From the NCBI RefSeq assembly GCF_900106035.1, contig NZ_FNUC01000003.1, positions 558,001-622,000 of the forward strand: a stretch of DNA of 64,000 nucleotides, written 5' to 3'. The notes under the pieces were generated by a model. The model made no database searches. It saw only the letters and a program-made list of their open reading frames with translations, and had not been told where the DNA came from. The position numbers were made by a program, and so were the translations under genes. Below, piece by piece: positions 1 to 64,000 of the stretch (positions are counted from its first letter, which is position 1; each line of letters starts with the position of its first letter). The stretch is from Jiangella alba. Its GTDB lineage: Bacteria; Actinomycetota; Actinomycetes; Jiangellales; Jiangellaceae.

Positions 1-35
1 AATATCGAAACTACTTGTCCAGAACGGAGCCACTC

Positions 36-2486
36 ATGCCTGCCATGTCGCGACGGGGATTGCTGCGTCTCGCCGGGGGAACAGCCGCTGGAGGAGCGCT
101 GGCCGCGACCGCGCCAGGGCTGTCGTCGGTCGCGCGGGCCGACACGTTCGAACGGCGGCCGCTGCCGGCGGACGGCCCGGAACCGGACCTGGAGGCGGCG
201 CTGCGGTGGTGGCCGCCGCAGCGGAACGTGTGGACGCCGATCGGGTGGAAGGGGCACCTGTTCCGGTTCACCTCCGTCTACAACGGCGCCCTGATCTGCG
301 AGCCGAGCTGGGTCATCTCGGCCAAGCCGAACGTGATGCCGTACCAGGGCCGAAACTTCCAGCTCACCGTCGTGATGCCGCAGCGGGTCGGCGGGTTCCG
401 CCCGTTCCCCGACTCCGAGCGCGAGGTCTGGGACGACGACCTCGGGTACCGGAAGCAGGGGTGGCACGAGGACCACGACGCGCCGGTGCTGTGGACGGAG
501 TTCCGGCGCCCGGAGCGCGTGGTCATCCGGCAGTCCGTGTTCGCGCACCTGCCCGGCGCCGGCGAGGTGCAGACCGCCGTCGAGCCGCTGTACTCGTGGG
601 TGCGCTTCGAGGTCACCCACGTCGACCCGGTCGAACCGCCGGACGAGTTCGCGTTCCGGCTGTGGCTGAGCAAGGCGTACATGCGGCCGCAGGGCCCGTA
701 CGAGCAGGAGAACGGCGTCCCGCTGCGGACGGTGCCGGCGCTCGCCCCGCTGGACGGCGGCCTGACCATGCAGCGGGTGTGGAATCCCGACCTCCGGCCG
801 GTCGACGTGCCGATCACGGACGACGACGGCAACGTGCGGCTGATGGTCCGCACGGCCGAGGGCGGCCGGATCACGCTGGCGCCGGGCAGCATGGACGGCG
901 TCTACGACCTGGACCTCAGCCTGCCGGCGCAGGTCGGCAGCCACATCGACCTGCTGGTGCCGCTGCTGCCCGGCGCGCGGGCCGACGTCGAGGGTGAGTA
1001 CGCGCTCGGCTGGGAGGGCGCGCTGGCGGAGTCCGACGGCTTCTGGGCCCCGGACGGCCAGGGCGCCCGCATCACCACCCCGGACAACCACGTGAACCAG
1101 GTGCTGCGCCGCGGCCCGCAGCTGGCCGAGATCGTCGCCGAGAAGAGCCCGGACCTCGGCCTGTTCTCGTTCCTCTCCGGCTCCTACGCCTACGACGTGC
1201 TGTGGAGCACGCCGACGTCGATGATCAGCCACATGTTCCTGGACCGGCTGGGCCTGCACGACGTCGTCGAGCAGCACATCGAGATCTACAAGGAATACCA
1301 GGGCACGCGGACGCCGCCCGGCGCCATCTTCGCCGGCGGGAGCTACCCCGGCTACCTGTCGACGCCGCAGGAGCTGCAGGCGATCGACTGGATGAGCGAC
1401 CACGGTGCGATCCTGGAGATCATCTCGACGCACGCGCTGCTCTCCGGCCGCCGGGAGTTCGTCGACCGGTGGCTGGAGCCAGTGGTGATGGCGTGCGAGT
1501 ACATCGCCCAGGCCGTCGCGCTCACCGGGCATGACGGCGTGCCCGGCCTCATGCCGCCGGGCCACTCGACCGACGAGGGCGTGGAGACGCAGGGGATGAT
1601 CAGCCAGTGCTTCACCTACAAGGGGCTGGCCTCCGCGGTCCGGCTGCTGAAGCGCGAGAAGCACCCCCGCGCGGCCGAGTTCGCCGCCCTCGCCGACACC
1701 TTCCGGGCGACGTACGCCCAGGCCATGCGCGACCTCGGTGACCGCTCGGCGACCTGGACCGACGCCGACGGCAACAGCTGGCCGGTGTTCAGGCCGCAGT
1801 TCACCGGCGACGGCGTCTGGGACGACTTCACGATGCTCGACACCGGCGCGCTGATGTCGGTGTGGGCCGGCCTGATGCCGGCGTCGGACCCGCTGATGAC
1901 GTCGTTCGTCGAGTTCTTCCGGGTCGGCCCGAACACCGCGCTGTTCGACCCCGTCCACCACAACGCCCTGTACCCCGCGGTGCTCGACCACGAACAGTCG
2001 TCGAGCGAGCCGTGCTACAGCTGGAACCTGTTCCACACCTGGCAGCTCGGCGACCGCCAGCGCTACCTGGAGGGGATGTTCGGGCTGATCGCCGGCGGTC
2101 TGTCGCAGGACACCTACATCTCCAGCGAGCACCGCAACGCCATCTACGGGAACCTGTTCTCGTACCCGATCGTGGTGTGGACGATCCTGCACGCGGTCAT
2201 CGACGACAGCCTCGAGGACGACATCCTGCACCTGCTCCGGCTGTGCCCGCTGTCCTGGATCTCGGGCGACACACGGACGACGTTCGAGCAGGTCGCGACG
2301 CAGTACGGTCCCGTCGACCTCGAGTTCGGCCTGGAGGACGACGGGCGGACGCTCGACGTGACGGTGACGGGTCACTGGCACCACGCGCCGCGCCGGACGA
2401 TCCTGCACCTCCCGCCGCTGCCCGACGTGCGCACCGTCGTCGTCAACGGCCGCCGCTACGCAGCGCGGGAGACCATCGTGATCTAG
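36..2486 (+). CDS. Tat-exported (alpha/alpha)6-barrel glycosidase-like protein
   Basis: About 816 residues. I chose the ATG at 36 because GGAG lies 6 bases upstream; a TTG at 15 is also in frame. The N-terminus has a twin-arginine signal (SRRGLLRLAGG followed by an Ala-rich stretch and AXA-like cleavage region), so the protein is probably exported folded. An N-terminal beta-rich part (to about residue 350) is followed by a helical part with motifs such as YAYDVLWSTPTS, GGSYPGYLST and PCYSWNLFHTW, which recall six-hairpin glycosidases. I cannot assign a GH family or substrate. It converges on the helicase gene, and the two stop codons share CTAG at 2483-2486. Confidence 0.6.
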   Translation: MPAMSRRGLLRLAGGTAAGGALAATAPGLSSVARADTFERRPLPADGPEPDLEAALRWWPPQRNVWTPIGWKGHLFRFTSVYNGALICEPSWVISAKPNVMPYQGRNFQLTVVMPQRVGGFRPFPDSEREVWDDDLGYRKQGWHEDHDAPVLWTEFRRPERVVIRQSVFAHLPGAGEVQTAVEPLYSWVRFEVTHVDPVEPPDEFAFRLWLSKAYMRPQGPYEQENGVPLRTVPALAPLDGGLTMQRVWNPDLRPVDVPITDDDGNVRLMVRTAEGGRITLAPGSMDGVYDLDLSLPAQVGSHIDLLVPLLPGARADVEGEYALGWEGALAESDGFWAPDGQGARITTPDNHVNQVLRRGPQLAEIVAEKSPDLGLFSFLSGSYAYDVLWSTPTSMISHMFLDRLGLHDVVEQHIEIYKEYQGTRTPPGAIFAGGSYPGYLSTPQELQAIDWMSDHGAILEIISTHALLSGRREFVDRWLEPVVMACEYIAQAVALTGHDGVPGLMPPGHSTDEGVETQGMISQCFTYKGLASAVRLLKREKHPRAAEFAALADTFRATYAQAMRDLGDRSATWTDADGNSWPVFRPQFTGDGVWDDFTMLDTGALMSVWAGLMPASDPLMTSFVEFFRVGPNTALFDPVHHNALYPAVLDHEQSSSEPCYSWNLFHTWQLGDRQRYLEGMFGLIAGGLSQDTYISSEHRNAIYGNLFSYPIVVWTILHAVIDDSLEDDILHLLRLCPLSWISGDTRTTFEQVATQYGPVDLEFGLEDDGRTLDVTVTGHWHHAPRRTILHLPPLPDVRTVVVNGRRYAARETIVI

Positions 2487-5400
2487 GCGGTGTCGTAGAG
2501 CGCGTCGATGGCCTTGAACAGGCGCTTCTCCGACACCGGCTGGGCGGTGCCGAGCTCCTGGGCGAACAGGCTGACCCGCAGTTCCTCGATCATCCGGCGG
2601 ACGGCGTCGTGCCCGGGGGTGGGGCCGTGGCCGGGCGGGAGGGCGGCGAGCGCGGCCTCGTACTCCTCGGTGACCCGGCGGACGGTCTCCATGTGCTGGT
2701 GGTCGCGCTGCGGGCTGGTCGGCAGCTTCTCCAGCCGGCGCTCGATGCCCTTCAGGTAGCGCAGCAGGTCGGGCATTCGCCGCCGCCCGGTGGACGTGAC
2801 GAAGCCGGGCGGCATCAGGCGGGCGAGGTGGTCGCGGGCGTCGACCAGGGACGCCGTCAGCGCGAGGCTCGTGGTGCTCTTCAACGCCGCCGCGACCCGG
2901 TGGGCGACGTCGAGCACCTTCTCGACGTCGGCGACCACCTCGAAGACGGTCTCGATGAGGTCGGAGCGGACCCGCTCGCGCAGCGCCGCGAACGCGGCCT
3001 CGTCCCACGCCGGGCCGCCGGCCTCGCCGACCAGCCAGTCGACCGACGCGGCGGCGACGTCGTCGAGCAGGGTCGCGACGGAGCCGTCAGGGTTCTGGCT
3101 GAGCACCAGCTTCGACCGGTTGGTGAGGTGACGCTGCACGAACGACGTCGGCGACGCGATGTCGAGCAGCAGCAGCCGCCGGTTGCCCGTCCACATGGCC
3201 CGGGCCTGGTCGGCCGGGGTGGGCAGCACCTTCAGCGCGACCGTCGCACCCTCGTCGACCAGCGCCGGGTAGCCCGTGACGACGTGGCCGGAGCGGCGCT
3301 GCTCGAACGTGCGCGGCACCTCGCCGCCCGGCCATGCGGTCAGGCCGGTGCGCTCGATGCTGCTGGCCGCGGCCGCCATGGTCTGACGCAACTGCTGCTT
3401 CAGCCGCACCTTCAGCGCGTCGAGATCCTTGCCCTCGCCGGCCGGCTTGCCCTTCTCGTCCAGCACCCGGAACGTCATGCGCAGGTGGTCGGGCACCTTG
3501 CTCAGGTCGAAGTCGTCGGCCGTCACCGGCACGGCCCGCAGCCGGTGCAGCACCCGGGCCAGCGCGGCGGTGAACGACTGCCGCGACGGCGGCAGCTGGG
3601 CGAGCGCCTCGCGCGCGGTGTCGGGCGCCGGGACGAACGAGCGGCGCAACTGCTTCGGCAGCGCCTTGATCAGCGCCGTCACCAGCTCCGGCCGCAGCCC
3701 CGGGACCTGCCAGTCGAACCCGTCGGGCTCGACCTGGTTGAGCACCTCGATCGGGACGTGCACCGTGACGCCGTCGGCGCTGGACCCCGGCTCGAACTGG
3801 TACGTCAGCCGCAGGCCGAGGTCGTCGCCGGGCCAGCTGTCGGGGTAGTCGGTCTGGGTGACGGCGCCGGCGGCGTCGGTGGTCAGCAGGTCGGTGCTGA
3901 ACGTGAGGAGGTCGGGACGCTCGTGCCGGGCCTTCTTCCACCAGCTGTCGAAGTGGCGTCCGGACACGACGTCGGCGGGGATGCGCTGGTCGTAGAACTC
4001 GAACAGCGTCTCGTCGTCGACGACGATGTCGCGGCGGCGGGCGCGGTGCTCGAGCTCCTCGACGTCGTCCAGCAGCTCGCGGTTCTCGTGGAAGAACTTG
4101 TGATGGGTCGTCCAGTCGCCCTCGACCAGCGCGTGCCGGATGAACAGCTCGCGGCTCAGCTCGGCGTCGACGCGGGAGTACTGCACCTTGCGCCGCGGCA
4201 CGATGACCACGCCGTAGAGCATGACCTTCTCGTAGCCGACGACGGCGCCGGCCTTGCGCTCCCAGTGCGGCTCGCTGAACGTCCGCTTCACCAGGTGCTC
4301 GGCCAGCGGCTCGGCCCAGGCGGGGTCGATGCGGGCGTTGACGCGCGCCCACAGCCGCGACGTCTCGACCAGCTCGGCCGACATCACCCAGCGCGGCGGC
4401 TTCTTGAACAGCCCCGACCCGGGGAAGACGGCGAACTTCGCGCCGCGCGCGCCCTGGTACTCGTTGATCGACTCGTCCTTGACGCCGATGTGCGAGAGCA
4501 GCCCCGACAGCAGCGACTGGTGGATGTGATCGGGCGCGCCGTCGGGGGTGTTGAGCGTGACGCCGAGCGGCTTCACCAGCTGGCGCAGCTGCGACTCGAG
4601 ATCCTGCCACTCGCGAATGCGCAGGTAGTTGAGGTGCTCGGTGCGGCAGAGGCGCCGGAAGGCGCTGGAGGAGAGGGCGTCCTGCTGCTCCTTGACGTAC
4701 TTCCAGAGGTTGAGGAACGCCAGGAAGTCCGACGTCGGGTCGGCGAAGCGCGCGTGGAACGCATCGGCGACCTCGCGCTGGTCGGTCGGCCGCTCTCGGG
4801 GGTCCTGGATGGTCAGCCCGGCGGCGATGACCAGCACCTCGCGGACGCAGCCGTTGCGGTTCGCCTCGAGGATCATCCGGGCCAGCCGCGGGTCGATGGG
4901 CAGTTGCGACAGCGACCGTCCGGTGGTGGTGAGACGCTCCTTCGGGTCGCGGGCGGCGGGATCGAGCGCCCCCAGCTCGACCAGCAGGTTGACGCCGTCG
5001 GCGACGCTGCGGCGGTCGGGCGGGTCGAGGAACGGGAACGCCGCGACGTCGCCCAGCCCGAGCGCCGTCATCTGCAGGATGACCGACGCGAGGTTCGTGC
5101 GCAGGATCTCCGGCTCGGTGAACGCGGGCCGCGCGTCGAAGTCGTCCTCGGAGTACAGGCGGACGCAGATGCCGTCGGAGAGCCGGCCGCAGCGACCGGC
5201 CCGCTGCCGCGCCGACGCCTGCGACACCGGCTCGATCGGCAGCCGCTGCACCTTCGTCCGGTTGCTGTAGCGGGAGATGCGCGCCGTGCCGGGGTCGACG
5301 ACGTAGCGGATGCCGGGCACCGTCAGCGACGTCTCGGCGACGTTCGTGGCCAGCACGATGCGCCGTCCGGTGTGCTGCTGGAACACGCGGTGCTGCTCGG

Positions 5401-6412
5401 CGGCCGACAGCCGGGCGTAGAGCGGGAGCACCTCGAGCGTCCCCTGCGGCGCGGCCGCGTACCGCTTGCGCAGCGCGTCGGCGGTGTCGCGGATCTCCCG
5501 CTCGCCGGACAGGAACACCAGGACGTCGCCCGGCGCCTCCAGCGCCAGCTCGTCGCACGCGTCGACGATGGCCTGGATCTGGTCGCGCGGCTCGCCACCG
5601 GCCTCGTCGGTCTCCGGTTCGAGCGGGCGGTAGCGGACCTCGACCGGGTACGTCCGGCCGCTGACCTCGATGATCGGGGCGTCGTCGAAGTGCTGCGCGA
5701 ACCGCTCGGGGTCGATCGTCGCCGAGGTGATGACGACCTTGAGGTCGGGCCGCTTCGGCAGCAGCTGCTTGAGGTAGCCCAGGATGAAGTCGATGTTCAG
5801 GCTGCGCTCGTGCGCCTCGTCGATGATCAGCGTGTCGTAGCGGCGCAGCAGGCGGTCCTGCCCGATCTCGGCCAGCAGGATGCCGTCGGTCATCAGCTTG
5901 ACCAGCGTGTCGTCGCCGGCCTTCGCCGTGAACCGGACCTGGTAGCCGACGGCGCGGCCCAGCTCGGTGTGCAGTTCCTCGGCGACCCGCTCGGCGACGG
6001 TGCGCGCGGCCAGCCGGCGCGGCTGGGTGTGCCCGATGGCGCCGCGGATGCCCCGGCCCAGCTCGAGGCAGATCTTCGGCAGCTGCGTCGTCTTCCCGGA
6101 CCCCGTCTCACCGGCGACGATGACGACCTGGTGGTCGCGGATCGCGGCGGCGATCTCGTCGCGGCGCTGGCTGACCGGCAGTTCCTGCGGGTACCGCACG
6201 GCGGGGACGGTCGCCTTGCGGCGCTCGACCCGCCGCTCCGCGGCGTCGACCTCGTGCGCGATCTCGGCCAGCGCAGACGTTCGCGCCTCGCCGTCGCGGA
6301 CCTTGCGCACGCCGTCGAGCCTGCGCGCGAGCCGCCGCTCGTCGCGCAGCGTCAGCTCTGGCAGCCGGGCGCGCAGATCGGCCAACGTGGTCGTGGTGGG
6401 GGAGGCAGGCAT
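2483..6412 (-). CDS. hrpA: ATP-dependent RNA helicase HrpA (DEAH box)
   Basis: 1309 residues, the usual length for bacterial HrpA. Walker A GETGSGKT is at residues 101-108, DEAH at about 198-201, the SAT motif at about 230, and the QRAGRCGR motif VI further on. HA2/OB-fold regions and the long HrpA-specific C-terminal extension (DUF3418-like) follow. It unwinds RNA using ATP in the cytoplasm; in other bacteria HrpA acts on mRNA processing and stalled ribosomes. It stands alone, transcribed away from the GH65 operon. Its stop overlaps the stop of the facing gene. Confidence 0.95.
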   Translation of the reverse strand: MPASPTTTTLADLRARLPELTLRDERRLARRLDGVRKVRDGEARTSALAEIAHEVDAAERRVERRKATVPAVRYPQELPVSQRRDEIAAAIRDHQVVIVAGETGSGKTTQLPKICLELGRGIRGAIGHTQPRRLAARTVAERVAEELHTELGRAVGYQVRFTAKAGDDTLVKLMTDGILLAEIGQDRLLRRYDTLIIDEAHERSLNIDFILGYLKQLLPKRPDLKVVITSATIDPERFAQHFDDAPIIEVSGRTYPVEVRYRPLEPETDEAGGEPRDQIQAIVDACDELALEAPGDVLVFLSGEREIRDTADALRKRYAAAPQGTLEVLPLYARLSAAEQHRVFQQHTGRRIVLATNVAETSLTVPGIRYVVDPGTARISRYSNRTKVQRLPIEPVSQASARQRAGRCGRLSDGICVRLYSEDDFDARPAFTEPEILRTNLASVILQMTALGLGDVAAFPFLDPPDRRSVADGVNLLVELGALDPAARDPKERLTTTGRSLSQLPIDPRLARMILEANRNGCVREVLVIAAGLTIQDPRERPTDQREVADAFHARFADPTSDFLAFLNLWKYVKEQQDALSSSAFRRLCRTEHLNYLRIREWQDLESQLRQLVKPLGVTLNTPDGAPDHIHQSLLSGLLSHIGVKDESINEYQGARGAKFAVFPGSGLFKKPPRWVMSAELVETSRLWARVNARIDPAWAEPLAEHLVKRTFSEPHWERKAGAVVGYEKVMLYGVVIVPRRKVQYSRVDAELSRELFIRHALVEGDWTTHHKFFHENRELLDDVEELEHRARRRDIVVDDETLFEFYDQRIPADVVSGRHFDSWWKKARHERPDLLTFSTDLLTTDAAGAVTQTDYPDSWPGDDLGLRLTYQFEPGSSADGVTVHVPIEVLNQVEPDGFDWQVPGLRPELVTALIKALPKQLRRSFVPAPDTAREALAQLPPSRQSFTAALARVLHRLRAVPVTADDFDLSKVPDHLRMTFRVLDEKGKPAGEGKDLDALKVRLKQQLRQTMAAAASSIERTGLTAWPGGEVPRTFEQRRSGHVVTGYPALVDEGATVALKVLPTPADQARAMWTGNRRLLLLDIASPTSFVQRHLTNRSKLVLSQNPDGSVATLLDDVAAASVDWLVGEAGGPAWDEAAFAALRERVRSDLIETVFEVVADVEKVLDVAHRVAAALKSTTSLALTASLVDARDHLARLMPPGFVTSTGRRRMPDLLRYLKGIERRLEKLPTSPQRDHQHMETVRRVTEEYEAALAALPPGHGPTPGHDAVRRMIEELRVSLFAQELGTAQPVSEKRLFKAIDALYDTA

Positions 6413-6637
6413 ACGTCGTCAAGCCTACGGTGCCCGGCAAGGACGGAGCACCTGGTTATCGGGGTGGAGGCGGCCGGGTCGGGGCGGTCACGCGGGGCCG
6501 GTGGGGCCGGGGCTGCCGATTCCCGCGCGCGGCGATCTTGTCGGTGCCCGCCCGTAGGGTGGGCACCCTCCCTAGAGGGGCGGGTCATGCCTACCACGAC
6601 GCGCGCACGGCCGACGTCGGCGCGGCGGAGTGCGGGG

Positions 6638-6669
6638 AGGCGGGGTGCGGGGAGACGTCCCCACACCCC
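6638..6669. terminator. GC-rich hairpin after the GH65 operon
   Basis: Arms of 8 bp (GCGGGGTG at 6638-6645 with CACCCCGC at 6662-6669) continue, after one mismatch, into a second 5-bp block (GGGGA with TCCCC). It lies just past the stop of the GH65 gene and is a plausible factor-independent terminator without a clear T-tract, as is common in actinomycetes. The rest of 6413-6637 holds no gene I can support; a short inverted repeat (AGGGTG-GG-CACCCT) sits at 6556-6569 upstream of hrpA. Confidence 0.45.
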
Positions 6670-6689
6670 GCACCCACAACCCTGTGACG

Positions 6690-9077
6690 TCAGCTGGTCG
6701 CGGTCGTCGTGTGCACCCCGCGCCGGACCGGAGCGCGTCCGGCCGGCTGGTGCGGTTCCGGCTCGCGCGCCGGCGCCGGCGGGATCTTGACGGTGACCGG
6801 CGCGCTGATGCGGACCGTGACCGGCTCGCCGTGGTGCAGCAGCTCCAGCTGCGAGCCGTCCTCGTGGTCGCCTTCGCGCAGGTAGTACGTGACCTCGTCG
6901 GGCCGGACGCTGACCCGCAGCCGCAGCCCTCGCCACAGCAGCGAGAAGTCCAGCCGGCCGATGCGGCTCGGCAGCCGCGGGGCGAACGAGAGCACGCCGT
7001 CGTGGTCGCGCATGCCGCCGTAGCCGGCGACGAGACCGAGCCACGCCCCGGCGAGCGACGCCAGGTGGACGCCGTCGCTGGTGTTGGAGTGGCTGTCGTG
7101 CAGGTCGGTCAGGGCGGCCTCGCCGAGGTAGTCGTGCGCGAGCTCCAGGTGCCCGGTCTCGGCCGCCATGACGGCCTGGGTGCACGACGACAGCGACGAG
7201 TCGCGGACGGTGCGGGCCTCGTAGTAGCTGAAGTTGCGCACCTTCTCGGCCGGCGTGAACGCGTCGCCGCGCCAGTGCATGGCCAGCACGAGGTCGGACT
7301 GCTTGATGACCTGACGCCGGTAGAGGTCGAAGTAGGGGTGCGTCAGCAGCAGCGGGTAGTCGTCGGGCGCCGTGCCCTCGAAGTCCCACTCCTGGAACCT
7401 CGTGAACCCCTCGGACTGCTGGTGCACGCCCAGTTCGGCGTCGTACGGGATGGTCATGGCGCCGGCGGCGTCGCGCCAGGACGCGGTCTCCTCGTCGTCG
7501 ACCTCCAGGGCGGCGGCGACGTCGGGGTGACGGAGCACGGCGTCGGCGGCGCCGACGAGGTTCCGTTGCGCCATGAGGTTCGTGTAGACGTTGTCGTTGG
7601 ACACCGCCGAGTACTCGTCCGGCCCGGTGACGCCGTCGATGTGGAAGCCGCCGTGACGGTCGTGGTGGCCGAGCGAGCGCCACAGCCGCGCGGTCTCGAC
7701 CAGCAGCTCGACCCCGACCTCGCGCTCGAACACCTCGTCGCCGGTGGCCTGGATGTAGCGCATCGTCGCGTCGGCGATGCCGGCGCCGATGTGGAAGCCG
7801 GCGGTCCCGGCCGGCCAGTAGCCGGACGTCTCGTGGCCGCGGATGGTCCGCCACGGGAACGCCGCGCCCCTCAGGCCCAGGGTGTGGGCCCGCTCGCGGG
7901 CGAGGTCGAGCGTCGCGTGCCGCCAGCGCAGCACCTGCGCGGCCGCGTCGGGCTGGGTGTAGATGAGCACCGGGAGCACGAACATCTCGGTGTCCCAGAA
8001 GACGTGGCCGTCGTACCCGGGACCGGTCAGGCCCTTCGCCGGGATCGGCCGCATCTCGTTGCGCGCGCCGGCCTGCAGGACGTGGAACAGCCCGAACCGG
8101 ACCGCCTGCTGCACCTCGGGGTCGCCGTCGACGCGGACGTCGGCGGCGTCCCAGAACGCGTCGAGATACTCGCGCTGCCCCTGGCAGAGCCCCTCCCAGC
8201 CGGTCAGCCGCGCCGACGCCAGCGCCGCGCCGACCTGGTCGCGCAGCGCCGGCAGCGACCGGCGGCTGGAGAAGCCGTACGCGAGCAGCTTGACGACGCG
8301 CAGCTTCTCGCCCGGCTTGAGCACGCACGCGATGGTGGTGCGGGCCCAGTCGGGGAACGCCTCGGTGCTGACGACGGTGCGGTCGGGGCCCTCGACGACG
8401 TGTGTCATGGCGGCCGCCATGCGCAGGCCGCTGGCCTTCGTCCGGTGGATCAGCAGGCCGCCGGCGCCGTTGGCGATGTGCTCCTCGGACTCCAGCGGCT
8501 CCTCCAGCAGCGCCGCGACGCGCGGGTCCTTCTTGGTGACCGGCAGTTCCTCGTTGGCGACCAGCCCGGACTGGATGACGACGCGGGCCTCGTTCTCGAC
8601 CGGCTCGACCTCGTAGCAGATGGCGGCGACGGCGCGCTGGATGAACGACACCAGCCGGGTCGAGCGGACGCGCACCGCCTGGCCGGCCGGCGAGACCCAC
8701 TCGACGGTGCGGTCCAGCGTGCCGGCGCGCATGTCGAGCACCCGCTCGTGCGCCTGCAGGTCGCCGTAGCGGACGTCGAACGGCTCGTCGTCGACGAGCA
8801 GCCTGATCAGCTTGCCGTTGGTGACGTTGACGACCGTCTGGCCCTGCTCGGGGTAGCCGTAGCCGGCCTCGGCGTAGGGCAGCGGGCGCAGCTCGTAGAA
8901 CGAGTTGAGGTAGCTGCCGGGCAGCCCGTGCGGCTCGCCCTCGTCGAGGTTGGCGCGCAGGCCGATGTGGCCGTTGGACAGCGCGAGCACCGACTCGGAC
9001 TGCGCCAGCAGGTCGAGGTCCAGGGTGGCCTCGCGGATGCGCCACGGCTCGCAGGGGTAGGCGCTCTCGCGGATCAT
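6690..9077 (-). CDS. Glycoside hydrolase family 65 (disaccharide phosphorylase)
   Basis: 795 residues, normal for GH65 phosphorylases (maltose, trehalose, kojibiose and related). The beta-sandwich N-terminal domain is followed by an (alpha/alpha)6 barrel containing [10 protein letters not shown] and GPDEYS; the Glu of GPDEYS matches the family's general acid. Such enzymes split an alpha-glucoside with phosphate to give beta-glucose 1-phosphate. The next upstream gene on this strand is a beta-phosphoglucomutase-like HAD enzyme that overlaps by 4 bases (ATGA), which fits a two-step route from disaccharide to glucose 6-phosphate. There is no signal peptide, so it acts in the cytoplasm. The substrate cannot be read from the sequence. 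Confidence 0.88.
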
Positions 9078-9823
9078 CGGCCCGCCTCCACGAGGAGGTC
9101 ACCGAGGTCGGTGACGACGACGTCGGCGCCGTGCTCGCGCAGCGCCTCGGCCTGGCCGACGCGGTCGACGCCGACGACGAAGCCGAAGTCGCCCGCGCGG
9201 CCCGCCTGGACCCCGGCGAGCGCGTCCTCGAACACGGCGGCCTCGCCGGGCGCGACGCCCAGCCGCTCGGCCGCGGCGAGGAAGGAGTCGGGTTCGGGCT
9301 TGCCGCGCAGGCCCTCCGCGCGCGCCGTCAGGCCGTCGACGCGGACCTCGAGGAGGTCGGCGATGCCGGCGGCCGCGACGACCTCGCGGCAGTTCGCGCT
9401 GGCCGACACGACGGCCCGGCGCAGCCCGGCCTCGACGGCCGCGTGCAGGTAGGTGACGGAGCCCGGGTACGGGCGCACGCCGACCTCGCGCAGCCGCTCC
9501 AGCAGCACGACGTTCTTGCGGTTGCCGACGCCGTTGACGGTGTCGGCGGTGCCGGGGTCGTCGGGCGTCCCCTCGGGCAGCGTGATGCCGCGCGAGGCGA
9601 GGAACGAGCGCACGCCGTCGGCGCGCTGTCTGCCGTCGACGTAGACGTTGTAGTCGCTGTCGATGTCGAAGGGAACGAAGGGGTCGTCCGCGCCTTGCGC
9701 GCGGTCGCGGAGAAACGTGTCGAACGTCGCCTTCCAGGCGGCTTTGTGCACTTCCGCGGTGGGTGTGAGGACTCCGTCAAGGTCGAAAAGACACGCCTTG
9801 ATGTGGTCCGGCAGGCCAAGCAT
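9074..9823 (-). CDS. HAD-family beta-phosphoglucomutase-like enzyme
   Basis: 249 residues. HAD motif I is [16 protein letters not shown] near residues 11-26, with both catalytic Asp residues; motif II (Ser in VVSASANC) and motif III/IV ([11 protein letters not shown]) are present. Family members turn beta-glucose 1-phosphate into glucose 6-phosphate. It is first in a two-gene operon with the GH65 phosphorylase, the classical pairing, so the mutase role is more likely than a plain phosphatase role. In actinobacteria, fused or paired GH65-HAD loci are often labelled trehalose-phosphatase-like, but the gene order argues for beta-PGM. Confidence 0.85.
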
Positions 9824-9897
9824 TGGACGACCTTAAGTCATCATCCGGGGCGGCGGGTGGCGGCTCTGCGAACCCGCGTGCCGCGGCGGTTGGATGG

Positions 9898-10323
9898 TCA
9901 GGCGTCCTGCCCTTCGGAGGCCGCCTCGATGTCCAGCGGCAACGGCGTGACCTGCACGTCGTCGTCGCCCGGCCGGACGTGCCAGCGGACCACGAGGTCC
10001 GCGACCCGTCCGTGCATCGGCTGGATCAGCAGGTAGTGTTCGGCGTGTCGCGGGCCGAACTCACGCAGGTGGGTCTCGCCCTCCGTGACGGTGAGATCGG
10101 CGGTGTCGAGACGGACGTCGTAGGCGGGCGTGCCGCCGTCGTTGCGCAGGACGTAGCGGTGCTGGCTGAGTCGTTCGAGGCGGAACATCGGCGCCGAGCG
10201 AGCCCGCCGCCGGTACCGGGCGATGCGGCCCGTACCGGACGTGGGCTGGCGCGCGAAGACGACCGTCGCAGCCAGCACGAGCACCACGACCACGGCGATG
10301 ATGAGCAGAACGACGACCGTCAC
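9898..10323 (-). CDS. Small single-pass membrane protein, unknown
   Basis: 141 residues. A single hydrophobic segment (about residues 2-24, rich in Val, Leu and Ile) anchors the protein, followed by a basic stretch (RYRRRARS) and a beta-rich domain of about 95 residues with motifs RLSQHRYVLRNDGG and PAYDVRLDTADL. The soluble part may resemble a small immunoglobulin-like or sensor domain, but I do not recognise the family. It lies 25 bases downstream of the NmrA-like reductase on the same strand and could be co-transcribed. Confidence 0.6.
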   Translation of the reverse strand: MTVVVLLIIAVVVVLVLAATVVFARQPTSGTGRIARYRRRARSAPMFRLERLSQHRYVLRNDGGTPAYDVRLDTADLTVTEGETHLREFGPRHAEHYLLIQPMHGRVADLVVRWHVRPGDDDVQVTPLPLDIEAASEGQDA

Positions 10324-10348
10324 ATTTCGACTGTAATGCGGCCGCGGG

Positions 10349-11152
10349 TCAGCGGAACAGGGTCGCGTTCCGCACGGCCCAGTCGGCGAACGTCGTGGCG
10401 GGCCGGCCGAGCAGCTCGGCGACGGCGCCGGTGGCCTGCTGCGGGTGGTCGACGAGGTCCTTCTCGCCGTCGACGTACCACTCGGCGTACTCGCCCATGG
10501 AGACGCTGAGCTCGGTGATGGCGTCGTCGCGGCTCAGCTCGACGTACGGGACGTCGCGGCCGAGCGCGCGGCCGATGAGCGCGACCTTCTCGGCGCGGGT
10601 CAGCGTCTCGGGGCCGGTGAGGGAGTACGCCTGGCCGACGTGGCCGTCCTGGACCAGCGCGACCGCGGCCACCGCGGCGACGTCGTCCATCGCGATGGGG
10701 GCGTTGGCCGACGCCGCGTAGCCGTCGCGGACCTGGCCGGTCGTGCGGATCTGGTCGGACCACAGGGTCGCGTTCTCCATGAACTCGCCCGGCCACAGGT
10801 GTGTCCACGCGATGCCGGACGCCTCGACGTCGTCGACGATCGAGCCCCACCAGCTCTCCCGCTCGCCGGACAGGCTGACGACGTGCTGGACGCCGGCCTT
10901 GTGAGCCAGGGCGAGCACCTCGGCGGCGGTTTCGGCGTACGACGTCAGGTAGAGGCGCTCGACGCAGTCGAAGACGCCGTCCAGCGTGCCGGGCGCGCCG
11001 ACGTAGCCGGTCGCGACCTCGACGCCGACGGGCAGTGTGGCCTTGGCCGGGTTGCGGACGAGGGCGCGCACGTCCGTGGCGCCGAGGGTGAGCAGCTGGT
11101 CGACGACGAGGCGGCCGACGCTTCCGGTCGCACCGGTGACGAGGATGGTCAT
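10349..11152 (-). CDS. NmrA-like NAD(P)-binding reductase
   Basis: 267 residues from the ATG at 11152, which begins directly with the Rossmann motif (TILVTGATGSVG). The family includes atypical short-chain dehydrogenases such as NmrA and quinone reductase QorB/YtfG, often acting as redox sensors or NADPH-dependent reductases. Further in are the SLSGE and HLWPGEFMEN segments typical of this group. It follows the RelA/SpoT-domain gene on the same strand, with a palindrome (11168-11179) in the gap. A longer start at 11191 would run through that palindrome and is less likely. Confidence 0.82.
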   Translation of the reverse strand: MTILVTGATGSVGRLVVDQLLTLGATDVRALVRNPAKATLPVGVEVATGYVGAPGTLDGVFDCVERLYLTSYAETAAEVLALAHKAGVQHVVSLSGERESWWGSIVDDVEASGIAWTHLWPGEFMENATLWSDQIRTTGQVRDGYAASANAPIAMDDVAAVAAVALVQDGHVGQAYSLTGPETLTRAEKVALIGRALGRDVPYVELSRDDAITELSVSMGEYAEWYVDGEKDLVDHPQQATGAVAELLGRPATTFADWAVRNATLFR

Positions 11153-11167
11153 GCCCACAGCGTACAC

Positions 11168-11186
11168 CGTACGCGTACGTCGTACG
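11168..11186. promoter_or_regulatory. Palindromic operator candidate before the NmrA-like gene
   Basis: CGTACGCGTACG at 11168-11179 is a perfect 12-bp palindrome, and CGTACG occurs again at 11181-11186. It sits 16 bases upstream of the NmrA-like start and beside the 3' end region of nothing else, so a repressor site for that gene is the simple reading. No adjacent TetR or HxlR gene is present, so the binding protein is unknown. Confidence 0.4.
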
Positions 11187-11201
11187 CACATTGCCTGGCT
11201 C

Positions 11202-12263
11202 TCAGGCCTCCTGGCGGATCTGGCTCAGCGCCTCGGCCCAGTCCTCCGCGTACGGCGGCGAGCCCGGGCGGTCGCTGTCGTCCAGCGCCGCGATCAGCAG
11301 CAGCGTCAGCGCGTCGTCCAGCGACGCCGCCGGAGCGGCATCGAGCCGTCGGTGCACCTCCAGCACCAGCCGCAGGGCGGACCGCATGCGCGCGGTGTCG
11401 GCGATGAACGCGTCGAGGTCGGCCAGGGTGGTGAGGCCGAACCGGTTGAGCACGTCGACGAGGTCCGAACGGTCGCGACTGAGCCGCTCCTCGGAGACCG
11501 CCGCCGCGGCGTCGAAGCCGTTCGCGTGGAAGAACGCCTTCAGTTCGTCGCCGCGGCCGGTGATGCTCAGGTAGGCGCCGATCGACGAGGTGTCGACCGG
11601 GACGTCCAGGCTGCCGCGGCTCACTTCGGCGCGGTACTCGGTGTCGGTCGCGTCGCTCTGGTCGCGGAGGCTGGAGAACTGCTCGTCGGCCAGTTCGAAC
11701 AGCGCGCTGAGCCGGTAGAGCCGGCGGCGGACCGGCTCGGGGAGCGCGGCCGACTTGTACTCGACCTTGTGGCTGACCGCCGCCCAGGCATGCTGCAGCG
11801 CCGTCCGCACCTGGATCTCCGCCCGGATCGCCTGGAACGGCGCCCACTCCAGCAGGTCGCGCCGCGACGGGCCGAGTCGCACCACGTAGTGGGTGGAGCG
11901 GTAGCCGAACTGGTCCAGCGCGAGCCCGTCGATCTTGTCGGCGGAGTTCTCGTGGTCGATCTCGAACTCGCGGTCGATCAGCGCGCCGACCCGCCGAAGG
12001 TCCTCGGCGTAGTAGGTGATGACGCGCAGGCCGACGAGGTCGGTCATGGCGGCGATCGGGTCGGGGTCGTCGCGGCGTTTCCGGGTGATCTTCTCGACGA
12101 AGCTGGCGACGGTCTTGGCGCGCGACTCGATCTGCACCACCTCGATGTCCGCCGACCTCAGCACGTCCTTCAGCAGGTCCCGGAGACGGCTCGCGCACTC
12201 CTCGTACGTGTGCCGCCTGGCGGCGTACCTGGCGCCCCAGTCGTCGGCGGTCGGCTCGGCCAT
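11202..12263 (-). CDS. RelA/SpoT-domain (p)ppGpp synthetase-like protein
   Basis: 353 residues. Residues about 35-180 form a RelA/SpoT nucleotidyltransferase domain: LVGLRVITYY, FGYRSTHYVV and EIQVRTALQHAWAAVSHK match the conserved synthetase blocks, including the EIQVRT motif. There is no HD hydrolase domain and no TGS/ACT region, so it is a small alarmone synthetase-like protein with a C-terminal helical extension of about 170 residues. It would transfer pyrophosphate from ATP to GDP/GTP or a related acceptor. It is monocistronic or first before the NmrA-like gene. Some family members are inactive or use other acceptors. Confidence 0.85.
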   Translation of the reverse strand: MAEPTADDWGARYAARRHTYEECASRLRDLLKDVLRSADIEVVQIESRAKTVASFVEKITRKRRDDPDPIAAMTDLVGLRVITYYAEDLRRVGALIDREFEIDHENSADKIDGLALDQFGYRSTHYVVRLGPSRRDLLEWAPFQAIRAEIQVRTALQHAWAAVSHKVEYKSAALPEPVRRRLYRLSALFELADEQFSSLRDQSDATDTEYRAEVSRGSLDVPVDTSSIGAYLSITGRGDELKAFFHANGFDAAAAVSEERLSRDRSDLVDVLNRFGLTTLADLDAFIADTARMRSALRLVLEVHRRLDAAPAASLDDALTLLLIAALDDSDRPGSPPYAEDWAEALSQIRQEA

Positions 12264-12323
12264 CGGCCCTCACGTCCCTCGTCGCGGCGGCGGGTGCGCC
12301 TGCGAGGGTACGTCAGCTCCGCA

Positions 12324-12782
12324 TCAGTCGGTGAGATGGCCGCCCAGATCGGCGACGGCGTGCAGCACGATGCTCGTCGACGTGCGCTGGGCGCCGCCGT
12401 GCGCCGTCAGCTCGCGCAGCTCGTCGTCGAGCCCGGACACGTCGCGGCAGGCCAGGTGCACGACGTAGTCGGCGTCGCCGGCCAGTTGCCAGGCCGCCGT
12501 CACCGCCGGCCGGCCGCCGAGCCACTTCTCGAAGATCGGCCGCTCGGTCTCCGGCGCCAGCTCGACCCGCACCACCGCCTGCACCGGCCGCCCGACGGCG
12601 TCGAGGTCGAGCTGGGCGCGGAAGCCGGCGATGATGCCGGCCTCCTCCAGCCGCCGGACCCGCACCGACATCGCCGACACGCTCAGCCCGGCCCGCCGCG
12701 CGAGGACGTGCAGCGGCGAGCGGCCGATCCGCAGCAGCTGGCCCAGGATCACCCGGTCGACGGCGTCCAGCTCACGCGGCAT
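12324..12782 (-). CDS. Lrp/AsnC family transcriptional regulator
   Basis: 152 residues. The N-terminal helix-turn-helix (DAVDRVILGQLLRIGR through SVSAMSVRVRRLEEAGII) is followed by the RAM ligand-binding/oligomerisation domain (VRVELAPETE to the end). Family members form octamers that respond to amino acids. The start lies inside the 3' end of the upstream SAV_915-like gene (11-base overlap), so the two are probably translated from one mRNA. Target and ligand are unknown. Confidence 0.88.
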   Translation of the reverse strand: MPRELDAVDRVILGQLLRIGRSPLHVLARRAGLSVSAMSVRVRRLEEAGIIAGFRAQLDLDAVGRPVQAVVRVELAPETERPIFEKWLGGRPAVTAAWQLAGDADYVVHLACRDVSGLDDELRELTAHGGAQRTSTSIVLHAVADLGGHLTD

Positions 12783-13041
12783 GACGGGTTCCCGTCAGGG
12801 GAGCCGCGACGAGGACCGGGTCGACCCGGATGCCGGTGACGCCGAGCGGGGCGAGCAGCGCGCGCTGGGCGGCGAGGCTGAGCCGGGTCCACGGCTGCGC
12901 ACGGCCCATGGCGGCGGCGAGCGCCTCGGCGCTGGTGAAGGCCAGGCCGACGCGGCCGCCCTCGGGGAGCCGAGCGGTGACGACGGCCAGCCAGGGCGAC
13001 GTCGAGCGGACGGGGACGAACAACGGCTGTGAGTGCTCCAT
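12772..13041 (-). CDS. SAV_915-like/SseB-type small protein
   Basis: 89 residues from the ATG at 13041. Features such as FVPVRSTSPWLAVVTARLPEG, GLAFTSAEALAAAMG and the C-terminal DPV match the small SAV_915-like proteins widespread in actinomycetes; their role is unknown. It is the first gene of a two-gene unit with the Lrp/AsnC regulator. Longer upstream starts exist in frame but would run into low-quality reading frame with no support. Confidence 0.65.
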   Translation of the reverse strand: MEHSQPLFVPVRSTSPWLAVVTARLPEGGRVGLAFTSAEALAAAMGRAQPWTRLSLAAQRALLAPLGVTGIRVDPVLVAAPLTGTRHAA

Positions 13042-13169
13042 GCCGGCGACGCTAGGGTCGCGAAGGCCGCCCATGGCCGCATCTTCACGCGTTCTACACG
13101 CTCGCGGCCGCAATTCTGACGTCCACTTGACGGTCCGAGGGGTTGGATGTGTCCGGGGAGCCTGCGACG

Positions 13170-13841
13170 ATGATCGTCGTGACCCCGACACGCGCCCGTC
13201 GGCCGTCCTCCGCTCAGCTCGACCGCGCCCGCTCGGCCGCGCTGGGCGCCCTCGAGGACCCTGCCGCCGTGCAGAACCTCCGGCTCTTCTACGACCGCGA
13301 CTCCAACCACGCCGGCCGCAGCTTCCTCGCGGTCGGACCGGTGGAGTACGACTCCATCACCGCCGCCGACCTCTACGCCACGTCGCTGCTGGGCATCAGC
13401 GTCGGGCCGCGGGCCGGGCGGCAGCTGCTGCAGGGCGGCCCGCACCGCAACGACGTCCTCAAGGCATTACGCATGGTGCCGGTCGAGACCGACCTCGCCG
13501 ACGCCGACGACACCGTCCTCGACGCCGCCGAGCACCTGCACCTGCAACTCAAGAACGCCCTCGGCGGCAACAAGTGGGTCGCGGCGTCGAAGCTGTGCGC
13601 CCGCAAGCGGCCCCGCCTGTTCCCCGTCCGCGACTCCCTCGTCACCCGCGGCCTCCTCGGCGTCGGCGAGGACCGCCGCGTCGACTGGCTGGTCTACCAG
13701 CACCTCGTCACCGACACCGAGGTGCGGCGGCTGCTCGAGAAGGTCACCGCCGAGTCCGCGGTCCGCGAGTCCGACCTGCTCGACCCGCCGCTGCGCATCC
13801 TCGACGTCGTGCTCTGGATGCACGTCAAGACGTCCGCGTAG
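13170..13841 (+). CDS. DUF6308 family protein
   Basis: 223 residues from ATG 13170, which has GGGAG 9 bases upstream; a TTG at 13143 is possible. The pattern YDSITAADLYATSLLGI, WVAASKLCARKRPRLFPVRDS and VTRGLL matches the actinobacterial DUF6308 family, which I recall as uncharacterised. The block ARKRPRLFPVRD is the most conserved-looking part. Soluble, no signal. Its 3' end overlaps the 3' end of the convergent MarR gene by 17 bases. Confidence 0.7.
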   Translation: MIVVTPTRARRPSSAQLDRARSAALGALEDPAAVQNLRLFYDRDSNHAGRSFLAVGPVEYDSITAADLYATSLLGISVGPRAGRQLLQGGPHRNDVLKALRMVPVETDLADADDTVLDAAEHLHLQLKNALGGNKWVAASKLCARKRPRLFPVRDSLVTRGLLGVGEDRRVDWLVYQHLVTDTEVRRLLEKVTAESAVRESDLLDPPLRILDVVLWMHVKTSA

Positions 13842-14295
13842 GAGTGTCCGGCGCCTCGGCGCGCAGCAGCCCCTCGGTGGTGGCCTCCGCCGCGCGGGCG
13901 AAGTCGCGCAGCGCCCGCAGCCCGGCGTCGTCGAAGCCGCCGAGCGCCTGACGCAGCTGCTCGTTGAGCGGGCCGTAGTGCCGGGCGACCTCGTCCAGCG
14001 CCTCGGGCCGGGCCGTGACGATGACCCGGCGCCGGTCGGCCGCATCCGGTGAGCGCGTCACCAGCTCCGCCACGACCAGGCGCTCCACCATCCGCGAGGC
14101 GGCGCCCGTGGTGAGCCCGATCTGCCGCCCGAGCTCGCCCGGCGTCAGGCTGCCCTCGGTGCTCAGCACGAACAGCGCCTGCAGGTCCGACGACGACACC
14201 CCCAGCCGCGCGGCCACCAGGTCGTTGAACTGCTGGGCGCGCACCAGCCAGCCGGGTAGCGCGCCGATGACCTCGTTCAGCAGGTCGTCCCGCAT
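13825..14295 (-). CDS. MarR family regulator of the adjacent exporter
   Basis: 156 residues from ATG 14295, with a GGAAGG-type ribosome site upstream. The winged helix is seen in SSSDLQALFVLSTEG, TPGELGRQIGLTTGAASRMVERLV and DRRRVIVTA. It is divergent from an MFS drug exporter with about 80 bases between the starts, the classical arrangement of a repressor controlling itself and an efflux pump. The gap contains AT-rich sequence around 14336-14365 with ATGCAT at 14347-14352, a reasonable operator location. Confidence 0.88.
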   Translation of the reverse strand: MRDDLLNEVIGALPGWLVRAQQFNDLVAARLGVSSSDLQALFVLSTEGSLTPGELGRQIGLTTGAASRMVERLVVAELVTRSPDAADRRRVIVTARPEALDEVARHYGPLNEQLRQALGGFDDAGLRALRDFARAAEATTEGLLRAEAPDTPTRTS

Positions 14296-14375
14296 GCCGC
14301 CCCTTCCCTCTCGCTTGCATCCGTGTGGCGGCCAGTTTACTGTCTCATGCATTAGTTGTGTGACGCAGAGGCTGT

Positions 14376-15824
14376 GTGGAGCAGAGATCGAGTGAGACGA
14401 AGACAGCCGGGCTGCCGGCTGCGGTGTGGGTGGGCCTGGCCGTCGTGCTGACGGCGGAGTTCATGGACCTCGTGGACGCCACGATCGTCACGGTCGCGCT
14501 GCCGTCGATGGCCGCCGACCTGGGCATGACGCCCGCGCAGGTGCAGTGGACGCTGGCCGGCTACACCCTCGCGATGGGCGCGGGCCTGATCACCGGCGGC
14601 CGGGTCGGCGACCTGTACGGACGCCGCCGGGTGTTCCTGGCCGGTCTCGCGGCCGGGACGCTGTTCGCCGCGCTGGCCGCCCTGGCGCCGAACCCGGGCT
14701 GGCTGATGGTCAGCCGCATCCTCACCGGCGTGGCGGCCTCGTTCACCATTCCGCTGGTGATCGGGATGATCCGGTCCACCTTCCCGGAGCGGTACCGGCC
14801 CGCGGCGCTCGGCGTGTACGGCGCGACGCTGGGGCTGGCCGCGGTCGTCGGGCCGATCCTCGGCGGAGCGCTCGTGGACGGCGACCTGTGGGGGCTGGGC
14901 TGGCGCGCGGTGTTCTGGGTGAACGTGCCGATCGGCGTGGTGGCGCTGGTGGTCGGGTGGCGGACGCTGGCCGAGTCGCGCGACCCCGGCTCCGCCCGGC
15001 TGGACGTCCCCGGCGCCGTCCTGGCGACCGCGGCGACGGTGCTGGTGCTGCTGCCGCTGGTGCAGGGGCCCGAGCTGGACTGGCCCGCCTGGACCGTCGC
15101 CTGCCTCGTCGCCGCGCCGCTGGTGGTCGCGGTGCTGGTGTGGCGGCAGCGCCGGGTCCAGGCCCGCGGCGGCGACCCGCTGATCGAGCCGGCGCTGTTC
15201 GCCCGGCGCGGGTTCAGCGCCGGCGTGGTCGTCGCGGTGCTGTTCTTCGGCGCCATCGGCTCGTACTTCCTGCTGCTGGTGCTCTACCTGCAGAACGGCA
15301 CCGGGCGGACGGCGTGGGAGACCGGGCTGGTGCTGCTGCCGTACGCGATCGGCTCCTTCATCACGTCGGCGTTGTCGGTGCAGCTGGCGGCCAAGGCCGG
15401 GCGGGCGCTGCTGATGACCGGCGCGGTCAGCCTGGCGGCGGCACAGGTGCTGCTGCTGGTGCTGCTGAACGACACGGCCGACCTCGGCTACTGGGCGCTG
15501 GCCTGGCCGCTCTTCCTCGGCGGCCTCGGTCTCGGCCTCGCGGCGCCGCCGCTCATCGGCATCATCATCGCCGCCGTTGACGAGCACCGCGCCGGCTCCG
15601 CCGCCGGCGTCCTGACGACCTTCAGCCAGGTCGGCAACGCCCTCGGCGTTGCCGTCCTCGGCACCGTCTTCTTCTCCACCCTGGACGACGCGGCCGGCCT
15701 CGACGTCGTCACCGCCCACGCCGACGCGCTGTCGGCGGCGCTGCCCTGGCAGATCGGGGCGTACGTGCTCGCCGCGGCGCTGATGACCCTGCTGCCCAGC
15801 CGGTCCCGTGCGGAGGAGCATTGA
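14376..15824 (+). CDS. MFS drug exporter, DHA2 (EmrB/QacA) type
   Basis: 482 residues from a GTG start, about 14 membrane segments. Motif A GRVGDLYGRRRVF lies in the loop between helices 2 and 3, and the DHA2-type segment EFMDLVDATIVTVALPSMAADLG starts the first helix (motif D1). Proton-driven export of drugs or toxic metabolites across the cytoplasmic membrane. Control is probably by the divergent MarR protein. The ATG-like initiation region is short (no strong Shine-Dalgarno, AGAG at 14366-14369). Confidence 0.9.
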   Translation: MEQRSSETKTAGLPAAVWVGLAVVLTAEFMDLVDATIVTVALPSMAADLGMTPAQVQWTLAGYTLAMGAGLITGGRVGDLYGRRRVFLAGLAAGTLFAALAALAPNPGWLMVSRILTGVAASFTIPLVIGMIRSTFPERYRPAALGVYGATLGLAAVVGPILGGALVDGDLWGLGWRAVFWVNVPIGVVALVVGWRTLAESRDPGSARLDVPGAVLATAATVLVLLPLVQGPELDWPAWTVACLVAAPLVVAVLVWRQRRVQARGGDPLIEPALFARRGFSAGVVVAVLFFGAIGSYFLLLVLYLQNGTGRTAWETGLVLLPYAIGSFITSALSVQLAAKAGRALLMTGAVSLAAAQVLLLVLLNDTADLGYWALAWPLFLGGLGLGLAAPPLIGIIIAAVDEHRAGSAAGVLTTFSQVGNALGVAVLGTVFFSTLDDAAGLDVVTAHADALSAALPWQIGAYVLAAALMTLLPSRSRAEEH

Positions 15825-15833
15825 GGTGGCTCG

Positions 15834-15916
15834 TGCGGGAGGGGGGACTTGAACCCCCACGTCCGAGGACACCAGAACCTAAATCTGGCGCGTCTGCCTG
15901 ATTCCGCCACTCCCGC
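15834..15916 (-). tRNA. tRNA-Leu (anticodon UAG)
   Basis: Class II tRNA with a long variable arm. The acceptor GCGGGAG pairs with CTCCCGC, the anticodon stem CCAGA/TCTGG encloses TTTAGGT with anticodon TAG, and the T arm GGGGG-TTCAAGT-CCCCC is perfect. Discriminator A. The 3' CCA is not encoded. It reads CUA codons (and other CUN by wobble). Confidence 0.96.
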
Positions 15917-15928
15917 GCACGGCCAATC

Positions 15929-17713
15929 CTAGGGGAGCGACCAGGTCATGCCGATGGGCTGCATGCGCTGTCCGATCACCGTCGCCGAGCCGTCGGTGTC
16001 GACGGAGAGGATGAAGGTGGCGTTCTGGGAGATCTCGGCCTGCGAGATCTGCGACCCGCCGGGGATGGTGCCCAGGCCGGCCGCCTCGATGACCACCGAG
16101 TAGCCGGGGTTCACCGTCACCGACTGGGTGCAGCTGATCGAGGCCAGGGCGACGGCGCCGTACTCGGTCTGCAGCCAGTGCGTCTGGCCGGCGTTCTCGA
16201 CGGCGCAGCTGCGGGTGGCGGTGCCGAACTCCGGCGGCGCGGTGCCGAGCTGCAGGCCGTGCGCCGGCAGGTTGGTGAGGCCGTCGGCGAAGGTGAGGTC
16301 GATGCCCTCGGGCTCCTCGCCGGTCTCGCCGTAGGCCCGCAGCGCCTCCAGCACCTCGTCGCCGCGGCGGGTGGCGTCGTCGTCGGCGACGACGGCGGCG
16401 CCGTCGGCCGTGAGCGGCGCGGTGACGGAGGTGCCCTCGGCGGGGTGGACGGCGAGGCTGGCCAGCCACGGCGACGCGGCGTCCTCGCGGGTGAGCAGGA
16501 ACCACGAGGGCGCGCCGCCGGCGGACGACTGGCCGGTGACGACGGCCCACATCGGGTACTCGTCGACCTGCGGCGACAGCACGACGGACGGGGTGACGGC
16601 GGACGGCAGGCCCTCCGGCGCGGCGCCGGTGGCCTGCCGCTCCTCGGCGGCGAACTGCGACGTCGCCAGCAGCGTGCCGCCCTCGACGTCGGCCAGCGGG
16701 GCGTCGCCGGCTCCGGTCGCCGCCGCGCCGACGACCTCGTTGTACTGCTCGAAGAACCCCTCGGCGCGGTCGGACGTGATGGCCGGGATCAGCGCGTCGC
16801 GCGCACCCTCGTCGACCTCGCCGGGCACCTGGGCGCAGGCCGTCACCAGCCCGGTCAGCCCGAGCACGACGGCGATGCGGGCGGACGGCTTCGGCGGCGG
16901 CGCGGGCGCCGGGGGCGGCGGGGTGCGCTCGGGCAGCGGCCGCTTCGGCAGCGGCGTGACGGTCGCGACCTTCTCCTTCGCCGGCTCGGGCTGCTCGCCC
17001 GGCTCGCCCGGCTCGCCCGGCTCGTCCGGCGGCGGCTTCGGGGCCTCGTCCTCGTCCTTGTCCGGGACGGCGCGCAGCGCACGCTCCCGCTTGCGCCGTC
17101 GCCGCCGCAGCCAGATCAGCAGCACGCCGGCGCCGATCAGCAGCAGCCCGCCCACGCCCACCAGCACGCCGGTGACGAAGATGCCGTCGACCTCGATGCC
17201 CAGGCTCAGCTCGGCGTCCAGCGGCTCGCCCGACGCCGACGGCGACATGACGACGACCCGCACCGGCTCGTCCGTCAGCTCGAACGACACGCCGCGCCAG
17301 CCGGACCCGGACGCGCTGGACTCCCACCAGTCGAGGTCGCCGGGCGGCGCCGCCGGAGCCGGCGAACCGTCCTCCGCCGACGTCGTCACCTCGCCGCGCA
17401 GGTCCGCCGCCGTCACCGCCTGCTGCCCCACGCCGTCGAGGTAGGAATCGACATGGATGCGGTGCCCCACGCCCACGAACACGTCGCTGTCGTCGGCCAT
17501 CCGCGCGCTGACGTGCAGCACCGGGCCGGTGACCGTCGCGAGGCCCACCGCGGTGGCCGCGACGGAGCCCTCGCCGCCGACGTCGGCCCGCGCGTACTCG
17601 ACGGTGTCGTCGGGACCGACGTACACGGCGGTCGCGGCGCCGGCCAGCAGCAGCGGCGTGCCGAGGACGATCAGCGCGACGGCGAGGGCGGTGCGCAGGC
17701 GGGCACGTGTCAC
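15929..17713 (-). CDS. Large two-part membrane protein, unknown
   Basis: 594 residues, GTG start overlapping the bcp stop (GTGA). An N-terminal signal/TM segment (about residues 7-30) is followed by an extracytoplasmic beta-rich domain, a second TM near 165-190 (VGVGGLLLIGAGVLLIWLRRR), a cytoplasmic Pro/Glu-rich linker (EPGEPGEPGE), a third TM ending in VTACAQVPGEV, and a second extracytoplasmic domain of about 300 residues. The TAC sequence looks like a lipobox but lies in the middle of the chain. It resembles conserved actinobacterial membrane proteins of unknown function, possibly DUF8094-like, an uncertain recollection. Confidence 0.6.
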   Translation of the reverse strand: MTRARLRTALAVALIVLGTPLLLAGAATAVYVGPDDTVEYARADVGGEGSVAATAVGLATVTGPVLHVSARMADDSDVFVGVGHRIHVDSYLDGVGQQAVTAADLRGEVTTSAEDGSPAPAAPPGDLDWWESSASGSGWRGVSFELTDEPVRVVVMSPSASGEPLDAELSLGIEVDGIFVTGVLVGVGGLLLIGAGVLLIWLRRRRRKRERALRAVPDKDEDEAPKPPPDEPGEPGEPGEQPEPAKEKVATVTPLPKRPLPERTPPPPAPAPPPKPSARIAVVLGLTGLVTACAQVPGEVDEGARDALIPAITSDRAEGFFEQYNEVVGAAATGAGDAPLADVEGGTLLATSQFAAEERQATGAAPEGLPSAVTPSVVLSPQVDEYPMWAVVTGQSSAGGAPSWFLLTREDAASPWLASLAVHPAEGTSVTAPLTADGAAVVADDDATRRGDEVLEALRAYGETGEEPEGIDLTFADGLTNLPAHGLQLGTAPPEFGTATRSCAVENAGQTHWLQTEYGAVALASISCTQSVTVNPGYSVVIEAAGLGTIPGGSQISQAEISQNATFILSVDTDGSATVIGQRMQPIGMTWSLP

Positions 17714-18195
17714 GCCGCGTCGAGCCCCAGGTCGCGCCGGAGCTTGGCGACGTGCCCCGTCGCCTTGACGTTGTACATGGCCTTCTCGACCTTGCGGTCG
17801 GCGTCGATGACGAACGTCGACCGGATGACGCCCTGCACGACCTTGCCGTACAGCTTCTTCTCACCGAACGCGCCGTACGCCTCGAGCGTCGAGCGGTCGA
17901 CGTCGGAGAGCAGCGGGAAGGTGAGGTGGTCGCGCTCGCGGAACGTCGCCAGCTTGGCCGGCGCGTCGGGCGAGACCCCTAGGACGGCGTACCCGGCGCC
18001 CTGCAGCGACGCGAGGTTGTCGCGGAAGTCGCAGGCCTGCGTGGTGCACCCCGGAGTCATGGCGGCGGGGTAGAAGTAGACGACGACCCGCTGCCCCCGG
18101 TAGTCGGCGAGGGAGACGGGCTTGCCGTCGGCGTCGGGGAGCGTGAACTCGGGCGCGGCGTCGCCCGGGGAGAGTCGCGAGTCAGTCACGTTCAC
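17710..18195 (-). CDS. bcp: Thioredoxin-dependent peroxiredoxin (Bcp/PrxQ)
   Basis: 161 residues. The active site is PAAMTPGCTTQACDFRD, giving the Prx Thr/Cys pair and the resolving Cys five residues later, typical of the BCP/PrxQ class. GVSPDAPAKLATFRE and FPLLSDVDRSTLEAYG are also characteristic. It reduces hydrogen and organic peroxides in the cytoplasm using thioredoxin. It is followed by the large membrane protein gene with a 4-base overlap; a functional link is not obvious. An alternative GTG start lies two codons in. Confidence 0.93.
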   Translation of the reverse strand: MNVTDSRLSPGDAAPEFTLPDADGKPVSLADYRGQRVVVYFYPAAMTPGCTTQACDFRDNLASLQGAGYAVLGVSPDAPAKLATFRERDHLTFPLLSDVDRSTLEAYGAFGEKKLYGKVVQGVIRSTFVIDADRKVEKAMYNVKATGHVAKLRRDLGLDAA

Positions 18196-18239
18196 ACCGT
18201 ATCCATACGGCTGGGCGGCCGCATCGGTACGGTAGATCC

Positions 18240-18575
18240 GTGTCCGCCGCGGATCAGAGACCGACCGAGCCCATGCTGCCGGCCTCGCGCCAGCCGATGC
18301 CCATGGCGCCCGAGGTGCAGGCCGAGCTGGCCAAACGCGGCCGCAGCATCCGCCAGATCGAGTCCGACATCCAGGCTCGCACCGACCGGCTCTCCGCCAA
18401 CGTCGACGAGCTGACCGCGCGGCTGGCGCCGTCCCGGCTGGTCAAGGAGTCGACGGCGGGCCTGCGGGCGCGGCTGACGACGCCCGAGGGCAGCCCGCGG
18501 CTGGAGGTACTCGGCGCGGTGGCCGGTGCGGCGCTCGTGGTCGGGCTGCTGCTGTGGCGGGCACGGCGGCGCTGA
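18240..18575 (+). CDS. DUF3618 family membrane-anchored protein
   Basis: 111 residues from GTG 18240. A helical segment (EVQAELAKRGRSIRQIESDI, RLSANVDELTARLAP) precedes a C-terminal TM (VLGAVAGAALVVGLLLWRARRR), the typical DUF3618 pattern. In actinobacteria these proteins often accompany phage-shock-like or membrane stress proteins; here the neighbours are Bcp (divergent) and a GroES-like gene. TACGGT just upstream suggests a -10 close to the start, so leaderless translation is possible. Confidence 0.72.
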   Translation: MSAADQRPTEPMLPASRQPMPMAPEVQAELAKRGRSIRQIESDIQARTDRLSANVDELTARLAPSRLVKESTAGLRARLTTPEGSPRLEVLGAVAGAALVVGLLLWRARRR

Positions 18576-18606
18576 CCACCGCCGTCCGGACGTACTCTCT
18601 ACTGTT

Positions 18607-18939
18607 GTGACCACCCAGGACCCCGACAAGCTGCCCATCCGCATGCTGCACGACCGCGTGCTGGTCTCGCTGGACGGCGAGGACGGCGAGCGCCGCTCGT
18701 CCGCCGGCATCGTCATCCCGGCCACGGCCGCCATGGGCCGCCGGCTGGCGTGGGCCCGGGTCGTCGCGGTCGGCGCGAACGTGCGCACCGTCGAGGCCGG
18801 CGACCGCGTGCTGTTCGACCCCGAGGACAAGGCCGAGGTCGAGGTGCGCAGCGAGACCTACGTGCTGCTGCGCGAGCGCGACCTGCACGCCGTCGCGTCC
18901 GAGCGGATCGGCGACGGCCAGACCGGCCTCTACCTGTAG
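18607..18939 (+). CDS. GroES-like co-chaperonin-type protein
   Basis: 110 residues from GTG 18607. The fold pattern MLHDRVLVSLDGED, SSAGIVIPATAAMGRRLAWARVVAVG, EAGDRVLFDPEDKAEVEV and YVLLRERDLHAV is that of GroES, but the mobile loop is shorter and lacks the usual GGI tip. It is not next to groEL, so it is likely one of the extra GroES-like proteins found in actinomycetes. Upstream is the DUF3618 gene (31 bases). Confidence 0.8.
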   Translation: MTTQDPDKLPIRMLHDRVLVSLDGEDGERRSSAGIVIPATAAMGRRLAWARVVAVGANVRTVEAGDRVLFDPEDKAEVEVRSETYVLLRERDLHAVASERIGDGQTGLYL

Positions 18940-18949
18940 CGGCCCGGCC

Positions 18950-20116
18950 GTGTCCGGACCGCCCGACCCCCCGTCGTCGCCGCGGCGCGACGAAGCGCTG
19001 GACGCGCTGGCGCTGCGGTCCAAGGAGAGCGCGGGCACCCGGCTGCGACGGGTCCGGCTCACCGCGCTGCCGATCGTCCAGTCGGCGCTCGGCGCGGCGC
19101 TGGCGTGGTGGCTGGCGACGATCCCGCCGATCGACCACGCGCAGCCGTTCTTCGCGCCGATCTCCGCACTGATCATCCTCGGCGGCGGGCTCGGGCAGCG
19201 GCTGCCGCGGGTGCTGGAGCTGGTCGGCGGTGTCGCGGTCGGCGTGCTGGTCGGCGACCTGCTGGTGTCGTGGATCGGCGGCGGCGTGGTGCAGCTGGCC
19301 GTCGTCGTCGCGCTGGCGATGGTGCTGGCGCTGCTGGTCACCGGCGGCCCGCTGATCGTCACCCAGGCCGGCGCGTCCGCCGTCCTCGTCGTCGCGCTGG
19401 CCCCGGCCGACCCCACCGGCCTCAATCTCGACCGTTTCGTCGACGCTCTCGTCGGCTGCGGCGTCGGGCTGGCGATCAGCGTCCTGCTGCTGCCGCTGAA
19501 CCCCGTCTCGGCGGCGCGGCGGCAGATCGACCCGCTGCTCACCACCGTCGCCGAGGTCATGGAGTCCGCGGCCCAGGCGCTGGCCGGGCACGACCGCGGC
19601 GCTGCGGCCCAGGCGCTGGAGCGGGCCCGCGACACCCAGGCCGACGTCGACGCCATGCACTCGGCTCTGGAGGGCGCCAACGAGGTCGCCCGCATCGCGC
19701 CCGTGCGCTGGCAGAAGCGCGGCCACCTCGCCGCCTACCTCGACGTCGCCACGCCGCTGGACCACATGACCCGCAACACGCGCGTGCTGGTGCGGCACGT
19801 CATCAGCCTGCTGCAGCGCGACGAGCCGGTGCCGCGGGTGCTGCCGCAGTCGCTGCGCGCGCTGGCCGGCGCCGTCCGGCTGCTGCGCATCGACCTCGAA
19901 CGCGGCGACGAGCCGCGCGAGGCCCGCGTGTCGGCCGTCGAGTCCGCCCGCATGGCGACCGAGGCGCTGGACCACACCGGCGGCTTCGCCGGGCAGATCG
20001 TGATCGCCCAGGTCCGCTCCCTCGCCGTCGACGTCCTGCTCGCGACCGGCCTGGGCCGCGACGAGGTGCAGGAACTGCTGCCCGGCCTGCCGGAGGGCCC
20101 GGTCAGCTACGGCTAA
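18950..20116 (+). CDS. FUSC/aromatic acid exporter family membrane protein
   Basis: 388 residues from GTG. The N-terminus is cytoplasmic, then six membrane segments between about 35 and 185 (e.g. PFFAPISALIILGGGLGQRL, VVQLAVVVALAMVLALLVTG), and a long helical cytoplasmic tail. The pattern matches the FUSC/ArAE family (p-hydroxybenzoic acid efflux and related), which in actinomycetes has many poorly characterised members. It starts 10 bases after the GroES-like stop and is probably co-transcribed. Confidence 0.78.
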   Translation: MSGPPDPPSSPRRDEALDALALRSKESAGTRLRRVRLTALPIVQSALGAALAWWLATIPPIDHAQPFFAPISALIILGGGLGQRLPRVLELVGGVAVGVLVGDLLVSWIGGGVVQLAVVVALAMVLALLVTGGPLIVTQAGASAVLVVALAPADPTGLNLDRFVDALVGCGVGLAISVLLLPLNPVSAARRQIDPLLTTVAEVMESAAQALAGHDRGAAAQALERARDTQADVDAMHSALEGANEVARIAPVRWQKRGHLAAYLDVATPLDHMTRNTRVLVRHVISLLQRDEPVPRVLPQSLRALAGAVRLLRIDLERGDEPREARVSAVESARMATEALDHTGGFAGQIVIAQVRSLAVDVLLATGLGRDEVQELLPGLPEGPVSYG

Positions 20117-20206
20117 CGGCGGGCAGGCGGGGGTTGCCCGTCGTCACCCGGGCGGGGGTTGCCCGTCGTCGCCGGGCGGGGCCGGGTGGGGGTGTGGTGT
20201 GGGGGT

Positions 20207-20243
20207 GGTGACGTGGGCGCCAACTGTTGGCGGTGGTGTCACC
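20207..20243. repeat. Nested palindrome, copy 1
   Basis: Inner CGCCAAC-T-GTTGGCG (7-bp arms) with outer GGTGAC and GTCACC arms, flanked by GTGGG and GTGGT spacers. Confidence 0.85.
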
Positions 20244-20401
20244 CTGCGCGCGAGGTTACCCAGGCGCGGGCTGCCTCCGCCGCGCGGGCGGTTCAGCCGC
20301 CGGGGAGGGGTGTGGGCCTGGTCGAGCAGCGGGTCGGGCGGGGGTTGCCCGTCGCCGCCGGGGCGGGGCGGGGCTGGGTGGGGTGTGGTGTGGTGTGGGG
20401 T

Positions 20402-20438
20402 GGTGACGTGGGCGCCAACTGTTGGCGGTGGTGTCACC
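20402..20438. repeat. Nested palindrome, copy 2
   Basis: Identical to copy 1 over the 37 bp, including the central T. Confidence 0.85.
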
Positions 20439-20586
20439 CTGCGTGCGAGGTCGTCCCGGCGCGGGCCGCTTCCGCCGCGTGGGCGGTTCAGCCGCTGGGG
20501 AGGGGTGTGGGCCTGGTCGAGCAGTGGTCGGGCGGGGGTTGCCCGTCGTCGCCGGGGCGGGGCGGGGTGGGGGTGGGGTGTGGGGT

Positions 20587-20623
20587 GGTGACGTGGGCGC
20601 CAACAGTTGGCGGTGGTGTCACC
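20587..20623. repeat. Nested palindrome, copy 3
   Basis: Same inner and outer arms, but the central base is A instead of T, as if the inner palindrome were inverted. It lies 50 bases after the ligD stop. Confidence 0.85.
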
Positions 20624-20672
20624 CTGCGCGCGAGGTCACCCCGGCGCGGGCCGCCTCTGCCGCGCGGGCGGT

Positions 20673-21605
20673 TCAGCCGCCGGGGAGTGCGTGGGCCTCG
20701 TCGAACATCGGGGCGAGCAGGTCGCCGTCGTCGGCGAGGCGGGCGAGGACGTCGTCGATGTCGAACTGGAGGGGCAGCCGCTTGGTCGCCGTCGAGCGGG
20801 CGCCTGCCTCGACCTCGTCCCACGTGACCGGCGTCGACACCGTCGGGCGGGCCCGGCCGCGGACGGAGTACGGCGCGATGGTCGTCTTGGCCGAGTTGTT
20901 CTGCGACCAGTCGATGAACACCTTGCCGCCGCGCGCCGCCCGCTCCATGCGCGAGATGACCAGCTTCGGGTGCTCCTTCTCCAGCCGCTGCGCCAGCTCG
21001 CGGGCGTACCCGCTGACGTCGTCGGACGTGGCCGAGCCGTCGAGCGGCACATACAGCTGCATGCCCTTGGACCCGCTGGTCTTCGGGTACGACGGCAGGC
21101 CGGCGTCGTCGAACAGCTCGCCGAGCAGCAGCGCGACCTGACAGCACTGGATGACGTTGGCCGGCTCGCCGGGGTCGAGGTCGACGACCAGCCGGTCGGG
21201 GTCGGTGCCGGCGCCGGAGTCGTCGACGGTCCACTGCGGCACGTGCAGCTCGAGCACGGCGAGGTTGGCCAGCCACACCAGGGTCGGGAGGTCGTCGGCC
21301 ATGACGTAGACGACGGTCTCGCGGTCCATCGTCGAGCCGGGCGACGGCAGCTCGGCCGTGCGCACCCACGGCGGCGTGCCGCGCGGCGCGTTCTTCTCGA
21401 AGAAGCTGGCCTCCTCGACGCCGTTGGGCCAGCGCTTGCGGGTGACGGGGCGGTCGCGCAGGTGCGGCAGCAGCACCGACGCCGCGTGCGTGTAGTACTG
21501 GATGATCTCGCCCTTGGTCGTCCCGGTCTCCGGGTAGAGCACCTTCTCGAGGTTGCTCAGACCCAGGGTGCGGCCCTCGACGTCGACGTTGACCTTGCTC
21601 GGCAT
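20673..21605 (-). CDS. LigD-type DNA polymerase/primase domain protein
   Basis: 310 residues from ATG 21605. Motifs GLSNLEKVLYPETG, the metal-binding DLDP (LVVDLDPGEP), TSGSKGMQLYVPL and the FIDWSQNNSAKTTIAPYS block are those of the stand-alone LigD polymerase domain used in Ku-dependent end joining. It can add ribo- or deoxynucleotides at broken ends. No Ku or ligase gene is adjacent. Its last codons (FDEAHALPGG) are echoed in the repeat units downstream, which suggests that duplication started at this gene's 3' end. It is divergent from the phosphotransferase gene. Confidence 0.92.
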   Translation of the reverse strand: MPSKVNVDVEGRTLGLSNLEKVLYPETGTTKGEIIQYYTHAASVLLPHLRDRPVTRKRWPNGVEEASFFEKNAPRGTPPWVRTAELPSPGSTMDRETVVYVMADDLPTLVWLANLAVLELHVPQWTVDDSGAGTDPDRLVVDLDPGEPANVIQCCQVALLLGELFDDAGLPSYPKTSGSKGMQLYVPLDGSATSDDVSGYARELAQRLEKEHPKLVISRMERAARGGKVFIDWSQNNSAKTTIAPYSVRGRARPTVSTPVTWDEVEAGARSTATKRLPLQFDIDDVLARLADDGDLLAPMFDEAHALPGG

Positions 21606-21642
21606 GTCTTGCAGTCTCGCCGACGCGGGGTACGTTCGCCAG

Positions 21643-22491
21643 ATGCTCGACGACATCGGCGCGGCGCTGCGCCGCCAGCTGCCGTCCCACGCCGGCGCGG
21701 CGGTGGTGCCGCTCGGCGCCGGCGTCGACAACGTCGCGTTCGCCGCCGGCGACCTCGTGCTGCGCAGGTCCCGCGACGACGACCCCGCGACGCGGCTCGC
21801 GGCGGCCGAGCGCGAGGCGGCGCTGCTGACGGCGGTCGCGGCGGTGTCGAGCCTGCCGGTGCCGGAGCCGGTGTTCGTCGACGGACCCACCGGGATCCTC
21901 GCGTACCGCAGGCTGCCCGGCGCGCCGCTGCTGTTCCACCCGGTCGCGGCGCCCGCGGCGCTGGCCGAGCCGCTCGCGCGGTTCCTCACGGGCCTGCACG
22001 CCGACGCGCACGGCGCGCTGTCCGCGCTGGTCGACGTCGACGACACACCGGGCGCGGAGTGGCTGGCCGACGCGGCGGAGTCGTACGAGACGGCGGTGGC
22101 GGTCATCGGGACGGCCGGCCGGCGCCGGGTCGAGGCGTTCCTCGCCGCGCCGCCGCCCGGACCGCCGCGGCGGCTGACGTTCTGCCACGCCGACCTCGGC
22201 GCCGAGCACCTGCTGGTCGACGGCGGCGCGCTGAGCGGCGTCATCGACTGGACCGACGCGGCCGTCGCCGATCCCGCCGTCGACCTCGGCCGGCTGTACC
22301 GCGACCTCGGCCCGGACGTCGTCGAGCGGATCGTCGCCTCGTACGGCGGTGACCGCGACGCCGTCGAGCCCGAGCGGGTCGCGTTCTACGCGCGGTGCGC
22401 GCTGCTCGAGGACATCGCGTACGGCGTCGAGACGGACGCCGCGGAGTACGCCCGGCTCGGGCTGGCGCACCTGGATCGCACGTTCGGCTGA
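21643..22491 (+). CDS. Aminoglycoside-phosphotransferase-fold kinase
   Basis: 282 residues from ATG 21643. The Brenner-type catalytic loop is CHADLGAEHLLVDG, followed by GVIDWTDAAVADPAVDLGRL with the metal-binding Asp. N-terminal residues form the nucleotide-binding lobe (DNVAFAAGDLVLRRS). The fold phosphorylates small hydroxyl substrates; many actinobacterial copies are not resistance enzymes. The substrate is unknown. Divergent from ligD with a 37-base gap. Confidence 0.82.
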   Translation: MLDDIGAALRRQLPSHAGAAVVPLGAGVDNVAFAAGDLVLRRSRDDDPATRLAAAEREAALLTAVAAVSSLPVPEPVFVDGPTGILAYRRLPGAPLLFHPVAAPAALAEPLARFLTGLHADAHGALSALVDVDDTPGAEWLADAAESYETAVAVIGTAGRRRVEAFLAAPPPGPPRRLTFCHADLGAEHLLVDGGALSGVIDWTDAAVADPAVDLGRLYRDLGPDVVERIVASYGGDRDAVEPERVAFYARCALLEDIAYGVETDAAEYARLGLAHLDRTFG

Positions 22492-22494
22492 CCG

Positions 22495-23283
22495 TCAGGG
22501 CGCCGGCGTGACCTCGGGCGTCGGCGTGGGCGTGGTGGTCGGCGACGGCAGGTACGGGACGGGCGACGGGCTGGCCTGGCCGCCGCCGAGCAGGCAGAGC
22601 GCCAGTTCGAGCGGGGAGAGGTCGATCTCGAGGCAGATGCCCTCGTTCTCGTCCTCGTCGTCGGACGGCTCGTCGTCCGCCGGCTCCTCGGTCGGCTTGC
22701 CCGCTGTCGGCTTGTTGGTGGGCGTCGGGTCGTCGTCGCCGGTGGGCGATCCGGTCGGCCGGTTCGTGGGGAACTCGATGCCAGGGACGTCGGTGGCGTC
22801 GTCGCCGGGCTGCTCGGGCGGGTCGTCGCCGGACGGGGTCTCGCCGGAGCCGCCGGTGTCGTCGTCGGGGTCGTCGGACGGCTCGCGGTCGCCGTTGCCG
22901 GACCCGGTGCCGTCGCCGCCGCCCGGCTCGGCCTGGGGATCGTCGTCGGACGGCCGCTCGGGGTCGTCGCCGGAGTGGCCCGCGCCCGCGCCCTCGCCGC
23001 CGCCGTCACCGTCGTCGTCAGGGTCGGGGGAAGCGGAGTCGGGGCCGTCGTCGGTGGGCGCCTTGCCGGGCTCGTCGTCGGACGGCTGCTCGGGGTCGTC
23101 GCCGGGCGAGGCGATGATCTGGTCGGCGGACGGGAAGCGGTCGATGCCGAGCGCGCTGTCGATGCTGGGCACCAGCATGTTGCCGAGCGTGATGCCGAGG
23201 GTGGCGGCGAACGCGCAGACGATGACGACCGGGTAGCGGCGGATCTTCTCGAACACCCAGGCGGCGGGGGTGGGCCGGGACAC
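22495..23283 (-). CDS. Single-pass membrane protein with a long acidic disordered tail
   Basis: 262 residues from GTG 23283. One TM segment (YPVVIVCAFAATLGITLG near residues 17-36) is followed by about 160 residues dominated by Asp, Gly, Pro, Ser and Glu, then a short conserved-looking end GICLEIDLSPLELALCLLGGG with two Cys, and a Pro/Thr tail. The acidic section is low-complexity and probably extended on the cell surface. Family unknown. The stop is 3 bases from the phosphotransferase stop. Confidence 0.6.
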   Translation of the reverse strand: MSRPTPAAWVFEKIRRYPVVIVCAFAATLGITLGNMLVPSIDSALGIDRFPSADQIIASPGDDPEQPSDDEPGKAPTDDGPDSASPDPDDDGDGGGEGAGAGHSGDDPERPSDDDPQAEPGGGDGTGSGNGDREPSDDPDDDTGGSGETPSGDDPPEQPGDDATDVPGIEFPTNRPTGSPTGDDDPTPTNKPTAGKPTEEPADDEPSDDEDENEGICLEIDLSPLELALCLLGGGQASPSPVPYLPSPTTTPTPTPEVTPAP

Positions 23284-23605
23284 GCCGAACCGGGGACCGC
23301 TGGACCTGGCACCGTGGCCACGCCGGCGTCCCGTCGACTTCTCTTGCCGAGCCCTGCTGATCGACCGAGATCCCTTCTGGTTCCCGGAGGGAGATCTGGC
23401 GAATTTCGCACGAAGCCGCTACAGATCGCCCCCCAGTTGCGTAACCCTACTCAGGCGTGTGGAGGCGGCAAAAGCCGTTCCGCAGATTTCGTCAGTTCAG
23501 TCCGCCAAGGTGGTCCGTTCGGACGGTAGACAGCTCCGGGATGTTGCGGCAACGGCCTCTGGCCTGGGCAAACATAGTCTTCATGGGGTGCGCCGCGGCC
23601 ACCGG
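23284..23605. other. Intergenic region, possible promoter and long leader
   Basis: 322 bases between the acidic membrane protein and the metallopeptidase gene. On the minus strand TTGCCG (23466-23471) and TAGGGT (23444-23449), 16 bases apart, could be a promoter giving a leader of about 150 bases with short stems (CGAAATTCG at about 23399-23407). I looked for a c-di-AMP-type riboswitch core and did not find a convincing one. No gene was seen. Confidence 0.35.
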
Positions 23606-23971
23606 TCAGTACCATCCGAGCTCGCGCAACCGGGTCTCGGCGATGCCGAACGCGTGCCCGATCTCGTGCCCGAGCACCTTGCGCACCCGCGCCGCGACGT
23701 CGTCGGGCGTCTGGCTGACCCGCAGGATCGGGACGCGGTACAGCTCGATGCGGTCGGGCAGGCTGCCCGGCACCCGGCCGCCGATGCGCGTCCGGGCGAC
23801 CCCGTGGAACTGGCCGAGCAGCAGGCCACGGCCGTGGTAGTCGGCCGGCGGCTCGTCGTCGACCATGATCGCGATGCCGTCGACGGCCCGCTGCACCCAG
23901 TCGGGCAGCTCGGCCAGGGCCTGCGTGACCATGTCCTCGAACGTGTCGAGGTCGATGGAGTCGGCGTCCAC
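23606..23971 (-). CDS. Small zinc metallopeptidase family protein
   Basis: 121 residues. The zincin motif HEIGHAFGI (residues about 101-109) is near the C-terminus, preceded by IELYRVPILRVS; DFEELVxxALxxLP-like start (TFEDMVTQALAELPD). This matches the short metallopeptidase family often annotated as DUF1025. Family members are about this length and lack signal peptides; substrates are unknown. It is divergent from the thiolase gene. Confidence 0.82.
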   Translation of the reverse strand: MDADSIDLDTFEDMVTQALAELPDWVQRAVDGIAIMVDDEPPADYHGRGLLLGQFHGVARTRIGGRVPGSLPDRIELYRVPILRVSQTPDDVAARVRKVLGHEIGHAFGIAETRLRELGWY

Positions 23972-23999
23972 GTCGCGAGTCTACGTCCGCAGTCAGAGG

Positions 24000-24014
24000 G
24001 TTGGAATTTCCAAC
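24000..24014. promoter_or_regulatory. Palindromic operator before the thiolase gene
   Basis: GTTGGAA-T-TTCCAAC, 7-bp perfect arms. TTGGAA inside it could act as a -35 with TTAGAG at about 24022-24027 as -10, just before the ATG at 24035. The HxlR regulator encoded at the end of the same transcript is the obvious candidate to bind it. Confidence 0.55.
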
Positions 24015-24034
24015 TCAGCAGTTAGAGTGGGGTC

Positions 24035-25216
24035 ATGCGAGAAGCTGTCATCGTCGATGCGGTCCGCACGCCCCTGGGACGGGGCAAACCGGGCGGCGCG
24101 TTGTCCACCGTCCACCCCGTCGACCTCCACGCGGTGGTGTTGCGTGCCCTGGTCGAGCGCACCGCTCTTGACCCCGCCGCCGTCGACGACGTCATCGGCG
24201 GCGCCGTCGGGCAGATCGGCGAGCAGAGCATGAACACCACCCGCTGGGCCGTCCTGGCCGCCGGCTTCCCCGAGTCGGTGCCCGCCGTCACCGTCGATCG
24301 CCAGTGCGGCAGCAGCCAGCAGGCGGTGCACTTCGCGGCACAGGGCGTCCTCAGCGGCGCCTACGACGTCGCCATCGCGTCGGGTGTCGAGTCGATGAGC
24401 CGCATCCCCATCGGTTCGCAGGCCGCGGGGCGCGACGCCTTCGGCGCCGGGGTCGCGGAGCGCTACCCCGACGGGCTGGTGCCGCAGGGCGTCAGCGCCG
24501 AGCTCATCGCCGCCCGCTACGGGATACCGCGCGAGCGGCTCGACGCGTTCGCGCTGGCCAGCCACCAGCGGGCGGCCGCCGCGTGGGCCGACGGCCGGTT
24601 CGCGGACGAGGTCGTGAAGGTGCCCGGCGCCGACCTCGCCGTCGACCAGTCGGTCCGGCCGGACACCTCGGCCGACGCGCTGGCCGGGCTGGCGCCGTCG
24701 TTCCGGGCCGAGGTGTGGGAGCGACGCTTCCCGGAGATCGGCTGGCAGGTCACCGCCGGCAACTCGTCGCCGGTCAACGACGGCGCGGCGGCCGTCCTGA
24801 TCGTCGAGGCCGCCGTCGCCCGGCAGCTTGGGCTGCGGCCGCGCGCCCGGCTGCACTCGTTCGCCGTCGCGGGCGCCGATCCGCTGCTCATGCTGCTGGG
24901 CATCATTCCGGCGACGCAGAAGGTGCTGGCGCGCGCCGGGCTGACGCTCGCCGACATCGACGCGTTCGAGGTGAACGAGGCGTTCGCCGGCGTCGTCCTC
25001 GCCTGGCTGGACGAGACCGGCGCCGACCCCGCCCGCGTCAATGTCAACGGCGGCGCCACCGCCATCGGGCACCCGCTCGGCGCGAGCGGCGCCCGGCTGC
25101 TGACGACGCTGCTGTCGGTGCTCGAGCAGACCGGCGGCCGGTACGGCCTGCAGACCATGTGCGAGGCCGGCGGCCTGGCCAACGCGACCATCGTCGAGCG
25201 GCTGGACGCGTCGTGA
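24035..25216 (+). CDS. Thiolase (acetyl-CoA acyltransferase)
   Basis: 393 residues. Cys of VDRQCGSSQQAVHFAAQG is the acylated nucleophile (about residue 90); the His of GGATAIGHPLGASGARLL and the Cys of MCEAGGLANATIVERL complete the catalytic set. It either condenses acetyl-CoA or cleaves 3-ketoacyl-CoA in beta-oxidation. GGGG precedes the ATG. The next gene, an HxlR regulator, overlaps by 4 bases (GTGA), so thiolase and regulator are one unit. Confidence 0.93.
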   Translation: MREAVIVDAVRTPLGRGKPGGALSTVHPVDLHAVVLRALVERTALDPAAVDDVIGGAVGQIGEQSMNTTRWAVLAAGFPESVPAVTVDRQCGSSQQAVHFAAQGVLSGAYDVAIASGVESMSRIPIGSQAAGRDAFGAGVAERYPDGLVPQGVSAELIAARYGIPRERLDAFALASHQRAAAAWADGRFADEVVKVPGADLAVDQSVRPDTSADALAGLAPSFRAEVWERRFPEIGWQVTAGNSSPVNDGAAAVLIVEAAVARQLGLRPRARLHSFAVAGADPLLMLLGIIPATQKVLARAGLTLADIDAFEVNEAFAGVVLAWLDETGADPARVNVNGGATAIGHPLGASGARLLTTLLSVLEQTGGRYGLQTMCEAGGLANATIVERLDAS

Positions 25217-25659
25217 GGGCGTCAGCCGCCCGCGAGTGCTCGATCGCGAACGCGCTGGCCGTCGTGGGGGAGCGGTGGAGCCTGCTGGTGCTGCGCGAGG
25301 TGCTGCTGGGCAACGTCCGCTTCGACGCCATCGTCGCCGCGACCGGCGGCAGCCGCGACATCCTGGCCGCCCGGCTGCGCACGCTCGTCGACGCCGGGGT
25401 GCTGGAGAAGCGGCCGTACTCGTCGCAGCCGCGGCGGTACGAGTACGTGGCGACGGAGTCCGGGCGGGCGCTGCAGCCGGTGCTGCTGGCGCTGATGGAC
25501 TGGGGCGACCGTTACGTCACCGAGGGCGCGCCGCCGACGGTGTGGGAGCACTCCTGCGGCGCCGAGCTGCACCTGGCCGCCGTGTGCGCCGCCTGTGGCT
25601 CGCCCGTCGGTTCCGGCCGCTCCCGCCTCCTCCGCCTCGGCGGCGTCGACCAGGTCTAG
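25213..25659 (+). CDS. HxlR family transcriptional regulator
   Basis: 148 residues from GTG 25213, overlapping the thiolase stop. The pattern CSIANALAVVGERWSLLVLREVLLGNVRF, GGSRDILAARLRTLVDAGVLEKRPY and RYEYVATESGR is the HxlR/YodB winged helix. Two C-terminal Cys pairs are present (Cys in EHSCGAE and CAACGS), and redox sensing is known for some family members; the CxxC-like CAAC may bind a metal. The stop shares CTAG with the convergent DUF2255 gene. Confidence 0.88.
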   Translation: MRASAARECSIANALAVVGERWSLLVLREVLLGNVRFDAIVAATGGSRDILAARLRTLVDAGVLEKRPYSSQPRRYEYVATESGRALQPVLLALMDWGDRYVTEGAPPTVWEHSCGAELHLAAVCAACGSPVGSGRSRLLRLGGVDQV

Positions 25660-26024
25660 ACGGGCGTCACGCGGAGGGTGGTCGTGCGGACGTCGCCGGT
25701 GATCATCATGCGCAGCGACGACCCGGACCCGGCGTACTTGGCGCTGTAGGCGTCGTCGATCGCGGCGTTCGTCGCCTCGTCGTCGGCGAGCTGGACGGTG
25801 ACGTCGTACCTGGTGTCGCCGTCGACGAAGGCGGCGCGGCCGGCGCGGCGGAGGCGGGCGTACCACTTGGAGGAGTCGCCGTAGCCGTTGCGGATGTACG
25901 CCTGCCCGTCGACGACGACGGCCCAGATCTTGGTGACGATCTCGCGGCCGTCCTCGGTCCGGGTGGCCAGCCGGACGGTGCCCGTGTGGTCGAGGTGGTC
26001 GATGACTGCACTGCTGTCGGTCAT
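25656..26024 (-). CDS. DUF2255 family protein
   Basis: 122 residues. The TVRLATRTEDGREIVTKIWAVVVDG start with YIRNGYGDSSKWYARL and YSAKYAG suits the DUF2255 family, which has a split-barrel-like flavin-binding appearance but no known function. It converges on the HxlR gene with stop codons sharing CTAG (25656-25659). No nearby promoter is obvious beyond the gap to the kinase gene. Confidence 0.7.
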   Translation of the reverse strand: MTDSSAVIDHLDHTGTVRLATRTEDGREIVTKIWAVVVDGQAYIRNGYGDSSKWYARLRRAGRAAFVDGDTRYDVTVQLADDEATNAAIDDAYSAKYAGSGSSLRMMITGDVRTTTLRVTPV

Positions 26025-26052
26025 GATCGTGACAACCACGGGCGGGCCGTTC

Positions 26053-26574
26053 CTATGCCTGGGCGTAGGCGAGCACGCGGGCCAGCGCCACATCGGCGTC
26101 GAGGTGCGCGGTGTCGAGGTCCAGGTGCTCGACGGTGAGTGGCGGGAACTCGGCGCGCATGCGCTCGACGTGCGCCCAGTCGACCTCGTGCCAGCCCGGG
26201 ATCCCGCGCCGCCGCCCCTCGACCCGCCGCCGGTGCACGTCGACGTCGCCGCACCGGCACTCGACGACCGCCAGCCGGGCGCCGTGCTCGCCGGCCAGGC
26301 CGCGCCACCGCGTCAGCACCTCGTCGTCCACCAGGCAGTCGACGACGGCGGACTGGCCGAGCAGCAGCTGCCGCGTGACCAGCGTGCCCAGCAGATCGTG
26401 GTACACCCGCCGGTACGTCGCGCGGTCCAGGTCGTGCAGGACGCCGTGCGGCGCGAGTGCGCCGAGCAGCCAGTCGCCGGCGAATGACGGCGCGCCGAGC
26501 ACCGCGGCGGCCCGGTCGGCCAGCGTCGACTTGCCGGTGCCGGGCAGGCCGGTGAGGACGACGACGGCGGGCAC
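26053..26574 (-). CDS. P-loop small-molecule kinase-like protein (AAA_33 type)
   Basis: 173 residues from GTG 26574. The N-terminal Walker A is GLPGTGKST at about residues 8-16, with a Walker B-like SAVVDCLVD strand and an arginine-rich lid (HRRRVEGRRRG). This is the pattern of small ATP-dependent kinases of the zeta-toxin/gluconate-kinase/chloramphenicol phosphotransferase type. The substrate is unknown; no antitoxin-like partner is adjacent. Confidence 0.75.
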   Translation of the reverse strand: MPAVVVLTGLPGTGKSTLADRAAAVLGAPSFAGDWLLGALAPHGVLHDLDRATYRRVYHDLLGTLVTRQLLLGQSAVVDCLVDDEVLTRWRGLAGEHGARLAVVECRCGDVDVHRRRVEGRRRGIPGWHEVDWAHVERMRAEFPPLTVEHLDLDTAHLDADVALARVLAYAQA

Positions 26575-26644
26575 GCGACCATTCTGCCGGGGACTGTCGG
26601 AGCCCGCCGCTACGATCGGGCGCAGCCGACCGATGGAGGGACGC

Positions 26645-26854
26645 ATGCCGCCCGACGACTCGCCCGTCCCCACCGAGTATCCGCAGGCCATCGGCCGCAC
26701 CGCGCGCCGCGAGCTGGCACTGCACGGCTACACCCGCTACGACCAGCTCACCTCGGTGACGCCGGCGCAACTCCTCGCGATCCACGGCGTCGGGCCGAAG
26801 TCGATCCGCATCCTCACCGAGGAACTGGCCGCCCGCGGCCTCGCGTTCGGCTGA
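26645..26854 (+). CDS. Small helix-hairpin-helix protein
   Basis: 69 residues from ATG 26645, with GGAGGG upstream. It has the pattern PQAIGRTARRELALHGYTRY, LTSVTPAQLLAIHGVGPKSIRILTEEL, a typical HhH element (AIHGVGPKS). Such short proteins resemble the C-terminal RNA polymerase alpha or DNA-repair HhH modules and probably bind nucleic acid. It is divergent from the kinase gene. Confidence 0.7.
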   Translation: MPPDDSPVPTEYPQAIGRTARRELALHGYTRYDQLTSVTPAQLLAIHGVGPKSIRILTEELAARGLAFG

Positions 26855-26860
26855 GCCCCG

Positions 26861-27725
26861 TCAGCCGGGGGTCAGCGCGAGCCGGGCCAGGCGGCCGGGG
26901 TCGGCGAGGATGTCGATCTCGACGATCCGGCCGCCCCTGATGGTGAACGCCATGACCGACAGCGGCCGGCCGTCCGGCGCGGTGACCAGGCCCGGCACCC
27001 CGTTGACCAGCACCGGACGCGAGTAGCGCGCGGCCTCGGCAAAGCGGAGCGCGCCCTCGGCGACCCGCCGAGCACCCCGGATCAGCTCCGACGCCTGCCG
27101 CGCGCCGTGGTCGCCGCGGAGCAGGACGTCCGGGTCGAGCACGGCGACGAGAGCGTCGAAGTCGCCCGCGCGGGCGGCGGCGAGGAACGCGTCGGCGACC
27201 TCGCGCTGGCGCGGCAGGTCGGCGTCGGGGACCGTCGTGGCGGCCTGGACGCGGGCGGCGGGCCCGGCTGGCCAGCATCTTCGCCGCGTCCGCGGAACGC
27301 CCGACGATCGGGCCGATGTCGTCGAACGGCACGGCGAAGGTGTCGTGCAGGACGAGCGCGAGCCGCTCCGCCGGCTGCAGGGTGTCGAGGACCACCAGCA
27401 TCGCCAGCCCGACGGAGTCGGCGAGCAGCGCCTCCTGCTCCGGGTCGACCCCGTCTACCGAGCTGATCACCGGGTCCGGGAGCCGGACGTCCAGCGGCTC
27501 CTCCCGCCGCGCGGTGCGCGACCGCAGCAGGTCGAGGCAGATCCGCCCGACGACCGTCGTCAGCCACGCGCCGAGGTTGCGCACGTCGCCGGTGTCGGCG
27601 CGGCTGAGCCGCAGCCAGGTCTCCTGCACCGCGTCGTCGGCTTCGCTCAGCGAGCCGAGCATCCGGTAGGCGACCGCGCGCAACTGCCCGCGATGCGCCT
27701 CGAACCGTTCGGCCAGCCCGTCCAC
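26861..27725 (-). pseudogene. SigJ/ECF41-type sigma factor, frameshifted
   Basis: The first frame (from 27725) encodes sigma regions 2 and 4: AYRMLGSLSEADDAVQETWLRL, DLLRSRTARREEP and VPFDDIGPIVGRSADAAKMLASRARR. After this point the homologous reading continues in another frame with the SnoaL-like C-terminal domain typical of ECF41 (VQAATTVP, DAFLAAARAGDFDALVAVLDPDVLLRG, VNGVPGLVTAPDGRP), stopping at 26861. One extra G in the GGG at 27253-27255 explains the break at about residue 157. It is either a true pseudogene or a base-calling error in a GC tract. It is divergent from the SDR gene, the partner usual for ECF41. Confidence 0.8.
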
Positions 27726-27784
27726 CGTTACCTTCCGCCGTCGCGCTTCGTCGAGGTGTCGAAGCCGATTTCAAAGGAGATGAC

Positions 27785-28531
27785 ATGAGGATCGCAGTAG
27801 CCGGCGGAACGGGTCGACTCGGGCGTCACCTGGTCGACGCGCTGACCGAGGCCGGGCACGACGCGGCGCCGTTCTCGCGCACCACCGGAGTGGACGTCGT
27901 CACCGGTGAGGGGCTCGCGGCGGCGCTCAAGGGGGCGGACGTCCTCGTCGACGCCGCCACCGGGCCGTCGCCGGACCGGGACGAGGCGGCGGCGTTCTTC
28001 CGTGCCGCCGTGGCGAACCTGCGGCAGGCCGGGGCGGACGCCGGCGTGCAGCGGGTCGTGGTGGTGTCGATCATCGGGGCCGACCGGTTCACGTCGAGCT
28101 ACGCCGCGTCCAAGGCGGACCAGGAACGGGCGTGGCTGGACGGGCCGCTCCCCGTGCGCATCCTGCGCTCGGACCTGTTCCACGAGTTCGTCGAGCCCAT
28201 GATGGGCTGGGGCCGCCAGGGCGACGTCGTCCACCTGCCCCGGATGGTGCGGCAGCCGGTCGCCGCCCGGACGGTGGCCGAGACCGCCGCGGAGCTCGCG
28301 ACCGCCCCGGACGGGCCGCCCCTGCTGGAGGTCGCCGGGCCGCGCGTGGAGAACCTCGTCGACCTGGGCACGCTCGTCCTCGCCCACCGCGGCGACCCCG
28401 CCCGCGCCGAGGGCGTCAGCGACCCCGGCGACCCGGACGGCGTGCTGTACGAGGCGGGACGGGTCCTGCCCGGCCCGGACGCCGTCGTCGCCGGCCCCTC
28501 CTTCGCCGACTGGCTGGAGGGGACGCGGTGA
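27785..28531 (+). CDS. SDR/NmrA-like NAD(P)-binding protein (ECF41-linked)
   Basis: 248 residues, with AGGAG 6 bases before ATG. The Rossmann motif RIAVAGGTGRLGRHLVDAL opens the protein, and RVVVVSIIGADRF with YAASKADQE fits atypical SDR proteins. ECF41 sigma factors are usually beside one carboxymuconolactone-decarboxylase, oxidoreductase or epimerase gene; this gene fills that role. It is followed with a 4-base overlap by a SnoaL-like protein. The broken sigma gene may leave it without its regulator. Confidence 0.85.
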   Translation: MRIAVAGGTGRLGRHLVDALTEAGHDAAPFSRTTGVDVVTGEGLAAALKGADVLVDAATGPSPDRDEAAAFFRAAVANLRQAGADAGVQRVVVVSIIGADRFTSSYAASKADQERAWLDGPLPVRILRSDLFHEFVEPMMGWGRQGDVVHLPRMVRQPVAARTVAETAAELATAPDGPPLLEVAGPRVENLVDLGTLVLAHRGDPARAEGVSDPGDPDGVLYEAGRVLPGPDAVVAGPSFADWLEGTR

Positions 28532-28968
28532 CCGACCTCCAGGCCGTCGCCGACCGGGTCGAGATCGAGGCGCTGCGCGGCGAGTTCGCCGACGCCGGGA
28601 TGATGCGCGACTACGACCGGTTCGCGGCGCTGTTCACCGACGACGCCGTCTGGCGGGTCCCCGCGGTCGGCGCCGAGTTCGCCGGCCGCGACGCGATCCG
28701 CGCCGGGATCGAGCGGCTGCTCGGCGACCTGTGGGACTACCTGGTGCAGGGCACCCACCCGGGCGTCGTCCGCCTCGACGGCGACACGGCGACCGGCCGC
28801 GCCTACGTGCTGAGCTTCGGCCGGCTCGGCGACGGCGGGTCGCACCTCAACTACTCCGTCTACCACGACCGCTACCGCCGCACCCCCGACGGCTGGCGCT
28901 TCTCCGAGCGCGTCGACGAGGTGCTGTACGTGGACACCAGTCCACTGGCGGGCGGCCCGCCCGGCTGA
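28528..28968 (+). CDS. SnoaL-like (nuclear transport factor 2 fold) protein
   Basis: 146 residues from GTG 28528. The N-terminal IEALRGEFADAGMMRDYDRFAALFTDDAVWR, GRDAIRAGIERLL, and VYHDRYRRTPDGWRFSERVDEVLYV form the cone-shaped NTF2/SnoaL fold. Such proteins are isomerases, dehydratases or binding proteins for small hydrophobic ligands. Its overlap with the SDR gene makes co-translation likely. The same fold is the C-terminal domain of the adjacent ECF41 sigma factor, so it may be a paralog-like partner. Confidence 0.8.
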   Translation: MTDLQAVADRVEIEALRGEFADAGMMRDYDRFAALFTDDAVWRVPAVGAEFAGRDAIRAGIERLLGDLWDYLVQGTHPGVVRLDGDTATGRAYVLSFGRLGDGGSHLNYSVYHDRYRRTPDGWRFSERVDEVLYVDTSPLAGGPPG

Positions 28969-29029
28969 CCCCGCGACGCCCAACTGGGCCGTCCGGTACG
29001 CGTCGGTCATGCGACGTCCGGGGCTCGAC

Positions 29030-29167
29030 TCACGCCTTCGGCGGTCCGAGCGGTCTGTTCCGCTTGCGGTCGGCCGCCAGGATTGCGTCGGTGACGGCCA
29101 GCTTGATGATGAAGTACTGAATCGCGAGGCCGACCACGATCGCGACGAGAACGCCGCCGTCGTCCAT
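29030..29167 (-). CDS. 45-residue membrane protein, unknown
   Basis: ATG 29167 follows AAGGAG by 8 bases, a strong ribosome site. One TM segment (VLVAIVVGLAIQYFIIKLAV) and a basic tail RKRNRPLGPPKA. I do not recognise the family. Confidence 0.5.
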   Translation of the reverse strand: MDDGGVLVAIVVGLAIQYFIIKLAVTDAILAADRKRNRPLGPPKA

Positions 29168-29321
29168 GAGCACGCTCCTTGAGGTCGAGGCGGGCGTCGG
29201 CGCACCAGCCGGGCGCGTCATGCTCGCACGGCCTCCGGACACTTCGGCGCCGACGAGCTGACCTCGACGTCGGTCAGCCGGGTGCCGATACTGGCAGCGG
29301 CGTGAGGACCCCGGAACGCCG

Positions 29322-29352
29322 AACGCCCGGTCTCGATCGAGAACCGGGCGTT
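29322..29352. terminator. Strong hairpin beside the tRNA-Lys fragment
   Basis: AACGCCCGGT and ACCGGGCGTT (10 bp) flank the palindrome CTCGATCGAG, so the whole can fold as one long stem. A short TTT follows. It looks like a bidirectional terminator. Confidence 0.55.
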
Positions 29353-29367
29353 TGCGCTGATGAGAGA

Positions 29368-29404
29368 TGGTGCGCCATCAGGGCTCGAGCCCTGAACCCG
29401 CTGA
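29368..29404 (-). repeat. tRNA-Lys 3'-end fragment with CCA (candidate attachment site)
   Basis: 34 bases (29371-29404) match 32 of 35 bases of the 3' end of the tRNA-Lys gene at 42811-42845, in the same orientation, with one deleted base and two substitutions. It also encodes CCA immediately after the discriminator, unlike the intact gene. The upstream half of a tRNA is missing. The arrangement is what an integrated element leaves at its far border. Confidence 0.75.
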
Positions 29405-29647
29405 ATGGCAGCCTATCCAGCTCTCGAGGCTTTGGCCTGCGGCGATGCGCTTCTGGCCGACTCGAAGGCTGACCGTGGCGTGGACGCGTCCCCGTGCCGA
29501 GACGCAGACGGGGGTGCCATGCCACGGGACCTCGATCGCGCCGTCGCTCCACGGTTGCCCCGCCGAAGGCCAGACCCACGGGAGAGTGGAGGGGACGCCT
29601 GGCATCGCGGCGCGTCGACGCCGGGCCCGGGGGCACTACGGGTGACG

Positions 29648-30136
29648 TCAGCGGCCGCCGAACGTCTCCAGCAGAATCGCGCGCTCGGCCTCGGTGAGGT
29701 TGGTGCTGATCAGGGTGGCGTCCCGGCCATGGAATCGCTCGCCCAGCCGGTCGACGTCCGCGTCGTCGGTGACCATGAACAGCGCCGAGGTGCCGGGACC
29801 GACCTCGGTGCGGATGCGTTCGAGGTCACCCTGGGTGATCCCGGTCCCCTCGGTGGCCTTCGCGAGCGCGCCGATGCCGGCTCCGATGATGGCTCCGGCG
29901 ACGGGGATCATGAAGAGAGCGCCGCCGAGGATTCCCCAGAGCGCGCCCCAGCCGGCACCCCGCTTCGTGCTGTCGTGCGTGTGCTCGAGCCTTGGCTTCT
30001 CCTCACCTTGCCGCCAGCTCAGCACCGCGTGGTCGACGATCTTCACGACCCCGTCGGACTCGGCGGCCTTCAGCGCCGCTGCGGCCCGGGCCGCGCCGTC
30101 CGGGTCCTCGAACTTCCAGACCGTGAACGTGGTCAT
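29648..30136 (-). CDS. DUF1269 family membrane protein
   Basis: 162 residues. TTFTVWKFEDPDGAARAAAAL begins an alpha/beta domain with a central Gly/Ala hydrophobic segment (WGALWGILGGALFMIPVAGAIIGAGIGALA) and a C-terminal FGGR. This is the DUF1269 pattern, where the central segment is a membrane hairpin and the ends are cytoplasmic. Function unknown, possibly stress-related. It is on the minus strand, 69 bases downstream of a SpoIIAA-like gene. Confidence 0.82.
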   Translation of the reverse strand: MTTFTVWKFEDPDGAARAAAALKAAESDGVVKIVDHAVLSWRQGEEKPRLEHTHDSTKRGAGWGALWGILGGALFMIPVAGAIIGAGIGALAKATEGTGITQGDLERIRTEVGPGTSALFMVTDDADVDRLGERFHGRDATLISTNLTEAERAILLETFGGR

Positions 30137-30205
30137 GGTCTCCTCCTCTGGAACCAGCTGTGACGTCGGCCGTGTCGATCGGTCCAGGTCAGCCGAGGTG
30201 GGCGG

Positions 30206-30577
30206 TCAGTCGTCGTCCTCGTCCTCGACCAACCACTGCTTCGCCTCGAGGATCTCGTCGGGTTCGAAGACCTTGATGTCGCCGGGCATCATCCATCCGA
30301 ACGCCTTGATGCTGTTCTCCAGCCAGTCGGCGTCGGAGACGACCGCGACCTTCCTCCAGCCCTTGAGATGCCGCGCCCACAGCTTGGTATCGGCCCACAT
30401 CGCTCCGGCCGAGTAGGAGAAGCCGCTGTCCAGCACGTACAGCAGACGCACGTCCTTGCGCTCGAGCGCGCTGCTGAGCGCCGGGACGAGCACGTCGCGG
30501 TAGTCCTCCTCGGTGACCTCCCCGGCCGCCTGGACGCCGATGGTTCCCGGTGGCATGTCATCCATCACCCTGATCAC
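30206..30577 (-). CDS. SpoIIAA-like (STAS) family protein
   Basis: 123 residues from GTG 30577, preceded by GAGGAG at 6 bases. GTIGVQAAGEVTEEDYRDVLVPAL, RLLYVLDSGFSYSAGAMWAD and KVAVVSDADWLENSIKAFGWMMPGDIKVFEPDE match the SpoIIAA-like (SpoIIAA_like) STAS-fold proteins, which lack the phospho-Ser site of true anti-sigma antagonists. It likely binds lipids or acts in stress response. It is paired with the DUF1269 gene inside the island and lies next to the LacI gene (divergent). Confidence 0.75.
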   Translation of the reverse strand: MIRVMDDMPPGTIGVQAAGEVTEEDYRDVLVPALSSALERKDVRLLYVLDSGFSYSAGAMWADTKLWARHLKGWRKVAVVSDADWLENSIKAFGWMMPGDIKVFEPDEILEAKQWLVEDEDDD

Positions 30578-30683
30578 GGCATTCTCCTCGGAACGCGTTA
30601 CTCGACGCTCGGGACTGCCAGCCCAACTCGCGCGGTGCACCCGAATGTCTCGACATCGAAGCACCGGCCACGGTCGTGAGGAA

Positions 30684-30700
30684 TCACCCGGTTCGGGTGA
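30684..30700. promoter_or_regulatory. Inverted repeat upstream of the LacI gene
   Basis: TCACCCG-GTT-CGGGTGA, 7-bp perfect arms, 49 bases before the lacI-type start and about 107 bases from the SpoIIAA-like start. It could be an operator for either gene; its sequence differs from the TGACGYGACGAT elements downstream of the regulator. Confidence 0.4.
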
Positions 30701-30748
30701 ATGCGTTGGGCGAGGTTATGCGCCCGGACGTGACGTTGCGTCGATACC

Positions 30749-31777
30749 ATGACGCGCATGGGTACCCAGAAGGAGATCGCACGCCGCGCCGGGGTCTCGG
30801 TCTCCGTCGTGTCCGCCGTCATCAACGGCACCACGCACACGCGGATGAGCGACGAGACGCGTGCTCGCGTCGAGGCCGTCATCGAGGACCTGGGGTACGT
30901 CCCGAACGACGCCGCACGGGCCCTGCGCCGGCAACGCTCGGGGACGATCGCCGTCGTCGTCGAGAAGATCGAGAACCCGATCTACCGCGACATGTTCCAC
31001 GGCATCTACGACGCCGCGGAGGCGCGCGGGTGGGCGGTCGTGCTGGGCGACGCGCGCTGGATGCGCTCCGGCAGCCACTTCCTCGCGCGCCTGCTGGGGC
31101 AGGGTTCGATCGACGGCATCATCCTGCGGAGCGAGGGCCTCATCGACGACGAGGTGCTCGCCCACCTGCGCGCCCGCCCCGCCCCGGTGATCGTCGTCGA
31201 GGGGCGTCACGCACCGGACGGCCGCTGGCTGGCGATCGACGACGCCGCGGCCGGCCGCGTGGCAACACGGCACCTGCTCGACCTCGGCCACCTGGACATC
31301 GAGTTCGTGGGCGGCGAGCAGTGGGTGCCGACGCTGGAACGGCACCGGGGCTACGCCGGCGCGATGCTCGACGCCGGCCTCGAGGCGCGCGATGCGATCC
31401 TGACCGGCCACGGATCCCCGGAAGGCGCAGCGGCCCTCCGGGAGGTCATCGGCTCCGGCCGCCGGCCGACGGCGCTCGTGGCCAACAACGTGCTCGCGGG
31501 CATCGGCATCTGCGCGGCGGCTCACGACGCCGGCATCTCCATTCCGGGCGACCTCTCCGTGATCGCGATCCACGACGCGGACGTCGCCGGTGACGTCCGC
31601 CCCGCGCTCGCGACCGTGCGCATGCCGATGGCCGAGCTCGGGGCACGCGCCGTCGACGCGATCGCGGCGATCCTGGAGGACGCACCGACGCGGTTCGGCC
31701 TCGTCGACGAGCCCGCACCCGTGCTGATCCCGCGCGCCAGCACGGCGCCGCCTCCGGGGTCGCCTCGCCTCCGGTGA
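30749..31777 (+). CDS. LacI family transcriptional regulator
   Basis: 342 residues. N-terminal HTH: TQKEIARRAGVSVSVVSAVINGTT, followed by the hinge helix region (YVPNDAARALRRQRS) and a periplasmic-binding-type domain ending in LIPRAST. It is the likely sugar-responsive repressor of the following operon, since the operator copies lie between its stop (31777) and the first operon gene (31926). The start could be the ATG 9 bases further in (MGTQKE). Ligand unknown. Confidence 0.9.
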   Translation: MTRMGTQKEIARRAGVSVSVVSAVINGTTHTRMSDETRARVEAVIEDLGYVPNDAARALRRQRSGTIAVVVEKIENPIYRDMFHGIYDAAEARGWAVVLGDARWMRSGSHFLARLLGQGSIDGIILRSEGLIDDEVLAHLRARPAPVIVVEGRHAPDGRWLAIDDAAAGRVATRHLLDLGHLDIEFVGGEQWVPTLERHRGYAGAMLDAGLEARDAILTGHGSPEGAAALREVIGSGRRPTALVANNVLAGIGICAAAHDAGISIPGDLSVIAIHDADVAGDVRPALATVRMPMAELGARAVDAIAAILEDAPTRFGLVDEPAPVLIPRASTAPPPGSPRLR

Positions 31778-31788
31778 GACGGAGACGC

Positions 31789-31864
31789 ATCGTCGCGTCA
31801 CGAAGTGGATGAAAGCGTTGACGTGACGATGTGTCGTCGGCTACGTTGACGCGACGATACGTCA
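31789..31864. promoter_or_regulatory. Three-copy operator array of the polysaccharide operon
   Basis: TGACGYGACGAT occurs at 31819-31830 and 31847-31858, and inverted (ATCGTCGCGTCA) at 31789-31800. The right-hand copy extends to TGACG-N8-CGTCA (31847-31864), a two-fold symmetrical site. TTGACG (31818-31823) and TACGTT (31842-31847), 18 bases apart, look like a promoter that the middle and right copies would cover. The LacI protein next door is the expected ligand. Confidence 0.6.
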
Positions 31865-31925
31865 GCGTCTTCCGTCAAGGGGCGACGCCGGACTGCACAC
31901 GGACGCCGCACTCGGAAGGACACTG

Positions 31926-33242
31926 TTGACCTCCACCACCGCCACGCCCCGCTCCGTGCTCCTGCGCTCGTCGTGGGCGAACGTGAACATCGGCGACGTC
32001 GCACACTCGCCCGGCCTCGTCACCGCCCTGCTCGACGCCGAGCCCGATGCCCGCATCACGCTGTGGCCGATGCGCCTCGGCGAGCGCGAGGAGGCGATGA
32101 TCCGCCGGGCGATCCCGACGGTCACGATCGTGCGGGGCGACCTCGACGAGGCCGGGGTGCCGACGACGCCGGAGCTCGCCGCGGCGTGGGACGGCGCGGA
32201 CGTCTTCGTGAACGGCTCGGCGGCGAGCGCCTCGCTCGTGCCGGAGCTGGCAGCCTGGCGTGAGCGGTCCGACCGCCCGTACGGGTACGGCGGCGTGACG
32301 GTCGACCCGCTCTGCCCGCCCGCCTGGGGCTCGCTCGAACGGTTGCGGGTCATGACGCAGGACCTGCCGGCGACGTTCCTCGAGGACGACGCCCGCGCGA
32401 TCATCGACGGCGCCGAGTTCCTGTTCGCGCGGGACTCGATCAGCCTCGAGTACCTGCGCTCCCAGGGGGCTCGCCCCGGGGTGCTCGAGTTCGGACCGGA
32501 CGGCACGTTCGCCTATCGCCACCGCGACGACGCCGCGGCTGACGCCTTCCTGGTCGCGCTGGGCCTCACGGCCGGGGAGTTCGGGTGCTTCGTGCCCCGG
32601 CTGCGCTACGCGCCGTACCCGGACATCTACGGAACGGAGCGCACCCGGGAGTTCGACCGCCGGTACGCGATCAACGCCGGCACCGTCGGCCTCGACCTCG
32701 ACACCCTCGCCGCCGCGATCACCACCTGGGTCCGCTCCACGGGCCAGCGGGCCGTCGTCGTGCCCGAGATGAGCTACGCGGTGGAGTTGGCACAGGACGA
32801 GCTGCTGCCACGCGTCCCGGACGACGTCGTCGACCGGGTCACCGTCCTCGACCGGTACTGGCCGCTCGAGGAGGCGCACGCCGTCTACGCCCGCGCCCGC
32901 GCCGTCGTCAGCATGGAGTGCCACTCGCCGATCCTCGCGTCCGTCCATGGCACGCCCGCGCTCTACGTGCGTCAGCCCACCGACACCGTCAAGGGTGAGA
33001 TGTACGCCGACCTCGGAGGCGCGGACGTCGTCGTCGAGATCGAGCCGGACGGCCCGGAGGGCGCGGCCGCTGCCGTCGAAGCGCTCCTCGAGGACGAGGC
33101 GGCGTCCCGGGCGACGTCGTCGGCCATGAACGCCGCGGCCGTCGGCCGCCTGCGCGACGTCGCCCGCACCATCCTGTTCGGCGAGGCCGCATCCGAGTTC
33201 ACCCGCGGGGACCGGGAGGCAGACCTTGTCTCAACTCGCTGA
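31926..33242 (+). CDS. Polysaccharide pyruvyl transferase family protein
   Basis: 438 residues from TTG 31926, with GGAAGGA 7 bases before it. VLLRSSWANVNIGDVAHSPGLVTALL opens the GT-B-like fold of the polysaccharide pyruvyl transferase family, and RTREFDRRYAINAGTVG and SMECHSPILASVHGTPAL are its later blocks. Known members add pyruvate ketals to polysaccharides, using phosphoenolpyruvate. It is the first gene of a catabolic operon, which is odd for an assembly enzyme, so it may act on a sugar intermediate or in another way. It overlaps the next gene by 17 bases. Confidence 0.75.
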   Translation: MTSTTATPRSVLLRSSWANVNIGDVAHSPGLVTALLDAEPDARITLWPMRLGEREEAMIRRAIPTVTIVRGDLDEAGVPTTPELAAAWDGADVFVNGSAASASLVPELAAWRERSDRPYGYGGVTVDPLCPPAWGSLERLRVMTQDLPATFLEDDARAIIDGAEFLFARDSISLEYLRSQGARPGVLEFGPDGTFAYRHRDDAAADAFLVALGLTAGEFGCFVPRLRYAPYPDIYGTERTREFDRRYAINAGTVGLDLDTLAAAITTWVRSTGQRAVVVPEMSYAVELAQDELLPRVPDDVVDRVTVLDRYWPLEEAHAVYARARAVVSMECHSPILASVHGTPALYVRQPTDTVKGEMYADLGGADVVVEIEPDGPEGAAAAVEALLEDEAASRATSSAMNAAAVGRLRDVARTILFGEAASEFTRGDREADLVSTR

Positions 33243-34221
33243 ACGGCCGCCGCAGAAGTCCGCGCGGAAGGGCTCGCCGCCGACGGCGACCACCCGCCGG
33301 CCGCGACGCTCCGGCCAGACCCTCGCCCGCTGGCGGCGCGACCGGCTCCTGCTGCTGCTGGCCACCCCGGGCGTGCTGGTCGTGCTGTTGTTCCACTACG
33401 TCCCCTTGCTGGGCAACGTGATCGCGTTCAAGGGGTATCTGCCGTTCCTGACGATCGGGGAGAGCCCCTGGGTCGGCTGGGACAACTTCCAGGTGATCTT
33501 CTCGGGTGACCCGCTGTTCGTGAACGCGTTGACGAACACGTTGATCATCACGCTGATCCAGGTCGTGCTCGTGTTCCCGCTGCCGCTCGCGCTCGCCCTT
33601 CTCCTCAACGAGGTCATCTCGGAGCGGCTCAAGCGGATCGTGCAGTCGGTCCTCTACATGCCGCACTTCCTGTCCTGGGTGATCGTGGTCGCGCTGTTCC
33701 AGCAGATCCTGGGGAACGCGGGCATGGTGAACACGCTCCTGCGAGAGCGCGACATGTCGACGTTCTCCATCATCGGCGTGCCGGAGCTGTTCGAGGTCCT
33801 CATCACCAGCCAGGTGATCTGGAAGGACACCGGGTGGGGAACGATCATCTTCCTGGCTGCCATCTCGCGGGTCGACACCTCGATGTACGAGGCGGCCGCG
33901 ATGGACGGCGCCGGCGCGATGCGGCGCATGTGGCACGTCACGCTGCCGGCGATCCGGTCGGTGTTCGTCCTGCTGCTGATCCTGCGGCTCGGGGACGCCC
34001 TCACGGTCGGCTTCGAGCAGATCATCCTGCAGCAGGGCGCGGTCGGCGCGACGGCGAGTGAGGTCCTCGACACCTACGTCTACAACCACGGAATCGTCGG
34101 CGGCAACTGGGGCCAGGCCGCTGCCGTCGGCCTCACGAAGGGTGTCATCTCAGTGCTCTTGGTGCTGGGTGCGAACAAGCTCGCACACAAGTTCGGTGAG
34201 CGGGGGGTGTACCACAAGTGA
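33226..34221 (+). CDS. ABC sugar permease, LplB type
   Basis: 331 residues from TTG 33226, GGGAGG upstream. Six membrane segments (e.g. RLLLLLATPGVLVVLLFHYVPLLG near residue 40). The EAA motif is YEAAAMDGAGAMRRMWHVTLPAI, which docks with the ATPase. LplB-type permeases, including AlgM1 of alginate importers, take up complex or acidic oligosaccharides. No ATPase gene is in the operon; a shared MsmK/UgpC-type ATPase is the usual partner. Confidence 0.92.
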   Translation: MSQLAERPPQKSARKGSPPTATTRRPRRSGQTLARWRRDRLLLLLATPGVLVVLLFHYVPLLGNVIAFKGYLPFLTIGESPWVGWDNFQVIFSGDPLFVNALTNTLIITLIQVVLVFPLPLALALLLNEVISERLKRIVQSVLYMPHFLSWVIVVALFQQILGNAGMVNTLLRERDMSTFSIIGVPELFEVLITSQVIWKDTGWGTIIFLAAISRVDTSMYEAAAMDGAGAMRRMWHVTLPAIRSVFVLLLILRLGDALTVGFEQIILQQGAVGATASEVLDTYVYNHGIVGGNWGQAAAVGLTKGVISVLLVLGANKLAHKFGERGVYHK

Positions 34222-35168
34222 CCACGACCTCTCCCCTGGGGCTCACGACCAAGCCACGCAAGGCGCGGCCGTCGGCGTCCGCCGGGCGCCCGGTCTGGAT
34301 GGGGCCGCCGAACCGGGTGCTGACAGCCTTGCGCGGCCTCATCCTGACGATCGGTTGTGCCGTCGTCATCCTCCCTTTCCTCGCCGTCATCTCGACCTCG
34401 CTCGCCACGCAGGAGGAGGTGACCGGGAACGGCGGCTTCGTGCTGCTCGTCCGTGAACCGACCCTCGCCTCCTACCAGGCGGTCCTGTCCGGCGGCGTGG
34501 TGACCCGCGCACTGGTCATCAGCATCGTCGTGACCGTCGCCGGCACGCTGCTGTCGTTGGCATGCACGATCGGGCTCGCGTACGCGCTGTCCCGGCCCGG
34601 ATCGCTCGGCTCGCGCCCGATCCTGCTGGCCGTGCTCTTCACGATGCTGTTCAGCCCCGGCATGATCCCGATGTATCTCGTGGTCAAGCAGCTCGGCCTG
34701 CTCGACAACCTGCTGGCGCTGATCCTTCCCGTGCTCATCAATGCCTTCAACGTCATCGTCATGCGGGAGTTCTTTCTCGACATCCCGGGCGAGCTCATGG
34801 AGAGCGCCCGCATCGACGGCGCGAACGACCTCACGATCCTCGCGCGCATCGTGTTGCCGTTGTCCAAGGCCGTGATCTCCGTCATCGGGCTGTTCTACGC
34901 CGTCGGCTACTGGAACGCGTTCTTCAACGCCCTGCTGTACATCAGCTCGCCCGAGAAGTGGCCCCTGCAACTGGTCCTGCGGACCTACGTCGTCAACGAG
35001 ACCCCGATGGGCGTCGATCAGGTCTCCGCCGGCTCCGACAGCCTGCCCCCGCAGCTGTCCATCCAGATGGCGATCCTCGTCATCTCGATCGTCCCCATCC
35101 TCCTCGTCTACCCGTTCCTCCAGAAGCACTTCACCAAGGGACTCATGATCGGCGCCGTCAAGGGCTGA
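34218..35168 (+). CDS. ABC sugar permease, YtcP/LplC type
   Basis: 316 residues from GTG 34218, overlapping the previous stop by 4 bases. Six membrane segments; EAA motif LMESARIDGANDLTILARIVLPLS. It is the second permease subunit of the importer. Sequence such as PILLAVLFTMLFSPGMIPMYLV is typical of the YtcP/LplC group. Confidence 0.92.
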   Translation: MTTTSPLGLTTKPRKARPSASAGRPVWMGPPNRVLTALRGLILTIGCAVVILPFLAVISTSLATQEEVTGNGGFVLLVREPTLASYQAVLSGGVVTRALVISIVVTVAGTLLSLACTIGLAYALSRPGSLGSRPILLAVLFTMLFSPGMIPMYLVVKQLGLLDNLLALILPVLINAFNVIVMREFFLDIPGELMESARIDGANDLTILARIVLPLSKAVISVIGLFYAVGYWNAFFNALLYISSPEKWPLQLVLRTYVVNETPMGVDQVSAGSDSLPPQLSIQMAILVISIVPILLVYPFLQKHFTKGLMIGAVKG

Positions 35169-35212
35169 CCACCTGTTCTTCATCCTGTCCTCGATGTAGC
35201 GGAAGGAATCCC

Positions 35213-36853
35213 ATGTCCGGCACCATCTCTCGTCGTAGGTTCCTGGGCGCCACCGGCGCTGTCGCGGCGATGGGCCTGTTGGGGGCCTGCTCAGGCTCGC
35301 CGAGTAGTCAGTCGCCGAATGGAGGATCCACCGGTGGCGGTGGTGCCGCCGACGGACTGCTGCCGACGTACAAGCCATTCGACAAGTTCCCGCCCGACCT
35401 CGCCTCGAGCAACCCGGACGTGTCGCCCGGCTACTTCTCCTACCCGGATCCGCCCACGGCGGTGACCAGCGGGGTTCCGGCATCCGGTGATCCGATTCGG
35501 GCGCTGACCTTCACCTATGATCCGGTCGCTCCCGAGCTGGCCAACAACGCGCTGTGGCAGAGCCTCAACGAGGCGCTCGGCACCGAACTGGACCTGGAGT
35601 ACACGCCCGCGGCGGAGTACAACGCCCGGTTCGCGACCACGATCGCCGGCAACGACCTGCCCGACCTCATGGCGATCAAGGGTCAGCAGCAGCAGATGCC
35701 GGCCATGCTGGCCGCGAAGTTCACCGACCTCACCGAGCACCTCTCCGGTGACGCCGTCCTGGATTACCCGAACCTCGCGGCGCTCCCGACGCCGGCCTGG
35801 CTGAGCACCGTCTACGACGGCAAGCTCTGGGGCGTCCCGGTGCCGCGCTCGCTGATCGGCAACGTGCTGTACACACGTGCGGACCTCCTCGAGCGGGCGG
35901 GCCTGTCCTTGCAGCCGGAGTCGCTCGAGGAGTTCACCGAGATGGCGCAGGCCCTCACCAACGATCGGGAGGGTCGCTGGGCCTTCGGGCAGACGCCGCT
36001 GTCGGTGCTGCTCGAGACGAACGGCATCGCGAATCTCTGGTCGGTCGACGGCGCCGGCGCCTTCACCTTCAACGCCACGCTGCCGGGATACGAGCAGGCC
36101 CTGGCCGATTCGGTCGCCCTCAACGACCTGGGGGTCGTGCACCCGGACGGCAACGCCGTTCAGAACACCCAGCGCAACGAATGGATGATCGCGGGCACGA
36201 CCGCGTTCCAGATCGGTCTCTACGCAGGATGGCCCAAGTTCTACGTGCAGGGCGCCGACATCGAGGGCTTCCGCCTGACGGGCATGCTCTCTCCCGCGCG
36301 CGAGGCCGGCGGGGAGATGGTGCGCACCGCCGGCCCCTCGGTCTCGCACTTCTCGGCGGTCGCCAAGCAGGACGACCCGGAGCGTCTCGCCGAGATACTT
36401 CGGGTGCTCGACTGGCTGGCCGCGCCGTTCGGCAGCACGGAGTACATCACCCGCCGGTTCGGCCTGGAGAGCGAGACCTTCACCTTCGAGGGTCCGGATC
36501 CGGTGCTCACCTCACAGGGCGTCAACCAGGCGACGCTGCCGGTGCGGTACATCACGGAGAACTCCCCGGTCATCTTCGAGTCGCGCAACGAGCAAGCCGT
36601 CCGGGATCAGTTCGACCACCAAGAGGCGGGTCTGCAGTACACCGTGCCCAACCCGACGGAGGGGCTCTACTCCGAGACCGCCGTCAGCGAGGGGGCCAGC
36701 GCGCAGCAGGCGCTGACCGCGACCGAGCTCGAGATCGTCCTGGGAAACCGGCCGGTTGCCGATTGGGCCGCCGCGGTCGAGAGCTACATGTCCGCCGTCG
36801 GCAACAAGATCAAGGCCGAGTACGAGGAGGCGTGGGCTCAGCTCAACGGCTGA
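35213..36853 (+). CDS. Extracellular solute-binding lipoprotein (Tat), LplA type
   Basis: 546 residues, GGAAGGA upstream. The signal combines a twin-arginine motif (SRRRFLGA) with a lipobox (LLGAC, Cys at about residue 27), so it is a Tat-exported lipoprotein. The mature part is an LplA-type family 1 binding protein with a Gly/Ser-rich linker (NGGSTGGGG). It captures oligosaccharides for the two permeases. LplA-type proteins bind large saccharides such as oligo-alginate or lipo-oligosaccharides, which suits the downstream lyases. Confidence 0.92.
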   Translation: MSGTISRRRFLGATGAVAAMGLLGACSGSPSSQSPNGGSTGGGGAADGLLPTYKPFDKFPPDLASSNPDVSPGYFSYPDPPTAVTSGVPASGDPIRALTFTYDPVAPELANNALWQSLNEALGTELDLEYTPAAEYNARFATTIAGNDLPDLMAIKGQQQQMPAMLAAKFTDLTEHLSGDAVLDYPNLAALPTPAWLSTVYDGKLWGVPVPRSLIGNVLYTRADLLERAGLSLQPESLEEFTEMAQALTNDREGRWAFGQTPLSVLLETNGIANLWSVDGAGAFTFNATLPGYEQALADSVALNDLGVVHPDGNAVQNTQRNEWMIAGTTAFQIGLYAGWPKFYVQGADIEGFRLTGMLSPAREAGGEMVRTAGPSVSHFSAVAKQDDPERLAEILRVLDWLAAPFGSTEYITRRFGLESETFTFEGPDPVLTSQGVNQATLPVRYITENSPVIFESRNEQAVRDQFDHQEAGLQYTVPNPTEGLYSETAVSEGASAQQALTATELEIVLGNRPVADWAAAVESYMSAVGNKIKAEYEEAWAQLNG

Positions 36854-36944
36854 CGCCACGGATGGTACGGCCGCCGGTCGCATGGTCGCGCGGGGTGCTG
36901 CTGAAGCACCGGGTTGACACCTTCACAGCAAAGGAGTCACGGAG

Positions 36945-39900
36945 ATGCAACGAAGCACTTCCCGGCGGAGCATTCGCCGTCGTGTCCATGCGATCACCGG
37001 CGCGGCCGTCACGCTGGCGGTGGTGGGGACGGGCCTGTTATCGGTGCCGGCCGCTGCGTCCGACATGTCGGATCTCGGCGAGCTGCTCGACCTGACGCGT
37101 CCGGAGCTCGCCGGAGTCGCGGCGGAGCTCGCGGCCGGCGATGAGGCGGGCGCCGCCGACCAGCTCAAGGCCTACTACGCGGGCCGCACGGGGATCGCGT
37201 TCCCGACGCCGGGAGCGGCGGGGGTCGGCGACGCGACCGCCGACGAGCTCGCGGCCGGGATCTTCCGGTTCGGCGCCGAGACCCGCGACTTCTACGACGA
37301 CGCCGAGCAGCGGATCGACGTCGACTGGCAGGACACCTGGGGCGGGACGGAGGCCGCCCCCGGCGGCGCGCAGGTCCTGATGAGCGACCTCGCGTTCATG
37401 CCGACGCTGGCGAGTGCCTACGTCAACGAGAGCGACCCGCAGCGGCGTGCGGCGTATGCGAAGGCGTGGATGGAGATCTCACTGGACTTCTTCGCCGACA
37501 ACCCGAGCTGGCCGCAGGTCCGCAATCTGTCGGCCGGCAAGCGGCTGAACCAGCTCATCAGCGCGTTCTCCGTGTTCCGGACGGAGCCGGCCACCGACGC
37601 GGGCGACCTGGTGACGTACCTGTCCGGCGTGCACGAGACGACCGACTTTCTCACGCAGGTTCTGCAGATTCATGTCGGAAACAACTGGTATGTGTCGATG
37701 GCTCGCTCGATCTACTTCGCGGCGGTGTACCTGCCCGAGTTCAGGGCATCCTCCGGCTGGGAGTCGTTCGCCGTGCGATCCGTCGAGCGGTTCCTGCGCG
37801 CGTACGTGCAGAGCGACGGCGTGTACCGCGAGCCGGCATTCAACTACCAGGCCTACGTGGCGGACCTGATCAACAGCATGACCGGCGTCGCGGACGCCAA
37901 CGGGCGGAAACTACCCGATGCGCTCATCCAGGCGGCGGACTGGATCGCGGACGTGATGTTCGCGACCCGGCAGCCGAATCTCGAGCCCGCGCAGATCGGC
38001 GACACACCGAACATCGATGCGGGCAGGAGCGCCATTCGGGCGACCGGTGAACGCCACTCATGGTCCGATTTCACCTGGGTCGCCTCCGGTCGAACCGCGG
38101 GGACGCCCCCGACACTGGGGTCCACGCTGTATCCGATCAGCTTCGCGGTGCAGCGCTCGGGGTGGGACGCCGATGCGCAGTACCTGCTGATCAACAACCA
38201 CAACTCCAGTTACACCGCCTCGCACCGGCATCCGGACGACCTCAGCCTGGTGATGTCGGCGTACGGACGCCCGCTGATCGTCGACTCCGGAGTGGGCGAC
38301 TACAGCGCCACCCCGACGAACGACTGGATGCGCCGCACGACCGAGGCGCACAACACCGTCGAGGTCGACCGGAAGCCGCAGGCCGCGGGGGTCACCCGCG
38401 CGATGTCGCTCTGGCGGTCGAACGCGGGTCTCGACGTCTACCGCGGCCAGGCGATGGGCTACCAGCCGGTCGCGCACGACCGGGTCGTCTACTTCGTCAA
38501 GCCCGGCTTCTGGGTGGTCTCCGACGACCTCACCGGTGACACCGCCGCGCACGACTACCGGCAGCTCTGGCACTTCCCCGGTGATCCGGTCACCGTCGAC
38601 CCGGCCACGAACGTCGCCACGGTCGGGTTCGACACCGTGCCGGGCGCCACGCCGGTTGCCGGGGTGCAACTCGTTCCCGTGACCCCGGCCGGCGCCGAGG
38701 TCACGCCGAGCGTCCACGAGAACGGCGCCGTGCGCGTGGGCGAGGACGTGCTCACGGACGTCGACTACCTGTCCTACGACTGGTCCGCCACCGGCGCCAC
38801 GGGACTGGACACCATCGTGTTTCCCGGCAGCGCCGGCCGGGCGCCCTCGGTGACGGCCACCCGCATCGAGCTGCCTGGGGTGGATCACTCCGTGGCGACC
38901 GCGATGGAGATCGACCTGCCGCACTCGACCGGCCGCTTCTACCTCTCGCGCGAGGCGACGCCCTCGTCGAGGGAGTTCGGGAACGCCGCGACCGACGCCG
39001 AAACCGCGTATCTCGAACGTGCCGGGCACGACAGGCTCACGCGGTACGCGCTGACACGAGGGTCGTCGCTGGTCGACGGCGGTGACACCGTCCTCGACGC
39101 GTCCGCAGTGGTGTCCGACGTCAGTGTGGAGCTGCGGGGCGCGACCGCCCGGATCTCGCTCGGCGACCCGTTCACCGGCACCCTCACGATCAACGCGCCG
39201 ACGGCGAGAGTGGTGAAGGTGAACGACACCCCGACCGCGTTCACGCGTACCGGTGACCTCGTCACCGTGACGGTCGAGCCGGCCTTCGCGCCGGCGCCGG
39301 TGCTCGACGAGGAGTTCGAGGACGCGAGCCTGGACCGCACCGTCCATGGCTTCGACGGCGGACTCGAGGGCTGGACGCCGGTGCAGGGCTCCTGGGGACT
39401 GGGCGGCGATCCATCGAATGCCAAGCTGGCACAGACCTCGAGCGCGGACATGCAGTCGTTCGCCATGCTGCAGGACGTGCCGGACGACGTGATCGTGTCC
39501 GCGGACATCGTTCCCGGGACCAGCAACCAGGCGACCGCCCGGACCGGCCTGGCGTTCCGCTACCACGATTCGCGCAACTACTACCGGGCCAACGTCCTCA
39601 CGACGTCGACCGGCGCGAAGCTGCAGCTCGTGAAGGTCTACAACGGGACGTCCACGCTCCTCGCGGAGACCGACGTGGCGCTGGACAACGACGCCGAGTA
39701 CACGCTGACCGTCTCCGCGGTCGGGCGTCACCTGGTCGCCACCGTCGGCGACACGTCGATCTCCGCGAACGACGGCCAACTGCCGACCGGCGGGGCCGCG
39801 GCCTACACGCATCGGCGGGCCGCGACCTTCGACGACATCACGATCAGCGAGGCCCTCGATCAGGCGAACTGGCGCGGAATCGGGGGCCAGGCGACCGTCA

Positions 39901-40367
39901 GCTCGGGTCAGCTGACCCTCACGCCGGTCGATGGCCGAGCGCACGTGCTCGCCGAGTCGACACTGCCGGCGCGGTTCTCCCAGCAGTGCGACTATGTCGC
40001 GGAGACCACGGTCACGATCAACGGCGTCGGCACTGCCGGCATCTCGCTGCGCGACACCTCGGACTCCTACGGCTACCGGATCCACATCGGCAGGACGAGC
40101 AGCGGTTCCCGATACGCGAGCATCATCCGCGAGGCCCACCGGTCGGGCCCGGTCACGGTGGCCACGGTCTCGCTCGGCGACCCGCTGAACGGCCCCGTTC
40201 GGCTGGGCGCGGCCGTTCACGGCGACCGCGTCACCGTGACGTTGAACGGCGTGCAGATCCTGGAGGGACGCGACACCGTGGTGCGAAGCGGCGGCGTCGG
40301 GCTCTACGCGACCACGCAGAGCACGTTCGACGATTTCACGGTCGCCCAGTCCTGCGAGGACGGATGA
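36945..40367 (+). CDS. Secreted heparinase II/III-type polysaccharide lyase with C-terminal concanavalin-like modules
   Basis: 1140 residues with a Sec signal peptide ending at about VPAAAS. N-terminal alpha/alpha toroid (residues about 50-400) with NWYVSMARSIYFAAVYLPEF and FNYQAYVADLIN, then the beta-sandwich heparinase II/III domain with NNHNSSYTASHRHPDDLSLVMSAYGRPLIVDSG, which includes the typical catalytic His. Two C-terminal repeats (about 800-1140) of a laminin-G-like/3-keto-disaccharide hydrolase-like fold may bind sugar. Eliminative cleavage of an acidic polysaccharide is likely, and the exact substrate (heparin, alginate, ulvan or another) is not clear. AAGGAG lies 8 bases before the ATG. 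Confidence 0.85.
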   Translation: MQRSTSRRSIRRRVHAITGAAVTLAVVGTGLLSVPAAASDMSDLGELLDLTRPELAGVAAELAAGDEAGAADQLKAYYAGRTGIAFPTPGAAGVGDATADELAAGIFRFGAETRDFYDDAEQRIDVDWQDTWGGTEAAPGGAQVLMSDLAFMPTLASAYVNESDPQRRAAYAKAWMEISLDFFADNPSWPQVRNLSAGKRLNQLISAFSVFRTEPATDAGDLVTYLSGVHETTDFLTQVLQIHVGNNWYVSMARSIYFAAVYLPEFRASSGWESFAVRSVERFLRAYVQSDGVYREPAFNYQAYVADLINSMTGVADANGRKLPDALIQAADWIADVMFATRQPNLEPAQIGDTPNIDAGRSAIRATGERHSWSDFTWVASGRTAGTPPTLGSTLYPISFAVQRSGWDADAQYLLINNHNSSYTASHRHPDDLSLVMSAYGRPLIVDSGVGDYSATPTNDWMRRTTEAHNTVEVDRKPQAAGVTRAMSLWRSNAGLDVYRGQAMGYQPVAHDRVVYFVKPGFWVVSDDLTGDTAAHDYRQLWHFPGDPVTVDPATNVATVGFDTVPGATPVAGVQLVPVTPAGAEVTPSVHENGAVRVGEDVLTDVDYLSYDWSATGATGLDTIVFPGSAGRAPSVTATRIELPGVDHSVATAMEIDLPHSTGRFYLSREATPSSREFGNAATDAETAYLERAGHDRLTRYALTRGSSLVDGGDTVLDASAVVSDVSVELRGATARISLGDPFTGTLTINAPTARVVKVNDTPTAFTRTGDLVTVTVEPAFAPAPVLDEEFEDASLDRTVHGFDGGLEGWTPVQGSWGLGGDPSNAKLAQTSSADMQSFAMLQDVPDDVIVSADIVPGTSNQATARTGLAFRYHDSRNYYRANVLTTSTGAKLQLVKVYNGTSTLLAETDVALDNDAEYTLTVSAVGRHLVATVGDTSISANDGQLPTGGAAAYTHRRAATFDDITISEALDQANWRGIGGQATVSSGQLTLTPVDGRAHVLAESTLPARFSQQCDYVAETTVTINGVGTAGISLRDTSDSYGYRIHIGRTSSGSRYASIIREAHRSGPVTVATVSLGDPLNGPVRLGAAVHGDRVTVTLNGVQILEGRDTVVRSGGVGLYATTQSTFDDFTVAQSCEDG

Positions 40368-42694
40368 CCCCGCGTGACCTGCCCGTGCCGGCGCCGCCCG
40401 CGGACATCGCGGCGCTCATCACGCCGGGCCACCCGCGCCTGATGGTCGACGACGCGGCGCTCGCCGGGATCGCCGAGCGCATCGCGTCCAACGACCTCAC
40501 CGCGCAGCTGTACGACGACCTGATCGCGCAGGCAGACGCGCTGCTCACCATGCCGGCATCCGAGTACGAGTTCCCCGACGGGCGCACGCTGCTCATCGTC
40601 ACCCGCGAGGTCCAGAGCCGCCTCTACGCGCTGGCGATGGCGTACCGGCTCACGCAGGACGAGCGGTACGCGGCGCGTGCGTACGAGGAGATGGCGGCCG
40701 CCGCCGCGTTCCCGGACTGGAATCCGGAGAGCTTCCTGTCCGTCGCGGAACTCATGCACGCGTTCGCGGTGGGCTACGACTGGCTGCACGGGTACCTCGA
40801 CGAGGCGCAGCGCCAGGTCGTGCGCGACGCGATCGTCAGGCTCGGGCTGGAGCCCGCGATCGCACAGCACCGGTCCGGGGCGTCGTGGACCACGAGGACG
40901 AACAACTGGAACGTCGTGTGCAACGGCGGGACGATCATGGCCGCGCTCGCCATCGGCGTCGAGGAGCCGGAGCTCGCGAACGAGGCGATGCACCTCGCGT
41001 TCGACTCGCTGCCCGTGGCGCTCGCGCGGTACGGGCCCGACGGCGGGTACCCCGAGGGCGCCACGTACTGGGGCTACGCCACGCGGTTCCTCGTGCCGGT
41101 CATGGCGTCGCTCGAGACGGCGGTCGGCGACGACTTCGGCATCACGCAGACCGCGGGGCTCGACCGCACGGTCGACTTCGGGATCCACATGACCGGTCCG
41201 GCGGGCCAGCCGTTCAACTACTACGACGCCCCCAGCACCGGCCACCCCGGGAGGACCGCAGCGCACTGGCTCGCCGCGCACTACGGTGAGCCGGCCTACG
41301 CGTGGTGGGCCGAGCAGGGAACCGCGCTTCACTCGCGTCCGCTTCCGCCGCTGCACCTGATGTGGCAGGGGCTGATCGATGCGGTGCCGCCGAACGAGGC
41401 CGGCCTGCCGCTGGACCGCGAGTTCGACGCCATCGCCACCTTCCTCTCGCGCAGCGCGTGGAACAGCACGACCGCGAACTTCTTCGGGTTCAAGGCGGGG
41501 GACAACGCGTCCAGCCACGCCGACCTCGATCTGGGCACGTTCGTGCTCGACGCACTCGGTACACGTTGGGCCGTGGAGCTCGGGCCGGAGACCTACGACC
41601 TGCCCGGGTACTGGTCGGCCGGTCCCGAGGGCCGACGCTGGACCTACTACCGCAAGCGTCCCGAGGGACAGAACACGCTCGTCGTCAACCCCGACGCGAC
41701 GCCCGGTCAGGCCGTCGACGCGAGGGGGACGCTCGTGGCGACCGGCTCGAGCCCGGACGCGAGCTTCGCCGTCGCCGACCTGTCGGAGGCGTACACGGCC
41801 CAAGGCGTGACGAGCTGGCAACGTGGCATGGCGCTGATCGACGGCCGGAGCCGCTTCGTCGTGCAGGACGAAGTCACGGCGTCCTCCCCGGTCGAGGCGT
41901 GGTGGTTCATGCACACGTCCGCCGGCATCGACGTCGCGGCCGACGGCCGGTCCGCCATGCTCACCCTCGACGGCCGGCAGCTGCGCGCCGTCCTGCTCGA
42001 TGCGCCCGACGGCGTCCGGTTCTCGGCCATGGACGCCGTGCCGTTGCCGACGTCGCCGAACCCGGACGGCCAGACGCCGAACGCCGGCGTCCGCAAGCTC
42101 GTCATCACGGGGCCGGAGGCGGCGCGGTTCCGCCTCAGCGTGCTCCTCGAGCCGCTGCCCACGGGCGTGCACGGGCCGGAGCCCGCCGTGACGGACCTCG
42201 CGGACTGGGCGGTGGCGCCCGCCCCCGACGTCGCCCCGGCGGACCCGCGCGTCGACGGCGAGCCGGTGGCCGGCTACTCCGGCACGCCCGCAGCGCGTGG
42301 CGCGGTAGCGATCATCAGCAACAGCGCTGGGCAGGTGCTCATGCACCTGCGTGACGACTTCGCGCACATCGCATGGCCAGGTCATTGGAGCCTGCTCGGA
42401 GGCGGAGCGGACGGCGACGAGACGCCTCACGACGCCATCGTGCGTGAGCTCCAGGAGGAAGCCGGACTCGTCGCATCGGGCCTCACCGAGCTCTTCGACA
42501 CGGTCGATGTCGACGGCTCCGGTCAGGTGATCACGTTCTTCGCCGGCACGTGGGACGGCGACGAAGCACGGTTGCCTCTGGCCGAGGGCCGCGAGCTCCG
42601 ATTCTTCGCCCCCGAGCAGCTGAAAGCGCTGCAGATCCCGCCCTACATCCATGACGGCATCCAACGGTGGCTGGCCACGTCGGACACCGTGTAG
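40364..42694 (+). CDS. Cytoplasmic heparinase-type lyase fused to a Nudix hydrolase
   Basis: 776 residues, ATGA overlap with the secreted lyase. No signal peptide. Residues 1-640 are a heparinase II/III-type lyase: RTNNWNVVCNGG, YPEGATYWGYATRF and HADLDLGTFVLDALGTRW hold the Asn, Tyr and His positions conserved in such enzymes. Residues 643-776 are a complete Nudix domain with the box GX5EX7REUXEEXGU at about 680-702 (GDETPHDAIVRELQEEAGL). The two are joined by a Pro/Ala linker (EPVAGYSGTPAARG). Lyase products are unsaturated uronic acids; the Nudix part would act on a nucleoside-diphosphate-linked or other phosphorylated molecule. The fusion could also be a loss of a stop between two genes. 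Confidence 0.85.
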   Translation: MTPRDLPVPAPPADIAALITPGHPRLMVDDAALAGIAERIASNDLTAQLYDDLIAQADALLTMPASEYEFPDGRTLLIVTREVQSRLYALAMAYRLTQDERYAARAYEEMAAAAAFPDWNPESFLSVAELMHAFAVGYDWLHGYLDEAQRQVVRDAIVRLGLEPAIAQHRSGASWTTRTNNWNVVCNGGTIMAALAIGVEEPELANEAMHLAFDSLPVALARYGPDGGYPEGATYWGYATRFLVPVMASLETAVGDDFGITQTAGLDRTVDFGIHMTGPAGQPFNYYDAPSTGHPGRTAAHWLAAHYGEPAYAWWAEQGTALHSRPLPPLHLMWQGLIDAVPPNEAGLPLDREFDAIATFLSRSAWNSTTANFFGFKAGDNASSHADLDLGTFVLDALGTRWAVELGPETYDLPGYWSAGPEGRRWTYYRKRPEGQNTLVVNPDATPGQAVDARGTLVATGSSPDASFAVADLSEAYTAQGVTSWQRGMALIDGRSRFVVQDEVTASSPVEAWWFMHTSAGIDVAADGRSAMLTLDGRQLRAVLLDAPDGVRFSAMDAVPLPTSPNPDGQTPNAGVRKLVITGPEAARFRLSVLLEPLPTGVHGPEPAVTDLADWAVAPAPDVAPADPRVDGEPVAGYSGTPAARGAVAIISNSAGQVLMHLRDDFAHIAWPGHWSLLGGGADGDETPHDAIVRELQEEAGLVASGLTELFDTVDVDGSGQVITFFAGTWDGDEARLPLAEGRELRFFAPEQLKALQIPPYIHDGIQRWLATSDTV
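42290..42691 (+). other. Nudix domain portion of the lyase fusion
   Basis: Separate marking of the C-terminal domain: AVAIISNSAGQVLMHLRDDF through GIQRWL. The Nudix box is complete with all its Glu residues, so the domain is probably active. Confidence 0.8.
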
Positions 42695-42810
42695 GCGACG
42701 CCGAAGGTCAGGCAGCAGCTCTGGGGTGTTCGTCGCGACATCAGCCGGGCGCGGGGTGACGCCGCCCTGGCATGGACACAGCGCGGCCAAGGACTTGACC
42801 TGCTGGGGAG

Positions 42811-42883
<73 letters not shown>

Positions 42884-42934
42884 AACGACGCTGAAGATTA
42901 CCACCCCGCGCGGGGAAGCTGAAATCGTGAACCG

Positions 42935-43510
42935 ATGTGGGCCCGCCGTGCGTCTTCATCTGACGTGACGGCAGGAGAGGCCTCCGACGACGAGTTGCTG
43001 CGCCGGACCGGGAAGGGCGACCGGGCGGCGTTCGAGGCGTTCTACGACCGCAACGCCGCCTGGCTCGCCGTCCGCATCCGGCGGCGCTGCGGCGACGCCG
43101 AGTTGACGGCGGATGTGCTGCAGGAGACGTTCCTCGCGGTGTGGCGTGCGGCCGGTTCCTATGCCGGTGACGGGCAGTCGGGCGGCTGGCTGTGGTCGAT
43201 CGCGACCCGACGGCTCATCGACGCGCACAGGAGGAGGGCAGTGCGGGCGGTCGTCGTGGGGGAGCCGGACGACGAGCGCGCCCACGTCACCGCGCCGTCG
43301 GCCGAGGACGAGGCGCTGGCCGGCACATACGACGCGGAGCTGGCGACGGCGCTGGACCGGCTCTCGCCGGAACTGCGCGCCGTCCTGCAGGCGACCGTCC
43401 TCGACGGGCTCACCACACGTGAGACGGCGCTGCTGCTGGACGTGCCGGAGGGGACCGTGAAGTCGCGCGCCGTGCGGGCGCGCCGCCAACTGAGGGAGGC
43501 GCTCTCATGA
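42935..43510 (+). CDS. ECF-type RNA polymerase sigma factor
   Basis: 191 residues from ATG 42935; a GTG at 42965 is an alternative since neither has a strong ribosome site. Region 2 (FEAFYDRNAAWLAVRI, ELTADVLQETFLAVWRAAGSY) and region 4 (LDRLSPELRAVLQATVLDGL, TTRETALLLDVPEGTVKSRAVRARRQLREAL) are complete. It overlaps the anti-sigma-like gene by 4 bases (ATGA). It is the first gene of a six-gene unit with an ABC system and may be responding to envelope or metabolite stress. Confidence 0.9.
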   Translation: MWARRASSSDVTAGEASDDELLRRTGKGDRAAFEAFYDRNAAWLAVRIRRRCGDAELTADVLQETFLAVWRAAGSYAGDGQSGGWLWSIATRRLIDAHRRRAVRAVVVGEPDDERAHVTAPSAEDEALAGTYDAELATALDRLSPELRAVLQATVLDGLTTRETALLLDVPEGTVKSRAVRARRQLREALS

Positions 43511-44298
43511 GCTGGCACCTGCCCGAGACCACCTTGCGCGCCTACACGGCCGGTCGCACCGGCGACGCGGACGCGTGGTCGGTCGAGGCACACCTGGTCG
43601 AGTGCGAACGCTGCCGGCACGCTGTCGGCGACGCCGGCACGGACGCGATCGTCCGGGCCGCGCGTCCAGTCGCGCTGCCACCGCAGGGCCGGGTCCGGCG
43701 GGCCGGCCGGTGGCGCCGGGCGGTGATGTTGACGGCGTCGGGCCCGGCCGCTCGGACGGCGTGGGTGGTGGCGGTCGTGGTGGTCCTGGTGCTGGCGGTG
43801 ATGATGGACACGACGTGGGAGTCGCGCGGGTTCGCCTGGCTGACGCTGGTCGCGCCGCTGCTGCCGGTCGCCGGGGTGGCGACGGCGTACGGGTCGGGCC
43901 TGGACGAGCCGGGCGAGGTCATCGCGTCGACGCCGGCCGGCGGGTTGCGGCTGCTGCTCTGGCGCACGCTCGCCGTCCTCGCCGTATCGGTGCCGGCGGC
44001 ACTGGTCGCGGGGGTCTGGGCCGGGTCGCCGGCCGTCTGGCTGCTCCCGGCGCTCGGGCTGACGGCGCTCACGCTGGCGGCCGGGGCGGTGGCGGGGCTC
44101 GCGCCGGCCGCCGTCGCCGTCGGGCTCGGCTGGGCGGCGGTCGTGGCCGGGCCGTCGCTGAGCGAGCACGCGTCCGGCCCGCTGATCGCGCCGGACGCCG
44201 TCGCCGTCTGGGTCCCGCTCACCGCGGCCGCGCTCGCGCTCGTCGCCGTCAGCCCGCACCGCTTCGATCACTTCCGTCACCCGAACCGGGAGGCCTGA
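43507..44298 (+). CDS. Anti-sigma-like membrane protein with zinc-finger (zf-HC2) domain
   Basis: 263 residues. The N-terminal HLVECERCRHAVGD gives the HX3CX2C pattern of zinc-binding anti-sigma (ZAS) domains. About six TM segments follow (AVVVVLVLAVMMDTTWE, LTLVAPLLPVAGVATAY, and others), with no large ectodomain. It probably inactivates the upstream sigma at the membrane until a signal arrives, and belongs to the same operon as an ABC transporter. Confidence 0.82.
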   Translation: MSWHLPETTLRAYTAGRTGDADAWSVEAHLVECERCRHAVGDAGTDAIVRAARPVALPPQGRVRRAGRWRRAVMLTASGPAARTAWVVAVVVVLVLAVMMDTTWESRGFAWLTLVAPLLPVAGVATAYGSGLDEPGEVIASTPAGGLRLLLWRTLAVLAVSVPAALVAGVWAGSPAVWLLPALGLTALTLAAGAVAGLAPAAVAVGLGWAAVVAGPSLSEHASGPLIAPDAVAVWVPLTAAALALVAVSPHRFDHFRHPNREA

Positions 44299-44299
44299 C

Positions 44300-45061
44300 A
44301 TGACCGTCACCGCCACGCACGTGGACGTGCGCGACCTCGTCGTCCGGTACCGCCGACGCGTCGCGCTGGACGGGCTGGACCTGAGACTCGGCGCGGGCGT
44401 GCACGGACTGCTCGGCCCGAACGGCGCGGGCAAGACGACGCTGATGCGGGTGCTGGCGACGGTGACGCGGCCGGCGTCGGGCGGGGTCACCGTCCTCGAC
44501 GGCGACGTCGTCGCCGGGTCCGCCGCGCTGCGCCGGGTCCGCCGCCGGCTCGGCTACCTGCCGCAGCAGTTCGGCTACTACCCGCGGTTCACCGTCCGCG
44601 AGTTCGTCGAGTACTTCGCGTGGCTCAAGGAGGTCCCGCGCGAGCGGATCCCGGTGGCCGTCGACCGCGCCATCGAGCGGGTCGGCCTGCTGGACCGCGC
44701 CGACGAGCGGCTCAAGCGGCTCTCCGGTGGCATGCTGCGGCGGGCCGGCATCGCGCAGGCGATCGTCAACGAGCCGGACCTTCTGCTGCTCGACGAGCCG
44801 ACCGCGGGCCTCGATCCGGAGCAGCGGGTCGACTTCCGCGACCTGCTGCGCGTTCTCGGCGTCGACGCGTGCGTGCTGGTCAGCACCCACCTCGTCGAGG
44901 ACGTCGCGGCGGCCTGCGCGGACGTGACGCTGCTGCACGAGGGCCGGTCGGTGTTCCGCGGGACGCCAGGCGAGCTGGCCGCACGCGGCGACGGCGGCGA
45001 CGGCGACAGCCCGATCGAGCGCGGCTACACGGCCGTTCTCCGCGCGGCCCGGGCCGCCTGA
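44300..45061 (+). CDS. ABC transporter ATPase
   Basis: 253 residues. Walker A GPNGAGKTTL, signature RLSGGMLRRAG, Walker B LLLLDEPTAGLDPEQ, and a switch His in STHLVEDVA. It resembles CcmA/drrA-type exporter ATPases. It starts one base after the anti-sigma stop and overlaps the next gene by one base. Its neighbour proteins carry TM segments, so this is a dedicated export system. Confidence 0.93.
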   Translation: MTVTATHVDVRDLVVRYRRRVALDGLDLRLGAGVHGLLGPNGAGKTTLMRVLATVTRPASGGVTVLDGDVVAGSAALRRVRRRLGYLPQQFGYYPRFTVREFVEYFAWLKEVPRERIPVAVDRAIERVGLLDRADERLKRLSGGMLRRAGIAQAIVNEPDLLLLDEPTAGLDPEQRVDFRDLLRVLGVDACVLVSTHLVEDVAAACADVTLLHEGRSVFRGTPGELAARGDGGDGDSPIERGYTAVLRAARAA

Positions 45062-46410
45062 TGGGCCGGATCGTCCGCATCGACCTCCGCCGCGGCGTGG
45101 CCGCACTGGCCGCGCTGCTGATCGGCGGCGTGACCCTCGCCGTGCTGTTCAACGACACCGAGATGTGGGCGGGCCGCTGGACGGCGCTGGCGATGTACCT
45201 GCGGGTCACGCTGATCGTCGTCGTCCCGCTCACGCTGGCGGCGGGGGCGTGGCAGGGCGGCCGCGACCGGCGCCGGCGCATCGAGGACCTGCTGGCCAGC
45301 ACGCCGCGACCGCGCTGGCAACGGACCACGGCCGCCTGGGCCGCCGTCGCGACCGGCGTCGCGGGCGGGTACCTGGCCGCGGCCGCGATCCTGGCGGTGC
45401 TCGTCGGCCGGGTCGCGACCTACTCCAGCGGCGGCTGGTGGTGGTACGTCGTGGTCGCCATGCTGGCCTTGGGCGCGGCCGCCGCCGTCGGCTACGCCGC
45501 GGGGACCCTGCTGCCGTGGCGGCTGACGGCGCCCGTGCTCGGGTTCCTGGGCTACCTGGGCATGGGGCTGCTGACCTACGTCGTCGACGGTCGCAGCTGG
45601 CTCAGCCCGGCGCTGAACAACGTCGTCGACGGCGTCTACCTGCCGCTGGGCGACCACCTGCTGCAGGCCGCCTGGTTCACGCTGATCGGGATCGCCGCGC
45701 TCACGCTGATCGGAAGCCAGCGCTGGTGGCCGGTCCTGGCGCCGGCCGCGCTCGCCGCCGCGGCCGGAACCGTGCTCGCGTCCGGACCCGCCCACGAGCG
45801 GTTCGAGCCCGACCCCGTCGCCCGCGAGATCGTCTGCGTCGAAGGCGATCCGCAGGTGTGCACGTCGCGCGAGACGGAGTTCCTGCTCGACGACTACGTC
45901 ACGGTCGCTCGCGAGACACTGGCCCGGTTCGACGGCATCGACGGGCTCCCGGACCGCGTCCAGGCGGTGCTCAGCTACGACGACCTCGACGACGGCAGCA
46001 TCTACACGTCGGTCGGCCAGTACATCTCGTGGTCCGGGAGCCTCGCGCCCAGGGCGGAGTTCGGCTCGGAGCTCGAGGTCGACCTCGTCCACAACGTCCT
46101 GCCCGGCCGCTGGTGCGACAGCGGCACCGACGCGAACGCTGCCGAGCTGGTGAGCGACCTCGCCGACGCTGCCATGCTGTGGGCCGGCGTCGACCCGGCC
46201 TCGGGCAGGGTCGCCGAGACGGACGGCGGCGGTCACATCGCAATGACCGACAGCCGCGCGCGGCATGCGGACCCCGTCGACGGGGCACTGCACGTGGCGC
46301 TGACCTCGCTGCCGCGCGCCGAGCAGCTCGACTGGATCGAGCGGTACATCGTGGCCGGCCGGGACTGCGATCTGACGGCGCTCGCGGCGCTCCGGGACGA
46401 GTTGCGGTGA
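45061..46410 (+). CDS. ABC-system membrane protein with soluble C-terminal domain
   Basis: 449 residues. About six TM segments (residues about 5-240), then about 200 residues of soluble domain with SYDDLDDGSIYTSVGQYISW, VHNVLPGRWCDS and ADAAMLWAGVDPASG. The layout resembles ABC permeases fused to a peptidase-like (M1-type) domain, but I see no HExxH zinc motif, so the peptidase idea stays weak. It is translated immediately after the ATPase (TGATG). Confidence 0.7.
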   Translation: MGRIVRIDLRRGVAALAALLIGGVTLAVLFNDTEMWAGRWTALAMYLRVTLIVVVPLTLAAGAWQGGRDRRRRIEDLLASTPRPRWQRTTAAWAAVATGVAGGYLAAAAILAVLVGRVATYSSGGWWWYVVVAMLALGAAAAVGYAAGTLLPWRLTAPVLGFLGYLGMGLLTYVVDGRSWLSPALNNVVDGVYLPLGDHLLQAAWFTLIGIAALTLIGSQRWWPVLAPAALAAAAGTVLASGPAHERFEPDPVAREIVCVEGDPQVCTSRETEFLLDDYVTVARETLARFDGIDGLPDRVQAVLSYDDLDDGSIYTSVGQYISWSGSLAPRAEFGSELEVDLVHNVLPGRWCDSGTDANAAELVSDLADAAMLWAGVDPASGRVAETDGGGHIAMTDSRARHADPVDGALHVALTSLPRAEQLDWIERYIVAGRDCDLTALAALRDELR

Positions 46411-47015
46411 CGCGGCTGCACGTGCGGTCCCGGTACGGCCCGGAGGTCGTGGCCGGCGTCATGGTGGTCGCGCTGCTGGCGTGGGCCGCTGCCGAGTGGC
46501 TGTCCAGCCGCCCGTACTTCGACGGTCCGCAGGCGCGGCCGCCGGTCGCGGCGCTGGCCCCGGTGTTCGCGGCCGTGCTGGTCTCCGTCACGCTGGCCGG
46601 CGCCGACGAGGAGCTGGAGCGGTCGGCGGCGCGGCGGTGGTGGCCGATCCGGCTGGCGCACGTCCTGATCGCGACGGCGGTGTGCGCGGCTGCGCTGGCG
46701 CTGACCGGGCTCTGGGAGCCGACGCGGTGCGGCGCGGCCGAGCTGGCCCGCAACACCGTCGCGTCCGTGGGTCTGGTGACGGTCGCGACGGCCCTGGCCG
46801 GCGCCGCGCGGGCGTGGGCGCCGGTGATCGCGTACACCGGCGTGGTGTACCTGGCGGCACCGAAACCCGTGATCGCCTCGACCGCCTGGTGGACGTGGCC
46901 GGTGCAGCCCGCGTCGGCGCCGCTGGCGTGGTGGGCCGCGGCCGCGTGGTTCGCCGCCGGGCTCGTTCTCTATGCGCGCAACGGCGCGCGAGTGGCCGCC
47001 GACCGGGAGGCCTGA
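46407..47015 (+). CDS. Membrane protein of the sigma/ABC operon
   Basis: 202 residues from GTG, overlapping the previous stop (GTGA). Five or six TM segments (e.g. GPEVVAGVMVVALLAWAAAEWLS, PVAALAPVFAAVLVSVTLAG). Probably the second permease-type subunit of this ABC system. Family not recognised. Confidence 0.65.
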   Translation: MTRLHVRSRYGPEVVAGVMVVALLAWAAAEWLSSRPYFDGPQARPPVAALAPVFAAVLVSVTLAGADEELERSAARRWWPIRLAHVLIATAVCAAALALTGLWEPTRCGAAELARNTVASVGLVTVATALAGAARAWAPVIAYTGVVYLAAPKPVIASTAWWTWPVQPASAPLAWWAAAAWFAAGLVLYARNGARVAADREA

Positions 47016-47047
47016 TCGGGCCGCGCTGCTGTGGCAGGGTAGAACGC

Positions 47048-47362
47048 ATGGCCAACCCGCCCGAACGCCGTGAGTACGACATCGACATCCCGGCGGAGGT
47101 CGAGCCCGGCACGTACGCCGACTTCGCCTCCATCTGGCACACCGCAGACTCGTTCGTCCTCGACTTCGCCGTCCTGAAGCGCCCGCCGAAACCGTCCGTC
47201 GGCGAGGACGGGAGCCGGGTGCTGAAGGTGCCGACGCGGGTGGTGACGCGGGTGCGGGTGCCGCCGAGCCAGGTCTTCGAGATCATGAAGGGCCTGGAGA
47301 AGCAGCTGTCCATGTGGGAGCGCAGCCACGGCGTCAAGCGCCGGCCGCCGGAAGACTCCTAG
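47048..47362 (+). CDS. DUF3467 family protein
   Basis: 104 residues. The start REYDIDIPAEVEPGTYADFASIWHTADSFVLDFAVLKRP is the DUF3467 pattern, and VVTRVRVPPSQVFEIMKGLEKQL completes it. Small soluble protein of unknown role. It is 32 bases after the ABC-operon membrane protein and may be part of the same transcript. Confidence 0.75.
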   Translation: MANPPERREYDIDIPAEVEPGTYADFASIWHTADSFVLDFAVLKRPPKPSVGEDGSRVLKVPTRVVTRVRVPPSQVFEIMKGLEKQLSMWERSHGVKRRPPEDS

Positions 47363-47365
47363 CGC

Positions 47366-47587
47366 GTGGGCAACGTCCTGCGCATCGTCATCGGCGTGGG
47401 CGGGCTGGTCGCCGCCGGCTGGTCGGCGCTGCGGACGCTGCGGCAGCGCCGCGACGAGCGCGCGGCCGGCGACGAGCGCGCGGCCGGCGATGAGCCCGCG
47501 GCGGACGACGAGCGGCCGTCGTTCGCGCGGGCGTTCGCGATTCTCGGTGCGACGGCCGTCGGCGTCGCGCTCACGCTGCTGATCTGA
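47366..47587 (+). CDS. Small two-TM membrane protein with a short repeat
   Basis: 73 residues from GTG 47366, three bases after the DUF3467 stop. Two TM segments (VLRIVIGVGGLVAAGWSAL and AILGATAVGVALTLLI) are separated by a charged loop with the repeat RAAGDERAAGDEPAAD, two direct copies of a 15-base unit. Function unknown. Confidence 0.6.
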   Translation: MGNVLRIVIGVGGLVAAGWSALRTLRQRRDERAAGDERAAGDEPAADDERPSFARAFAILGATAVGVALTLLI

Positions 47588-47596
47588 GACGTGAGA

Positions 47597-47632
47597 GTCC
47601 GCCCCGCCGGGCGTGTGGGTGGCGGGGCGGAC
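47597..47632. terminator. Bidirectional terminator hairpin
   Basis: GTCCGCCCCGCC (47597-47608) and GGCGGGGCGGAC (47621-47632), 12-bp perfect stem with a 12-base loop, between convergent genes (the small membrane protein and CsbD). Confidence 0.7.
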
Positions 47633-47644
47633 GGGTCTGCGGTC

Positions 47645-47819
47645 GTCAGCGCCTGAAGGCGTCCTTCACCTTCTCGCCGGCCTGCTTCAGGTCGGACTTG
47701 GACTGATCGGCCTTGCCCTCGGTCTCGGCCTTCTCGTTGTCCGTGACCTTGCCGAGCGCCTCCTTGGCCTCGCCCTTGGCCTTCTCCGCGGCGTTCTTCA
47801 TCTTGTCGCCGGCACCCAT
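47645..47819 (-). CDS. CsbD-like general stress protein
   Basis: 57 residues from ATG 47819; the stop is at 47646-47648. The sequence MGAGDKMKNAAEKAKGEAKE, ALGKVTDNEKAETEGKADQS and KSDLKQAGEKVKDAFRR is the CsbD-like (UPF0337) pattern of amphipathic Lys/Glu-rich repeats. It is too short for most gene finders. These proteins accumulate under stress in many bacteria. It ends at the bidirectional terminator. Confidence 0.82.
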
Positions 47820-47871
47820 GAGTGCTCCCTCCGTCGTGTGTCCTTCGGCCCGTACCCCAGGGCCGCGCGGA

Positions 47872-48348
47872 CTATTCGGAGGGGCAGATGTCGGTGGCCT
47901 CGACGCGGGCGATGACGCGGTCGGCGATGGAGCTCAGCGCCTTGATGTCGTCGTCGGTGAGGACGTCGAAGAAGTGCCGGCGGACGGCGTCGACGTGCGA
48001 GGGGGCGGCGGCCTCGATGGCGGCCCGGCCCTCGGGGGTCAGGACGATGAACGCGCCGCGCCCGTCGGACGAACACTCCTCGCGGCCGATCAGGCCCCGC
48101 TTCTGCATGCGGCTGAGGTGGTGCGACAGCCGGCTCTTCTCCCAGCGCATCGCCTTGGCCAGCTCGGACACCCGCAGCCGGGCGTCGTCGACGTCGGTGA
48201 GGTGGACGAGGACCTCGAAGTCCTGCATGGACAGCATCGACTCGGTCTGCATCTGACGGCTGAGCGCCGCGCCGAGGACGGTGTTCATGCGCAGATACCC
48301 GCGCCAGGCGTCCTGCTCGCCGTCGTCGAGCCACCGTGTCTCTGCCAT
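47872..48348 (-). CDS. MarR family regulator beside yceI
   Basis: 158 residues from ATG 48348. The wing and HTH are SMQDFEVLVHLTDV, RVSELAKAMRWEKSRLSHHLSRMQKRGLI and SDGRGAFIVLTPEGR. It is divergent from the YceI gene, with palindromic operators between them, so autorepression and control of yceI are likely. The CsbD gene lies 52 bases past its stop, so it is probably transcribed separately or read through. Confidence 0.88.
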   Translation of the reverse strand: MAETRWLDDGEQDAWRGYLRMNTVLGAALSRQMQTESMLSMQDFEVLVHLTDVDDARLRVSELAKAMRWEKSRLSHHLSRMQKRGLIGREECSSDGRGAFIVLTPEGRAAIEAAAPSHVDAVRRHFFDVLTDDDIKALSSIADRVIARVEATDICPSE

Positions 48349-48370
48349 GTTTGCCAGTGTACGGAATAGT

Positions 48371-48423
48371 TGACACGTCATCCAAGTTCGATAATCTGTG
48401 ACGCGTCAACAAAGTTAGTTGAC
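48371..48423. promoter_or_regulatory. MarR operators and yceI promoter
   Basis: TGACACGTCA (48371-48380) and the perfect palindrome TGACGCGTCA (48399-48408), plus GTCAAC-N7-GTTGAC (48405-48423). TTGACA (48370-48375) is a consensus -35 embedded in the first site, with a -10-like TAATCT at 48392-48397 (16-base spacer). A bound MarR dimer would block the promoter. Confidence 0.6.
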
Positions 48424-48453
48424 CACAGACCGCCCCGGCAAGGAGAACGAACG

Positions 48454-49011
48454 ATGACCACCACCACCGACCTGACCCAGTTGACCGGCGACTACGCGCT
48501 GGACGTGGCGCACACGCGGCTCGGCTTCGTCGCCCGGCACGCCATGGTGACCAAGGTGCGCGGCGCCTTCAACGAGTTCGAGGGCACGGCCCGCATCGAC
48601 GGCGCCGACCCGCGCAACTCGTCCGTCAACATCGTCATCAAGACCGCCAGCGTCGACACCCGCAACGAGCAGCGCGACGGCCACCTGCGGACGAACGACT
48701 TCTTCGAGATCGAGACGTACCCGGAGATCACCTTCGCCTCGACCGCGATCGACCAGTCGGACGAGACGACGTTCAAGGTCACCGGCGACCTCACCATCAA
48801 GGACGTCACCAAGCCCGTCAGCTTCGAGCTCGAGTTCACGGGCGCCGCGACCGACCCGTTCGGCAACCAGCGCGTCGGCTTCGACGGCTCGCTCCAGATC
48901 AACCGCAAGGACTGGAACGTCACCTGGAACGCCCCGCTCGAGGCCGGCGGCGTGCTGGTCAGCGAGAAGGTGACGCTGGAGTTCGAGATCTCGGCCATCA
49001 AGCAGGCCTGA
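48454..49011 (+). CDS. YceI family lipid-binding-type protein
   Basis: 185 residues, AAGGAG upstream. The YceI pattern GDYALDVAHTRLGFVARHAMVTKVRGAFNEFEG, VNIVIKTASVDTRNEQRDGHLRTNDFFEIETYPEITF and the C-terminal LTIKDVTKPV is complete. YceI proteins form a beta-barrel that binds isoprenoid-like lipids. No signal peptide, so it is cytoplasmic or non-classically located. Control by the divergent MarR is likely. Confidence 0.92.
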   Translation: MTTTTDLTQLTGDYALDVAHTRLGFVARHAMVTKVRGAFNEFEGTARIDGADPRNSSVNIVIKTASVDTRNEQRDGHLRTNDFFEIETYPEITFASTAIDQSDETTFKVTGDLTIKDVTKPVSFELEFTGAATDPFGNQRVGFDGSLQINRKDWNVTWNAPLEAGGVLVSEKVTLEFEISAIKQA

Positions 49012-49033
49012 GGCCACCCTCCGCGGTTCCTCC

Positions 49034-49067
49034 GACGCCGCGTCCGGCTGAGGCCGGGCGCGGCGTC
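49034..49067. terminator. Hairpin after yceI
   Basis: GACGCCGCG (49034-49042) pairs with CGCGGCGTC (49059-49067), with an inner CCGG stem; a 9-bp GC-rich hairpin 22 bases after the stop of yceI. Confidence 0.5.
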
Positions 49068-49134
49068 GTCGCGCCATTGACATGGAACGGTGTGCCGTAT
49101 TCCATGACGGGCACCCCCCGCCCTGGAGGAATCC

Positions 49135-50721
49135 ATGCGAACCGTTCCCGTCATGCTGGCCGGCGTCGTCGCGCTCGGCCTGCTGAGCACCCCCGCGAGC
49201 GGCGCGGACGTCGCCGCCGGGCCGACCTGGTCGCCCGGCACCCCCGACGTCGTCATCGCGCAGGCCACGCAGGGCAAGAAACTGCACTTCCCGAACGCCG
49301 AGCGGCTGGCCGACGGGTCGGTCGTCGCGGTCGCCCGCGAAGGCGCCGGCCATACCGGCCAGGACGGCCGGCTGCTGATGCTGTCCAGCGACGACGGCGG
49401 CCAGACCTGGTCCGAGCCCGAGGTCGTCTACGACAGCCAGTACGACGACCGCGACCCGATGATCACGCAGCTGTCCTCCGGCCGGCTGCTGCTCAGCTGG
49501 TTCCAGATCGACTACTCCGTGCGGCCCGCGGAGCCGATGGGCACCCGCGTCGCGCACAGCGACGACGGCGGCGCGACGTGGTCGGAGCCGGTCGTCGTGG
49601 ACTCGATGCTCAGCGGCGAGTCGGACATCGTCGACACCTACGAGCTGGGCTGGAACGGCAGCCACGGCCAGGTCAAGGAGCTGCCCGGCGGCGACCTCAT
49701 CATCCCGCTGTACGGCACCGTCCCCGACGACAAGTGGCAGAAGGCGACCGTCGTCCGCAGCACCGACGGCGGCGAGACGTGGTCGGCGGCGACGGAGTCG
49801 CTGGTCGCGTCGGCGACCGGCACGCACTACCAGGAGCCGGTGCTGACGGTGCTGCCCGGCGGCCTCGTGCACGCGCTGCTGCGCATCGGCACGGCCGCGT
49901 CGACGATGGGCGCGGTGCACTCGCAGGAGTCGTGGTCGCGTGACGGCGGGCGGACGTGGTCGGCGCCCGCGGAGATCGACCTCGTGACCTCGTCGGCGCA
50001 CACCGAGGTGCTGCGCGACGGCTCGGTGTTCCTGGCCTACGGCGACCTGTCCGGGCACTTCACCGACCGGCGGGGCACGGTGGGCGCGGTGATCCGGTCG
50101 CCGCGGTCGCCGTGGAACGGCGCCGCGCGCGAGCTCGTCTGGGACTCCGGGACCGGCGACCAGGCCAACCCCGCCGTCGTCGAGGTGCGGCCCGGCCGCG
50201 TGCTCGTCATCGGGTTCGACTCGGCCGCCAGCCGGCTCGTCGGCACGTTCGTCTCCGTGCCCGAGATCCGGCCGGACCGCCCCGACCCGCGCCGCGTCGA
50301 CCTCGCCGCGCTGGTGTCGTCCGGCGAGGCGAGCGTGACGACCGACATGACGCACGTGCAGGCGGGCCGGCCGGGCGTGGGCGTGCTGGGCGCGATCGAC
50401 GGCGTGGTCGGGTACTGGGACGCCGCGTGGGCGCCGAAGGCCGCGCCGGCGTCGTACACCGTCGAGTTCGACCGGGCCCGCCGGTTGTCGTCGGTCGGGG
50501 TGGCGCTGAAGCCCGGCTACGCGTCGGGCGCGGTGGTGTCGGTGCGGTCGGGCGGCGCCTGGCGCGACGTCGGCACGCTCGACTCCGTCGTCCGCTGGGG
50601 CGACGACCTCACCTGGTTCGGCGCCCCCGGCCTGGCCGACGCCGTGCGCGTCACCGTCACGTCGTCGAACGGCTGGGCTGTGCTCGCCGAGTTGGGCGTC
50701 CGCGGCCCCGTCGGCGGCTGA
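49135..50721 (+). CDS. Secreted sialidase-like exo-glycosidase (BNR repeats)
   Basis: 528 residues with a Sec signal (VMLAGVVALGLLSTPASGAD). Four Asp-box motifs are clear: SSDDGGQTWSEP, SDDGGATWSEP, STDGGETWSAA and SRDGGRTWSAP; the FRIP-like start NAERLADGSVVAVAREG lies before the first. The six-bladed propeller is followed by about 110 residues of a discoidin-like (F5/8) domain with a RPDPRRVD-type linker. Family members release sialic acid or related terminal sugars. I do not see the usual FRIP Arg, so a true sialidase is not certain. Confidence 0.8.
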   Translation: MRTVPVMLAGVVALGLLSTPASGADVAAGPTWSPGTPDVVIAQATQGKKLHFPNAERLADGSVVAVAREGAGHTGQDGRLLMLSSDDGGQTWSEPEVVYDSQYDDRDPMITQLSSGRLLLSWFQIDYSVRPAEPMGTRVAHSDDGGATWSEPVVVDSMLSGESDIVDTYELGWNGSHGQVKELPGGDLIIPLYGTVPDDKWQKATVVRSTDGGETWSAATESLVASATGTHYQEPVLTVLPGGLVHALLRIGTAASTMGAVHSQESWSRDGGRTWSAPAEIDLVTSSAHTEVLRDGSVFLAYGDLSGHFTDRRGTVGAVIRSPRSPWNGAARELVWDSGTGDQANPAVVEVRPGRVLVIGFDSAASRLVGTFVSVPEIRPDRPDPRRVDLAALVSSGEASVTTDMTHVQAGRPGVGVLGAIDGVVGYWDAAWAPKAAPASYTVEFDRARRLSSVGVALKPGYASGAVVSVRSGGAWRDVGTLDSVVRWGDDLTWFGAPGLADAVRVTVTSSNGWAVLAELGVRGPVGG

Positions 50722-50731
50722 CCCCCGTCCT

Positions 50732-50785
50732 CATGATCATCAATGATCCGACCCCCTCTGGGTGGTTGGATCATTGATGATCATG
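50732..50785. repeat. 18-bp-arm inverted repeat
   Basis: CATGATCATCAATGATCC (50732-50749) pairs perfectly with GGATCATTGATGATCATG (50768-50785), loop of 18 bases. The arms are AT-rich in a GC-rich genome. It lies between the sialidase stop and a membrane protein gene transcribed the same way. Confidence 0.75.
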
Positions 50786-50927
50786 GGCTGATGTGTCCGA
50801 CGTCACTGCGAGCATGACGCGTCGGCGCCTGTGGAGCGCCGCGGCGGATCACGACGGGTGGGACTGATCGTGGCCGTCGAACTCTCGGCGCGGAGCTGTG
50901 CCCCGCGTCGCATGTGGGGGAGCAGTG

Positions 50928-51704
50928 ATGAGCGACATGCAGAATCCGATCGAACCCGAGCCGCTCGCGACACGGCCCAGTCGGGCTCCGATCGTGCTCG
51001 GTGTGGTGTTCGCGCTGGCGGCGGGCGGCGCTATCGGCGGCGCCGTCGGCGCGAGTGTGGCGGGCGGGAGTGAATCCGGCGACCTGGAACAGCGTCTGAG
51101 CGATGCCGAGGCGGAGCGTGACGATCTGGCTCAGCGTCTCGAGGACGCGCAGGCTGATGCGGGAGCCGCGACCGAGGAGGCGCCCCCGGCCCGGCAGGAG
51201 CCGACCGACCCGCCGTCGGACGAAGAGCCGCCTGCTGATGAAACGCCCGCTGACGAGCCGGTGGCCGCCGCGCCCGATGGCAGCCGAGGGAGCCCGTTCC
51301 CCGTCGGGACTCCGGTGGGCAACGACGACTGGGAGATCGTGGTCGGCGAGCCGCGAGAGGCGTGGGAGGAGATCCTCGACGAGAACGAGTTCAACGAACC
51401 GCCGGCCGAAGGCATGGAGTTCTACATCGTGCCGGTGACCGCCACCTACACCGGAAGCGAGAGCGGTATGGCGTGGGTCGACCTGACCTTCCAGTTCGTC
51501 GGCAGCGACAGCGTCACGTACTCGGACTACTGCGGTGTCATCCCGAACGACCTGGCCGACGTCGGCGAGCTCTACGAGGGCGGTGTCGCCGAGGGCAACA
51601 TCTGCGTCGCCGTACCCGCGGGCGCAGACGGCCTGTGGACGGTGTCGACGACGTTCGGCGAGCCGCTGTTCCTCACCGCCGACGCGGCCGCGACGGGCAC
51701 CTGA
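50928..51704 (+). CDS. Coiled-coil membrane protein, first of three similar ones
   Basis: 258 residues from ATG 50928, with GGGGGAG upstream. A TM segment (IVLGVVFALAAGGAIGGAVGASVAG) is followed by a coiled coil (LEQRLSDAEAERDDLAQRLEDAQAD), an acidic Pro/Glu linker, and a C-terminal beta-rich domain of about 110 residues (MEFYIVPVTATYTGSESG, WVDLTFQFVG, TYSDYCGVIP) of the telokin/DUF4352-like kind. The C-terminal part is probably extracytoplasmic. No function is known. Confidence 0.7.
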   Translation: MSDMQNPIEPEPLATRPSRAPIVLGVVFALAAGGAIGGAVGASVAGGSESGDLEQRLSDAEAERDDLAQRLEDAQADAGAATEEAPPARQEPTDPPSDEEPPADETPADEPVAAAPDGSRGSPFPVGTPVGNDDWEIVVGEPREAWEEILDENEFNEPPAEGMEFYIVPVTATYTGSESGMAWVDLTFQFVGSDSVTYSDYCGVIPNDLADVGELYEGGVAEGNICVAVPAGADGLWTVSTTFGEPLFLTADAAATGT

Positions 51705-51753
51705 CAACGGCGATGGCGCTGGTCAGAGGGATCTGACCAGCGCCATCGAGTGG

Positions 51754-51827
51754 GGTGAGTGACGGGACTTGAACCCGCGACTTCCTGGACCACAACCAGG
51801 TGCTCTACCAGCTGAGCTACACCCACC
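51754..51827 (-). tRNA. tRNA-His (anticodon GUG)
   Basis: 5' G-1 at 51827 pairs with the discriminator C at 51754, as in bacterial tRNA-His. Anticodon loop TTGTGGT, T arm perfect. CCA is encoded (51751-51753). Confidence 0.95.
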
Positions 51828-51881
51828 ATGCGTCCCCAACGGGGCACGGCTGAACAAGTATACGGTGCGCGGAGGGGTGGT

Positions 51882-52505
51882 CTAGTCGCGGGCCGGTTCG
51901 TCGCGCGCTTCCTTCATGACGGAGACCGCGGCGGCACGCGAACTGACGCTGTCGGGGCCGGGCATCGGGACGAACACCGTGCGCCGGTAGTAGCGCAGTT
52001 CGTCGATGGAGTCCTTGATGTCGCCGAGCGCGCGGTGGTTGCCGGTCTTGGCCGGGCTGGCGAAGTACACCCGCGGATACCAGCGGCGCACCAGCTCCTT
52101 GATCGACGACACGTCGATGTTGCGGTAGTGCAGCCAGCCCTCGACCTCGGGGAGGTCGCGCGCGAGGAACAGGCGGTCCATGTGGACGGTGTTGCCGGCC
52201 AGCTGGGCCTTCGACGGCTCCGGCACGTGCGCCTTGATGTACTGCATGACCAGGGCGTTGGCGTCGTCCATGGTGACGCCGCCGGCGAGCTCGGTGAGCA
52301 GGCCGCTGGTGGTGTGCATCTGGCGCACGACGTCGTTCATCTGTTCCAGCGCGGCGTCGGGTGGGCGGATGACCACGTCGACGCCGTCGCCGAGGACGTT
52401 CAGCTCGGCATCGGTCACGAGCACGGCCACCTCGATGAGCGCGTCTCGCTCGAGGTCGAGGCCGGTCATCTCGCAGTCGATCCACACCATTCGATCGTTG
52501 GTCAC
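51882..52505 (-). CDS. orn: Oligoribonuclease
   Basis: 207 residues from GTG 52505 (ATG 52490 is an alternative). The DEDDh motifs are [20 protein letters not shown] and [18 protein letters not shown]. The enzyme degrades short oligoribonucleotides, including pGpG, and is essential in many bacteria. The upstream tRNA-His is on the same strand. Length is close to the family's usual 180-200 residues. Confidence 0.95.
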
Positions 52506-52530
52506 GCGGACCACCCTATTGGCATCTCGC

Positions 52531-53439
52531 CTAGTGGCGTCGGCGCCGGCGCCCAGCCGACGGCGGATCGGTGTCGTCGGCGGCGTCGGGGGCGGGCTCG
52601 TCGGGTTGATCGGGGCGCGAGCGGGCCGCGACGAACGCGAGCAGGACGATCACCGCGGCGGCGGCCACGACCACCGCGGCGGCCTGCCAGTACGGCCGTC
52701 CGTTCACGATCATCACGACGGCGGCGACGGCGGTCGCGAGGGACCCGTAGACGGCCAGTTCGGCGACGGACGGGATGACGATCGGCAGCGATCGGCGCGG
52801 CGCGGGAACGGGCTCCGGCCCGGGCGTGGCGGCCGGGATGCGGCGGGTGTCTGCCCGGCGGGTGTCCGCCGCGCGTGTGTCCACCGGGCGTGTGTCCGCC
52901 GACGGCGGGTCGTGCGGCGTGGTGGGGGCGGACGGCGTCGCCGGGGTGGACGGCTGGCGGCCGGCCCGTCGGGGGCGGGGCACGGCGTCGGGGAAGGCGG
53001 TCCACGGTTCGGCGCCGGGACGCAGCGGTGCATCGCCGGGCGCGACCGGCCGCTGGAAGGACGACGTGCTGTCGGGTGCGGGGGCCGCGGGCGTCGTGGG
53101 GCCGGTGCTCCGGGCCGCGCGCCGTCCAGCGGCGAACCGCTCGGCCGCCCGTCCCGCCGCGACCGCCCGCGCCGCCGCCCCTTCGTCGACCGGCCCCGGC
53201 CGGCCGGCGACGGGTCCCGGCGGTCCGGCGGCGGGTCCCGGCGGTCCGGCGGCGGGTCCCGGCGGGCCGGCTGGTCCCTGCCGTCCGGCGGTGGGTCCTG
53301 GCGGTCCGGCGGGCGGCTCACCTGCCCGGCCGGCGGGTCCTGGCGCGTCGTCCGGTGCCTCGTCGGGCGGCGCCTCGGGATCCGGCGCGTCACCGGACCG
53401 GCTCGCCGCCCGCCGGCCTGCCTGACGGCGCTTCGCCAC
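52531..53439 (-). CDS. Membrane protein with collagen-like Gly-Pro repeats
   Basis: 302 residues from GTG 53439, GAGGAG upstream. The N-terminal half is a Gly/Pro/Ala-rich disordered region with tandem units like PPGPAAG, encoded by a 21-bp DNA repeat at about 53213-53272. Two TM segments near the C-terminus ([21 protein letters not shown] and [23 protein letters not shown]) precede a basic tail. I do not recognise the family. The repeats may be collagen-like but lack a strict G-X-Y register throughout. Confidence 0.65.
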
Positions 53440-53530
53440 CGGTACTCCTCGCAGCGTGGAACGGACGATCGGGTGTGCGGCAGAGCCTAGTCCCGAATGA
53501 TCGCCGAACCCACCCGAACCGACTTGAGTC

Positions 53531-53545
53531 CGAAAACCATTCTCA
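53531..53545. promoter_or_regulatory. Zur-like box
   Basis: CGAAAACCATTCTCA matches the actinobacterial Zur core TGAAAAtcATTTTCA at most positions. TTGAGT (53524-53529) and TTAGGA (53547-53552), 17 bases apart, overlap it, so a bound Zur would block the promoter. The gene begins at 53561. Confidence 0.55.
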
Positions 53546-53560
53546 ATTAGGATCCGCGTC

Positions 53561-54793
53561 ATGACCACACCACGCATCGCCACCACGGCCACGCTCGCCG
53601 TCGCCGCCCTGCTCCTCACCGCCTGCGGCGACGACGGCTCGTCCGCCCGCAGCCAGAGCACGTCGACCCCGCGGGAGGACGGGGCACAGGAGGTCCAGGA
53701 GGCCGCGTCCCGGCTGGTCGCGACGTACGACGGCGGCCTGATGGTCATCGACGGCGAGACGCTGGAGGTGGCCGGGACGGTCGAGCTGGACGGCTTCACC
53801 CGCGTCAACCCGGCGGGCGACGACCGGCACGTCATGGTCTCCGCGGGCGACGCGTTCCGGGTGCTCGACGCCGGGGCGTGGAGCAGCGCGCACGGCGACC
53901 ACGAGCACCACTACGTCGGCGACCCCGCGTTCACCGGCGTCGAGTTCGAGTCCGACCACCCCGGCCACGTCGTCCGGCACGCGGGCACGACGGTGCTGTT
54001 CAGCGACGGCTCCGGCCGCATCGAGCTGTTCCGGGCCGACGAGCTGGCCGACGGCGCGCCGCAGACCGAGGTCGTCCAGGCCGACCAGCCGCACCACGGC
54101 GTCGCCGTCCAGCTGGCGAACGACGAGCTGCTGGTCACGCTGGGCGACGAGACGACGCGCACCGGCGCGAAGGTCGTCGACGCCGACCGCGCCGAGATCG
54201 CCCGCAACGAGGACTGCCCCGGGGTGCACGGCGAGGCGGTCGCCGACGACGAGACCATCGTCGTCGGGTGCGAGAACGGCGTCCTCGTCTACCGCGACGG
54301 CGCGTTCACGAAGATCCCCAGCCCCGACCCGTACGGCCGCATCGGCAACCAGGCCGGCTCGGACGAGTCCGCCGTCGTCCTCGGCGACTACAAGACCGAC
54401 CCCGACGCCGAGTTGGAGCGGCCCGAGCGGGTCTCGCTGATCGACACCGCCACGAACACGCTGCGGCTGGTCGACCTCGGCGTCAGCTACACGTTCCGCT
54501 CGCTCGCCCGCGGCCCGCAGGGCGAGGCGCTGGTGCTCGGCACCGACGGCGCGATCCACGTCATCGACCCGGTGACGGCAGCGATCACCGGCACCATCCC
54601 GGTGATCGGCGCCTGGACCGAGCCGGACGACTGGCAGCAGCCGCGGCCGGCCCTGCACGTCGACGGTGACACCGCGTACGTCACGGACCCCGCGTCGAGC
54701 AAGCTGCACGCCGTCGATCTGGCCGCCGGATCGGTCGTCGCGTCGGCCACGTTGCCGCAGGTCCCCAACGAATTGACCGGCGCGAAGGAGTAA
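53561..54793 (+). CDS. aztD: AztD-like zinc metallochaperone lipoprotein
   Basis: 410 residues. The signal ends in the lipobox LLTAC, so it is a lipoprotein. The mature part is a beta-propeller with the zinc-binding segment HGDHEHHYVGD and with DHPGH and QPHHGVA, which supply several His. Repeats such as DGGLMVIDGETLEVAGTVELDGF are typical of AztD, which passes zinc to the AztC binding protein of the AztABCD importer. The aztA-C genes are not adjacent. A Zur-like box fits zinc control. Confidence 0.82.
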   Translation: MTTPRIATTATLAVAALLLTACGDDGSSARSQSTSTPREDGAQEVQEAASRLVATYDGGLMVIDGETLEVAGTVELDGFTRVNPAGDDRHVMVSAGDAFRVLDAGAWSSAHGDHEHHYVGDPAFTGVEFESDHPGHVVRHAGTTVLFSDGSGRIELFRADELADGAPQTEVVQADQPHHGVAVQLANDELLVTLGDETTRTGAKVVDADRAEIARNEDCPGVHGEAVADDETIVVGCENGVLVYRDGAFTKIPSPDPYGRIGNQAGSDESAVVLGDYKTDPDAELERPERVSLIDTATNTLRLVDLGVSYTFRSLARGPQGEALVLGTDGAIHVIDPVTAAITGTIPVIGAWTEPDDWQQPRPALHVDGDTAYVTDPASSKLHAVDLAAGSVVASATLPQVPNELTGAKE

Positions 54794-54805
54794 CATTTCC
54801 AGCCG

Positions 54806-55474
54806 ATGAGCTTCCAGCCCCTGCCGCCGGCCCCGCCGCCGCCTCCGCCCCCACCGGCCGCCCGCCGCCGCCGGTGGGTGTGGCCGGTCGTGGCCGTGTT
54901 CGCCCTGCTGGCGGGCGGCGGCGCCGGGGTCGCCGTCGGCATGAGCCTCGACGACGACGATTCCGCGCCCGCCGCGCAGGAATCGCCGGCCCCGCAGGAG
55001 ACCGGCGACGGCGAGGGCGGCGACAGCGACGAGCTCGAGCGGCTGCGCGACCGCCTCGAAGAGGTCGAGAAGCAGCGCGACGACCTCAAGCGCCGCCTCG
55101 ACGAAGCCCGCGCCGAGCTCGACTCCGGCGCGACCGAGCCGCCGGCCGACGAGTCGCTCGAGTCCGAGCCCACTCCGTTCGAGGGCGAGTTCACCGACGG
55201 CGTCTTCACCTTCACCGACGTGCAGGTGCTGCGCGACTTCGCCGGCGACTTCGAGGTCCGGGCCACGGTGACGAACACCGGCGACGACACCGTCGAGTAC
55301 GTCGACTGGACGGCCACCGTCCTCAACGGCGGCGAGACCGTCTCCACCCTGACGACGTCGGCCACCGAGTTGGCCGCCGGCGACTCCGTCGACGCCCAGT
55401 TCATCGGCTTCGACGACTACGGCGACTGGGACTCCGTCGAGTTCGCCGTCGACTCCGACACCAACCGCACCTAG
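54806..55474 (+). CDS. Coiled-coil membrane protein with FxLYD-like domain
   Basis: 222 residues. A poly-Pro N-terminus, one TM (WVWPVVAVFALLAGGGAGVAVG), then a coiled coil (LERLRDRLEEVEKQRDDLKRRLDEARAEL), an acidic linker, and a C-terminal FxLYD-like beta-sandwich of about 90 residues (FEVRATVTNTGDDTVEYVDWTATVL). It starts 12 bases after the aztD stop. It shares the TM plus coiled-coil layout of two other genes in this region but a different C-terminal domain. Confidence 0.72.
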   Translation: MSFQPLPPAPPPPPPPPAARRRRWVWPVVAVFALLAGGGAGVAVGMSLDDDDSAPAAQESPAPQETGDGEGGDSDELERLRDRLEEVEKQRDDLKRRLDEARAELDSGATEPPADESLESEPTPFEGEFTDGVFTFTDVQVLRDFAGDFEVRATVTNTGDDTVEYVDWTATVLNGGETVSTLTTSATELAAGDSVDAQFIGFDDYGDWDSVEFAVDSDTNRT

Positions 55475-55513
55475 TCGTTCCCGTAGCCGTCGTCCGCCCG
55501 TCGCGAACCAGAC

Positions 55514-55530
55514 ATTGACTCGTTGTCAAT
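55514..55530. promoter_or_regulatory. Inverted repeat before the GDPD-like gene
   Basis: ATTGAC-TCGTT-GTCAAT, perfect 6-bp arms; TTGACT inside it is a good -35. It lies 20 bases before the ATG. Confidence 0.4.
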
Positions 55531-55549
55531 CGCCGTGACGGTAGCGGTC

Positions 55550-56395
55550 ATGAGCGAACGGTCCCGTTTCCGCCGCATCATCCGCGCCCTCGTGGCGATC
55601 CCGCTGGCAGCCGCCCTCGGGCTCGCCGTCACGGCCGCCGCCAACGCCGTCGACGGCCCGCACGACGCCGCACACGCCCACAACGACTACGAGCACGAGC
55701 GCCCGCTCCTCGACGCGCTCGACCACGGGTTCACCAGCGTCGAGGCCGACGTCTGGCTCGTCGACGGCGAACTGCTGGTCGCACACGACGCCTGGGAGGT
55801 GCAGCCCGGGCGGACCCTGCAGTCGCTGTACCTCGACCCGCTGCGCGACCTCGTCCACGCCAACGGCGGCTCGGTGTACCCGGGCTGGGACGGCTCGCTG
55901 CAGCTGCTCATCGACATCAAGAACACGGGGGAGGCGACGTACGCCGAGGTCGACGCCGTGCTGCGTCGCTACCAGGACTTCCTGACCCGCTACGTCGGCG
56001 GCCGGGTGCAGCCGGGCGCCGTCACCGCCGTCATCAGCGGCGACCGGCCGAAGGCGACGATGCAGGCGCAGCGGCTGCGCTTCGCCGGGTACGACGGCCG
56101 CCTCGGCGATCTCGCCAGCGGCCTGCCGGCCGGGTTCATGCCGCTGGTCAGCGACAACTGGGGCAACCACTTCACGTGGCGCGGCGTCGGCCCGATCCCG
56201 GAGGCGGAGCGGGCCGCGCTGCGGCAGATCGTCACGACGGCGCACGCCGCCGGCTACCGCGTCCGCTTCTGGGCGACGCCGGACACCCCCGGGCCGGCCC
56301 GCGACGCGATCTGGGCCGAGCTGCTCGCCGCCGGCGTCGATCACCTCAACACCGACGACCTCGCCGGCCTGGACGACTTCCTGTCCGCCCGCTAG
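55550..56395 (+). CDS. Secreted PI-PLC/GDPD-like phosphodiesterase
   Basis: 281 residues from ATG 55550. A signal peptide or TM (IIRALVAIPLAAALGLAVTAAANA) is followed by the TIM-barrel start AHAHNDYEHERPLLDALDHGFTSVEADVWLVDGELLVAHD, typical of the PI-PLC/GDPD superfamily in bacteria. QLLIDIKNTG and GPARDAIWAELLAAGVDHLNTDDLAGL follow. It would cleave a phosphodiester in a glycerophosphodiester or inositol lipid. Its stop shares CTAG with the facing methyltransferase gene. Confidence 0.8.
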   Translation: MSERSRFRRIIRALVAIPLAAALGLAVTAAANAVDGPHDAAHAHNDYEHERPLLDALDHGFTSVEADVWLVDGELLVAHDAWEVQPGRTLQSLYLDPLRDLVHANGGSVYPGWDGSLQLLIDIKNTGEATYAEVDAVLRRYQDFLTRYVGGRVQPGAVTAVISGDRPKATMQAQRLRFAGYDGRLGDLASGLPAGFMPLVSDNWGNHFTWRGVGPIPEAERAALRQIVTTAHAAGYRVRFWATPDTPGPARDAIWAELLAAGVDHLNTDDLAGLDDFLSAR

Positions 56396-56925
56396 TCCGC
56401 CTTCTCGGCGCTGACCTGCAACGTCGCGCTGCCGCCGTCGATGGTGACGGCGGTCAGCGCGGCGCAGGCGCGCAGCGTCGCGGCGACCAGCGACCCCGTG
56501 TCGCGCCCGCTGCCCGCGCCGTCGTCCGGCCCGTAGCCGTAGAACAGCCGCAGCCGCCCGCCCGGCGCCAGCAGTGCCGCGAGCGCGTCGACGTTGGCCT
56601 TGCGCGGGTGCGTCCAGAACACGTTGACGTTCGACGCGAAGATCAGGTCGAACCGTTGCGGCGGGGTCGCGCTCAGCGTCGTCAGGTCCTGCTCCACGAC
56701 CGTGACCCGGCCGGCGTCGACGAGGGCCTGATTGCGCTCGCGGATCCGCCGCACGCCGGTGGCGGACCGGTCCAGCGCCGTCACGTGCCCGTCGCCGCTG
56801 AGCAGCGGGCCGATCTCGGCGACCGCGACGCCCGGGGCGGCGCCCAGCTCGAGGATGCGCTCGGTCCCGGTCAGTTCGAGCCGCGGGATCAGCCGGGCGA
56901 TGTGGGCGGGTGGCCGTTCGCTCAT
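56392..56925 (-). CDS. SAM-dependent methyltransferase
   Basis: 177 residues from ATG 56925. Class I Rossmann motifs: ILELGAAPGVAVAEIG (motif I), HVTALDRSATGVRRI (motif II) and FDLIFASNVNVFWTHPRKANVDALAALLAPGGRLRLFYGYGP (motif IV region). The Asn-Pro-like catalytic stretch is absent, so it is probably a small-molecule methyltransferase. It converges on the GDPD gene with CTAG shared by the two stops. Confidence 0.82.
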   Translation of the reverse strand: MSERPPAHIARLIPRLELTGTERILELGAAPGVAVAEIGPLLSGDGHVTALDRSATGVRRIRERNQALVDAGRVTVVEQDLTTLSATPPQRFDLIFASNVNVFWTHPRKANVDALAALLAPGGRLRLFYGYGPDDGAGSGRDTGSLVAATLRACAALTAVTIDGGSATLQVSAEKAD

Positions 56926-57098
56926 GGCGGAGAGTGTCGCAGCCGATCCCTGACGAGGTGCGTCAGGAGCCGCGATTCGCGATACGGTGCGCCCGAGTAG
57001 TTCCCGGTTGCCTTCGTCGTCGCTGACTCCGGCACAGCGGGACCGTCGGGGGACGGGGACCTCCCGGCAGGTTGCCGCGCGCGCCCCCGGGAGGGATC

Positions 57099-57458
57099 GT
57101 GTCCGCACCACGTTCCGGCCCGTTCGCATGGTCGCCGTTCGGTGACGGGTACCTCGTCGCGTCCACCGACCCCTCCGGCCACCCCGTCGTCGACCTCGTC
57201 CTGCCGTCGCCGGACGGGGTGCTGCGCTGGGTCGCCGCCTTCGCCCCGGACGACGTCGAGTCGCTGGTCTCCCTGGCTGTTGCACCCGCCGCGGCCGCGC
57301 GGCCTGCCGCTGCGGCCGTCCGCCCGGACACCGGCTCGGCCCGCGCCCGTTCCGCCGACCGCCGGCTGACGACGATGGGCGGCCTTGCGTTGGCGCTCTG
57401 CATCGTGGCGGTCTTCTGGATCGCCCTGGGGGTGCTGCTGTGGACGCTGCTGCGGTGA
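57099..57458 (+). CDS. Small C-terminal-anchored membrane protein
   Basis: 119 residues from GTG 57099, GGGAGGG upstream. An N-terminal soluble part (FAWSPFGDGYLVASTDPSGHPVVDLVL) is followed by an Ala-rich linker and one TM (TTMGGLALALCIVAVFWIALGVLLWTLL). The family is unknown. It overlaps the next gene by 19 bases. Confidence 0.55.
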   Translation: MSAPRSGPFAWSPFGDGYLVASTDPSGHPVVDLVLPSPDGVLRWVAAFAPDDVESLVSLAVAPAAAARPAAAAVRPDTGSARARSADRRLTTMGGLALALCIVAVFWIALGVLLWTLLR

Positions 57459-57814
57459 GGATCGAGCGGCTGGCCTCCGTGCGCGACTACCTCTGGGCCG
57501 CCGTTCCCATCCTGCTGGTCGTCTTCGTGTGGATGTACGGCGGCTTCGCGTTCGGCCTCAGTGAGGCGACCTGTCCAGGCCGGCGCGCCGCTGACGACAC
57601 CTCGCTGCAGGTCGTCGTCTCGCATCGCGACTACGTCCCGGTGGACTTCACCTGCGAGTACGCCGACGGCTCTGTCTATCGGTACGTCCCCGGGGGCGCC
57701 AAGATCGCGATGCACGGCGCCCTCGTGGGCTCCGTGGCCAGCTTCGTCACCGCGACGATCATCAGCCGCCGCCTCGCCCGTCGAACCGCAGTCGTTCGTG
57801 GGAGAACTGTCTGA
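57440..57814 (+). CDS. Small two-TM membrane protein
   Basis: 124 residues from GTG 57440. TM segments are at the N-terminus (AAVPILLVVFVWMYGGFAF) and C-terminus (MHGALVGSVASFVTATIIS), with about 55 extracytoplasmic residues between them, including two Cys (EATCPG and FTCEYADG) that could pair. Unknown family. It is translationally coupled to the preceding gene. Confidence 0.55.
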   Translation: MDAAAVRIERLASVRDYLWAAVPILLVVFVWMYGGFAFGLSEATCPGRRAADDTSLQVVVSHRDYVPVDFTCEYADGSVYRYVPGGAKIAMHGALVGSVASFVTATIISRRLARRTAVVRGRTV

Positions 57815-57871
57815 CCCCCGGCGTAGCGTCACCCGCCGCGAGGACATCTCGCTGATCTCGGGGGGCACACC

Positions 57872-58543
57872 ATGTCTGACACCACACCTGCTGTTCCTGG
57901 GCCTGACCAGAGCGTCGACGTTCCGCCTCCTCCACCGCCGCCGGACAGAGCCGCGGAACCGCGGCGGAGACGCGTGCCGTGGGTACTGGCCGGCGTCGGC
58001 GTGTTGCTCCTGGCCGCCGCCTTCTCCGCCGGGTGGGGAATCCGTGACGGCCGCGCCGGCGAACGGGAGAGCGAGTTGCGGGCGGAGGCCGCCGGCCTCG
58101 CCGCCGAGGGGCGCCGGGCTGAAGCACGGGCCGACGAACTCGAGAGCAGCCTCGAGGAGACGCAGGTCCAGCGCGACGACCTGAAGCAGCGTCTCGATGC
58201 CGCCGAGCAGGCCAACACCGACCTCGCGGAGAGGTCGGCCGCGCTCGACCAGCGTGAGGCAGAGCTCGACCAGCGGCAGACGGCGATCGACGAGGTCGAG
58301 GCGGGCATCGAGGCGAACACCGTCACGGACGGCGTCTGGACGGTCGGCCTCGACATCGCGGCCGGCACCTACCGGGCCACCGACGTGTCGAGCTCCTGCT
58401 ACTGGGCCGTCCTGCGGAGCGGGAGCAACGGCGACGACATCATCGCCAACGACCTGCCGAGTGGCGGCAACCCGCAGGTCACCGTCGAAGACGGTCACGA
58501 CTTCGAGACCGTCCGGTGCGGCGAGTGGGTCAAGGTCGAGTAA
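57872..58543 (+). CDS. Coiled-coil membrane protein, third of three similar ones
   Basis: 223 residues. A Pro-rich N-terminus, one TM (WVLAGVGVLLLAAAFSAGWGI), then a coiled coil (ELESSLEETQVQRDDLKQRLDAAEQA), continuing to a heptad-rich region, and a C-terminal beta-rich domain WTVGLDIAAGTYRATDVSSSCYWAVLRSG typical of surface-exposed sandwich domains in actinobacteria. Shares the QRDDLKQRLDAAE-type segment with the 54806 protein (KQRDDLKRRLDEAR) and the 50928 protein (AERDDLAQRLEDAQ). Function unknown. Confidence 0.7.
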   Translation: MSDTTPAVPGPDQSVDVPPPPPPPDRAAEPRRRRVPWVLAGVGVLLLAAAFSAGWGIRDGRAGERESELRAEAAGLAAEGRRAEARADELESSLEETQVQRDDLKQRLDAAEQANTDLAERSAALDQREAELDQRQTAIDEVEAGIEANTVTDGVWTVGLDIAAGTYRATDVSSSCYWAVLRSGSNGDDIIANDLPSGGNPQVTVEDGHDFETVRCGEWVKVE

Positions 58544-58568
58544 GCGCCGGCGGCTATCGTGGCCGGTC

Positions 58569-59390
58569 GTGAAGGTCCTCGTCGTCGGCGGCAGCGGCTT
58601 CCTGGGCGGTGAGCTCGTCCGCCAGGCTCGCGCGGCCGGCCACGACGTCGTCGCGACGTATCTGACGCGGCCGGGCGGTGACGACGGTGTGGAATGGCGG
58701 GCGCTGGACGTCCGCCGCCGGGAGGATGCCGGCGCGCTGGTCGCCGCCGTCGGCCCGGATGTCGTGGTCAACGCCGCGTACCGCCAGTCCGACTGGGCGA
58801 TCACCGCCGACGGTGCCGCCCACGTGGCGCTGGCCGCCGCCGCGTACGCCGTCCGTCTCGTCCACGTCTCCAGCGACGCGGTCTTCTCCGGCGCCGCCGT
58901 CCACTACGACGAGACTGCCGTCCCGGACCCCGTCAACCCGTACGGCGCGGCGAAGGCGGCGGCCGAGACGGCGGTCAGGGCGATCGCGCCGCACGGGGTC
59001 GTCGTCCGGACCTCCCTGATCATCGGCGACGGCGGCTCGCCCCAGGAGGCGTTCGTCCACGACCTCGCCGCCGGCCGCCGCGACGGCGTCCTCTTCACCG
59101 ACGACATCCGCTGCCCCGTCCATGTCGCCGACCTCGCGGCCGCCCTGCTGGAGCTGGCCGTGTCCACCCGCACCGCCACCCACCACGTCGCCGGCCCCGA
59201 CGCCGTCAGCCGGTACGACCTCGGGCAGCTCATCGCCCGCCGCGACGGCCTCGACGGCGCCGCGCTGCCGGCCGGCGCCCGGGCCGCGTCCGGCCCACCC
59301 GGACCCCTCGACGTCCGCCTCGACAGCCGCGCGACGCAGGCGGTGCTCCGGACCCGCCTCCGAGGCGCGCGGGAGTTCCTGACGGCCTGA
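58569..59390 (+). CDS. RmlD-type dTDP-4-dehydrorhamnose reductase-like SDR
   Basis: 273 residues from GTG 58569. Rossmann start KVLVVGGSGFLGGELVRQA, then VHVSSDAVFSG and YGAAKAAAE with the SDR Tyr-X3-Lys and the typical VVRTSLIIGDG. Family members reduce sugar nucleotides such as dTDP-4-keto-L-rhamnose, but this copy is not in a rhamnose cluster and could act on another NDP-sugar or related substrate. Preceded by 25 bases after the coiled-coil gene; separate promoter likely. Confidence 0.82.
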   Translation: MKVLVVGGSGFLGGELVRQARAAGHDVVATYLTRPGGDDGVEWRALDVRRREDAGALVAAVGPDVVVNAAYRQSDWAITADGAAHVALAAAAYAVRLVHVSSDAVFSGAAVHYDETAVPDPVNPYGAAKAAAETAVRAIAPHGVVVRTSLIIGDGGSPQEAFVHDLAAGRRDGVLFTDDIRCPVHVADLAAALLELAVSTRTATHHVAGPDAVSRYDLGQLIARRDGLDGAALPAGARAASGPPGPLDVRLDSRATQAVLRTRLRGAREFLTA

Positions 59391-59454
59391 ACTGTCCGAC
59401 CCCGCGACTAACCTCCCGCGCACCAAGGGGGAGAACGACGAGGGGGCGGGTGGA

Positions 59455-60849
59455 ATGACCGAAGAGAGCTGGCACGAGGCACGGCTGATCCCGACGTCGG
59501 GCATCAACGGCGCCGAGGAGCAGGAGCGCCGTGCGACGTCGGCGCTGCTGGCCGTGATGACGGCGGTCCGCGAGTTCGGCCGCGCGCTGACGAAGCCGTT
59601 CGGCGCGCCGGCCGGCAACGTCGAGACCTACATCGAGGTGCCGTTCGTCCTGGGCGAGAAGAAGCTGTTCCCGGACGGCCTGGTCCGGGTCAGCCGCGGC
59701 CAGAAGTCGTGGACGGCGCTGGTCGAGGTCAAGACGGGCAGCAACGAGCTGGTGCCCGAGCAGCTGGAGAACTATCTCGACATCGCCCGCGAGCAGGGCT
59801 TCGACGCGGTCCTGACCATCTCGAACGAGATCCCGGCCATCCCGGGGCTGCACCCGACGAAGGTCGACAAACGCAAGTTGCGCAAGGTCGCGATGCATCA
59901 CCTGTCGTGGACGAACGTGCTGACCGAGGCGGTCATGCAGAAGGAGTTCCGCGGCATCGCCGACCCCGACCAGGCCTGGATCCTCGGCGAGCTCATCCGG
60001 TACCTGGAACACCCGCGCTCCGGCGCGCTCGAGTTCGACGACATGGGCGAGAACTGGGTCGCGACCCGCAACGCCATCGCGGCCGGGACGCTGCGGTCCA
60101 CCGACAAGGGCGTCAGCGAGGTCGCCAACCGCTTCGACGCGCTGCTGCGCTTCGCCAGCCTCCGCCTCGGCCGTCAGCTCGGCACCGAGGTGACGCCGGT
60201 GCTGTCGCGCAAGGAGCTGGCCGAGCCCGCGCTGCGCACCCAGTGGCTGATCGACCACCTGGCCGAGCACGCCACCCTCACCGGCGCGATCCGCATCCCC
60301 GACACCGTCGGCGAGCTGGTGGTGACGGCCGACCTGCGGGCCGGCCGCATCACCTGCCACGTCGACGTCGACGCGCCTCGGGAAGGGCGGCAGACGACGC
60401 GGGTCAACTGGCTGGTGCGGCAGCTCAAGAACGCACCGGCCGACCTGCGCATCGAGGCGTTCGTCCTGCACGGACGGGGTGCCGGCGCGGCCGAGCTGCT
60501 GGCGACGGTCCGCGACGACCCCGGCGTGCTGGTCGCCGACCCGGCCAAGGATCTCCGGACGTTCCGGGTCGCCCAGAGCCTGCCCATGGGCGGCAAGCGC
60601 GGCCGGGGCCGTGGCAGCTTCATCGACGCTGTGCTCGCCGCGGTCGACGCCTTCTACGGCGAGGTCATCCAGCACCTGAAGGCGTGGTCGGCGGCGCCGC
60701 CGCGGCTGCGTCCCGAGCCCGAGGCCGCGGACCGGCGGCCCGAGGTGCCGGCCGCCCTGGTCTCGACGTCGCTGTCCTCGCAGGACGGCGCCGAGGTGGC
60801 CGCGGCGGCCCCGGACCCGGTGCCCGAGGACGTGACCGCTGCGGAGTGA
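59455..60849 (+). CDS. PD-(D/E)xK-like protein, possible nuclease
   Basis: 464 residues. The N-terminal part has the PD-(D/E)xK core: LFPDGLVRVSR (Asp 74) and WTALVEVKTGSN (Glu 91 and Lys 93), with a conserved ETYIEVPFVLGEKK before it. It then has a helical region (EGFDAVLTISNEIPAIPG) and a C-terminal beta-rich half, ending in a disordered tail. I recall similar proteins in actinomycetes annotated as stress-response or hypothetical, with no described partner. The nuclease fold is visible but the activity is inferred. Confidence 0.65.
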   Translation: MTEESWHEARLIPTSGINGAEEQERRATSALLAVMTAVREFGRALTKPFGAPAGNVETYIEVPFVLGEKKLFPDGLVRVSRGQKSWTALVEVKTGSNELVPEQLENYLDIAREQGFDAVLTISNEIPAIPGLHPTKVDKRKLRKVAMHHLSWTNVLTEAVMQKEFRGIADPDQAWILGELIRYLEHPRSGALEFDDMGENWVATRNAIAAGTLRSTDKGVSEVANRFDALLRFASLRLGRQLGTEVTPVLSRKELAEPALRTQWLIDHLAEHATLTGAIRIPDTVGELVVTADLRAGRITCHVDVDAPREGRQTTRVNWLVRQLKNAPADLRIEAFVLHGRGAGAAELLATVRDDPGVLVADPAKDLRTFRVAQSLPMGGKRGRGRGSFIDAVLAAVDAFYGEVIQHLKAWSAAPPRLRPEPEAADRRPEVPAALVSTSLSSQDGAEVAAAAPDPVPEDVTAAE

Positions 60850-60874
60850 CGGCCACGTCCTCGATCGAACCGCG

Positions 60875-61639
60875 TCAGTTCTTGGACAGCACCCGCGAGG
60901 CCAGCGCCTTCGCCCGCGACCAGATGCTCTCGCCGCGCGCGGGAGCCAGCGGGCCGGGCAGCTGGTCCGGAAGCGGCTGGATGGGGTTGTCGCAGTAGAT
61001 GGTGCCGGTGACGTAGAGGTCGCCGAGGATCACGACGTCGCCGTTGAACTGCGAGGACCCGTGCGCGAGGACCGCCAGGCCGAACTCGTTGATGGCCACG
61101 ATGCCCGCGTCGTCGGGGGTGGAGGTGTACGCCACCATGCCGGCGATGTTGATGCCGGCGCCGAGGACGCCCGCGCCGGCGCCCACCACGTCCGTGTGGT
61201 TGAGGCCCATGACCCCGGCTCGATCGGGGTGGATCGTCGACGCCGCGACGCCGTCGTTCTGCCCGCCGCCGGCCGCGATGGCGGCGCCGGTGCCTGAGGT
61301 GCTGGCGTAGTTCGCCGCGGAGACGCCGTACGCGTTGGCCGAGTAGCTGCCGCCGGCGAAGCCGTTGGACCGGGCCGACGTCATCAGCGCCGCGGCACCC
61401 GAGCCGGCGTTGTGCACAGCGACGGTCGGGGTCGACGAGCTGGAGCTGACGCCGGTCGAAGCGGAGCCGGACGTGTTCGAGCGGCCCAGGACGAGCGCCT
61501 GGCCGGCAGCGGCGTCCGCCTGGCTGGCGCCCGCAACGCCGATGACGGCGGCGCCGGTAGCCCCGGCGGCGCCCGCGGCGAGGAACCGCCGCCGGTTCGG
61601 GGTGGTGGTCGTGGTCTCGTGGTCGGTCGTGCCGTCCAT
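60875..61639 (-). CDS. Tat-exported Gly/Ser/Ala-rich beta-structured protein
   Basis: 254 residues from ATG 61639, GGGGGG-type ribosome site upstream. Tat signal (NRRRFLAAGAAGATGAAVIGV). The mature part is rich in Gly, Ala and Ser with short repeating phrases (VGAGAGVLGAGINIAGM, GVAASTIHPDRAGVMGLNHTD), then FNGDVVILGDLYVTGTIYCDNP, all resembling trimeric beta-helical tail-fibre proteins. Function unknown. The gene lies 128 bases from tRNA-Arg. Confidence 0.6.
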   Translation of the reverse strand: MDGTTDHETTTTTPNRRRFLAAGAAGATGAAVIGVAGASQADAAAGQALVLGRSNTSGSASTGVSSSSSTPTVAVHNAGSGAAALMTSARSNGFAGGSYSANAYGVSAANYASTSGTGAAIAAGGGQNDGVAASTIHPDRAGVMGLNHTDVVGAGAGVLGAGINIAGMVAYTSTPDDAGIVAINEFGLAVLAHGSSQFNGDVVILGDLYVTGTIYCDNPIQPLPDQLPGPLAPARGESIWSRAKALASRVLSKN

Positions 61640-61767
61640 GGTCCCCCCATGCGTTCCAGCCCGGCCGCGGGTCGGCGCGGGCACGGTCGGTAACGGCTCG
61701 GACCGTAACAGCGGCCCCATAGATGGTCAACAGGTATGCGGACCACGACGCCGCCGGTAGAAGGGGG

Positions 61768-61841
61768 TGCGCCTGGAGGGACTCGAACCCCCGACCAAGA
61801 GCTTAGAAGGCTCCTGCTCTATCCAACTGAGCTACAGGCGC
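61768..61841 (-). tRNA. tRNA-Arg (anticodon UCU)
   Basis: Acceptor GCGCCTG/CAGGCGC, anticodon loop CTTCTAA with TCT, T arm GGGGG-TTCGAGT-CCCTC. Discriminator A; CCA not encoded. Confidence 0.95.
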
Positions 61842-61873
61842 AATAGCAGACATGCGACATTGTGGCGGAAAGA

Positions 61874-62431
61874 TCAGCCCTGCCGCACGGGCCGGCCGAG
61901 GCCGTCGACCACTTGGGCGCCCGGCCATGCCGCCAGCACCGGGCCGGGGAGCGCCAGTTTGGAGCCGCGCACCCCGCTGCCGACCACCGCGAAGGGTAGC
62001 GCGGCGACGGCCGGGTCGACCAGGATCGGCCAGTCGGCGGGTAGGCCGATGGGGGTGATGCCGCCGTACTCCATGCCGGTGGACTCGACGGCGGCGTCCA
62101 TCGGCAGGAACGACGCCTTGCGGACGCCGAGGAGCTTGCGCACCACCCCGTTGACGTCGGCCCGCGTGGTCGCGAGCACCATGCAGGCCGCGACGTACGA
62201 GACGCCCTCGCGCTTGCCGGCGACGACGACGCAGTTGGCGGACTCGTCGAGGGCGACGGCGTAGGCGGCGCAGAACTCGGCGGTGTCGGCCAGCGACGGG
62301 TCGATGGGCGCGACGTAGACGGACGGCGCGGCGGGCGAGCCCTCGAGGGCGGACTTCACCGGCCCGCCGAGGAGGTCGGGACGAGACAGCGCCGGCTCCG
62401 CCGCGAGCCGGCCGATCTTCGGAGTTGTCAC
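61874..62431 (-). CDS. YbaK-type aminoacyl-tRNA deacylase-like protein
   Basis: 185 residues. The fold of the YbaK/ProX family is visible: EFCAAYAVALDESANCVVVAG, YVAACMVLATTRADVNGVVRKLLGVRKASF and the GMEYGGITPIGLPADWPILVD stretch. Family members deacylate mischarged tRNAs such as Cys-tRNA-Pro. Length is near 160-185 residues. The gene is divergent from a Nudix hydrolase (26-base gap) and runs towards tRNA-Arg. Confidence 0.85.
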   Translation of the reverse strand: MTTPKIGRLAAEPALSRPDLLGGPVKSALEGSPAAPSVYVAPIDPSLADTAEFCAAYAVALDESANCVVVAGKREGVSYVAACMVLATTRADVNGVVRKLLGVRKASFLPMDAAVESTGMEYGGITPIGLPADWPILVDPAVAALPFAVVGSGVRGSKLALPGPVLAAWPGAQVVDGLGRPVRQG

Positions 62432-62456
62432 CCCCCGATGCTACGGTCCCGTCTTC

Positions 62457-63179
62457 GTGACCCTCTTCCCGCGCCTGCGCGTCTCCGCCTACGTCATCTG
62501 CGCGGACGGCGACGGCCGGCTGCTGCTGTCGCGCTGGATCGGCTACGAGGACGGCCCGCAGTGGTCGCTGGCCGGTGGCGGCCTGGACCCGGTCGAGGAC
62601 CCGCGGCAGGGCGCCCTGCGCGAGGTGTTCGAGGAGACCGGCTACGTGGTCGAGCTGGACGCCCTGCTCGGCGTCGACACCGAGCACTTCGTCAGCCACC
62701 GGCACGTGCCCGGCGGATACGACGGGGTCGACGTGCACGCGGTGCGCATCGTCTACCGCGGCCACGTCGTCGGCGGCGAGCTGACGCACGAGGTCGGCGG
62801 CACCAGCGACCTCGCCGCCTGGCTGACGCGCGAGGAGCTGGCGGCCGAGCCCGCGGTCTCGCTGGTGAAGGCGGGCCTGACGCTGTACGACGACGGCGAC
62901 GGCGTCCCGGTCGCGCCGCACGAACCCCGTCCGGCCCTGCCCGGCGGGGTGCGCGTCGAGCAGCGGGTCGCGGCCTACGGGACCGGGCCGGACGGCGACA
63001 CCGCCGGCGCGCTGCTCGTCCACGGCGCCGACCCCGCCGACGCGGTCCGGGCCGAGTTCCGCACCCAGCACGGCCGCGACGTGACGGTCGGCCGGCCGCG
63101 CGACGCGTCCAGCAGCGTCGAGCCCCTCGGCGACGACGCCGTCCGCTGGACCGTCCGCCTCGACTACGACGTCAGCTGA
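62457..63179 (+). CDS. Nudix hydrolase with C-terminal extension
   Basis: 240 residues from GTG 62457. The Nudix box is GGGLDPVEDPRQGALREVFEETGYVV with the G, E, R-E, E-E and G pattern. About 100 residues after the Nudix core (residues about 140-240) form an extra beta-rich part ending LGDDAVRWTVRLDYDVS. The box and length are consistent with a stand-alone phosphohydrolase; substrate unknown. Its 3' end overlaps the facing methyltransferase by 16 bases. Confidence 0.87.
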   Translation: MTLFPRLRVSAYVICADGDGRLLLSRWIGYEDGPQWSLAGGGLDPVEDPRQGALREVFEETGYVVELDALLGVDTEHFVSHRHVPGGYDGVDVHAVRIVYRGHVVGGELTHEVGGTSDLAAWLTREELAAEPAVSLVKAGLTLYDDGDGVPVAPHEPRPALPGGVRVEQRVAAYGTGPDGDTAGALLVHGADPADAVRAEFRTQHGRDVTVGRPRDASSSVEPLGDDAVRWTVRLDYDVS

Positions 63180-64000
63180 AACCGCCACACGATCGCCACC
63201 GGGCTGCCCTGGTAGGCGGCGTTGGCGGCCTCGGGGATCAGCGGGTGCAGCGCCCAGATGTTCGGCGGGCGGCCCGACGGGGTGAGCGGCGGCGCCGCGC
63301 CCGCGGCGCCGGGCGGGACGCCATCCGGGTCGACGAACGGCGACGGGCGCATCGGCTCTTCGCAGTGACGGACCTCGAAGCCGAGCGGGAGCGCCGCCGC
63401 CAGGTACTCGCTGGCGAGCCTGCTGCGGTTCGGCAGGAAGCCCATGCCGCCGTCCGGCCCGGGCACGACGATCGGCAACCCGATGTCGCCCAGCCTCCCA
63501 CGGGGGTCCGACACCACCAGGGAACCGCCGGGCCGGAGCACGCGGGCGAACTCGGCGAACACCGGCCGCAGGTCGGGAACGTGCGACAGCGCGAGCGCGC
63601 ACACGACGAGGTCGACGCCGTCGTCGGGCAGCGGCAGCGAGGCGAGGTCGCCGGACACGAAGCGGCCCGCCGGGACCTTCGTCCGCGCGACGGCCAGCAT
63701 CTCCGGCGAGCTGTCGACGCCGACGACCTCGTGCCCGAGCCCGGCCAGGTACTCCGCGTGCCGGCCCGTGCCGCAGGCCGCGTCGAGCGCGACCCCCGCC
63801 GGGACGTCGTCCAGCAGGGAGCGGACGATCGGGCCCTCGATGTCGATCAGCTGGTTGCCGGGGGCGTCGTAGCCGCCGGCCCACCAGCCGTACGCCTCGG
63901 CCGACGTCAGCTCCGTCGCCGGACCGCCCGCGCCCAGCTCGTAAGCGTCCTCCAGCAGCGACCGGATCTCGGCCAGCCGCGCGGCGACGAACTCCTCGTC
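63164..64000 (-). CDS. Class I SAM methyltransferase, 5' end beyond the window
   Basis: At least 278 residues visible. The reading frame is open to 64000, and its start lies beyond it. VALDAACGTGRHAEYLAGLGHEVVGVDSSPEMLAVA is motif I/II, FVSGDLASLPLPDDGVDLVVCALALSHVPDLRPVFAEFARVLRPGGSLVVSDP follows, and the segment from LTSAEAYGWWAGGYD precedes it. Ubiquinone/menaquinone methyltransferase-like fold, probably a small-molecule or polyketide-type methyltransferase. The ATG-like site at 63700 would remove motif I, so the gene must start upstream. Confidence 0.88.
   Translation of the reverse strand, partial: DEEFVAARLAEIRSLLEDAYELGAGGPATELTSAEAYGWWAGGYDAPGNQLIDIEGPIVRSLLDDVPAGVALDAACGTGRHAEYLAGLGHEVVGVDSSPEMLAVARTKVPAGRFVSGDLASLPLPDDGVDLVVCALALSHVPDLRPVFAEFARVLRPGGSLVVSDPRGRLGDIGLPIVVPGPDGGMGFLPNRSRLASEYLAAALPLGFEVRHCEEPMRPSPFVDPDGVPPGAAGAAPPLTPSGRPPNIWALHPLIPEAANAAYQGSPVAIVWRFQLTS

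What the first reader, a model, noticed from the sequence alone, without database searches (positions are those of the whole stretch)
40364..42694. Heparinase-type lyase fused to a Nudix hydrolase in one frame
The lyase (about 640 residues, with the RTNNWN, YPEGATYWGY and HADLDLGTF landmarks) is followed without a stop by a complete Nudix domain (box residues 680-702, all Glu present). I know of no described lyase-Nudix fusion. The lyase makes unsaturated uronate; a Nudix domain on the same chain could detoxify or process a phosphorylated or NDP-linked intermediate of the same pathway, or clean up a nucleotide coupled to uptake. Seen in sequence: one open frame with a linker and both motif sets. 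Established: the two families. Inferred: the pathway link.
Basis: partly seen in the sequence, partly recalled or inferred. Interest (0 to 1): 0.65.

Follow-up and report, generated by a model that had tools for sequence, protein, structure and literature searches.

The report
One-genome lyase–Nudix fusion gene
In one actinomycete genome a sugar-polymer-cutting enzyme has had its lost tail replaced, in frame, by a whole small Nudix hydrolase; the join is real in the sequence but looks like a recent accident at the edge of a moving gene block, not a shared pathway.

Summary
In detail: 40364-42694 is one open frame (776 aa) with a PL35-like lyase (DUF4962, Hepar_II_III_C) followed by a NUDIX domain with an intact box at 680-702. 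The genome is a Jiangella (inferred). Four congeners carry the lyase (91-94% identical) without Nudix; none of 30 lyase loci from an 84,980-species collection has a relative of this Nudix in its fetched flanks (two tails unseen); no match in 392 other class genomes spans both halves. The join lies at about 42286-42293: lyase homology stops and homology to stand-alone actinobacterial Nudix genes begins, close to their start codon. Related lyases of Pseudactinotalea and Occultella mostly run on for about 590 residues; Jiangella copies are cut short, and G009 still holds frameshifted remains of that region. The operon is a mobile block beside a high-turnover tRNA-Lys site. Best reading: a lineage-specific chimera from recombination or deletion joining a truncated lyase in frame to a Nudix gene that lost its start. 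Both motif sets survive, so both halves may work, but nothing supports a common pathway. One lead: some stand-alone relatives of this Nudix sit between asparagine-synthetase and UDP-glucose-dehydrogenase genes.

The parts
40364..42694 (+). fused gene, 776 aa: PL35-like lyase plus Nudix domain; its ATG overlaps the stop of the upstream lyase gene (ATGA)
   Evidence: one open frame; Pfam; PDB matches 8khv E 8.3e-90, 8khw 1.8e-73, 9o3q 8e-65
40403..42223 (+). lyase fold: toroid and beta-sheet domain; N181, Y235, H385 match the catalytic residues of GAGase II
   Evidence: mapping on passages of PMC12088678; the three residues are invariant in 17 of 17 aligned lyases; mostly confident model to about residue 620, weak at 288-296, 321-324, 383-386 (which holds H385) and 408-428
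42224..42286 (+). stub of the lost C-terminal region of the lyase, now the linker
   Evidence: aligns to the start of the long C-terminal region of Pseudactinotalea (25 residues, 48%, E 0.009)
42286..42293 (.). junction
   Evidence: DNA homology to the lyase of G009 ends at 42286; homology to stand-alone Nudix begins at 42293 (G076) or 42297 (broken copy in G007). The G004 match runs to 42298, by chance letters at its end as read by eye
42287..42694 (+). Nudix domain, complete apart from its natural start codon and up to about ten first residues
42810..42883 (-). tRNA-Lys(ctt); its 3' end faces the fused gene
   Evidence: ARAGORN
29370..29404 (+). repeat (36 columns, 92%) of the 3' end of tRNA-Lys (42810-42845), same orientation: old integration scar or remnant
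28962..42773 (.). stretch absent from the tRNA-Lys locus of G009, where 28961 and 42774 lie side by side (3 nt between)
30749..40367 (+). rest of the operon: LacI regulator 30749, pyruvyl-transferase-like 31926, permeases 33226 and 34218, solute-binding protein (start about 35231, my choice, inside ORF 34562-36853), secreted-looking PL12-like lyase 36945-40367
   Evidence: PL12 label for heparinase III recalled and in PMC12088678 passages

Best explanation
It is a lineage-specific chimeric gene. A mobile uronate-polysaccharide operon (LacI regulator, ABC importer, PL12-like and PL35-like lyases) sits in a high-turnover spot beside tRNA-Lys. Its last gene, the PL35-like lyase, had already been cut short in Jiangella. 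In this genome its 3' end was formed by recombination or deletion that joined codon ~641 of the lyase, in frame (a 1-in-3 chance), to an acquired actinobacterial Nudix gene at or just after its start codon. The product is probably cytoplasmic (no signal peptide evident by eye), with the lyase cutting imported uronate oligosaccharides and the Nudix domain, if folded, keeping its own unrelated pyrophosphohydrolase activity on a short linker. Shown: the frame, both motif sets, the junction, absence from the relatives examined, shortened ends in relatives, turnover at the site. Inferred: the order of events, cytoplasmic location, activity of either half, lack of a functional link.
For: Lyase 91-94% identical in G001, G004, G007, G009, matching only to residue 640-642. 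Their own ends differ: 16 residues past 641 in G009 and G004, about residue 632 in G007 and about 628 (TAA) in G001. 0 of 30 lyase loci in genome contigs with a relative of this Nudix in the fetched flanks. 392 other class genomes: no match spanning both halves. Nudix in 2 of 12 genus genomes: here and as a broken stand-alone copy in G007, whose ATG falls at window residue 641. Stand-alone Nudix relatives in 56 of 72,556 plasmid records. Pseudactinotalea and five of six Occultella loci run on for 587-597 residues after position 638-639, and G009 holds remains of that region in two frames right behind its lyase (47% and 53% identity, E 4e-8). Right edges of the operon between 42234 and 42298 in five genomes, one of them a remnant, and an empty site or remnants at tRNA-Lys. 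Catalytic motifs kept; lyase dN/dS 0.32-0.49 against four congeners, other operon genes 0.14-0.60.
Against: The Nudix domain is intact and in frame and keeps 23 of 23 residues invariant in eleven relatives, which selection for a bifunctional enzyme would also show. Against nine closer relatives it differs at 3 of 47 invariant residues besides the lost start Met (D685 for G, D712 for E, Y761 for F). In 20 of the 30 lyase loci the chain ends less than 100 residues past the last aligned residue, so the long form may be a feature of some genera only and not ancestral to all. The repeat at 29370 and the borders 28961/42774 do not coincide and no integrase was seen among the ORFs scanned, so the mechanism is unknown. 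The donor Nudix at this site was not found. Reads were not available.
Confidence: 0.8

Rival explanations
1. A selected bifunctional enzyme: the Nudix domain processes a sugar nucleotide, phosphorylated or nucleotide by-product of uronate catabolism.
For: Both active-site motif sets are intact; no evident signal peptide, so both halves could meet cytoplasmic substrates; some stand-alone relatives of this Nudix lie beside UDP-glucose dehydrogenase, which makes UDP-glucuronate.
Against: Only one genome has it; 0 of 30 lyase loci and none of four close orthologues do; the join is at a frayed, mobile operon edge. Lyase products are not nucleotide-linked (established knowledge).
Confidence: 0.07
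2. Assembly or sequencing artefact joining two separate genes.
For: The fusion is unique to one assembly; reads were not available.
Against: The contig is 3.3 Mb in a 4-contig assembly; the flanks 28961 and 42774 are the tRNA-Lys neighbourhood seen in G009 and G010; no second copy of the Nudix was found in the genome that could have been mis-joined.
Confidence: 0.07
3. Two separate products: the Nudix is made alone by internal initiation at GTG 42266-42268 or after cleavage of the linker.
For: An in-frame GTG lies 7 codons before the Nudix part.
Against: That GTG lies in lyase-derived DNA also present in G009 and G004, which have no Nudix; no clear ribosome site by eye and no sigma-70-like promoter (a scan that does not cover other promoter types).
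Confidence: 0.06

Closest known systems
PL35 lyases (GAGases II and VII, 8KHV/8KHW; PL35 chondroitinase 9O3Q)
   Same: Sequence over about residues 20-578 (8khv E 8.3e-90), module order DUF4962 then Hepar_II_III (same order for GAGases in PMC11262172, passages), catalytic Asn, Tyr, His.
   Different: Three of four Mn-contact residues of GAGase II are replaced (H403 by D387, D421 by E405, H457 by Q436; D405 kept as D389). Among the 12 actinobacterial rows, D387 is in 12, E405 in 10 and Q436 in 11. The GAGases described have 624-648 residues, too few for such a tail.
Long PL35-like lyases of Pseudactinotalea and Occultella
   Same: 51-72% identical over the lyase part in the six long loci.
   Different: Signal-like N-terminal stretch (by eye in the rows printed) and 587-597 further C-terminal residues where the window has Nudix.
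Stand-alone actinobacterial NUDIX protein, in Streptomyces plasmids beside asparagine-synthetase genes
   Same: Up to 68.8% identity over 96% of the Nudix half; annotated length 438-441 bases, about 145 aa.
   Different: Separate gene with its own start; here the start codon is lost and the domain is a C-terminal tail.

Membership tests
Polysaccharide lyase family 35 (PL35) | sequence relationship to characterised PL35 enzymes over the lyase fold | tested here: met
   phmmer: 8khv E 8.3e-90, 8khw 1.8e-73, 9o3q 8e-65. No CAZy model was available, so formal CAZy assignment is inferred.
Polysaccharide lyase family 35 (PL35) | catalytic Asn / Tyr / His | tested here: met
   N181, Y235, H385 align to N192, Y246, H401 of GAGase II (residues from PMC12088678 passages)
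Polysaccharide lyase family 35 (PL35) | Mn2+ site His403, Asp405, Asp421, His457 of GAGase II | tested here: inconclusive
   only Asp405 kept; the others are Asp, Glu and Gln here, which could still bind a metal
Polysaccharide lyase family 35 (PL35) | beta-elimination on GAGs or alginate | not testable with these tools
   needs an assay
Nudix hydrolase superfamily | NUDIX domain over the curated score, with the box GX5EX7REUXEEXGU (pattern recalled) | tested here: met
   PF00293 56.8 bits, cut-off 21.1; box at 680-702
MutT (8-oxo-dGTP diphosphatase, TIGR00586) | NCBIfam equivalog cut-off | tested here: not met
   44 bits against 97.9 (47.9 for the Nudix half alone)
tRNA-borne genomic island | matching direct repeats at both borders of the inserted stretch | tested here: not met
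   a tRNA-Lys 3'-end repeat exists at 29370, but the borders seen against G009 are 28961 and 42774
tRNA-borne genomic island | integrase gene | tested here: inconclusive
   none among the window ORFs scanned with Pfam in the stretch; not every ORF was scanned

The most novel reading that the evidence does not exclude
A young bifunctional enzyme: the Nudix comes from a family that can live beside UDP-glucose dehydrogenase and may act on a UDP-uronate-type compound; fusing it to a uronate lyase and placing it under the operon's LacI-type control would link polymer breakdown to control of UDP-uronate pools. It would be a natural case of a new enzyme pairing caught soon after birth.
Probability: 0.05. 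Interest if true: 0.65.

Novelty: new variant of a known kind. Interest (0 to 1): 0.28.

Why it matters
As a function it probably matters little. As a case of gene birth it is clear: relatives with the unfused lyase, a long form in related genera, frameshifted remains of that long form in a congener, a broken stand-alone Nudix and an empty chromosomal site are all on hand, so the making of an in-frame two-enzyme chimera at the edge of a mobile polysaccharide operon can be followed closely. It also warns against reading pathway links from a single fused frame.

Tried and rejected
A conserved fusion: rejected. These looked for relatives of this Nudix, not for every kind of Nudix domain, so a fusion with a very different Nudix could have been missed. 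Phage origin of the Nudix: 2 of 50,697 phage records, both under 35% identity, and 3 viral contigs at 32-38%, so no close phage source in those collections. Clean integrase-type island: the repeat at 29370 looked like an attachment site, but the empty site in G009 shows other borders. Pseudogene reading of the lyase: dN/dS is below 1, and changes private to one lineage are 10 silent and 8 replacing in the window, 5/3, 15/3, 5/6 and 8/10 in G009, G004, G001 and G007; the numbers are small. Source of the Nudix beside the genome's own UDP-glucose dehydrogenase: a 55% homologue was found, without Nudix or AsnB match within about 1.5 kb. Structure of the Nudix half: no confidence (621-776 under pLDDT 50), because the alignment held no Nudix relatives; no fold search was run. 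Literature: PL35/GAGase search (27 papers, 20 listed); Nudix with polysaccharide lyase and fusion (6 papers, listing only, on fungi, oomycetes, their plant hosts or a protist); gene fusion with island, tRNA, transfer and Nudix (0); Jiangella with polysaccharide lyase (2, listing only); Nudix with heparinase and domain architecture (0). None of these listings showed such a fusion. Only passages of PMC12088678 and PMC11262172 were read.
Full report
OBSERVATION. The frame 40364-42694 (+) gives 776 residues with no stop. Pfam places DUF4962 at 83-258, Hepar_II_III_C at 378-550 and NUDIX at 645-757, all over their cut-offs. The Nudix box is complete at 680-702. The finding is confirmed at its stated coordinates. 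The ATG overlaps the stop of the gene before it (36945-40367), whose best PDB match is heparinase III.

THE LYASE HALF. Its best PDB matches are the PL35 glycosaminoglycan lyases 8khv and 8khw and the PL35 chondroitinase 9o3q. Mapping to GAGase II gives N181, Y235 and H385 for the catalytic N192, Y246 and H401 (roles from passages of PMC12088678). These three are invariant in 17 of 17 aligned sequences. Three of the four Mn-contact residues differ: D387 is shared by 12 of the 12 actinobacterial rows, E405 by 10 and Q436 by 11, so metal use and substrate need testing. AlphaFold2 gives a mostly confident lyase fold to about residue 620, with weak stretches that include H385. No signal peptide is evident by eye.

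THE NUDIX HALF. It keeps 23 of 23 residues that are invariant in eleven relatives (on the sequences). Of 48 columns invariant in the nine closer ones, it lacks the start Met and differs in three (D685, D712, Y761). It does not meet the MutT equivalog score (44 bits against 97.9). Close relatives are stand-alone genes: 56 of 72,556 plasmid records have a match, 11 of them at 60-80% identity, 45 in Streptomyces. I read the neighbourhoods of 3 of the 56: all 3 have an asparagine-synthetase-type gene just before the Nudix, and 2 of 3 an annotated UDP-glucose/GDP-mannose dehydrogenase just after it. Of nine distinct Nudix places in genomes, most held with only about 1.5 kb of flank, 3 show matches to both neighbours (L008, L067 in part, L068); the broken copy of G007 has neither in about 20 kb.

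IS THE FUSION SHARED? In 99 genomes including the own one, ten matched; only the own genome matched over residues 1-776, while G009, G004, G001 and G007 matched to residue 640-642 at 91-94%. In 393 class genomes including the own, 13 matched and only the own one spans both halves (only two candidates per genome were scored there). Three Nudix-side matches of that call reach back to residues 597-633 (G115, G188, G345), two of them through a stop; none holds the lyase. In genome contigs 31 loci were returned, 30 with lyase and one (L065) with only a broken Nudix. None of the 30 lyase loci has a relative of this Nudix in the fetched flanks (tblastn; HMM). In two of them (L048, L064) the frame runs into the contig end, so the tail was not seen. 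Five other phylum genomes with a DUF4962 match (6 of 396 with the own) have none within about 1.5 kb; three of the five match only the first part of that model. The tool warns that records of the window's own or very near genomes may be left out of genome contigs.

THE JUNCTION. Lyase DNA homology to G009 ends at 42286; Nudix DNA homology begins at 42293 (G076) or 42297 (broken copy in G007). The ATG of the G007 copy falls at window residue 641, and the Streptomyces-type starts lie about ten residues before the window's first Nudix residue (by eye). So the natural start is gone and the domain follows lyase codon ~641. Ten of the 30 lyase loci run on for 454-1014 residues past the last aligned residue, among them Pseudactinotalea (595) and five of six Occultella loci (587-597); the other 20 end within 100 residues or at the contig end. 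Jiangella copies are short: 16 residues past 641 in G009 and G004, ends near residue 632 in G007 and 628 in G001 (read by eye; the figure of 38 for G001 reads past that stop). Krasilnikoviella ends near residue 624. Behind the G009 lyase, two pieces in different frames match the Pseudactinotalea C-terminal region (47% and 53%, E 4e-8), whereas G007 and G001 show no credible remains and G004 and G010 only weak ones. I infer that the Jiangella gene was once longer, lost its tail by frameshift and deletion, and in the window was capped by a Nudix gene.

THE SITE. The operon is found in G009, G004, G001 and G007 with a shared left edge at 30711-30726 and right edges between 42234 and 42298; G010 and G002 keep only remnants of it within about 2 kb of tRNA-Lys. 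In G009 the tRNA-Lys locus is empty: 28961 and 42774 are adjacent apart from 3 nt, and the operon lies on another contig. A small cassette (DUF1269, SpoIIAA-like; 29641-30703) lies left of the operon here and in G001, but between lyase and tRNA-Lys in G007 and G010. A repeat of the tRNA-Lys 3' end at 29370 hints at past integration, but it does not mark the borders seen against G009, so I do not call this a proven island.

SELECTION. dN/dS of the lyase against four congeners is 0.32-0.49; the other operon genes give 0.14-0.60. Private changes in the window lineage (10 silent, 8 replacing) lie within the range of the others. No intact Nudix orthologue was found in the genus, so selection on the fused Nudix since the join cannot be measured.

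VERDICT. A real, in-frame, lineage-specific chimera, most likely accidental.

Noticed in passing
window 30711-42286; L018-L023, L076-L079: The uronate-polysaccharide operon lies in different contexts in several Jiangella genomes with a sharp left edge and frayed right edges, so it behaves as a mobile block, although no transposase or integrase was seen among its ORFs scanned.
   Followed up: partly
window 29370-29404 and 42810-42845; L020: Direct repeat of the tRNA-Lys(ctt) 3' end; G001 has a partial tRNA-Lys copy beside its operon, with an IS-like transposase next to it by eye, and the full tRNA about 23 kb away.
   Followed up: partly
L073, L074, L008, L067, L068: Neighbourhood asparagine synthetase - NUDIX - UDP-glucose dehydrogenase in Streptomyces plasmids and some other actinomycete genomes; function not known to me.
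   Followed up: partly
window 29641-30703: DUF1269 and SpoIIAA-like gene pair whose place relative to the operon is swapped between relatives.
   Followed up: partly
P0001 residues 387, 405, 436: Mn-contact residues of PL35 GAGases are replaced (His by Asp, Asp by Glu, His by Gln) in most of the actinobacterial lyases aligned, suggesting another metal use or specificity.
   Followed up: partly
window 31926-33242: A polysaccharide pyruvyl-transferase-like gene (PF04230) inside an operon that otherwise looks degradative.
   Followed up: no
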